Shown here piece by piece: positions 1 to 34,316 of a DNA stretch of 34,316 bases. Below the pieces are notes generated by a model. It had not been told where the DNA came from and searched no databases. It saw only the letters and a program-made list of their open reading frames with translations. The stretch spans positions 1 to 34,316 of the forward strand of contig JAFATZ010000012.1 in NCBI GenBank assembly GCA_019243675.1, given 5' to 3'. Made by a program: the position numbers and the translations under genes. The stretch comes from Ktedonobacteraceae bacterium. GTDB taxonomy: Bacteria > Chloroflexota > Ktedonobacteria > Ktedonobacterales > Ktedonobacteraceae. Position 1 is the first letter of the stretch. Each line of letters begins with the position of its first letter.

Positions 1-68
1 TCATGGCAAGGTACCATGCTAGTTTTACTCATTTTTCATGGCAAGGTACCATGCTAGTTTTACTCATT
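1..68. repeat. 33-bp tandem direct repeat, 35-bp period
   Basis: Bases 1-33 are repeated exactly at 36-68, separated by two extra T residues, so the period is 35 bp. Because 35 is not a multiple of three, the duplication shifts the reading frame of the small membrane-protein ORF that runs through it. The first copy in that ORF's downstream frame reaches a TAG stop inside the second copy. The repeat may be a real duplication or an assembly artefact at a contig edge. Confidence 0.9.
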
Positions 69-224
69 GCGGTCTTTTGCATTCAAGTGTTTCTGGCGGT
101 AGACCATCACTCTCACTCTGTCAGTGATACTTTATATGGCATCTTTCCCTACATTGTGCCCAGTTTGCTCATGTTGAATTGGATAGCCTCTAAGACCAGT
201 AAGGGGACTCAAGAAAGCAATTGA
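51..224 (+). CDS. Small hydrophobic protein (possibly 5'-disrupted)
   Basis: This 57-residue reading frame starts at an ATG inside the second copy of the tandem repeat. It has a hydrophobic first helix (roughly residues 1-16, starting MLVLLIAVFCIQVF), a His-rich linker (DHHSHS), a second hydrophobic stretch (roughly 29-45) and a short polar tail, so it looks like a two-helix membrane protein. No family is recognised. The repeat upstream shifts the frame, so the native N-terminus may lie before the window or be lost. No convincing ribosome binding site is visible. It could equally be the 3' end of a longer gene cut by the window edge. Confidence 0.4.
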   Translation: MLVLLIAVFCIQVFLAVDHHSHSVSDTLYGIFPYIVPSLLMLNWIASKTSKGTQESN

Positions 225-292
225 ACGACTTCTTGCACCGCATCCAGGCGAACTGTCAAGCAGCGATAAACGAGTAAAGAAAGAGCACACAC

Positions 293-1087
293 ATGAGCAA
301 TACACCAGACAGGGACGAAAAGAAAGCCCAGGTTCAAGATTACTTCAGTCGTACAGCAGAAAGCTACGTAGCCAGCTTCCCACACCGCACAGGTAGCGAC
401 CTACAGCGGCTTATTGAGCTTGGCGAATGGCATAGCCAGCAACAAGCATTGGATATCGCTACAGGCGGTGGACATACTGCCCTGGCGGTTGCCCCCCACG
501 TAGCCCAAGTAACGGTAACAGACCTGACACCGATCATGCTAGAGAAAGCTCGTGCCTTTCTTCTGTCGCAAGGAGTAACTAACACGCAATTCCAAGTAGC
601 AGACGCGGAGCAACTGCCATTCCCAGCCGTCAGCTTTGACCGCGTCACCTGTCGCATCGCCGCACACCATTTTCCTAATGTTGCGCAAGCCGTCCAGGAA
701 GTTGCGCGTGTCCTCAAGCCAGGGGGACTCTACCTGCTGATCGACTGCATGGCTCCCAGCGATCCTGAGCTAGATAACTTTGATAACAAGATTGAGAAAT
801 GGCGGGATTCTTCCCATAGAAGGTCTTGTACAACGGAGGAGTGGTACACGTCCTTCAAAGAAGCCGCGCTACTTGTCGAGCACGCGGAGTTCCTTCGCAA
901 TAAGCTCGATTACGACAATTGGACGCAACGTTCACAACTTCCACTTCACGAGAAATTAGCCCTCGAACACTTCATCTTAGAAAGTAGCCTACATATTCAG
1001 CGTTACTTTGAAGTCACACGCCGAGCAGATGGACACCTCGACAGCTTCACAAATGACTTCATCCTGCTGAAGGGCCGCAAACCATAA
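293..1087 (+). CDS. Class I SAM-dependent methyltransferase (UbiE/YcgJ-like)
   Basis: The 264-residue protein has the Rossmann-like methyltransferase fold. Motif I is DIATGGGHTALAVA (about residues 54-67), the acidic end of strand 2 is VTDLTPIMLEKA, motif II/III is QVADAEQLPFPAVSFD, and the post-motif LKPGGLYLLIDC follows. These match the Methyltransf_11/25 group typified by UbiE/COQ5 and YcgJ. The substrate cannot be read from the sequence. The C-terminal 90 residues are a less conserved cap. The start follows an A/G-rich stretch (aaagaaagag). It stands alone on the plus strand, convergent with the SWIM/Snf2 unit downstream. Confidence 0.85.
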   Translation: MSNTPDRDEKKAQVQDYFSRTAESYVASFPHRTGSDLQRLIELGEWHSQQQALDIATGGGHTALAVAPHVAQVTVTDLTPIMLEKARAFLLSQGVTNTQFQVADAEQLPFPAVSFDRVTCRIAAHHFPNVAQAVQEVARVLKPGGLYLLIDCMAPSDPELDNFDNKIEKWRDSSHRRSCTTEEWYTSFKEAALLVEHAEFLRNKLDYDNWTQRSQLPLHEKLALEHFILESSLHIQRYFEVTRRADGHLDSFTNDFILLKGRKP

Positions 1088-1420
1088 ATAACAAAGTACT
1101 CCTCAATGAACCCTGCTGCAACAGGAGACAACGACGTCGTAACGATGAAGCGCTTGTTCTATGATCGACGTGCTTTTATTCATCTAGTGAGTACTCATAT
1201 ATTGAGTATAGGCAAGATGAATAGAAATGTCAAGATAATCTTTGGCTTTCTCCAGAGCTGTCGCCAACAGGTGATGCCCTCGTGGACCTCTCGCTCCGTT
1301 TCTCCAAGCGCGTGGGTTCTCTGTCGTGCGATCTTGAAGACTTGGCAGAGGCTACGGTGAAGAACTGGCCAGCAGACTGCTCACGGTACTCCGCGCCTTT
1401 TGAGAACCCCTGACGGATGG
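1088..1420. other. Intergenic stretch with ORF remnants, no recognisable gene
   Basis: This 333-nt gap separates the methyltransferase from the convergent SWIM gene. A plus-strand ORF with an ATG at 1106 gives an unconvincing 84-residue protein. In another plus-strand frame, an open run of about 54 codons without an ATG spans roughly 1245-1412 and reads LVDLSLRFSKRVGSLSCDLE in its middle. That run looks more protein-like and ends just before a plus-strand terminator-like hairpin. It may be the decayed 3' end of a lost gene. No family is recognised. Confidence 0.4.
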
Positions 1421-1441
1421 CTATTTCATCTGTCTGTTTTT
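1412..1441 (+). terminator. Candidate intrinsic terminator
   Basis: An 8-bp stem (1412-1419 with 1427-1434, one G-T pair) with a 7-nt loop is followed by TGTTTTT at 1435-1441 on the plus strand. It overlaps the last codons of the minus-strand SWIM gene. It would stop plus-strand transcription coming from the methyltransferase. Confidence 0.45.
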
Positions 1442-2257
1442 CGTTCGTACGCGAACGTAGAACTCTTCCATCACGTCGATGAACGACACATCTTTGTGCC
1501 AGAACGGCGGATAATCGCCCTGCTTCTTGATCAGCAGAGCAGGGACACGTGCGTGCGACGCGCTGGCTCGTGTGGGCAGTCTCTTTGAACCAGTCCAGAA
1601 CTCTTTGTGACTGACTGCTCCTGAGAGCGATTCCTTGGTCGGGCGAGTATAGTAGGACTCAACTGCTTCCACTGCAACGTCAGAGGGTGTTAACGCAGAG
1701 GCTACTATCTGTCCCAAAGGCGAGCGGACCAACTCGGTCCGCAAGTCATCTCTAGACAGTCCCCGCAACTCAAACATCAGGAAAGGCTCCCGGTCTAAGG
1801 CAGAGGCCAGCAGATAGTAGACCCCAGCAATGTGTTTGCAGGGGTTGGCGTAGTCTGGGCACGAACAGTCGGTGGCGAAATCGGCCTCGCTGTGCGGCAG
1901 CAGATGCAGACCCCACCTGGAGAAAGCGTCCTGGATGGTATCGGGCATCTCGTTCATCAGCAGTTTCGTGACCCAGTCTGCCCGTGATGCCATGTGGTGG
2001 ATGATCTTCTTCCAGTCGGTAGCGGTGATGGCTTTGATCGTGATGGTGGTCCGGTAGATGGGTTCTTTGTACACGCCAAAGTACGGGTTGATCGAACCGC
2101 GCACCTTGGCGGTGACTGTGCCATTGGCCAGGGTGTAGTCGAGAATACGCCCTCCACTGGCATAGGAGCGTCCACGTCCAAGACGGCCTGCATCGGTGAA
2201 CTGCTCCAGAGCCGCGAGAAAGCGCTTGCCCCACCACGTGTGGCTGAACTGTGCCAT
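1421..2257 (-). CDS. SWIM zinc-finger protein
   Basis: The 278-residue protein carries a SWIM-type zinc site, CxCx6CxH, at C131, C133, C140 and H142 (CSCPDYANPCKHIAGVYYLL), inside a domain that resembles COG4279. The N-terminus (TWWGKRFLAALEQFTDAGRLGRGRSYA region) is the family's usual start. It begins 5 nt after the stop of the Snf2-type ATPase gene on the same strand, so the two are almost certainly co-transcribed and probably translationally coupled. SWIM domains bind DNA or proteins, and COG4279 proteins commonly sit beside SNF2-family ATPases, so this is most likely the partner of the neighbouring motor. The specific process is not known. Confidence 0.88.
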   Translation of the reverse strand: MAQFSHTWWGKRFLAALEQFTDAGRLGRGRSYASGGRILDYTLANGTVTAKVRGSINPYFGVYKEPIYRTTITIKAITATDWKKIIHHMASRADWVTKLLMNEMPDTIQDAFSRWGLHLLPHSEADFATDCSCPDYANPCKHIAGVYYLLASALDREPFLMFELRGLSRDDLRTELVRSPLGQIVASALTPSDVAVEAVESYYTRPTKESLSGAVSHKEFWTGSKRLPTRASASHARVPALLIKKQGDYPPFWHKDVSFIDVMEEFYVRVRTKNRQMK

Positions 2258-2262
2258 TGTCC

Positions 2263-5200
2263 TTACTCCATCACTGCGCTACGGCGCAACACGATGAGTT
2301 CTTTAAAGGTATCGTTGTCGAGTTCTGTCAGCCAGGACTCATCGTTTCCTACAACGAGCGAGGAGAGCCGTTTCTTGTCCTCGATCATCGCGTCGATGCG
2401 TTCTTCCATCGTGCCCATCGCCACAAACTTGTGGACGAAGACGTTCTTGCGCTGGCCGATACGGAAGGCACGGTCGGTAGCCTGATCCTCGACCGCAGGG
2501 TTCCACCAGCGATCAAAGTGGAAAACATGGTTCGCCTTGGTCAGATTCAGGCCGACGCCGCCTGCCCGTAGCGAGAGGATGAACAACGACGGTTCGGTCT
2601 CGGGGTCTTGAAACTCGCTCACCATCCGGTCTCGCTTCGCTGCGTTGGTCCCTCCATGCAAATAGTACGTGTTGTAATGCTGGCTGTGTTGGAGATAGCG
2701 CTCCAACGCGCCTCCCATCTCCGTAAACTGCGTGAAGATGAGCGCACTCTCGCCGCTCTCAATCAGCTCTTCAATCATCTCTGCAAGCCGCTGCAGCTTG
2801 TGCGAGCGTTCAGGGGTGAAAGCGCTGCCATCCTGCAAGAACTGCGCAGGATGATTACAGATCTGCTTGAGCTTGAGCAGCGTGGAGAAGATCAACCCCT
2901 TGCGCCCGATGCCTTCGGTCTCCTGCAGGTGTTCGGTCACGTCTTTGACGAGAGCCTCGTAGAGGGAAGCTTGCTCGGGCGTGAGTGTGCAATACATCTT
3001 CTGTTCGATTTTGTCTGGTAGGTCGTTGATAATGCTTTTGTCAGTCTTGACACGCCGCAAGATGAAGGGGTCTACCAGCTTCTTTAAGGTCGCTCGTGTG
3101 GTCTGATCATTGTCTTGGTGGATAGGCACCTCAAAGGTCTTGCGGAACTGCGCTTCCTTGCCCAAGTAGCCTGGATGGAGAAAGTTGAAGATCGACCACA
3201 GGTCGCGTAGACGGTTCTCGACAGGGGTGCCAGTCAAGGCGATGCGATGCGGTGCCACGAGCTTGAGAATCGCACGTGTCTGGCCAGCGTGGGGATTCTT
3301 GATATTCTGGGCCTCATCGACTACGACGCGATGCCACTGCACGTTGCGCAACAGCTTTTCGTCTAGACGTGCCAGTGCGAAGGAGGTCAGAACGACATCG
3401 TGTGCGTGACACATCGCAGTGAAGGTCTGTCCGTCTTTGAGTCGTGTACTGCCCTGATGGACACCTGTGTTGAGTTGCGGGGCAAAGCGCTCAATCTCCT
3501 TGCGCCAGTTGCCCAGCACGGACGTCGGCGCGATGATGAGCGTGGGCGGCACCCTGTCGGCCTGTTCCCGCTCCTTGAGCAGGTGGGCAATCACTTCCAG
3601 CGTTTTCCCCAGCCCCATATCGTCTGCCAGACAAGGATTCAAGCCCAGCTTTTCCAGATACTGCAGCCAGGCAACGCCACGCCTCTGATAGTCACGCAAG
3701 GTGCCCTGCAAGGTCGATGGATCCTCAACGGGGGCAAATGCCTGCTTGTCGTGGAGCCGCGAGAGCATGTCCTGCAGGGCCTGGTCATGGTCCCATTCCA
3801 GGTCGTCCTCGGCCTCGGTCCCGATCTTGAGCATGTCCAACAGCGTGATCTCAGGTTCCTCGTGCTGGTGCGTCTGCCAGAACTCAAGCAGTTGCTGCAT
3901 CTTGTCTCGGTCTAGTTCCATCCACTCTCCCCGAAACTGGACCAGGGGCGTTTTGGCGTTGACGAGCTGCTGCCATTCTTCTTCCGTCACTGCCAGGCCA
4001 CCAATCGACAACTCATACTGATACGCGATGAGCGTATCGAGGCTGAGGTAGCCACGACCGCTGGTAGCTGACCCCTTGGACGAGCGCAGCATCGTTTTGA
4101 GGCGGACCTTGGTGCGTCGACGTCCCTCGGGGGTCCACCATGCCGGAACCATCACGGTGTATCCTGCGTCTTCGAGCACCCAAGCACTTTCCTGCAAAAA
4201 GGCGAACGCCTCGTTCAGCGTGAGGTGGCACCCACTGGGTTGATCTGTGGCCAGTCCATCCCACACCTTGGGATAGATGCGTGCGGCATATCCCAGAGCC
4301 AGGAGCAGATGCTTCTCGAAGTCCTGGCCGAAGTGCCGGGCGGCCTGCGTGCGTGCCTTCAGCTTGAGAGGCCAATAGGTCTCCAAACTCAGCTTGAGTG
4401 AAGGATCGTGCGAAGCCGCGACGAGAAAGTGCAGATGCCAGTTGTCGACGTCAGGAGAAGGTGCCTCCTCTAGACGGAAACACAGGGTAAAGCTGGCCTG
4501 CATATGCGCTTTGGTGAAGTTCGTACGCCAGACCAACCAGTGTTTGTAGTCCTGTAAGGTGGCTGTAGGAGCTTGAAGCGAGGCCGCTCTAGACGGGTAG
4601 ACGCACCCATAGAGCAGCGTACCTGCAATCTGCTGATCGAACTTCGCGGTAAAGGGTGTCCCTGTGACAATGTCATGCAGCAGACACTCCGAGAAATGGC
4701 GCAGGAGAGGCTCCTTGCGAAACAATGTCGCATCGTCTGGGCTGTTCAGCCCGGCCGTGCATACTACTGGCATGGCAGCAACGTAGCTCTGGATGTTCGT
4801 TTCATAGCTCTCAGACAGGAGTTCCCAGGCGGGGTGAAGCTCGAAGGAAGGTTCTTTCTTCGTCCGCTTGCCCTTGGCGGGTGGGAGCGCTCGGTACTTG
4901 AGGGCGGGAATGTACTGATCTTTGGCTAGAATGCCTTTGAGGGTCTGCGTGTACTGATGCCAGAACAAGAGATCTGCTCCCAACTGGAAGTCCTCTGCTG
5001 CATGGAGGGCGATGAAATAGATATCGTTGAGCGCTGTGAGGACGTCTGGTACCCGGTAGCAACAGACCTGCCAGGGCACAAGTGTAAACTGGGTAGGTGC
5101 CTCCTCATCCACATAGCGTAGCAGTTCAAAGGAAGGCAATGGCTTCCCCGTAGCAGTCGGGAGCAGAAAAAATTTTGTGCAGAGGGTCCGCTCCAATGCC

Positions 5201-5403
5201 CCAGTCACCGACGCCTGCATGCCGAGTTTCTCCATGAGAAATGTGGCCAGGGCCTTCTGTGCCAAGTGCCTGGGATGAATGCTCTCAGTTCGGCGGCGCG
5301 ACTTGCCTACAGGCATATCCGTCTCTACCCAGAGGTAGAAGGCTCCTGTCTGGATGAACTCGTGTGTGTCGTCGGGAATCCAGGTTCCATGAAGAACGTG
5401 CAT
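2263..5403 (-). CDS. SNF2/Rad54-family DNA-dependent ATPase (HepA-like)
   Basis: The 1046-residue protein is a bacterial SNF2-family translocase. The N-terminal half (about 1-550) matches the SNF2-associated region (DUF3670-like) seen in long bacterial homologues. The ATPase core starts near residue 565 with LRDYQRRGVAWL. The Walker A is DDMGLGKT (about 593-600), motif II is DEAQ (about 696), and motif III is LTGTPVENRL. The C-terminal helicase lobe includes ALIFTQFTEM, YLHGGT, SLRAGGVGLNL and DRWWNPAVEDQATDRAFRIG, with the arginine finger in the last. All core motifs are intact. These proteins use ATP to move along duplex DNA or remodel protein-DNA complexes. It is the first gene of a two-gene unit with the SWIM protein. 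A role in repair, transcription recycling or phage defence is possible, but none is shown. Confidence 0.93.
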   Translation of the reverse strand: MHVLHGTWIPDDTHEFIQTGAFYLWVETDMPVGKSRRRTESIHPRHLAQKALATFLMEKLGMQASVTGALERTLCTKFFLLPTATGKPLPSFELLRYVDEEAPTQFTLVPWQVCCYRVPDVLTALNDIYFIALHAAEDFQLGADLLFWHQYTQTLKGILAKDQYIPALKYRALPPAKGKRTKKEPSFELHPAWELLSESYETNIQSYVAAMPVVCTAGLNSPDDATLFRKEPLLRHFSECLLHDIVTGTPFTAKFDQQIAGTLLYGCVYPSRAASLQAPTATLQDYKHWLVWRTNFTKAHMQASFTLCFRLEEAPSPDVDNWHLHFLVAASHDPSLKLSLETYWPLKLKARTQAARHFGQDFEKHLLLALGYAARIYPKVWDGLATDQPSGCHLTLNEAFAFLQESAWVLEDAGYTVMVPAWWTPEGRRRTKVRLKTMLRSSKGSATSGRGYLSLDTLIAYQYELSIGGLAVTEEEWQQLVNAKTPLVQFRGEWMELDRDKMQQLLEFWQTHQHEEPEITLLDMLKIGTEAEDDLEWDHDQALQDMLSRLHDKQAFAPVEDPSTLQGTLRDYQRRGVAWLQYLEKLGLNPCLADDMGLGKTLEVIAHLLKEREQADRVPPTLIIAPTSVLGNWRKEIERFAPQLNTGVHQGSTRLKDGQTFTAMCHAHDVVLTSFALARLDEKLLRNVQWHRVVVDEAQNIKNPHAGQTRAILKLVAPHRIALTGTPVENRLRDLWSIFNFLHPGYLGKEAQFRKTFEVPIHQDNDQTTRATLKKLVDPFILRRVKTDKSIINDLPDKIEQKMYCTLTPEQASLYEALVKDVTEHLQETEGIGRKGLIFSTLLKLKQICNHPAQFLQDGSAFTPERSHKLQRLAEMIEELIESGESALIFTQFTEMGGALERYLQHSQHYNTYYLHGGTNAAKRDRMVSEFQDPETEPSLFILSLRAGGVGLNLTKANHVFHFDRWWNPAVEDQATDRAFRIGQRKNVFVHKFVAMGTMEERIDAMIEDKKRLSSLVVGNDESWLTELDNDTFKELIVLRRSAVME

Positions 5404-5443
5404 GCACTACTCCGAGGGTGAGTGATGGCTCATGTGCTGCTTA

Positions 5444-5472
5444 TACGTACCATGTAGATAGATATTTGTCAA
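5444..5472 (-). promoter_or_regulatory. Candidate sigma-70 promoter for the Snf2/SWIM unit
   Basis: On the minus strand a perfect -35 TTGACA (5472-5467) is followed after 17 nt by TACGTA (5449-5444). That is a poor -10, preceded by TGG as in extended -10 elements. Transcription would start near 5437, about 34 nt before the ATG at 5403. Confidence 0.45.
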
Positions 5473-5490
5473 GGCGGTATAGGTCAGGAC

Positions 5491-5638
5491 GGCTTTGCCA
5501 TTCTGGTAAAAAAGGGCCTCAGTGCTTGCCCTGCACCACCCGATACAAAGAGAGCAGTGGTGCGGGCGAACGCCCACACCACTGCTCTCAAAACCTCGGG
5601 GGCGGAGGTTTGGCACGTATCAGCAGAATGGCAAAGCC
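5491..5638. repeat. 148-bp palindromic element (15-bp inverted arms around an internal hairpin)
   Basis: A perfect 15-bp inverted repeat, GGCTTTGCCATTCTG at 5491-5505 and its complement at 5624-5638, encloses a second strong hairpin at 5550-5589. The inner hairpin has a 13-bp perfect outer stem (5550-5562 with 5577-5589) and a 5-bp GC inner stem (5564-5568 with 5571-5575) closed by AA. A competing stem pairs 5533-5539 with 5557-5563. The element lies between the divergent promoters of the Snf2 and kinase genes, where a simple terminator is not expected. No target-site duplication is visible. Confidence 0.75.
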
Positions 5639-5682
5639 CTGCTGTTGAGGGCTTGAATCAGCGTCGAGAACACAAGACGTGG

Positions 5683-5688
5683 TACAAT
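5683..5688 (+). promoter_or_regulatory. Candidate extended -10 element for the kinase gene
   Basis: TACAAT at 5683-5688 is preceded by TGG, giving an extended -10 hexamer about 37 nt before the kinase ATG. No convincing -35 is present at 16-18 nt upstream. Confidence 0.35.
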
Positions 5689-5724
5689 GAAAAGACCTTA
5701 TCACATCCTTTGAGGGGGGAGAAG

Positions 5725-7422
5725 ATGTCGCTGGAAGGACAGCACGTAGGTCGTTATGCTCTACTACGATTACTCGGCAGTGGTGGTATGGGCGAAGTCT
5801 ATCTGGCCCAGGATTCAGTCATCCAGCGCCAGATAGCCATCAAGATGATGCGAGCCGATGTGACCTCCTATTCTAACGCCACTACCATGCAGGAAGCGGC
5901 TCGTCTCTTCCTGCGCGAAGCTAGAGCCATTGCCATGCTTGATCATCCTCATATCTTGCCTCTCTATGACTACGGAGAGACCACTCTTCACGGAACGAGT
6001 ATCACGTACTTGGTCATGCCCTATCGCCCAGAAGGCTCCCTCACAGTCTGGCTGCACCAACGTGGCAGCTTGCAGGATCCACGAGGTATGTCCCAGGATA
6101 TCGTCCCTATTGTAAGCCAAGCTGCCGATGCCCTTCAGCATGCACATGACCATCAGATTATCCATCAAGATGTCAAACCTGCCAACTTTCTTGTACGCAG
6201 TAATCAGCAGAATCCAAGTCGCCCAGACGTGTTGCTGGCAGACTTCGGCGTTGCTAGGCTCAACACGGCAACTGCCAGCGGCAGCTCTAGTATCCGTGGC
6301 ACCCCAGCCTATATGGCACCTGAACAATTAGAAGGCCACGCTGTGCCTGCTACGGACCAGTATGCACTCGCCATTATGACCTACGAACTGCTGACAGGAC
6401 GCCCTCCCTTTCAAGGTGGACTGGCCCAAGTCATGTATCAGCATATACAGACTCAACCGATACCACCCAGCACGCTCAATCCACATGTGCCTGCAGATGT
6501 CGATACTGTCATCCTGCGTGCGCTCGCCAAGAAGCCTGAAGAGCGTTTTCCTTCTATCTCAGCATTTGCACATGCTCTCCAGGAAGCGATGCACGCTACT
6601 GTTGCAGGTACTCTGATCAGCAAACATACAGCCTCTAGAGCTACACCTGCCATCGAACAATCTGTCCTCCCCTCTGCTGACTCACGTACGAGGACAACCC
6701 TCTCAAAGAGCAAGATGATGGTCTTCCTGGTTTTGACAATGCTAGTTATCGTGGGCAGCATCGGCTTTATTTCCTTCTCTGTCACTAGAAAGGGTCGCCT
6801 TGACACGAGCAACGCAACCGTCTTGAGCAACACCCCTACAGCACAGAATCCCTACGCTCCTACGGCAGTGTTGGCTCTCAATGACCCATTGCGGGACAAT
6901 AGCCAGGGCTACAACTGGCAAACCGGCAAGAATCAGAATAACGCCACCTGTACCTTCGTCGATGGGGCCTATCAGTCGACTCAGCCACTCGACGGAGATT
7001 TCCATGCGTGCTTGGCTCTTGCCACGAATTTTAGTGACTTCGTCTATGAGGTAGAGATGACGATGGTCTCAGGGTATGGGGGCGGCATCATCTTTCGAGC
7101 GAACCAAGCCGATTCGACCTTCTACTACTTCCGTGTGAGTCAAGATGGATCGTATGATGTGCGAGCGTATGTGGATGCGCAGATAGATCACTCGATCCTC
7201 TTGACCGAAGGCTCTTCTCCAGCCATTCAGACTGGCTACGGTCATCCCAACCTGCTCGCTGTGGTAGCACAAGGGAGCACTCTTGCATTTTATGCCAATC
7301 ACCAACTCATCACTCGTGTCAGCAACAGCACCTATAGCTACGGACAGATTGGCGTTGTGGCCTATAATCAAGGAGGACTCGCTACGGTGGTCTATAGGAA
7401 CGCCAAAGTGTGGAGGCTATAA
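5725..7422 (+). CDS. Transmembrane Ser/Thr protein kinase with extracytoplasmic lectin-like domain
   Basis: The start is the ATG at 5725, preceded by a G-rich ribosome binding site (GAGGGGGGAGAAG) and followed by the usual MSLEGQHVGRYALLRLLGSG. The in-frame upstream ATG at 5557 lies in the palindromic element and is rejected. The kinase domain (about 1-270) has the G-loop GSGGMGEVYLA, lysine K40 (IAIKMM), catalytic loop HQDVKPANF (H147-Q148-D149), DFG (ADFGVAR) and PAYMAPEQ. One membrane helix follows at about 331-353. The outside region (about 375-565) is beta-rich, with a DFVYEVEMTMVSGYGGGIIF core like LamG/DUF1080-type concanavalin folds, and would sense an external ligand. The arginine of the usual HRD motif is replaced by Gln, so this is a non-RD kinase. 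Its targets are unknown. Confidence 0.92.
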   Translation: MSLEGQHVGRYALLRLLGSGGMGEVYLAQDSVIQRQIAIKMMRADVTSYSNATTMQEAARLFLREARAIAMLDHPHILPLYDYGETTLHGTSITYLVMPYRPEGSLTVWLHQRGSLQDPRGMSQDIVPIVSQAADALQHAHDHQIIHQDVKPANFLVRSNQQNPSRPDVLLADFGVARLNTATASGSSSIRGTPAYMAPEQLEGHAVPATDQYALAIMTYELLTGRPPFQGGLAQVMYQHIQTQPIPPSTLNPHVPADVDTVILRALAKKPEERFPSISAFAHALQEAMHATVAGTLISKHTASRATPAIEQSVLPSADSRTRTTLSKSKMMVFLVLTMLVIVGSIGFISFSVTRKGRLDTSNATVLSNTPTAQNPYAPTAVLALNDPLRDNSQGYNWQTGKNQNNATCTFVDGAYQSTQPLDGDFHACLALATNFSDFVYEVEMTMVSGYGGGIIFRANQADSTFYYFRVSQDGSYDVRAYVDAQIDHSILLTEGSSPAIQTGYGHPNLLAVVAQGSTLAFYANHQLITRVSNSTYSYGQIGVVAYNQGGLATVVYRNAKVWRL

Positions 7423-7613
7423 GAGAGAGTGCTCACCATTCATGCTCTCCTTTGCAGAACCGCCGTTTAGGTGGTTGACCCGATATCTTCTTTTTCACCT
7501 ACCACTTTTGAGAAGCTCTGTAGCTTTCTCAGACAGGAGACTTAAGCACCGCTTCAGGAAGCACAATGCAAATCAACAAGTAATATTATATAGTATCTAG
7601 TATATACACCATC

Positions 7614-9800
7614 GTGGCAATCAACCAAAAAGACGGCAAAAAAGCTTACATGAGCAGCAAGATCACCTATCGTCAACAATTTACACGCTGCGGAAAGCAG
7701 CGCTGCCTCAAATGCAAGGAAGGGCCGGGGCATGGTCCGTACTGGTATGCCTATTGGAGCGAAAAGGGGCGTACGGTCAGTAAGTATATAGGGTTGTGTC
7801 TCCCCAGCACTATTGAGGAGCAGCAACAGGCAGGTAAAGAGGCAGCAATTGACTTGGGTACAAGTAGGCATACCCTTGTTCTACGCGTTTACCTGCTTGG
7901 CCAATTTCGCGCCGAGCGCTGGAGCGAGGGAAGCTGGAAAGCGTTAGATAATCACATCTGGCAGCGCCGCCGCGCTCGCGCACTGCTTGGCTGTTTACTA
8001 AGCAGCCCACGACGTAGACTGGGGCGAGAACGGATCATGCAATTCTTCTGGCCCGATCTAGATAGAGATGTAGCAGCAAATCGGCTCAATGGAGCAGTGC
8101 ATGAGCTGCGACAAATCCTTGAGCCTGATAGCGGACAACTCGCTAGCTCAAAGCTGTTACGCCTCGAACGGGATATGCTTGAACTTGCTGATGAGACCTA
8201 CATCTGGGTCGATGCTGAAGCTTTTGAGCACTTGATGAGAGAAGCACATGCAACTCATGATACACAGCAGGCCGAGCACCTTCTTGAAGAGGCAGCGGCC
8301 CTTTACAAAGGCAGTTATCTTTTAGAGGAAATGTACTCCGAATGGGCAACGCCACGGCGCGATGCACTACAACGCACCTGGATAGGTTTACTGCTTGATC
8401 TTGCCCAGATTCGCATCGAGCATAAAGCATTGGTAAGCGCCATCGAAGTTCTTGACCGCCTACGCAGTACAGACCCAACGAATGAGATAGCACTGCAACG
8501 CTTAATGATCCTTCTCATTCATCTTGATCGGCGTGCAGAGGCAATCCAGATGTACCAGCAACACGTGGAAACACTGCGACGAGACTACGAGAGCAAGCCG
8601 CTTGCTGAAACTCATCAGCTTTATCAAACATTATGCCGTGGGGATGTGCCCGACCTTCCTATCTCCAAAGCGAACTCGAACATACTCAGTGAGCAGGAGC
8701 ATACTGCCCATATACGTCCTGCTTCCTCTACTTCCACAACTCCGCAATTCTCCTTCACACGTCCCATCTTCCAACTGAGTCGCCACAAGCAGAGCACATT
8801 GGTTGGACGAAGCAGGGAGATGGAGACGATACACCAGACTATGCATGCGTTAGAGGACCCCATCAAGCCAGGACGCCTGCACTTTCTCCTTTTCAGTGGC
8901 CAGCCAGGTATCGGCAAAACCCGACTCGCCGAAGAGCTGAGCCAGGAAGCATTTACGCGCAAGTGGACAGTTGTCTGGAGTCGAGCACGTGAACAAGAAA
9001 CAATGCTCCCTTACCAACCCTGGATAGAAGTGTTGCATAACCTCCTGCAGGGTATTCCTCACACCGCTCATCCCACCCTGCCATTACTCTCTGAAAAAGA
9101 ACACCTGCACCTTTGGGAAGCTGTATTAGCACTACTTGAGACAGTGAGTAATGTATATCCTCTGCTCTTGGTGCTTGATGACCTTCACTGGACAGACGAC
9201 AGTAGCATCGCCTTACTCGCCTACCTTATTCAGCATCTCAAAGATCAACGTGTGCTGCTAGTCGGCACCTACAGAGACGAAGAACTTCCTCCAACTCATA
9301 GACTCCGCATGCTTATGAGTGACCTGCGACGCGAGCAAGCTCTCACTATGTTACAGCTTCAGCCCCTTAGCCACGCGCAAGTTGGCACCTTGCTAGCACA
9401 CCTAGCCAGAGATGTGGTACAGAGCATTCAGAGCCAAGTAGCAGGCAATCCATTCTTTGCAGAAGTACTAGCTGCGGCATACATAGATAAAGCACAGCAG
9501 GGTAACGAGGTAAACCAAACTCAACATTCTCTACCAATGGCCATCGTCGCCCTCTTTGAACGCCGCTTAAGTCGGCTCACTTCAGAGTGCCAACGCTTAC
9601 TAGGCAAGGCGGCTGTGCTTGGTCGTTCCTTTGAACTGCGACAGTTACTGCCGCTAGCTACTGAACACAACGAAGATACGCTGCTTGATTTGCTAGAAGA
9701 AGCTCTATGCGCAGGGTTACTCACAGAAGAGGGTGCAGGAGCACAGATACGCTATCAGTTCTGGCATCCTCTGCTTGTCAGCCACCTCCATTATAAATAG
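7614..9800 (+). CDS. BTAD/AAA transcriptional regulator with DUF6788-like N-terminus, C-terminally shortened
   Basis: The 728-residue protein starts at GTG 7614, or possibly ATG 7650. Residues about 17-60 form a small Cys-containing module (C26, C31, C34, then GHGPYWYAYW) like DUF6788. A winged helix (about 90-180) and a bacterial transcriptional activation domain (about 190-345) follow, as in SARP-type regulators. A linker leads to an AAA/STAND ATPase with Walker A SGQPGIGKTRLAEEL (about 426-440) and Walker B LLLVLDDLHWTD (about 516-527). Family members normally continue with several hundred residues of TPR repeats. This one ends just after the ATPase at YQFWHPLLVSHLHYK. It probably activates nearby genes. 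The O-methyltransferase follows after 18 nt and, notably, is in the same reading frame. Confidence 0.85.
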   Translation: MAINQKDGKKAYMSSKITYRQQFTRCGKQRCLKCKEGPGHGPYWYAYWSEKGRTVSKYIGLCLPSTIEEQQQAGKEAAIDLGTSRHTLVLRVYLLGQFRAERWSEGSWKALDNHIWQRRRARALLGCLLSSPRRRLGRERIMQFFWPDLDRDVAANRLNGAVHELRQILEPDSGQLASSKLLRLERDMLELADETYIWVDAEAFEHLMREAHATHDTQQAEHLLEEAAALYKGSYLLEEMYSEWATPRRDALQRTWIGLLLDLAQIRIEHKALVSAIEVLDRLRSTDPTNEIALQRLMILLIHLDRRAEAIQMYQQHVETLRRDYESKPLAETHQLYQTLCRGDVPDLPISKANSNILSEQEHTAHIRPASSTSTTPQFSFTRPIFQLSRHKQSTLVGRSREMETIHQTMHALEDPIKPGRLHFLLFSGQPGIGKTRLAEELSQEAFTRKWTVVWSRAREQETMLPYQPWIEVLHNLLQGIPHTAHPTLPLLSEKEHLHLWEAVLALLETVSNVYPLLLVLDDLHWTDDSSIALLAYLIQHLKDQRVLLVGTYRDEELPPTHRLRMLMSDLRREQALTMLQLQPLSHAQVGTLLAHLARDVVQSIQSQVAGNPFFAEVLAAAYIDKAQQGNEVNQTQHSLPMAIVALFERRLSRLTSECQRLLGKAAVLGRSFELRQLLPLATEHNEDTLLDLLEEALCAGLLTEEGAGAQIRYQFWHPLLVSHLHYK

Positions 9801-9818
9801 AAAGAAGCCCTTACAACC

Positions 9819-10532
9819 ATGACCGAGAACGACCTGGAACTATTGGAACAGCAGGCAAAGACGCGCCAAGAGATCGAGAATGCTATTGTGGGTGTTTTCG
9901 CCCCCGAGGACGAAGGGCTACGGCATGCACTTGCAGCAGCAAAAGAGGCGGGTTTACCAGAGATTCAAATCTCTCCTATTCAAGGTAAGCTCTTACAACT
10001 ATTAGCAGTTGCGTGCGGTGCGCGTAAAATACTGGAGATTGGCTCGCTAGCGGGCTATAGTGGCATCTGGCTTGCTCGCGCCCTTCCTGCTGACGGTCGC
10101 TTCATCACATTAGAAATTGATGCTAAACACGCCGAAGTTGTACGCTCCTCTTATGCTCACGCAGGCGTTGCACAGTGTGCAGAGGTACGCGTCGGCAACG
10201 CACTCGACCTGCTACCGACACTGCTAAGCGAAGCACCATTCGATCTTATCTTCATCGACGCCGATAAGATATCTTACCCCGAATACCTTACATGGGCGCT
10301 ACGCCTCACACGCACAGGTAGTATTATCGTGGCCGACAATTGTGTCCGCAATGGCCTCGCCCTTCGTGCGCCAGAGCAGCTAGAAGATCAAGACACGGTG
10401 GCTCTCGCTGAGTACAACAAACGGGTAGCAGATAATTCGCACCTGCTCTCGCTCGTGCTGGCTATGGACGATGACTATACTGATGGTTTCAATATCGCTG
10501 TGGTACTTGCTAGCAAACCTTCCAGCACGTAG
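9819..10532 (+). CDS. O-methyltransferase (caffeoyl-CoA OMT family)
   Basis: The 237-residue protein matches the Methyltransf_3 (PF01596-type) O-methyltransferases. An N-terminal helical region contains the ISPIQGKLLQLLA stretch, followed by motif I ILEIGSLAGYSGIWLARALP, the SAM-ribose acid FITLEIDAKHAEV, and FDLIFIDADKISYPEYL, the metal-binding IDADK/Y signature. IIVADNCVRNG carries the second metal-ligand region. It would methylate a hydroxyl of a small molecule using SAM and a divalent cation. It lies 18 nt after the BTAD regulator, so co-transcription is likely. It converges with fni downstream. The substrate is unknown. Confidence 0.88.
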   Translation: MTENDLELLEQQAKTRQEIENAIVGVFAPEDEGLRHALAAAKEAGLPEIQISPIQGKLLQLLAVACGARKILEIGSLAGYSGIWLARALPADGRFITLEIDAKHAEVVRSSYAHAGVAQCAEVRVGNALDLLPTLLSEAPFDLIFIDADKISYPEYLTWALRLTRTGSIIVADNCVRNGLALRAPEQLEDQDTVALAEYNKRVADNSHLLSLVLAMDDDYTDGFNIAVVLASKPSST

Positions 10533-10556
10533 ACCGCTCACAACTCAATTCCGTCG

Positions 10557-11681
10557 TTACCCTTTCAAATGTCGACGAGCCATGCATTTCAACTCATCTT
10601 CAAAGCCTCGCAGGTAGAGCCATTCGCGTGTCTCGCCCATCACTACGACATCCACTTTACGCATTTGTATGATGCTGGCGGCTCCACATAGCAGCATCGC
10701 GACTTTGAGTTCCGCTATCGTCCTTTCTAGAAACTCACAGACAGCTTCATAGCTCTGACTAGCAGCCTGTAAAAATGGAAAACCCATGCCCACTATAGTA
10801 GCACCAAGCGCTAAGGCACACGCAATATCTCTACCGCTACGTACTCCACCTGTAGCAATAAGGGGGACGCAAGCAGTAATCGCTTCAATAAGTGAAATAG
10901 GTGTAGCAATACCCCAATCCTGATAAACGCGCCCGATGTCTAGAGCACGCTCATTGCCTCGTGCTCGGGAACGTAACATCTCTAGCGCAGGCATACTACT
11001 GCCACCTGCGCCGCCGACATCAATGGCAGCTACCCCACAAGCACGTATTAAGAGTGCTTGTTCTCGACATATGCCTGCTCCCGTTTCTTTCGCGATGACT
11101 GGCACACCAATCTCTTGTGTGATATGTCGTAATGCAGCCACTTCACCGACCGTGCAGCGATCTCCTTCTGACTGTACGGCCTCCTGCAGACTGTTGAGAT
11201 GCACAGCTAAAGCGTTAGCGCCAATCATATCTATCGCTGTTTGCACTTGCTCAAGCGTAAATGGTGGATGACTCCCTTGAGAGATCAATTGCGGAGCACC
11301 AATATTGGCAAGCAGGAATGCACTTGGTGCCTGAGAGCGTGTAATGGCAAAGCTCTCAGTTACCTGCGGGTTCATAATAGCTGCACGTTGGCTGCCAACT
11401 CCCAGAGCCAGACCATATTCCTCAGCCGCACGAGCTAGGTTGCGATTAATAGTGACTACATCGGGGTGTCCGCCTGTAAGCGAGGACACAAAGATTGGGT
11501 AGCGCAGGCGGTGACCAAGAAAATCAACCGTGGTATCAATAGCATCCAGATCTACCTCTGGCAGTGCTTGATGAATGAGATGGATATCACTCCAATTAGC
11601 TCTCTGAGGGACCGCAATATCCTGCTCTAGTGCCATACGTACATGTTCGAGTTTGCGTTGTTTCACTTGGTCTGTACTCAT
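10557..11681 (-). CDS. fni: Type 2 isopentenyl-diphosphate delta-isomerase
   Basis: The 374-residue FMN-dependent enzyme interconverts isopentenyl and dimethylallyl diphosphate in isoprenoid synthesis. Family marks are RKLEHVRMAL near the N-terminus, FVSSLTGG, the flavin-site LGVGSQRAA, the conserved VHLNSLQEAVQSEGD, KETGAGI, DVGGAGGSS and IATGGVRSGRDIACALALGA. Length and motif order are typical. The start ATG at 11681 has a GAAAGG ribosome binding site slightly far upstream. The gene converges with the O-methyltransferase. The cobalamin adenosyltransferase lies upstream on the same strand with a 66-nt gap, so the two may share a transcript. Confidence 0.95.
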   Translation of the reverse strand: MSTDQVKQRKLEHVRMALEQDIAVPQRANWSDIHLIHQALPEVDLDAIDTTVDFLGHRLRYPIFVSSLTGGHPDVVTINRNLARAAEEYGLALGVGSQRAAIMNPQVTESFAITRSQAPSAFLLANIGAPQLISQGSHPPFTLEQVQTAIDMIGANALAVHLNSLQEAVQSEGDRCTVGEVAALRHITQEIGVPVIAKETGAGICREQALLIRACGVAAIDVGGAGGSSMPALEMLRSRARGNERALDIGRVYQDWGIATPISLIEAITACVPLIATGGVRSGRDIACALALGATIVGMGFPFLQAASQSYEAVCEFLERTIAELKVAMLLCGAASIIQMRKVDVVVMGETREWLYLRGFEDELKCMARRHLKG

Positions 11682-11747
11682 AAAGCCATTGCTACCTTTC
11701 TAGCAGTTTATGGTGTCCTACTCCCACTTTTGACACTAGCGGCGCAG

Positions 11748-12311
11748 TCAAAGAGACTCATTTGCTGGTGTAGCAGGCATTTCTGCTATTGACGATTTCA
11801 CTTCGACATAGCGAGCAATGATGAAGACGAGGTCCGAGAGGCGATTCAGATAGCGCACGACCTCTTTGTTCTGAATGACCCCATCGTGCAATAACTTCAC
11901 CGCCATCCGTTCAGCGCGACGAATGATCGTACGAGCTAGATCGAGAGCAGCACCGTCGAGACTATCACCAGGGATGATGAATTTATTAGGAATTTCGACC
12001 TGACCCTTCAGTTCTTCCTCCACTTGCTCCAGATGCTGTACATGTTCTGCGGTCATACGCAGTCCCATCTGCTCATAGTTTTCAGGCGGAGTCGCTAACT
12101 CACCCATCAGCAGGTAAAGTTCCTGTTGCACGCGGTAGATAATATCTTTTATGTTTTGATCTCGCGCCGCTGCACGTGCCAATCCTAATGCAGAAGTAGC
12201 TTCATCTACGGTGCCAAATGTATCTGGACGCGGGTCGTACTTGGGCACACGCTGACTCCCTAATAAGCCTGTGTATCCCTCATCTCCGGTTCCGGTTGTC
12301 ACTTTTGCCAT
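11748..12311 (-). CDS. pduO: Cob(I)alamin adenosyltransferase, PduO type
   Basis: The 187-residue protein attaches the adenosyl group of ATP to cob(I)alamin to make coenzyme B12. The ATP-binding N-terminus TGTGDEGYTGLLGSQRVPK (residues 6-24) is intact. So are the FGTVDEATSALGLARA helix, the FIIPGD loop and the conserved RTIIRRAERMAV helix, followed by YLNRLSDLVFIIARY. Length is usual for the PduO/MMAB family. It is preceded by a good extended -10 element and may be co-transcribed with fni downstream. The window has no obvious B12-dependent enzyme gene nearby. Confidence 0.93.
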   Translation of the reverse strand: MAKVTTGTGDEGYTGLLGSQRVPKYDPRPDTFGTVDEATSALGLARAAARDQNIKDIIYRVQQELYLLMGELATPPENYEQMGLRMTAEHVQHLEQVEEELKGQVEIPNKFIIPGDSLDGAALDLARTIIRRAERMAVKLLHDGVIQNKEVVRYLNRLSDLVFIIARYVEVKSSIAEMPATPANESL

Positions 12312-12367
12312 GAGCTTTACTTTCTTTCACCAGCTAGGACGGTAACTCGTACTTCTACCTTGCGCTT

Positions 12368-12373
12368 ATTATA
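12368..12373 (-). promoter_or_regulatory. Extended -10 promoter for the cobalamin adenosyltransferase
   Basis: On the minus strand a perfect TATAAT preceded by TGG (ATGGTATAAT) lies about 57 nt before the ATG at 12311. The -35 region is weak, which is compatible with an extended -10 promoter. Confidence 0.5.
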
Positions 12374-12526
12374 CCATTGGTAGGTTTGATAACTTACTGC
12401 ACAACGATGCGTATACAAGATAAAATGCCGAACCCCCAAAAAACCTGCAACAAAACGTTCTATTTTTAAACACACTTGCTATCACAAGACATATCGTCTA
12501 GTGCTATTATGAGGAGGACTGCGACA

Positions 12527-12760
12527 ATGCTACCAGGTTTTCATGGTCTACACTTGATTTTCCTTTTCTTCTTCTTTGGCATTGCCATCCTAGGTACAAT
12601 CTTCTGGATTTGGATGTTGATTGATTGTGCCACAAAAGAGCCTGCCGAAGGCAGCAATAAGATCGTATGGATATTGATTATTCTTTTCACGCACTTCATT
12701 GGCGCTCTGATTTATTATACTGTCAGACGCCCTGAGCGTATGAGAATGCTAGGGTATTGA
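12527..12760 (+). CDS. Small membrane protein, phospholipase D-nuclease N-terminal (PLDc_N) type
   Basis: The start at 12527 is chosen because GAGGAGG at 12511-12517 sits 9 nt upstream. The longer in-frame start at 12476 has no such site. The 77-residue product has two membrane helices (about 7-30 and 44-63) around the signature WIWMLIDCATKEP and a C-terminal IYYTVRRPERM. This is the pattern of the small PLDc_N family: W..MLIDC, then a second helix ending in YxxxRR. Such stand-alone proteins sit in the membrane and their role is unclear. It is transcribed divergently from the cobalamin adenosyltransferase. Confidence 0.8.
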   Translation: MLPGFHGLHLIFLFFFFGIAILGTIFWIWMLIDCATKEPAEGSNKIVWILIILFTHFIGALIYYTVRRPERMRMLGY

Positions 12761-12833
12761 CCCATAGTATAATGAGTGTCAACATGGTACTTATGAACTG
12801 CTAGGCTACATAGATAAGCGTATGCATCTTTGG

Positions 12834-13850
12834 CTAGCGCACAACATGTTGTAGTATAAAGGGCAATTTTTGCTGGGCCAGCAGGCGTTGGCGTGTCACC
12901 TCGATGGCTAAGTCACTTTGGTCGCAGGCAATCCAGCGGCGTCTCAACCGTTCAGCAACGGCAGGGGTGACACCGCTACCACAAAAGCAATCAAGCACGA
13001 GATCCCCTTCTTCCGAGGACGCGAGAATGATACGCTCCAGTAGTGCCTCTGGCTTCTGAGTAGCGTAGCCATTGCGTTCAGGGTCTTTCTGATGAAGATG
13101 GTGAATATCGCTCCAAACGTCAGTTGGGGTGATGAGTGAATCCTCGTCATAGGTATACAGGCGGCCAGCAGAACGAATAGTCCAGCATACATGACCATCG
13201 CCCGCTACTGTTTTACGCATATGATTGCGCCTTTGGGTACCGCGTCGTTCTGCAATTCTTTCAGGGTGAAAGCAATACTGAGGCGATTTTGTGTAGAGCA
13301 GAATGGTATCGTGTTTACGTGCATAGCTCTCTTGCGCACGGCCACCCGATTGATACTGCCAGATAATCTCATTTCTAAAACCAGCGCCTGCAGAACGAGT
13401 GCTAAAGATTTCGTCTAGCAGGATGCGAGCGTAGTGAGCTGCACGCCAGTCAAGATGAACGTATAAACTTCCATCGCTTGCAAGCAGTAGGTGGAGCAGA
13501 ACGAAGGTGTGGTAGAGCCACTGCAGATAGCTGTCGAGATCGTTCCCCCACGTATCGCTGTATGCAACTTGTGTATCTTTGCTGAACGTGCGACCCGTCA
13601 TAAAGGGAGGGTCAATATAGATGAGGTCTACAGTTGCAGCAAATTCGCTTAGAAGAGCAGGAAGGATGCTGCTCTTATCACCATATAGTAAGCGATTGTG
13701 CCAAATTTGTGAGGAAGCGATAGTAGAGTATTCTGTATTCTGTTCGTCGGGATGGTATTCTTTAACACAGAGCCACTGATGGGTTGCAAGGGATATTTCT
13801 GCGGCAATTGCGGCATAGCTTTTCTTGCCTTTCCAAACTAGCTGAGCCAT
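12834..13850 (-). CDS. Beta-class DNA adenine-N6 methyltransferase (orphan)
   Basis: The start ATG at 13850 follows an AAGGAGG ribosome binding site. A longer frame to 13937 lacks one. The 338-residue protein has the catalytic motif IV LIYIDPPF (DPPF at 80-83) before the SAM-binding motif I DCFCGSG (287-293). That order defines beta-class amino-methyltransferases, and DPPF rather than SPPY suggests N6-adenine. Motif X (ATQKPEALLERII) precedes motif I as expected. Target recognition probably lies in the middle (about 150-260). No restriction endonuclease gene is adjacent, so it may be an epigenetic or protective solitary enzyme. It diverges from a small membrane protein gene. Confidence 0.9.
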   Translation of the reverse strand: MAQLVWKGKKSYAAIAAEISLATHQWLCVKEYHPDEQNTEYSTIASSQIWHNRLLYGDKSSILPALLSEFAATVDLIYIDPPFMTGRTFSKDTQVAYSDTWGNDLDSYLQWLYHTFVLLHLLLASDGSLYVHLDWRAAHYARILLDEIFSTRSAGAGFRNEIIWQYQSGGRAQESYARKHDTILLYTKSPQYCFHPERIAERRGTQRRNHMRKTVAGDGHVCWTIRSAGRLYTYDEDSLITPTDVWSDIHHLHQKDPERNGYATQKPEALLERIILASSEEGDLVLDCFCGSGVTPAVAERLRRRWIACDQSDLAIEVTRQRLLAQQKLPFILQHVVR

Positions 13851-13984
13851 ATGAAAGTTTTCCTCCTTCCTTCCCAGGGCTTTCCCACCCTTGATGTACC
13901 GCTTACTGATCTGTGGTAGACTAGAAGCGCGACGCAAGAACCTTTGGTTTCAAAATGAGAGAGTACTAGGTGGGGAGAATATAG

Positions 13985-14377
13985 ATGCAAGGTCTTCTCT
14001 GGACGCTGATAAGTATCGTTATATACATAGGGGGATTGGTTATCATTGCCCGAATGACTCCTATGATGCCCTCCCATGCTTTTGATGAGGGAGTATTTAT
14101 GGGTCTTGCTGCTTTGGCTATCTTGGGAGCGCTATTGGCTTTCGGTGCCATTGTAGTGACATACTTTCTCTTCTCGGGCAATATTGGCGTCAGGGCGCTA
14201 GACTTCTTGCTATTGCTGGGTATTCTCATCGTAGCGATGCGTACATCCTTGCGCAGTTTCCACCCACGTAGGAGCAAAACAAGATTCAGTGCTTCGCGTA
14301 TTCTGGCGGGAAGTTACTGTATCCTACTCATCATTGCTGCTCTCTGTTATATTGTACTCCTCTTCATCGCAAAATAA
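13985..14377 (+). CDS. Hypothetical four-helix membrane protein
   Basis: The 130-residue protein has four likely membrane helices (about 4-23, 38-62, 70-87 and 106-128). A basic stretch lies between helices 3 and 4 (RSFHPRRSKTRFSASR), predicting that this loop faces the cytoplasm. A GTGGGGAG ribosome binding site precedes the ATG at a good distance. No family is recognised and no catalytic residues stand out. It lies upstream of the small Cys-rich gene on the same strand, 82 nt apart. Confidence 0.75.
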   Translation: MQGLLWTLISIVIYIGGLVIIARMTPMMPSHAFDEGVFMGLAALAILGALLAFGAIVVTYFLFSGNIGVRALDFLLLLGILIVAMRTSLRSFHPRRSKTRFSASRILAGSYCILLIIAALCYIVLLFIAK

Positions 14378-14459
14378 CTCGACAAAGCATCATAAGATGT
14401 TGTGTGATATACTACCTCTATAGTTCATGCTCACAACACTGTGTAGGAAGGATACGTGT

Positions 14460-14729
14460 TTGGCGGCTACACTTGAAACCCATCCATCTGAAAATTCAAA
14501 TTGGCGTAAGCATAAGAATGCTTGCCCATTTTATCGAGAACGCTGGTTCCCATGCAATGATATCGAAGCAGGGGAACCAATGTACCAGGTATTCTGCATA
14601 AAAGGCACTCCTCCCATTACCACAGAGGAACAGGATAAGTGTTTTCGCAGTAAAACAGGCTGTTGGCGTCTTGCTGAGAAGAAGAAACGAACCTCAAAGG
14701 ATGAGCCTATTGCATCACATTCAAGGTGA
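14460..14729 (+). CDS. Small Cys-rich protein of unknown function (TTG start)
   Basis: The likely start is TTG 14460, because AGGAAGG lies 8 nt upstream. The in-frame ATG at 14427 has no ribosome binding site. The 89-residue product has five cysteines (C22, C32, C46, C61, C68) spread through a compact core (NACPFYRERWFPCNDIEAGE, then YQVFCIKGTPP and KTGCWRL). A Lys/Arg-rich tail follows. The spacing suggests metal binding or disulfides, but it is not a standard zinc ribbon. There is no signal peptide. The family is not recognised. It converges with ndk, 15 nt away. Confidence 0.6.
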   Translation: MAATLETHPSENSNWRKHKNACPFYRERWFPCNDIEAGEPMYQVFCIKGTPPITTEEQDKCFRSKTGCWRLAEKKKRTSKDEPIASHSR

Positions 14730-14744
14730 AAAATTTGAACTTTT

Positions 14745-15209
14745 TTAACCCTGTTCCCCCGAAGAATAGATAAACGTCTCCAGGATATCCTCATACTCAA
14801 ACAGTTCATCAGGCTTAAAGAAGCGTTCCACCTCGGCCTGTGCAGTCTCTAGTGAGTCGGAACAGTGTATGAGGTTAGCCTGGACACTCATAGCAAGTTC
14901 TCCACGAATGGTGCCAGGTGCAGCTTCACGAGCCTTCGTCACCCCACATAACAGTCGAATAGTGTTGACAGCATCAGCACCTTGCCAACAACAAGCGATA
15001 ACAGGCGTGCGCTGCATAAAGGATCTGATCTCGGGATAGAAACTGCGCCCAACAAGATGACGATAATGCACATCTAGTAAATCTGCTGGCAACTGCATCA
15101 TTTTGATACCGACCAGCTTAAGGCCTTTCCGTTCAAGACGGGAAATGATATCACCGACGAGGTCTCGTTGAACCGCATCGGGTTTTAACAACACCAGGGT
15201 ACGTTCCAT
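14745..15209 (-). CDS. ndk: Nucleoside diphosphate kinase
   Basis: The 154-residue enzyme transfers the gamma-phosphate of ATP to nucleoside diphosphates through a phosphohistidine. The N-terminus ERTLVLLKPDAVQR is canonical. The nucleotide-binding APGTIRGELA is present, and the active-site His is H115 in NLIHCSDSLETA, where the usual HGSDS reads HCSDS. It is the last gene of a minus-strand operon, starting 12 nt after the roadblock/LC7 gene. Supply of GTP to a roadblock-regulated GTPase would be a plausible link, but no GTPase gene is in the window. Confidence 0.95.
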   Translation of the reverse strand: MERTLVLLKPDAVQRDLVGDIISRLERKGLKLVGIKMMQLPADLLDVHYRHLVGRSFYPEIRSFMQRTPVIACCWQGADAVNTIRLLCGVTKAREAAPGTIRGELAMSVQANLIHCSDSLETAQAEVERFFKPDELFEYEDILETFIYSSGEQG

Positions 15210-15221
15210 GTTTTCTCTTTC

Positions 15222-15569
15222 CTAGTAGCTTGCGACCATTTGCATAAGCTGGCGACAAGCTTTCTTCATTTCTAAGCGCATATGCCCAAGGTTACTTGCT
15301 CCTTGCGTGGTGACTACCAGAATAAGATCACCCGCTTCTTCCATCTGTATTGTACCGGTCTGTGTCTCAATGATTACATGTCGTGCCTCGCCACTGTTGA
15401 TCTGCGTTGTGTAGTTGGTTATGGAGCCAAAAGTGGCAGCCGACATTGCCCCTATCACTTCCTCATCCTCGCTATGCAGTGTTCCAGATACAATCAGACC
15501 ATCTTTGCCGACAAGAACAGCTCCATAGACATCATTGAGGTCGGTCAACCGCTGCAGGATAGTCTCCAC
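15222..15569 (-). CDS. Roadblock/LC7 domain protein
   Basis: The GTG start at 15569 is preferred because GAAAGGAG lies 7 nt before it. A TTG at 15590 would overlap that site. The 115-residue single-domain protein has the roadblock pattern: helix LQRLTDLNDVYGAVLVGKDG, a strand ending LIVSGTL, a central helix VIGAMSAATFGSI, then HVIIETQTGTIQMEEAG and DLILVVTTQ. Roadblock proteins such as MglB dimerise and regulate Ras-like GTPases or act as scaffold modules. It sits between the TPR protein and ndk on one transcript. No GTPase partner is adjacent. Confidence 0.9.
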   Translation of the reverse strand: METILQRLTDLNDVYGAVLVGKDGLIVSGTLHSEDEEVIGAMSAATFGSITNYTTQINSGEARHVIIETQTGTIQMEEAGDLILVVTTQGASNLGHMRLEMKKACRQLMQMVASY

Positions 15570-15624
15570 AAAACGACTCCTTTCACACAAACGCGCCAGG
15601 AAAAATATCCAGCACTGCGTCTAT

Positions 15625-18012
15625 CTATTGGTTTTGACTACTCTTTACACGCTTAGCTATAGCAAGAGCCTTGTTGTATGCCTCCATAGCCTGCAGATAC
15701 TCGCCCAAACGCATGTACGCATCTCCAAGCACTCGGTAACCTGCGGCATACTTAGGCGATATTTTTAGGAGCGCACGTACGTTGCTTACAACTTCATCCA
15801 GCAATTCAGGAGCACTAGGTATGATAACACGATACTCTTGCATTGCTTCGTCATAATCACCAAGCAGTTGATGCTGATATCCTTTGACCAAACGTTGTCT
15901 ATATGTCAGATTGTTGTTAGCATCCACTGACAGTTTTTCTATTGTATGATTTCCTGCAGACAGCGTTTCTGCCTGCCGTGCGGTGGTTTTCGACTGTAAT
16001 CGTACAGCAGGGCGTTTCATCGTCGCTTCTAATTCTTCATCCCACTGCTCATCATATTGAGCAACACCGATTTTTGCATGCTCAGTAGTAGTTGTCTGAA
16101 CTGGACTTGGCTGATGCAAAGCACTGAGTGCAACGTCTGGTGGCATAGTATGGTACAGAGATGGAGGAACTGGCGACGCTTGAGATACATTAGAGGTGAG
16201 AGACTCTTGATGGAGCACAGGCACAGAAGAGAGTGGCTCAGCAGGCTCCTGGGATTGCGGCGAAAGGTCACCCAACTGAGCTAGGGCAGAAGAGAGAGTT
16301 GGCTCCTGGGATATCTCTGTGGCCTCTTTCTCAGACTGAAAAGCATTGTAGGCTGGCGTGCTTGGAACTGCCTGCTGATTTCGACTGATAGTACTAAGAG
16401 AGTTAGGTTCCATAGGCACAAAACCTTGAGAACGTAGGTCGCGCTCCAAAACTTCGAGCATGGTGACAAAATCTTGTTCTTGTCCTGCCTGAGGAGCCAT
16501 ACGAGACTCTTGCTGAGCCTCTGTTAGCTCTTTATTTTGCGGAATCGATGTAGACGTTTGCAGTGCATTGGGCGGCGAACTACGCTCTGGGATATGCGCA
16601 ATAGGAGAAAGATGTGGCTGTGCGGAAGCAGGCTCTTCAGAGAATTCGCTCTCCATAATAGCTGCACCTAGTGCTTTTAGCCACTCAGGTCCAAAGGAGA
16701 GAGGCTCATCATTTTCATCCGGAGTAACTGCTAGTTCATCTTGCCATAACCGATCGCTCATAGAAGGAGGTTCAACAGAAAATGGGGGTTGTTGAGCAGA
16801 TAGATGCTCTGAGGGCTGAGATTGCGTGTATCTTCCCGACGAACTTTGTTCATCCTGAGCGAGCATGCTTAGCCATGCAGGAAGAGGAGATGCATCTTGC
16901 TGTTCGGTCAAATGAAGTTGCTCTGTGGTACGATGCGCATCTTGTATGCCAGCATCCTTTGCTTGAGCAGCATTATCGTGTATTTGCTGCTGCTCTCGCA
17001 CATCTTGTTGCTGGCCTTGTAACGTGCCAAGCTGAACAAGAGATGTCTCCTGCGGTGCCACAAAATCTTCTTGTTGAGATTGAACGTCAGCATCTTTCCC
17101 ATTCCAGTCATCAAGCCCCTGCCAATTGGAAAGGATGTCAGAAGAGACAGTAGGGATGTCAATGGCATCGTTCTGTGGGAGCACAGGTTCATTTGGAGCA
17201 GCAAGAGCAGGCAAAGCAACGGCTTGACTCGGCCTCTCTTGAAGAAGCACAGGAGGTTTCTTTAATACCTTGACGAACGGATTATTTGGCTGGCTTGCTA
17301 TAGTGTCACCAAAGAGTTCCTGAGCCATTACCAACTCGGGGTCGAGCGTCTCTGCTCTCTTGATAAGTTGCTGTGACTTCTGCATATCTCTACCAGAAAT
17401 AACATGAGCAAGAATAAGCAAGGCTTTTAGACACGTGGGAACATCTGAGAGAATTTGAGCCGCCAACAGTTCTGTGCGCTCATAGAAACCTTCTCGCCAA
17501 CATGCCTCTAATAAACCCAAACGTGCATCGAGACGATCTGGACTGACAGCCAATACAGCTTCCCACTCCTGAATAGCCCGAGGAAGCAGATTACCCCGCA
17601 TATAGAGGCGAGCAAGACCTGCTCGTGAGAACATAAACCCTTGCTGTCCAGCTTTGGCACTCAGTTGATTGAACTTTTGGCGTATCTGACTATTGCCCCG
17701 GCTCAACTCGTACGCCTGCTGGTAACAATCAAGAGCAGTGTCATAGTCTGACATGTTTTCACTGATAAAAGCACGGTCGCAGTAGACGACCACATTCTCA
17801 GGATCATTGGTTAATACCCAATCAAAGGTTTGCCGTGCTTCATCTAGATGTCCCTGCTTAAGATAGGTTTCACCCAGAAGGCGCTGAACCTCCAAAGATT
17901 GGGGGAATTGAGCAAGAACATGCTGACACCGTTCTAGTGCATCATCGATGTGACCAGAAGTAATCGCCTCTTCTGTCTGCCGCAAGTAATCACGAAGCAT
18001 TGTCTGTGTCAT
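15625..18012 (-). CDS. Large TPR protein with long low-complexity middle
   Basis: The 795-residue protein has TPR repeats at both ends. The N-terminal array (about 1-240) includes SLEVQRLLGETYLKQGHLDE and NVVVYCDRAFISENMSDYDT. The C-terminal pair (about 715-790) includes LKISPKYAAGYRVLGDAYMR. Between them (about 245-690) is a Gln/Ser/Pro/Glu-rich, probably disordered region. There is no signal peptide or membrane helix, so it should be a cytoplasmic scaffold. It starts 26 nt after the M16 peptidase gene and is followed 55 nt later by the roadblock gene, suggesting joint function with the latter. The exact role is unknown. Confidence 0.85.
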   Translation of the reverse strand: MTQTMLRDYLRQTEEAITSGHIDDALERCQHVLAQFPQSLEVQRLLGETYLKQGHLDEARQTFDWVLTNDPENVVVYCDRAFISENMSDYDTALDCYQQAYELSRGNSQIRQKFNQLSAKAGQQGFMFSRAGLARLYMRGNLLPRAIQEWEAVLAVSPDRLDARLGLLEACWREGFYERTELLAAQILSDVPTCLKALLILAHVISGRDMQKSQQLIKRAETLDPELVMAQELFGDTIASQPNNPFVKVLKKPPVLLQERPSQAVALPALAAPNEPVLPQNDAIDIPTVSSDILSNWQGLDDWNGKDADVQSQQEDFVAPQETSLVQLGTLQGQQQDVREQQQIHDNAAQAKDAGIQDAHRTTEQLHLTEQQDASPLPAWLSMLAQDEQSSSGRYTQSQPSEHLSAQQPPFSVEPPSMSDRLWQDELAVTPDENDEPLSFGPEWLKALGAAIMESEFSEEPASAQPHLSPIAHIPERSSPPNALQTSTSIPQNKELTEAQQESRMAPQAGQEQDFVTMLEVLERDLRSQGFVPMEPNSLSTISRNQQAVPSTPAYNAFQSEKEATEISQEPTLSSALAQLGDLSPQSQEPAEPLSSVPVLHQESLTSNVSQASPVPPSLYHTMPPDVALSALHQPSPVQTTTTEHAKIGVAQYDEQWDEELEATMKRPAVRLQSKTTARQAETLSAGNHTIEKLSVDANNNLTYRQRLVKGYQHQLLGDYDEAMQEYRVIIPSAPELLDEVVSNVRALLKISPKYAAGYRVLGDAYMRLGEYLQAMEAYNKALAIAKRVKSSQNQ

Positions 18013-18038
18013 AAAGCCTGATCTCTCCTCTTCCCGCT

Positions 18039-19397
18039 TTACACGCTGGTCAGTAATTTGCCAAAGTATGTCGCTCTATCGATGTCATCCGGTCCAATGA
18101 TAGCTAAGCGCCGCCATTCAGGAGCAAAGCAGGACATGGCTACACGCTGAATATCCTGTGCAGTCACAGCATTAATGGTCGCTACTATCTCTTTCACATC
18201 GCGCACACACCCACGTAAACATTCTTGGCTACCCAGCCAGCAAGCCACTTGTTGTGTACCTTCTAATGAAAGAAGAATGCCACCGCGTACGTAAGCTTTA
18301 GTTCGTTCAAGTTCGTCGGGTGCTACAAGCACATGACAGAGCCGATTAAGCTCTGTGAGAATAGCTTGTGTAGCATCTTCTGCTCTAGCGGGATCTATAC
18401 CTGCACTGACCACGAGATTGCCAGTTTCATGATAACTATTGAAGTAGCTGCCAATATCATAAGCCAGACCTTGCTCTTCTCGAAGGGCCTGGAAAAGTCG
18501 TGAACTCATGCCATCGCCAAGCAGAGCATTCGTGAGCATGAAAGCGGCGTAGTCAGGTGAGCTGTACGCAACGCCTAATGTCGTGAGACAGAGGTTTGTC
18601 TGCTCTGTCTCTTTCTGTACCATCTTCACGTTTAGGGTGTCACGTGGGGGTAGAGACTCTTTCCACCGTGAGCGTTCACCCATGCGCCAATCGGCAAAGG
18701 CAGCGTTGGCTGCCTCGATAATCTGTTGCTGATCAATATTTCCAGCGACGCTAATAACCAATGAGTTAGGTAAGTAGTGCTGCTCCAAGTAGTCAAGCAG
18801 TTGTTGACGCTCTAGGCATTTCACTGTCTCCACTGTCCCTGCATCATCTCTACCCAAAGGTAGCCCAGGCCACATCACTTCATCAGCAAGCAGATTTACC
18901 CATTCTTGGGGATCATCACGTGTTGCATTGAGTTCTTCGATAATGACACTACGCTCTTTCTCAACCTCTGCCGAGTCAAAGAGCGGGCGTCGTAGCATAT
19001 CGGTGAGCACATCCATCACGATAGGCAGATACTCAGCGGGCACCCGAGCTATGTAACTGGTAAGCTCTTTGCCTGTACTTGCATTGAATGTTCCACCAAC
19101 ACCTTCAATTGCCTCAGAGATATGCCTGGCCGTGGGATAGTTGAAAGAGCCTTTGAAGAGCATGTGCTCAATAAAGTGTGATACACCCGCGACATGATCC
19201 TGCTCATAGCGCGAACCAACACCGAAAGAAAAAGTGATACTAGCAGAACACATACCAGACATAGGTGCAGTCAGCAAGCGTAACCCATTGGGCAAGACCG
19301 TTCGTTGGTAATTCATGCAATAATTTGGCACTCTACTTCTCTGGTTGACTCGTTCAGTAAGAGCACCATTTCTGCCTTTCAAGTTGAAAAGACTCAT
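18039..19397 (-). CDS. M16 family zinc metallopeptidase
   Basis: The 452-residue protein is a pitrilysin/mitochondrial-processing-peptidase-like protease. It carries the inverted zinc motif HxxEH at H74-H78 (HFIEHMLFKGS) and the downstream glutamate ligand near E154 (SVIIEELNATRDDPQEW). The C-terminal M16_C domain includes TNLCLTTLGVAYSSPDYAAF and LGDGMSSRLFQALREEQGLAY. Length fits the single-subunit-half bacterial type. ATG 19397 is taken as start, but ATG 19316 (MNYQRTVLPNGLRLL) is where many homologues begin. It is the first gene of the M16-TPR-roadblock-ndk operon and has a good promoter. No signal peptide is visible. Confidence 0.93.
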   Translation of the reverse strand: MSLFNLKGRNGALTERVNQRSRVPNYCMNYQRTVLPNGLRLLTAPMSGMCSASITFSFGVGSRYEQDHVAGVSHFIEHMLFKGSFNYPTARHISEAIEGVGGTFNASTGKELTSYIARVPAEYLPIVMDVLTDMLRRPLFDSAEVEKERSVIIEELNATRDDPQEWVNLLADEVMWPGLPLGRDDAGTVETVKCLERQQLLDYLEQHYLPNSLVISVAGNIDQQQIIEAANAAFADWRMGERSRWKESLPPRDTLNVKMVQKETEQTNLCLTTLGVAYSSPDYAAFMLTNALLGDGMSSRLFQALREEQGLAYDIGSYFNSYHETGNLVVSAGIDPARAEDATQAILTELNRLCHVLVAPDELERTKAYVRGGILLSLEGTQQVACWLGSQECLRGCVRDVKEIVATINAVTAQDIQRVAMSCFAPEWRRLAIIGPDDIDRATYFGKLLTSV

Positions 19398-19432
19398 TTT
19401 TAGCAAAAAGATTTTGCTTCGCCCTTCGCACT

Positions 19433-19461
19433 ATTATAGACGCTTTCCCCCTCCACCGCAA
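19433..19461 (-). promoter_or_regulatory. Sigma-70-type promoter of the M16 operon
   Basis: On the minus strand TTGCGG (19461-19456), a 17-nt spacer and a perfect TATAAT (19438-19433) lie about 36 nt before the ATG at 19397. Spacing is ideal and the -35 matches at three positions. Confidence 0.65.
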
Positions 19462-19518
19462 CAGAATAGAAGACGAAAGCACAAGGAATAGCCCTTTTGG
19501 GTAAAGCTATTGAGGTTG

Positions 19519-20379
19519 TTAGAACAGGCCGATGTCATTTGCTAGATCCCCTAGCCCACCAAGCAGCCCTTCTTCCCGATGGTGGTGTCTATGACCATAT
19601 CCCATGTCTCCCTCCACACGATTCTCAATGTTCTCCTCTAGGCCGTGTAACAACATTTCTCCGCCGATAACCGCTGCGGCACCACCTAGAGCACCCATCG
19701 CCATCTTCCCACCACTACCTTGTAGCATTCCACCTAATCCACCCATCACCCCCTGCTGACCCTGGACAGGCATATTCGCCGGGGTAGGTGCGACACCTAC
19801 CAGACTGTTGTGGCAGCCTGGGCAAGTAGACGTACCGAGTTGCGTTATGGCCATACAGATGGGGCAACGTAGTACCATTGGCTGCTGCTGATAACTCGCT
19901 TGTCCATATTGTTGAGCATATTGACCATATCCAGGCTGAGCCATAGGTGTTGCTGAAATGGCACTTCCACAAGCAGCACAGAAGTGTACGCCAGGGGCAT
20001 TCTGTCTCCCACAATTCGTACAAAATGCGGGAGAGGGCATAGCACCGGGCACAGAATTTTGTTGAGCTATCCCACTGCGCAAGTTCTGTCCACAGCTTAT
20101 ACAAAAGGCATTCTCTATTGGCACCTGTGCATGACAAGCGGGACAGGTCTGAGTCGTAGGGTGCATAGGCGTTGCCGAGATGGCTTGAGCAGTTAAGGTC
20201 GAGCCACAGTGTCCACAGAATGCTGCTCCGGGTCTCACTTCTCCACCACAACGAGGGCAGTTGGCTGATGTTATCTGATTGCTCTCAGACGCTGCGTTAG
20301 CAGGGTACACAGCAGTGCCACATTGTGGACAGAACTTTTTCCCAGTAACATTATATCCACAGGATAGACAGGTTGTCAT
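19519..20379 (-). CDS. Multiple zinc-ribbon protein
   Basis: The 286-residue protein has five CxxC...CxxC zinc ribbons in its first 190 residues. They are CLSCG/CPQCG, CPRCG/CGHCG, CPACH/CISCG, CTNCG/CAACG and CPICM/CPGCH. A Tyr/Gln/Pro-rich linker lies between the fourth and fifth. The C-terminal part is Gly/Met-rich (GGLGGMLQGSGGKMAMGALG), possibly membrane-inserting or aggregation-prone. It then has a His cluster (GHRHHHREE) and a short Gly-rich end. Such proteins are common and poorly understood; they likely act in protein-protein contacts. It is divergent from the beta-galactosidase gene. Confidence 0.8.
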   Translation of the reverse strand: MTTCLSCGYNVTGKKFCPQCGTAVYPANAASESNQITSANCPRCGGEVRPGAAFCGHCGSTLTAQAISATPMHPTTQTCPACHAQVPIENAFCISCGQNLRSGIAQQNSVPGAMPSPAFCTNCGRQNAPGVHFCAACGSAISATPMAQPGYGQYAQQYGQASYQQQPMVLRCPICMAITQLGTSTCPGCHNSLVGVAPTPANMPVQGQQGVMGGLGGMLQGSGGKMAMGALGGAAAVIGGEMLLHGLEENIENRVEGDMGYGHRHHHREEGLLGGLGDLANDIGLF

Positions 20380-20405
20380 TGATTATAATTTCCCTTCTCT
20401 TCTTG

Positions 20406-20434
20406 TTGACATCACAGGCCCGATGCGATAGACT
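20406..20434 (+). promoter_or_regulatory. Sigma-70-type promoter of the GH42 gene
   Basis: A perfect TTGACA at 20406-20411 is followed after exactly 17 nt by TAGACT (20429-20434, four of six matches). The start would lie near 20441, giving a 5' leader of about 67 nt to the ATG at 20508. Confidence 0.55.
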
Positions 20435-20507
20435 TGAATAAGCTTTTCTCTATCCATTATAGATTCATCCACAGCGAAATGCAAACGTTACCAGTACGCT
20501 GAGAACT

Positions 20508-22553
20508 ATGCAACAACCTTCATTTCATGCCCTGCTCTACGGAGGAGACTATAATCCAGACCAATGGACAGAGGACGTGTGGCTGGCGGATATGCGCTTG
20601 ATGAAGCTTGCACACGTTACTATGGTCTCGATCAATATCTTCTCCTGGGCTTTGCTAGAACCACAACCGGGCATCTACCACTTCGCGCAATTAGACCGCA
20701 TCATGAACATGCTAGCACAACACGATATTGCAGCCGACCTGGCCACAGCAACAGCATCTCCACCGACATGGATGAGTCGCCTCTACCCTACTATGTTGCC
20801 AGTCACACGAGACGGCACGCGTATGACTCACGGCTCACGCCAACACTACTGTCCCAATGGTAGAGACTATCGTCGCAAGGCAACAGCCCTGGTGCAAAGA
20901 CTTGCACAACGCTACGCTGGACATCCTGCGCTCAGCATGTGGCACATCAACAACGAATACGGCTGCCACGTATCACAGTGCTATTGCGATACGTGTGCTG
21001 TCGCCTTCCGGGTCTGGTTACAGCAGCGCTACCAGACTCTTGATACATTGAACTATGCCTGGTGGACAAACTTCTGGAGCCAGCGCTACTATGATTGGCA
21101 GGATATCCTTCCACCACGACTCTCACCCGCTCAAAATAATCCGGGCCAGGTTCTCGACTACTGGCGCTTCATGTCGGATTCACTGCTAGCCTGTTATCGT
21201 CTTGAAGCAGATATCCTGCGTAGCGTTACTCCCCATGTGCCACTCACGACAAACCTGATGGTGGCTTTTAAACCTGTGGATGGCTTCTCATGGGCTTCTC
21301 ACATGGACATCATCTCCTTTGATATGTACCCTGCTAACACTACCCCAGCATGGGAGACGGCGCTATCACACGATCTTATGCGCTCACTCAAGGGTGGTCG
21401 GCCTCACTTAGTGATGGAGCAGAGTCCAAGCCAGGTAAACTGGATGGCTCAAAATCCACAGAAACGCCCGGGACATATGCGGCTACAGAGTATGCAAGCT
21501 CTTGCCCACGGTGCGGATGGAGTGATGTTCTTCCAGTGGCGTCAGTCAAAAGCGGGAGCGGAGATGTTCCACAGCGCCGTTGTTGCACATGACAGCAGCG
21601 AACACGGGCGTATTTTCCGCCAGGTAGCACAGTTGGGAGGAGAACTACACCACCTCTCGCCGCATATTCTTGGCTCACGTATCAATGCCCAGGCCGCTAT
21701 CCTCATGGACTGGCACAACTGGTGGGCCGTCGAATACCTGCCTGGGCCAAGCGACCGCTTACGCTACTGGGAGCAGATCAAGGCTCACTACCATGCCCTA
21801 CACAGTTTGCAGGTAGCAGTGGATATTATCCAACCCGCCAGCGATTTAAGCCAGTACCGCCTGATTATCGCTCCACTGCTCTACATGCTGCGACCGCAAG
21901 TAGCAAACAATCTACAACATTTCGTCGCACAGGGCGGAACCCTCCTCGTGACTTTCTTTAGTGGCATTGTCGATCAAAACAACCACGTGGTGCTAGGCGG
22001 TTACCCGGCAGAACTGCGCACATTACTAGGCATTCACGTCGAAGAGTTTGATCCCTTTACGCCGGAGATGAGCAACGAACTAGCAATACAAGAGGAACCT
22101 CTGCAAGGAACCTACCCCTGTACATTGTGGGGAGAACTCATTCACCTAGAAGGCGCTCAGGCTCTAGGGGTTTTCACCAGCGACTACTACGCCAACCAGC
22201 CAGCATTGACAATGCATTCATTCGGGCAAGGCCGCGCCTACTATCTTGCAACGCAGCCTAGTGACGAATTGCTCGTTCGATTAGCACGCCTCCTTTGCCA
22301 GCAAGCTAACGTAGCACCCGTGCTGCAGTCGCCCGAAGGAGTAGAAGTCACAAAACGTGTACGGGCAGATGGTCGTGCTGTCTATTTTTTGCTTAACCAT
22401 ACCGAACAAGCGCAACAAGTCACTCTGCCTATGGGATGCTTCACGTCTCTGCTCGATGAAAAGCGTGTTGAGGGGTCGGTAGAAATAGCGGCGGTAGGTG
22501 TGATCGTGCTCCTAAGTGAAACTGCGGAAGGTGGGTTTGAACAATACCTCTAA
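20508..22553 (+). CDS. Beta-galactosidase, glycoside hydrolase family 42
   Basis: The 681-residue enzyme hydrolyses terminal beta-galactosides. The GH42 TIM barrel begins with YGGDYNPDQWTEDVWLADM. The acid/base is E150 in WHINNEYGCH, and the nucleophile is E304 in LVMEQSPSQVNW. A Cys-containing loop (CHVSQCYCDTCAVAF) matches the metal-binding cysteine cluster of many GH42 enzymes. The trimerisation domain (about 400-600) and a short C-terminal beta domain follow. There is no signal peptide, so it is intracellular and acts on imported oligosaccharides. It has its own promoter and no adjacent sugar transporter. Confidence 0.95.
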   Translation: MQQPSFHALLYGGDYNPDQWTEDVWLADMRLMKLAHVTMVSINIFSWALLEPQPGIYHFAQLDRIMNMLAQHDIAADLATATASPPTWMSRLYPTMLPVTRDGTRMTHGSRQHYCPNGRDYRRKATALVQRLAQRYAGHPALSMWHINNEYGCHVSQCYCDTCAVAFRVWLQQRYQTLDTLNYAWWTNFWSQRYYDWQDILPPRLSPAQNNPGQVLDYWRFMSDSLLACYRLEADILRSVTPHVPLTTNLMVAFKPVDGFSWASHMDIISFDMYPANTTPAWETALSHDLMRSLKGGRPHLVMEQSPSQVNWMAQNPQKRPGHMRLQSMQALAHGADGVMFFQWRQSKAGAEMFHSAVVAHDSSEHGRIFRQVAQLGGELHHLSPHILGSRINAQAAILMDWHNWWAVEYLPGPSDRLRYWEQIKAHYHALHSLQVAVDIIQPASDLSQYRLIIAPLLYMLRPQVANNLQHFVAQGGTLLVTFFSGIVDQNNHVVLGGYPAELRTLLGIHVEEFDPFTPEMSNELAIQEEPLQGTYPCTLWGELIHLEGAQALGVFTSDYYANQPALTMHSFGQGRAYYLATQPSDELLVRLARLLCQQANVAPVLQSPEGVEVTKRVRADGRAVYFLLNHTEQAQQVTLPMGCFTSLLDEKRVEGSVEIAAVGVIVLLSETAEGGFEQYL

Positions 22554-22555
22554 GG

Positions 22556-23137
22556 TTATCTGAGTCTAGCTTCGACCAAGGCACGCTCAAGCAGATCACT
22601 CACCCCTAATGCAGTAGCCCATCGGTCAAGATAGGCGAGGTCAAGAGCCGTCCCCTGCGTTTTCAACACACCAATCAGATCATTCCATTGCCGATTTGAG
22701 ACCTCACCTCCTATACGATACCATTCCAATTTATTGACAATTGTGTTCTCAGGCGATGCAAGCACAAACTCGCGGCCTCCTTTGACCAAGGGTTGCTGTC
22801 TCAAACTACGCAAGGAATCCTGATCGAAGGCACGGGACTTGAGGATAAAGATATCAACTTTCAAGAACGTCACATTGGAGATGAGGTTAAATGAGCCTCT
22901 GCGCCGAATAGCATCGCGTATTGAATCCTCAACCACATAATAATCGTCTTCGAGCAACTTGACGAAGGGACGTACTTGGGAAGGCTGCATATCTGCAACA
23001 ATATCGACATCCTGAGTAGGTCGAGTTTCTCCATAAAACGAACTTACTACAGAACCTCCAATGTAATAAGGAACGTTCAGTCGCTCCAGCACTTCGACAA
23101 TTGGCGTAAGCGTGTGCAAGAGTTGCGTAATATTCAT
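22556..23137 (-). CDS. Nucleotidyltransferase-fold protein, intact active site
   Basis: The 193-residue protein has the minimal nucleotidyltransferase fold (AbiEii/DUF6036-like). The GS motif is GGSVVSSFYG (G28-S29), the catalytic pair is D43 and D45 in TQDVDIVADM, and the third aspartate is D95 in LKVDIFIL, so all three metal ligands are present. The remainder is helical. It begins 5 nt after the stop of a related upstream gene, so translational coupling is likely. Family members transfer nucleotides to proteins, RNA or small molecules, and several are toxins or resistance enzymes. The substrate here is unknown. It converges with the GH42 gene. Confidence 0.85.
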   Translation of the reverse strand: MNITQLLHTLTPIVEVLERLNVPYYIGGSVVSSFYGETRPTQDVDIVADMQPSQVRPFVKLLEDDYYVVEDSIRDAIRRRGSFNLISNVTFLKVDIFILKSRAFDQDSLRSLRQQPLVKGGREFVLASPENTIVNKLEWYRIGGEVSNRQWNDLIGVLKTQGTALDLAYLDRWATALGVSDLLERALVEARLR

Positions 23138-23142
23138 GGCAG

Positions 23143-23991
23143 CTACTCGTCTCTGAGGCCAGAATCGACCAGTGCTCGCTTCAATAGGTCAGCTATGTCA
23201 AGGACAACCGCTTGCTGCTCTAGAAAGGCTACATCTAGGTCGGTGCTCTGCACTTTCAGGACGCCAAGCAGATCATACCAGAGATCATCTGCACGTTGGT
23301 GGCTTCTCTTGAAGGCTTCAAGCAAAGATAAGATAACCAGTTCAGGAGACAAGACGGAAATTGGCTGGCTCCCTTCAACCAAAGTTATCTGGCGCGTTCG
23401 ATGAAATACCTGCTGGCTTCCTACTCGCTGCTCAGCAAGCGTTACGACCACCTTGAGCAAAGATGCTAGATGAACAAGAGTGAAGGGAAGTTTTTGTCGG
23501 ATAGCTGTGTCTACCTCTTCTCCCTGAAACAAATACACTCCTCGTAAGCGATTGAGCAGAGAGGGAATATGCACCGCTTGTAGATCAGCGACTACATCAA
23601 CCTGGAGTGTTGCCCGTTGCATGCCATAGAGCGAACTGGCAAGCGACCCCGCTAGAGCATAGGGAACATGCAGGGCTTCTAACGCCCCGATGAGGGGAAT
23701 AATAGCCGCATGGAACTCAGGAATGCCCTCCGATTGTATCCCGCGTGTACGTAAGACCATACGCAACTTATCAGCCAGATGCTTGCCATATTGACGCTCG
23801 ATGAAAAGAAAAAGAACCTCTTCATCATTGGCCTCTGGGTGAAGACGCTGAACGTCTTGTCTGCCCGCCTCGATCATCAAAGTCGCCCACGACTGGATAA
23901 ACTCGAAACGCTTGCTCACCGATGCTTTGCGAATCATATCAACGAGCACTCGTTCAGCATCAAGACTAGTATCAACCGATTGTGTCCTCAC
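23143..23991 (-). CDS. Fusion of a small helical domain with a pseudo-nucleotidyltransferase
   Basis: The 282-residue protein has an N-terminal helical domain (about 8-85, AERVLVDMIRKASVSKRFEF onward) that resembles small proteins found beside nucleotidyltransferase genes in cyanobacteria and Chloroflexota. The second half (about 95-280) is a clear paralogue of the next gene, with GSLASSLYG and matching spacing. The first catalytic Asp is replaced by Gln (Q130, TLQVDVVADL). The third Asp is replaced by Val (V182, LLKVVVTL). Only D132 remains, so catalysis is unlikely. It probably partners or regulates the downstream active copy. The pair reads as one two-gene unit. Confidence 0.8.
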   Translation of the reverse strand: MRTQSVDTSLDAERVLVDMIRKASVSKRFEFIQSWATLMIEAGRQDVQRLHPEANDEEVLFLFIERQYGKHLADKLRMVLRTRGIQSEGIPEFHAAIIPLIGALEALHVPYALAGSLASSLYGMQRATLQVDVVADLQAVHIPSLLNRLRGVYLFQGEEVDTAIRQKLPFTLVHLASLLKVVVTLAEQRVGSQQVFHRTRQITLVEGSQPISVLSPELVILSLLEAFKRSHQRADDLWYDLLGVLKVQSTDLDVAFLEQQAVVLDIADLLKRALVDSGLRDE

Positions 23992-24050
23992 GATCTTGCT
24001 CCAAGCGTTGTTAGAACAAGTATACTAGAAGAAACTTTCGTTGTCAAGAG

Positions 24051-24530
24051 TTATCTCTGCCGTTCTATCGTGGAAAGCCGCTGATCCTGCTCTGTTGAGC
24101 TACGTTGGGCGCATAAAATTGCCTGCGGCTGCTGAAGTAGGGCGTCCTCTACACGCTGGCGATGCTTGGGCAGCGTATTTTCCGGCAGAGAATCAGGCGC
24201 GAAGTAACGGCATGCACGCGACTCTTCCGTACTGATGAGTATGCCCCCCGTAACACGGCAACGAAACGTCAGCACCACTTCCTGTTTCTGAGGCTTGGAG
24301 TAGACGCCCACTAGTTGTTCTACCTGGACCTCTAGCCCTGTCTCCTCGCGCACCTCACGGCGCAGGGCTTCGTCTACCGCCTCTCCCACTTCCATGCCGC
24401 CACCAGGCAGATTCCACCAATCAATATCACGCCGATGCGCCAACAGCACTAGCCCATTTTCAAAGATCAGGGCATAGACGCCAATACGAAAGTGATGCGA
24501 ACTTCTCGTTCTGTCCAAAAGTTCTGCCAT
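24051..24530 (-). CDS. NUDIX hydrolase
   Basis: The 159-residue protein has the complete Nudix box G44-x5-E50-x7-REVREETGL (residues 44-66, GGMEVGEAVDEALRREVREE), which binds Mg2+ and cleaves nucleoside diphosphates linked to another group. The fold begins with RIGVYALIFENGLVLLAHRR and DWWNLPGGG, typical of MutT-like or ADP-ribose-type enzymes. Substrate specificity cannot be assigned. It lies downstream of the amidohydrolase gene on the minus strand, 51 nt apart, so they may be co-transcribed. Confidence 0.9.
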   Translation of the reverse strand: MAELLDRTRSSHHFRIGVYALIFENGLVLLAHRRDIDWWNLPGGGMEVGEAVDEALRREVREETGLEVQVEQLVGVYSKPQKQEVVLTFRCRVTGGILISTEESRACRYFAPDSLPENTLPKHRQRVEDALLQQPQAILCAQRSSTEQDQRLSTIERQR

Positions 24531-24581
24531 ATTCTGCCTGCCAATCTATCTTTTGTAGCATATATATAAAATTCCTCTGCA

Positions 24582-25715
24582 CTACAGCTTATAAACACTG
24601 TACGCAGTATCATGCAAAACTAAGCGTGCGAGATCATAAGCTTGCTCTTGATCTATCTCATCGGCATCAATCATCTCTTGCAACACCTGTCCAATCACCT
24701 GCCGTCCACGCAACGCCGCCGCCCAGTGCATCTCTGGCACATAGATGCCATCAGAGCTGTACATCAGTTTGCTGGCAGGGGCCACACTGAGTGCTTGGCG
24801 AGTGAAGGCGAGCATTTCTAGTTTGTCCACGAAAGGAATGGTATAGGAGAGGTCGAAGTACACATGCGGATAGATAGTGGCAAGGTAGGCACCAAGTTGC
24901 GTATAGGGATAGCTCTCGTGGAGCAAAACAATCGGCATCGTTCTGTAGTCATGGCGTTCCAGCACAGCACGTAAATGCAGGGGATTGCCCAGCAACATAT
25001 CGATACTACCGTCGCCATAGCCTGTATGAAATTGTACAGCAACCTGCTGCTCAGCCGCACTGCTAAAGGCAATATGCAAGAGATAATCGATGAGCGGCTT
25101 ATGGGCAATACGCAATTGCCCATTTTGTACCGCCTCTGCACGCGCCTCAGCAAAAGAAAGCGCAGCTTGGTCTTTGCTCCACTCTGCAATGGCCAAACCA
25201 GTGCGATAGGCTACGATACTCTTAAAAGCACAATAGCCTTTCTCGCGAAGAGTGCTTATCTGCTCTGTAAAGCGTGCAACCACTTCGTCGAAGTCATCAT
25301 ACGTCACAACAAGACGTTGCATAAGCGTTTCCAGCCGCAGCATTTTGGTCGTGCGACATCCTGCTACAGCGCTTATGCGCTCTGGAGTAGAGCATTCTTC
25401 AGGTGTAGGATATGCAGAATCGAGTACGAGCGTATCAATAGCAGCCTCGCGTACAAGGCGCGCCAACAAGGTATCAGCGCTCATACTGTTCCTTGCCGCT
25501 ATGACTGCATCTTCGTTACAAGCGCAGCTATAAAAGGATGCCATCTGCCGTATCATCCACAAATAGTAGACGGTATTAGGAACATGCCTTTCAGCGAGAC
25601 TTGCAGCACTAGCTTCCGTGAAGTAGCGGCGAAATTGCAGCACGTCCATGCACTGATTACTCAGCACAGGATGACAATGATTATCCACCACAGGGATGGC
25701 ACTCAGTTCGAGCAT
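24582..25715 (-). CDS. Amidohydrolase, FluG N-terminal-like
   Basis: The 377-residue protein belongs to the amidohydrolase-2 type TIM barrels (COG2159). The metal-binding HxH is H13/H15 in VVDNHCHPVL. Later ligands are suggested by FKSIVAYRTGL, QFHTGYGDGS, LLHESYPY and MYSSDGIYVPEMHW, with the Asp of SSDG as the probable base. The layout resembles the N-terminal half of the fungal developmental protein FluG and bacterial relatives, in which the barrel is often fused to a glutamine-synthetase domain. Here it stands alone. The substrate is unknown. AGAG upstream of the ATG is a weak ribosome binding site. Confidence 0.82.
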   Translation of the reverse strand: MLELSAIPVVDNHCHPVLSNQCMDVLQFRRYFTEASAASLAERHVPNTVYYLWMIRQMASFYSCACNEDAVIAARNSMSADTLLARLVREAAIDTLVLDSAYPTPEECSTPERISAVAGCRTTKMLRLETLMQRLVVTYDDFDEVVARFTEQISTLREKGYCAFKSIVAYRTGLAIAEWSKDQAALSFAEARAEAVQNGQLRIAHKPLIDYLLHIAFSSAAEQQVAVQFHTGYGDGSIDMLLGNPLHLRAVLERHDYRTMPIVLLHESYPYTQLGAYLATIYPHVYFDLSYTIPFVDKLEMLAFTRQALSVAPASKLMYSSDGIYVPEMHWAAALRGRQVIGQVLQEMIDADEIDQEQAYDLARLVLHDTAYSVYKL

Positions 25716-25844
25716 GTTGCTTATCTCTTAAAAAATGAGTTTTCGCAGGTTAAGGGATGCAATGGGAAAAAATATGCAGCTTTCTACTTTTGCTCAGCAT
25801 AGCACGTTGTATAGGCACAGCGCAATCTTTGGCGGAAAACAAAA

Positions 25845-25881
25845 GATGGTGCCTGTGGGATAGTATCCCACAGGCACCATC
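25845..25881 (-). terminator. Intrinsic terminator with 17-bp perfect stem
   Basis: A perfect 17-bp stem (25845-25861 with 25865-25881) with a 3-nt loop is followed on the minus strand by TTTTGTTTT. It lies 48 nt after the GlsB-like gene and would end its transcript before the amidohydrolase. Confidence 0.85.
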
Positions 25882-25928
25882 ACATTCATTCTGTTGGGGC
25901 TACAGGCCCCGATATCTTTACTTTTTCC

Positions 25929-26228
25929 CTACACAACACGGCGGCCATAGCCACCCGAAACAGCGCGCAAAATCGCAATCAGAATACAAGCACCGATAAA
26001 TGCAATGATGATGGTTCCAATGAACCCACCTGCACTTATCCCCAGCAGGCTTGCTAGGAAGCCGCCAATGATTGCGCCAACAATGCCCACAACGATATCT
26101 CCAACGATACCATAACCGCCACCACGCATCACCACGCTGGCAAGAAAGCCTGCGATCAAACCAACAACAAGCCACCAAACCAGACTTCCAAGAGAGATAT
26201 CTGCTAATACCAAAGTTGCAAGTGCCAT
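25929..26228 (-). CDS. GlsB/YeaQ/YmgE-family small membrane protein
   Basis: The 99-residue protein has three Gly-rich membrane helices (about 12-35, 41-66 and 67-90). The family pattern is WWLVVGLIAGFLASVVMRGG, then DIVVGIVGAIIGGFLASLLG and GTIIIAFIGACILIAILR. These transglycosylase-associated proteins are stress-induced inner-membrane proteins of unclear mechanism. GAAGGAAGG is well placed before the ATG. It is monocistronic, followed by a strong terminator. Confidence 0.92.
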   Translation of the reverse strand: MALATLVLADISLGSLVWWLVVGLIAGFLASVVMRGGGYGIVGDIVVGIVGAIIGGFLASLLGISAGGFIGTIIIAFIGACILIAILRAVSGGYGRRVV

Positions 26229-26428
26229 AATAGAACCTTCCTTCTCTTTCTTGTCTAAACGAGATTTCTTTCAATGCTACAACTCAACCTAGGCATATGA
26301 TCGCTCAGAAACTTGCTCAGGTTTCGTTGTTCCCATATATCACGCAGATGGAGATATATGAGTTTCATATACTCGGTCAAGAAGGAAAACTCTCACCATT
26401 TCTTAAACTTCTCTTAATCTTTCTCATC

Positions 26429-27010
26429 TTAATGAGCAGCCAGCATACATTCCTGCAAAAGTGTATAGCGCGCTCCTGTGCGTTGCAACTCACTTTTCAT
26501 CACAATTATGTGACGCACATGATAAGACTGGTGAGAGACGATGCCCTGCTGCTTTGCGACGAGCAGATCGCGTAGTCGCTGCTGCTCCAATTGTGTTAAG
26601 GGTGCTTTAACACGAGCAAGAGTGAGATGTGGCGAAAAAGGACGCGTGTCGACAGTAAAACCGCGCTGCTCTAGGGCTGTGTTGAGGAGATGATGTAGCT
26701 GAAGTAGAACACCTGAAGGCTCTTCAATGCCCAACCAGATTACACGTGGCTGACGTGGTGACCCAAAAATACCGAGGCTCGCAAGACAATAGGTGAATGG
26801 CTTGACCTGTTTTGCAGCACCCTCAGCAGCTTGTATAGCCAGTGCCAACTGTTCATCGTTTAGCTCGCCAAGAAAGGACAAAGTGAGGTGAATGCCTCGC
26901 GGGTCAACCCAACGTACACTGGGAAAGGTATGAGCCATACGCTGGATAATTTCGGCTAGGTGCTGCTGTAGATGCTCATTCATTTCAAGCGCAATGAACG
27001 TTCTAGTCAT
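26429..27010 (-). CDS. thpR: RNA 2',3'-cyclic phosphodiesterase
   Basis: The 193-residue 2H-phosphoesterase has both catalytic HxTx motifs, H41-L-T (IHLTLSFLG) and H128-L-T (PHLTLARVK). The usual N-terminus is MTRTFIALEM and a mid-domain RVIWLGIE strand is present. It opens 2',3'-cyclic phosphates or ligates RNA ends in vitro. The C-terminal VRHIIVMKSELQRTGARYTLL matches the family's last strand and helix. It ends 200 nt before the GlsB-like gene, with no operon partner. The 600-nt region upstream of its start is non-coding. Confidence 0.93.
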   Translation of the reverse strand: MTRTFIALEMNEHLQQHLAEIIQRMAHTFPSVRWVDPRGIHLTLSFLGELNDEQLALAIQAAEGAAKQVKPFTYCLASLGIFGSPRQPRVIWLGIEEPSGVLLQLHHLLNTALEQRGFTVDTRPFSPHLTLARVKAPLTQLEQQRLRDLLVAKQQGIVSHQSYHVRHIIVMKSELQRTGARYTLLQECMLAAH

Positions 27011-27083
27011 TTAACATATTTCTCGCCATCTCTCTACTTTTGCGTAGATTAGGTATCTTCTCAGGTAAAAATGACATATTGTC

Positions 27084-27131
27084 TATATGACGCCAAATGC
27101 TTTAAGGTGCCATAAACTATACGACGCCAAA
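27084..27131 (+). repeat. Two direct repeats TATAYGACGCCAAA, candidate operator
   Basis: TATATGACGCCAAA at 27084-27097 recurs as TATACGACGCCAAA at 27118-27131 (13 of 14 identical), 34 bp apart. The second copy ends 9 bp before the -35 of the strong promoter at 27141. Same-strand repeats just upstream of a -35 are typical activator sites. Confidence 0.55.
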
Positions 27132-27140
27132 GACAACTAC

Positions 27141-27169
27141 TTGACAATATATCTTTCGTATGCTATATA
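27141..27169 (+). promoter_or_regulatory. Near-consensus sigma-70 promoter
   Basis: A perfect TTGACA (27141-27146), a 17-nt spacer and TATATA (27164-27169) preceded by TGC (extended -10) make this the strongest promoter seen in the window. Transcription would start near 27176, about 440 nt before the OFA transporter ATG. Confidence 0.75.
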
Positions 27170-27615
27170 TAGTATCAATGTCATACAACAAGTAGGTTTG
27201 TATGAGAAACACGAAGGCATCGGCATGACAACGTAGTGAATACTCTATTTAGATGCAACGCTTCAGAAGTAAGATGATACCCTCGTCTCCCTTGTGTTCT
27301 ACGTGGAAATGTCGTTGCACAAGAAACATAAATGTGAAGCTCTCACTATCATCTCCTTGCCCACCCCTGACAGGAGGAGAATGAGAACGCTTCATACTTG
27401 TTTCTCTACTTAGACATTGTGACGTATAGCAACAAGTTTTGTAACTATTCAGTAGTGTAGGATGATGCGTTACCTTGTGGGATGGGAGGCGGAAGACGTG
27501 CAGGGATAGGAAGTTCCCCAAACTTGCTATCTTGCATCCTGCCGAGGATTTTCTGGGTACTCCTGAAGTACCTCACTGAAGAGTTACGGGGCGTATTTCA
27601 AAAAGGGGTGTCCTA

Positions 27616-28872
27616 ATGGTACTATCTGCTTTCACCATCTCATCCCGTTCTGATCGTTGGACCCGTTGGGTTATCGCCATTGCAGCCCTCCTTATGCAGC
27701 TTGCCCTCGGTTCAATCTATGCCTGGAGTGTTTTCCTCCGTCCAGTCATGCTCCAATACCACAGTTCAGAGCCAGCAGCTAATCTCACCTTCAGCCTTGT
27801 GCAGCTTGTGTTAGGCATTACCGCTGGGTTTGGGGGTTACCTCAATAGCCGCTTTGGCCCACGCCTCATTGCCACAGTAGGTGGCATACTCTACGGTCTA
27901 GGCGTTTTGCTGGCTGCACTTGCAGCTCCTCATTTGCTCATTCTGTATCTGACCTATGGTATTCTTGGAGGCATCGGCATTGGCCTAGGCTATATTGTAG
28001 CTCTCGCCATGCTGCTCAAATGGTTCCCTGATCACCGAGGCTTCATTACTGGTCTGGCTGTTGCTGGCTTTGGAGGAGGAGCTCTGATTACCGGGCCACT
28101 GGCGGCCTCCTTGATCAAGTGGGTTGGCTTGGGGCATACCTTCGTCTGGCTGGGTCTAGGCTACCTTGTAGTTATTGTTGTAGTAGCGCAGTGCTTCCGT
28201 ACAGCTCCAGAAGGCTATGCCCCCGCCGGCTGGACACCCCCGACTCGCCAACAGTCGGGGCCATTACGTGAATATACCTTGACAGAAGCCTTGCGTCGGC
28301 GCAGATGGTATGTGCTCTGGCTGATGCTCGCCTTGAATGTAACGGCTGGAGCAGCCTTGATCTCGGTAGCTTCTCCTTTGGCACAGCAGTTCACTAATGT
28401 TGGGGTCTTGACTGCAGCCCTTATTGTCAGCGTCATTGCGCTGTTCAATGCGGCAGGGCGTCTCTTCTGGGGCTGGCTCTCCGATGGCATTGGTCGGCCC
28501 TCGGCCTTCTTGAGCATGTTCGTACTACAAATGATCGTCTTCGCGCTCATACCTTCGATTACCAGTTTTGCACTCTTGCTCGTTCCAGCAGCCATTGTAG
28601 GATTGTGTGCAGGTGGTGGATTTGGCACGATGCCAGCTTTCGCCGCTGATGTGTTTGGCTCAAAGCACGCGGGCACGATCTACGGCGTGATGTTGACAGC
28701 TTGGAGTGCTGGTGGGATTGTGGGGCCCCTGTTAATTGCTAGCTTACCATATAAGACGGCACTCTATATCATCGCGTTGATCATGCTGCTGAGCACTGTC
28801 TTACCACTACTGACACGTTCACTTGTACCCATGCGTAGCGTAGTAGAAATGGGGGAGGCCACAGTAAGCTAA
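27616..28872 (+). CDS. MFS transporter, oxalate:formate antiporter (OFA) family
   Basis: The 418-residue protein has 12 predicted membrane helices with the OFA opening RWVIAIAALLMQLALGSIYAWSVF. It also has LTFSLVQLVLGITAGFGGYL, GLGYIVALAMLLKWFPDHRG and, in the second half, NAAGRLFWGWLSDGIGR. This family exchanges or imports small carboxylates such as oxalate, formate or pyruvate. The formate dehydrogenase operon lies immediately downstream on the same strand, so formate or oxalate is the likely substrate, although the family also includes other substrates. A GGGGTG ribosome binding site precedes the ATG. Confidence 0.88.
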   Translation: MVLSAFTISSRSDRWTRWVIAIAALLMQLALGSIYAWSVFLRPVMLQYHSSEPAANLTFSLVQLVLGITAGFGGYLNSRFGPRLIATVGGILYGLGVLLAALAAPHLLILYLTYGILGGIGIGLGYIVALAMLLKWFPDHRGFITGLAVAGFGGGALITGPLAASLIKWVGLGHTFVWLGLGYLVVIVVVAQCFRTAPEGYAPAGWTPPTRQQSGPLREYTLTEALRRRRWYVLWLMLALNVTAGAALISVASPLAQQFTNVGVLTAALIVSVIALFNAAGRLFWGWLSDGIGRPSAFLSMFVLQMIVFALIPSITSFALLLVPAAIVGLCAGGGFGTMPAFAADVFGSKHAGTIYGVMLTAWSAGGIVGPLLIASLPYKTALYIIALIMLLSTVLPLLTRSLVPMRSVVEMGEATVS

Positions 28873-28892
28873 GCCAACTAACAAGATTTTTG

Positions 28893-28952
28893 CTTAGAAA
28901 ATGTCAGATCGCGGCGGCCCAAAAAGGCCGCCGCGATCTGACATTTTCTAAG
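28893..28952 (+). terminator. 27-bp perfect stem hairpin, probable terminator
   Basis: Bases 28893-28919 pair perfectly with 28926-28952, leaving a 6-nt CAAAAA loop. The stem has a GC-rich top and an A/T base (AGAAAAT / ATTTTCT), so T residues lie within the 3' arm rather than after it. It begins 20 nt after the transporter stop and separates it from the formate dehydrogenase operon. Confidence 0.75.
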
Positions 28953-29004
28953 GAAATCAAGCCCTAAATTTCGTCTTTTGCTTCGTTTGTATAGTGAGAT
29001 ATGG

Positions 29005-29010
29005 TATTAT
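29005..29010 (+). promoter_or_regulatory. Candidate extended -10 promoter for the formate dehydrogenase operon
   Basis: TATTAT at 29005-29010 is preceded by TGG (extended -10), with no good -35. It lies 65 nt before the ATG at 29076 and after the hairpin, so the operon could have its own start. Confidence 0.4.
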
Positions 29011-29075
29011 ATCTATAACTGACAAAGTTTTCTATCATATACAGGACTTCCTCTATTCTGTAAGGAATATACCTT

Positions 29076-32000
29076 ATGCAAAAAGAGCAGATATCCTTGT
29101 CTCAAACCATTATATCACAGATGATGCAGATAGGTTCTAGTGTACAGCCATTCAGCAAAGAGAGCCGTGAGAAAACCTCCCGTATTCACAATGCGAAAGT
29201 TGTGCATAGTGTTTGTCCCTACTGCGCGGTGGGATGCAGTTTGGATGTCTACGTCAAGGACGGCAGGGTGATTGATATCGAAGGCAATGCTGACAGCCCC
29301 ATCAATCGTGGAACGCTCTGCCCCAAGGGTTCAGCCACATTCCAATATACAGTCAATCCCAGTCGCTTAACCCAAGTCCTCTACCGGGCACCCTATAGCG
29401 ATCACTGGGAAGTCAAATCGCTCGACTGGGCAGTCGAGCAGATTGCACAACGCGTCAAAAAGACACGGGACGAGACCTTTGTGCAAAGCTTGCCTGATGG
29501 GCGTGAGGTCAATCATACCCTGGGCATCGCTACCTTGGGTGGGGCAACACTAGACATCGAAGAGAACTATGTGATAAAAAAACTCTTCAGCGGTGGTCTG
29601 GGCGTTGTCTCAATTGAGAATCAGGCCCGTATATGACACAGCTCCACTGTACCCGGTCTGGGTACATCATTGGGGCGTGGTGGTGCTACTACATTTCCGC
29701 AAGACCTGGTCAATAGCGAGGCTATCTTGATTATGGGTAGCAATATGGCCGAGGCTCATCCGGTGGCCTTTGCTAATGTCGTCAAAGCGAAGGAACGGGG
29801 AGCGAAGGTGATTCATGTAGACCCACACTACTCGCGCACATCAGCTTTAGCCAATCTGCACATTCCTATACGCGCAGGCAGCGATATTGTGTTCCTAGGA
29901 GCGATTATTCGCTATTTGCTTGAGAACAACGCTTACTTCCATGACTATGTGTTGCATTACACAAATGCAGCTACCTTGATTCGAGAAGACTACCGTGACA
30001 GCGAAGATTTAGATGGGCTATTCTCTGGCTTTGACCCTGAAACAGGTGTTTACAGTGATCAGAGCAGTTGGGACTACCAACGCGACGCTAATGGACAGCC
30101 ATTGACCGACCCCAGCATGCAGCATCCGCGCTGTGTGTTACAGATTCTGCGTCGCCACTTTGCACGCTACACTCCTGAAATGGTTGAGCATGTATGTGGA
30201 GTGCCACACGAACAATGGGCGCAAGTCATGGATACGCTCATCGAGAATTCGGGACGCGAACGTACTACTGCCTTGTGTTATGCTGTGGGCTGGACTCAGC
30301 AATCCAAGGGTGTACAGATTATCCGTGCTGGGACTATTGTGCAACTCTTACTCGGCAATATTGGCCGCCCTGGTGGGGGAATTATGGCCTTGCGTGGCCA
30401 TGCCTCAATCCAGGGTTCGACAGATGTGCCGACGCTCTATGATCTGCTGTCCGGCTATATGCCACAGCCGAGTGCGCAGTTGCCGCAACAGACGCTGGCC
30501 CAATACATCGCCACGGCAGGCCAAAAAACAGGCTGGTGGTCCCATTTGCCCGTCTATATACGCAGTTTGCTCAAGGCATGGTATGGCAAAGCCGCCGATG
30601 AGCAAGACGGCAATTGTAGCTATCGCTGGCTTCCCAAAATCACTGGCGACCATTCGCACTTGGTGACCAGCTATGCCATGCTTGATGGGAAGGTACGTGG
30701 CTACTTCCTCTTTGGGCAAAATCCTGCCGCTGGCAGTAGCAGTGCACGCATGCAGCGCAAAGCTCTAGAGCAGTTGGACTGGCTGGTCGTTCGTGATCTC
30801 TATGAGGTTGAGTCAGCGGCATTCTGGTACAAAGGACCACATGGAGACGCAGTTGACCCAAGCAAGATCAAAACTGAGGTCTTCCTCTTACCTGCTGCTG
30901 CCTCGACGGAAAAAGAGGGCAGTTTCACCAATACCCAGCGCGTGATACAATGGCGAGACAAGGCAGTCGATCCGCCCGCTGATGCTCGCTCAGACCTGTG
31001 GTTCGTCTACCACCTTGGCAAACGCTTGAAAGAACTGTATGCTACAAGTAGAAAACGCCAGGATCAAGCATTGCTGGCATTGACCTGGGATTACCAGCGA
31101 GAAGAGCCAGAGACAAACTCATATATACTCGATGAGCCAGATGCCCTGCTCGTGTTGAAAGAGATCAACGGCTACTATGTACATCCATCTGCTCACACCA
31201 TTGGGCGACGACCTACATATACACTGCGGGATGCGCCACATATAGCAGGATTTGCGGCACTCAAAGCCGATGGGAGTACAGCTTGTGGTTCGTGGATCTA
31301 CAGCGGTGTCTATCCAGAACCTGGTAATAATCGTGCAGCGTCACGTATTGCCGCTGGCTATCCTCCCTTACAGTGGGGGTATGCCTGGCCTGCCAACCGC
31401 CGTATCCTCTATAATCGCGCCTCGGCTGACCCACAAGGCCGTCCATGGTCGGATCGCAAGAAGTATATCTGGTGGGATGAGCAACAAAAGCAATGGACAG
31501 GCTATGACGTACCGGATTTTCCACTGAGCAAGGCACCTGACTACATACCACCACCAGGAGCAACAGGCATGGATGCCATTTCCGGTAACAGCCCATTTAT
31601 CATGCAACCTGACGGCAAAGGCTGGCTCTTTGCTCCTAAAGGGCTAAAAGATGGTCCGCTTCCCACACACTATGAAGCAGTGGAGTCTCCAGTTCACAAT
31701 GCCATGTATCACCAGCAGAGTAATCCCACTGCTAAGTACTTCAAAGATCGACCAGATAATCGTCTTGTGACAGTAGCCGATGCAAATTATCCGATTGTGA
31801 TTACGACCTATCGGCTCACTGAACACCATGTCAGTGGAGCAATGACACGTTGGCTGCCCTGGCTCAACGCTCTGCAACCGACACTTTTTGCCGAACTCAG
31901 TCCAGAACTGGCAACAGAGCGCAAGATCAAGCATGGAGACTGGATAGTCATTAGCACCCCTCGCGGCGAAATTGAAGCACGAGCAATGGTGACACGGCGT

Positions 32001-32186
32001 GTACGCCCACTACGTATCAACGAGCATGTGGTACACCAAATTGGGCTGCCATTCCATTGGGGGTTCCAGGGAAAAGCTACGGGCAGTATTACCAATGATC
32101 TGGCACACACCGTACTAGAGCCAAATGTGAGTATTCAAGAGGCTAAAGCGTTTATGTGTAACGTGCGCTCAGGACGCCTAGCCTGA
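29076..32186 (+). CDS. fdnG: Formate dehydrogenase catalytic subunit, selenocysteine-containing (FdnG-type)
   Basis: This is one 1036-residue gene read through an in-frame UGA at 29634-29636 (Sec187). The context ENQARI-U-HSSTVPGLG matches the Sec position of FdnG/FdoG, and the second part continues in the same frame with GRGGATTF. The N-terminal [4Fe-4S] site uses C47, C50, C54 and C82 (CPYCAVGC and LCPKG). The molybdopterin domains include GSNMAEAHPVAFAN, YAVGWTQQSKGVQIIRAGTI and RGHASIQGSTD. The end has the molydopterin-dinucleotide-binding YRLTEHHVSGAMTRW and GLPFHWGFQGKATGSITND. It oxidises formate to CO2 and passes electrons to FdnH. E. coli FdnG carries a Tat signal; this N-terminus has none. 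AAGGA precedes the ATG. Confidence 0.95.
29637..29676 (+). promoter_or_regulatory. Bacterial SECIS element
   Basis: Directly after the UGA, a 6-bp perfect upper stem (29649-29654 with 29660-29665) carries the loop GGTCT at 29655-29659. A lower stem pairs 29641-29645 with 29672-29676. The loop starts exactly 18 nt after the UGA. Loop sequence and distance are, as I recall them, the same as in the E. coli fdhF SECIS bound by SelB. Confidence 0.9.
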
Positions 32187-32202
32187 ATGAAGGAATAAAG
32201 CT

Positions 32203-33084
32203 ATGATAGTTGAAACTTCGCAACGTACAACCTCCCCAGAACTAGTGCAAAATATAGTATCGCCACTGCTCAAACAGCCAGTACCACCGATGCAGCCAGC
32301 TATGGGTTTTTTTACCGATACTAGTATCTGTATCGGCTGCAAAGCCTGCGAGGTAGCCTGTAAGCAGTGGAACGAGCTTCCTGCTAACGAGGCTCATTGG
32401 AGCGGTACAAGCTACGACAACACGCGTCAGTTGAGCGCGACTACCTGGCGACACGTACAGTTTATAGAACAGATTGGACGCGAGCGACCACAGATTTCAA
32501 CATTGCCCTTCTTCAACAATGACCGTTGGTTGATGCACAGCGACGTATGTAAGCACTGTGCAAACGCACCATGCCAAGAGGCTTGCCCTACGGGAGCGAT
32601 TATCCGCACTGAATTCGACACGGTCTACGTGCAGCAAGATATCTGCAACGGCTGCGGCTATTGTGTTGTGGCCTGCCCCTTCGGAGTGATCGCTCGCGAT
32701 GAGCATGCCAGCCACACGGCACGCAAATGCACGCTGTGTTATGACCGGATGAAAGATGGTATAGAGCCTGCCTGCGCCAAAGCATGCCCTACCGACTCGA
32801 TTCAATATGGCGAAGTAGAACAACTCAAAGCGCTTGCACGTGAACGCGTTGGACTCTTGCATGAGCGTGGTGTGAGCGAAGCTCGTCTCTACGGTGTAGA
32901 CGACAACATGCTTGATGGTGGCCTCAATTCTTTTTTTCTTTTGCTAGACGAGCCAGCCGTGTATAATTTGCCGCAGAATCCGTCACGCCCCTCAAACAAT
33001 GTTGTCCCAGCGTCGTTGTGGTCAATTGTCACGGCCCTAGTGCTAAGCTTGCTGGGCATATTCTTTTTCAGTAATAACAAATAA
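32203..33084 (+). CDS. fdnH: Formate dehydrogenase iron-sulfur subunit (FdnH-type)
   Basis: The 293-residue protein carries four ferredoxin-type [4Fe-4S] sites. The first is C43/C46/C49/C53 (CIGCKACEVACKQW). CKHCANAPCQEACPTGAI, CNGCGYCVVACPFGVI and CTLCYDRMKDG...CAKACPTDSI follow. A C-terminal membrane helix (about 265-288, SLWSIVTALVLSLLGIFFF) anchors it, as in E. coli FdnH, which is almost the same length. It conducts electrons from the catalytic subunit to the membrane subunit. It begins 16 nt after fdnG and lies 30 nt before the NrfD-type gene, so the three form one operon. Confidence 0.95.
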   Translation: MIVETSQRTTSPELVQNIVSPLLKQPVPPMQPAMGFFTDTSICIGCKACEVACKQWNELPANEAHWSGTSYDNTRQLSATTWRHVQFIEQIGRERPQISTLPFFNNDRWLMHSDVCKHCANAPCQEACPTGAIIRTEFDTVYVQQDICNGCGYCVVACPFGVIARDEHASHTARKCTLCYDRMKDGIEPACAKACPTDSIQYGEVEQLKALARERVGLLHERGVSEARLYGVDDNMLDGGLNSFFLLLDEPAVYNLPQNPSRPSNNVVPASLWSIVTALVLSLLGIFFFSNNK

Positions 33085-33114
33085 AATTTACTAAGTTTAT
33101 AGGAAGGATTGCCA

Positions 33115-34176
33115 ATGCAGCAAATTCGTCTTCCCCAGGCTATCGTAGAGCGTCTTACGCCCACCCAAATTGCCGAGCAATTAGCAACGCTTACTACAGG
33201 TTATACGCCAGACCCAGAGCAGGAACTGCGAGAATCTACCTACTATGACCTGCCTGTTCTAAAGGCTCCTGTCTGGCATTGGGAGATTATCTGGTATTTC
33301 TTTTTTGGTGGATTAGCTGCCGGTTGCTATCTCCTTGCCAGTATCGCTGCTCTTTTTGGCTCACGTGAAGATCGCATCGTGGCTCGCACTGGCTATTATC
33401 TCTCATTGCTGGCATTGCTGCCTTGCCCACCCCTGCTCATCAAAGATCTGGGGCGACCTGAGCGATTCTTGCATATGTTGCGCATGTTCAAAGTGCGCTC
33501 TCCGATGTCAATGGGCGTGTGGGCAGTAATGAGCTTCTCATTCTTTAGTGGACTTACCACACTCATTCAAGCAGCCAGAGATGGTCTGTTGGGGCATGCA
33601 AGAGGAGTGAGATGGCTTGCCTTGCTTCCTCAATCATGGCTAGCGCTCCCTGGAAGCGCGGTAGCACTACTGCTTGGTAGTTATACAGGTGTGCTGTTAA
33701 CGGCAACTAGCATTCCTCTTTGGTCACGCAGTAAACTCTTAGGTGGGATATTTCTTACGTCTGCCGTCTCCACTAGTATAGCTTTGATCTCCTTTGTACT
33801 GCGCCTAGTGCGTACACCCCTCGGTACATTGCACAAGCTAGAGCGTTTAGAGTGGAGCGTGCTTCTGCTTGAGATGTTAGGTCTGCTTGCCTTTTTGCGT
33901 GCTTCTGGTCGCGCCGCCCGTCCCTTGGTAGGCACGGCACCGACTGAGCACGGCACGACGTTCTGGCGCTTCGTTTTCGGGACTGGACTAGCGCTCCCGT
34001 GGCTGCTGCAAACTCTGTCCCTATTGACAAAGCGTAGCCCACAAAGACGTTTCCCTGGCCTACTCATCTCGCTGCTCGTACTGCTAGGTGGCTACTTCTT
34101 GCGACGTACAATGGTTGAGGCAGGACATACATCGAGCCAGGATGCACGCACTACCCTGTGGAATGCTCAAAGCTAG
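33115..34176 (+). CDS. NrfD/PsrC-type membrane subunit of formate dehydrogenase
   Basis: The ATG at 33115 is chosen because AGGAAGG lies 7 nt before it. TTG 33109 is too close to that site. The 353-residue protein has a hydrophilic N-terminus followed by about eight or nine membrane helices. It carries the NrfD signatures WEIIWYFFFGGLAAGCYLLA and IKDLGRPERFLHMLRMFKVR followed by SPMSMGVW. NrfD/PsrC proteins bind quinone or quinol and lack heme. This replaces the cytochrome b (FdnI) of E. coli-type enzymes, so the complex would hand electrons to quinone without b hemes. It is the last gene of the operon. Confidence 0.9.
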   Translation: MQQIRLPQAIVERLTPTQIAEQLATLTTGYTPDPEQELRESTYYDLPVLKAPVWHWEIIWYFFFGGLAAGCYLLASIAALFGSREDRIVARTGYYLSLLALLPCPPLLIKDLGRPERFLHMLRMFKVRSPMSMGVWAVMSFSFFSGLTTLIQAARDGLLGHARGVRWLALLPQSWLALPGSAVALLLGSYTGVLLTATSIPLWSRSKLLGGIFLTSAVSTSIALISFVLRLVRTPLGTLHKLERLEWSVLLLEMLGLLAFLRASGRAARPLVGTAPTEHGTTFWRFVFGTGLALPWLLQTLSLLTKRSPQRRFPGLLISLLVLLGGYFLRRTMVEAGHTSSQDARTTLWNAQS

Positions 34177-34188
34177 TTTTTTATCGCT

Positions 34189-34316
34189 CTATTCTTGTTT
34201 ATTTGGTCTGGGAGGCAGTGATTTTCGCAGCTTTGCGCGTCGCAGAAGGGTAATGAGAGCAAACACAACAAAGATACCGATTGCTGCAAACTCTGCAACA
34301 CCGCTCAGCAGATTAA
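34189..34316 (-). CDS. C-terminal end of a membrane protein, cut by the window edge
   Basis: The minus strand is open from the window end to a TAG at 34191-34189, giving 41 residues with one strong membrane helix (VAEFAAIGIFVVFALITLL). A basic tail follows (RRAKLRKSLPPRPNKQE), which is the pattern of a cytoplasmic C-terminus after a last helix. It converges with the NrfD-type gene, 12 nt apart. The family cannot be told from this fragment. Confidence 0.5.
   Translation of the reverse strand, partial: NLLSGVAEFAAIGIFVVFALITLLRRAKLRKSLPPRPNKQE

Follow-up and report, generated by a model that had tools for sequence, protein, structure and literature searches.

A formate dehydrogenase gene in the window (the whole 34,316-nt stretch of Ktedonobacteraceae DNA analyzed here) is interrupted by an in-frame TGA, which raises the question of whether the gene is broken or encodes a selenoprotein. 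As a preliminary description of this DNA had claimed, the ORF listing of the window contains two ORFs in the same frame that are parted by the TGA: one at 29076–29636 (+), which encodes 186 aa and terminates in TGA, and one at 29670–32186 (+), which encodes 838 aa counted from a TTG. The TGA at 29634–29636 is codon 187 of a 1036-codon fdhA. When it is read as selenocysteine (Sec), one 1036-aa product is obtained, and the true stop is the TGA at 32184–32186. On the sequence evidence, fdhA is almost certainly a selenoprotein gene, in which UGA 29634–29636 encodes Sec187 as the active-site metal ligand. This reading, a Sec formate dehydrogenase with its UGA recoded via a bacterial SECIS, was the core claim of the preliminary description and is upheld by homology, by the conserved TGA, by hairpin covariation, by loss of the hairpin in Cys and Ser homologues, and by selB, tRNA-Sec and selA, which the genome also carries. 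The features concerned are as follows.

29076–32186, + strand: fdhA, formate dehydrogenase alpha subunit (molybdopterin/4Fe-4S), 1036 aa with predicted Sec187 (NF041513, TIGR01553, 1h0h, 1kqf)
29634–29636, + strand: in-frame TGA, predicted selenocysteine 187 (aligns with the Sec of 1h0h; TGA at 66 homologous sites)
29648–29666, + strand: predicted bacterial SECIS hairpin, 7-bp stem, loop GGUCU (folding, relatives, covariation)

The read-through FdhA matches formate dehydrogenase alpha families over its full length and above the curated cut-offs, with 1488 bits against NF041513 (formate dehydrogenase; cut-off 1400) and 1020 bits against TIGR01553 (FDH-N alpha; cut-off 814). Among solved structures, D. 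gigas 1h0h, Desulfovibrio Sec-FDH and E. coli FdnG (1kqf) are the closest. The alignment printed for 1h0h sets the TGA codon of fdhA opposite the letter X, the Sec residue of that structure, which places the codon at the Sec position of known formate dehydrogenases, as had been proposed. The local motif UHSS fits, apart from the P, the UHxP pattern listed for Sec formate dehydrogenase alpha, and FdhA is described as the selenoprotein family with the broadest distribution in bacteria (PMC13188914). In a comparison with the same-genus gene, third codon positions account for 32 of the 51 nucleotide differences before the TGA and for 186 of the 265 after it. This bias on both sides of the TGA indicates that the region 3´ of it is under coding selection.

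A search of 151 genomes with the read-through protein yielded a match in 72, and the codon with its following sequence (57 nt in all) was read at 71 homologous sites. The codon is TGA at 66 sites, Cys at three, Ser at one and TTA at one, proportions that do not represent a random sample because the sites were picked from matches, many since TGA was reported. The TTA (L028 3464–3466, relative G002) was excluded as a probable edge error, about 6 bases from the contig end. The 66 TGA sites comprise 62 distinct sequences, which span families of the phylum and include one-contig genomes. The distance of the loop from the TGA is constant in all 62, and the loop is GGTCT in 52, AGTTT in seven, AGTCT in two and GGGCT in one. 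A GGUCU hairpin is absent from the equivalent place in the four Cys or Ser homologues (three Cys, one Ser).

The hairpin stem UGUACCC/GGGUACA is formed by 29648–29654 and 29660–29666 around the loop GGUCU (29655–29659), and the portion conserved in relatives comprises 6 bp (29649–29654 with 29660–29665). A stem-loop starting 18 nt after the UGA had been described; the hairpin is real, but it is the loop that begins at 18 nt, whereas the stem begins at 11 nt. Folding of 29634–29680, a check proposed in the same description, produces the hairpin at −21.9 kcal/mol (z = −3.1), with 2 of 200 shuffles equally good. The sequence CCCGGTCTGGG occurs once in the window, compared with 0.01 expected. Of 5000 synonymous recodings that leave the peptide unchanged, 224 fold the 24-nt hairpin core equally well or better, and scanning the window against Rfam at gathering scores returned no match. 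The bacterial SECIS model (PMC13188914) specifies a loop of 3–9 nt with G within its first two positions, a stem of 4–16 bp, a UGA-to-loop distance of 16–37 nt and an MFE of at most −7.5; the window hairpin conforms to it with its 5-nt loop GGUCU, 7-bp stem, 18-nt distance and core energy of −9.7 to −10.5 kcal/mol. Folding by itself is weak evidence for the hairpin; the comparative evidence is strong.

Each of the six stem pairs is standard in 58 to 61 of the 62 distinct TGA sequences. Across 22 diverse sequences, 91.7% of the cells of the 6-bp stem are paired (80.0% shuffled), 11 cells are altered on both sides (2.3 shuffled) and the covariation is 0.398 (0.168 shuffled), and none of 500 shuffles attains the observed pairing, double-change or covariation values. 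The shuffle control disregards relatedness; the slid control, which retains it, gives 30–49% paired when the stem is moved along the alignment of these sequences. The compensatory changes are synonymous and located at wobble positions: the third base of Val (GUA/GUG/GUU/GUC) covaries with the third base of Gly, and Pro CCC/CCG pairs with Leu CUG/CUC, with the combination of Pro CCG and Leu CTC in the second paralogue. They show clearly, in a natural case, how RNA structure is kept within a coding sequence. A second such alpha gene in the source genome (L082 3913–4809, contig C350), which is ended by the contig end, also contains an in-frame TGA, and its hairpin is closed by CCG/CGG, not CCC/GGG.

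In E. coli (NC_000913), the loops of fdhF, fdnG and fdoG are located at positions 22–26 counted from the U of UGA, with a U at position 17. The fdhF element has the loop GGTCT at a distance from the UGA identical to that of the window hairpin, as the preliminary description had stated. E. coli FdnG, FdoG and FdhF and the window have in common the Sec at the equivalent position, the UGA-CAC context, a Val codon that supplies U17 and the loop (G/A)GUCU at 22–26. Both U17 and G23 are reported to be needed by E. coli SelB (PMC8659212). The window hairpin has G23 and U24 of the fdhF-type SECIS but lacks the bulged U17: in the predicted folds, U17 is bulged in E. coli fdhF, fdnG and fdoG, whereas in the window it faces A31, its predicted partner, within a continuous helix. 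In the minimum-energy fold of fdhF, the unpaired base may be U18, the neighbor of U17. Position 31 is A in 36, G in 23, T in two and C in one of 62 relatives. The conservation of U17 alone says little, since U17 is the middle base of a Val codon that does not vary. As folded in these predictions, the window hairpin agrees with the general model for bacterial SECIS elements (PMC13188914) but departs from the narrower E. coli model. The fdhF-like loop and distance had been taken to imply a SelB of conventional specificity, which does not follow, because U17 is predicted inside a continuous helix. It is conceivable, if rather doubtful, that the SelB of this lineage reads a SECIS with U17 in an unbroken helix through contacts that differ from those of E. 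coli SelB. If so, E. coli would be expected to use window-type elements inefficiently unless U17 were released from pairing.

The source genome is a MAG of 475 contigs, 83% complete with 4.5% contamination. When it was searched for selA, selB, selD and tRNA-Sec, as had been suggested, selB, tRNA-Sec and a partial selA were recovered, but selD was not. SelB (652 aa, contig C435, 379 bits joined) carries SelB-wing_2 and wing_3 domains, tRNA-Sec (contig C417) has 99 nt, the anticodon TCA and a score of 65.3 bits, and SelA (310 bits) reaches profile position 241, where contig C227 ends. The SelD profile search of this 83%-complete MAG gave nothing above the 125-bit cut-off; the best match, of 45.6 bits (contig C196), covers the central part of the profile only and was not accepted as selD. 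The Sec-gene contigs share 83–91% DNA identity with a same-genus genome (G001), compared with 88% for the window. Since they resemble that genome as closely as the window does, misbinning of the Sec genes is unlikely and was rejected.

The same-genus genome G001, which is 99% complete, contains selB, tRNA-Sec, selA and selD. A tRNA-Sec is found in 28 of the 29 Ktedonobacteraceae genomes, and the figure is 28 for selA and for selD as well. Among 151 sampled relatives, SelB is above cut-off in 120. Sec decoding is near-universal in the Ktedonobacteraceae, contrary to the view that Sec use is patchy in Chloroflexota. As a family, they appear to decode UGA as selenocysteine and to carry one or two Sec formate dehydrogenases, and selenium supply should therefore bear on their formate metabolism. 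Extra tRNA-Sec matches of ~50–52 bits, only slightly above the gathering score (in G018, G022, G027 and G032), were rejected as second genes; ARAGORN identifies these loci (L142, L143, L144 and L145) as tRNA-Leu or tRNA-Ser, which indicates that the RF01852 gathering cut-off is unspecific near 50 bits. The selD of G001 (L089, G001:C256:9966-10892) has an in-frame TGA within the motif CAGUASK. This agrees with UxxK, the motif given for Sec SelD (PMC13188914), and SelD is thus itself a predicted selenoprotein there. Its predicted hairpin has a different loop at ~33 nt, farther than in fdhA, so that one SelB would need to accept two loop types.

Table 11 splits the frame and the genome is a fragmented MAG, both of which would suit a TGA that arose in a Cys codon by nonsense mutation or assembly error and left fdhA a pseudogene. 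Such an origin is extremely improbable: the TGA recurs with a covarying hairpin at 66 homologous sites in different families of the phylum, one-contig genomes included, the third-position bias is seen on either side of the TGA, and selB and tRNA-Sec are present. Production of two polypeptides (186 aa, and 838 aa from TTG 29670) that are assembled without Sec has in its favor the in-frame TTG 33 nt past the TGA. However, a start there would fall just past the conserved hairpin, neither piece would contain the active-site residue or the HSSTVPGLGTS stretch, and the Cys homologues are single continuous proteins; we give this arrangement next to no credence.

The failure to find selD in the 83%-complete MAG would accord with a UGA that is read as Cys or Trp through suppression or an altered code. 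In contrast, TGA also serves as a terminator, including the stop of fdhA itself, tRNA-Sec, SelA and SelB are present, and the hairpin is tied to the TGA, all of which make this decoding very improbable. The points against UGA as Sec are the SelD not found in that MAG, the partial SelA, the U17 bulge absent from the predicted fold and the Rfam null result.

With UGA 29634–29636 as a Sec codon, it would be read in translation by Sec-tRNA-Sec (anticodon UCA), which SelA would make from Ser-tRNA-Sec with selenophosphate supplied by SelD. SelB would deliver the Sec-tRNA-Sec, presumably binding the hairpin 29648–29666 via its C-terminal winged-helix domains. The product would be the alpha subunit of a molybdenum- or tungsten-dependent formate dehydrogenase with Sec187 as the metal ligand. 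The selenium-containing FdhA would act alongside FdhB and the NrfD-type anchor, and the formate electrons probably go to the quinone pool.

The operon has the order alpha, iron-sulphur beta, NrfD anchor, and its other genes and upstream neighbors are as follows.

32203–33084, + strand: fdhB, beta subunit with ferredoxin-type 4Fe-4S domains and a single hydrophobic helix at its C-terminus (domain matches)
33109–34176, + strand: NrfD/PsrC-type membrane anchor subunit (PF03916, 115 bits)
27616–28872, + strand: MFS carrier of the L-lactate / oxalate-formate antiporter group, upstream of fdhA (NF049980, 401 bits)
28900–28945, + strand: 20-bp perfect inverted repeat with the 6-nt loop CAAAAA, followed by T-rich DNA (read from the sequence)

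FdhA shows no twin-arginine pair ahead of its first cysteine motif, CPYC, which suggests that FdhA is located on the cytoplasmic side. The lack of this RR and the NrfD identity of the third gene set the operon apart from FDH-N (FdnGHI), which is characterized by a Tat signal on alpha and an FdnI-type gamma subunit, the anchor type of E. coli. The Desulfovibrio Sec formate dehydrogenases (1h0h, 6sdr) are the best solved relatives, and 1h0h aligns over nearly its whole chain (E = 3e-234). They are soluble alpha-beta enzymes, whereas an NrfD anchor gene follows in the window operon.

The formate dehydrogenase of Thermomicrobium roseum (WP_143714751.1) shares 54% protein identity with the window FdhA and has the TGA, the hairpin CCCGGTCTGGG and the alpha-FeS-NrfD order of the window; it differs in having fdhE two genes past nrfD, while the window is without fdhE. 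In the RefSeq record, the T. roseum homologue is a single CDS of 3186 bp running across the TGA, and the gene type is therefore already known and annotated. The suggestion that it is under-annotated holds for a bare ORF caller, but not for that record. The locus introduces no new principle, being a Sec formate dehydrogenase with a standard SECIS in a family whose members as a rule decode Sec, and it makes a clear annotation case of an apparently broken gene that is, on this reading, a normal selenoprotein gene.

The 28900–28945 repeat, which separates the carrier gene from fdhA, is probably a terminator; a terminator scan of the window did not list it. The MFS carrier gene adjoins fdhA in the same-genus genome too, and a functional link between the two is possible.
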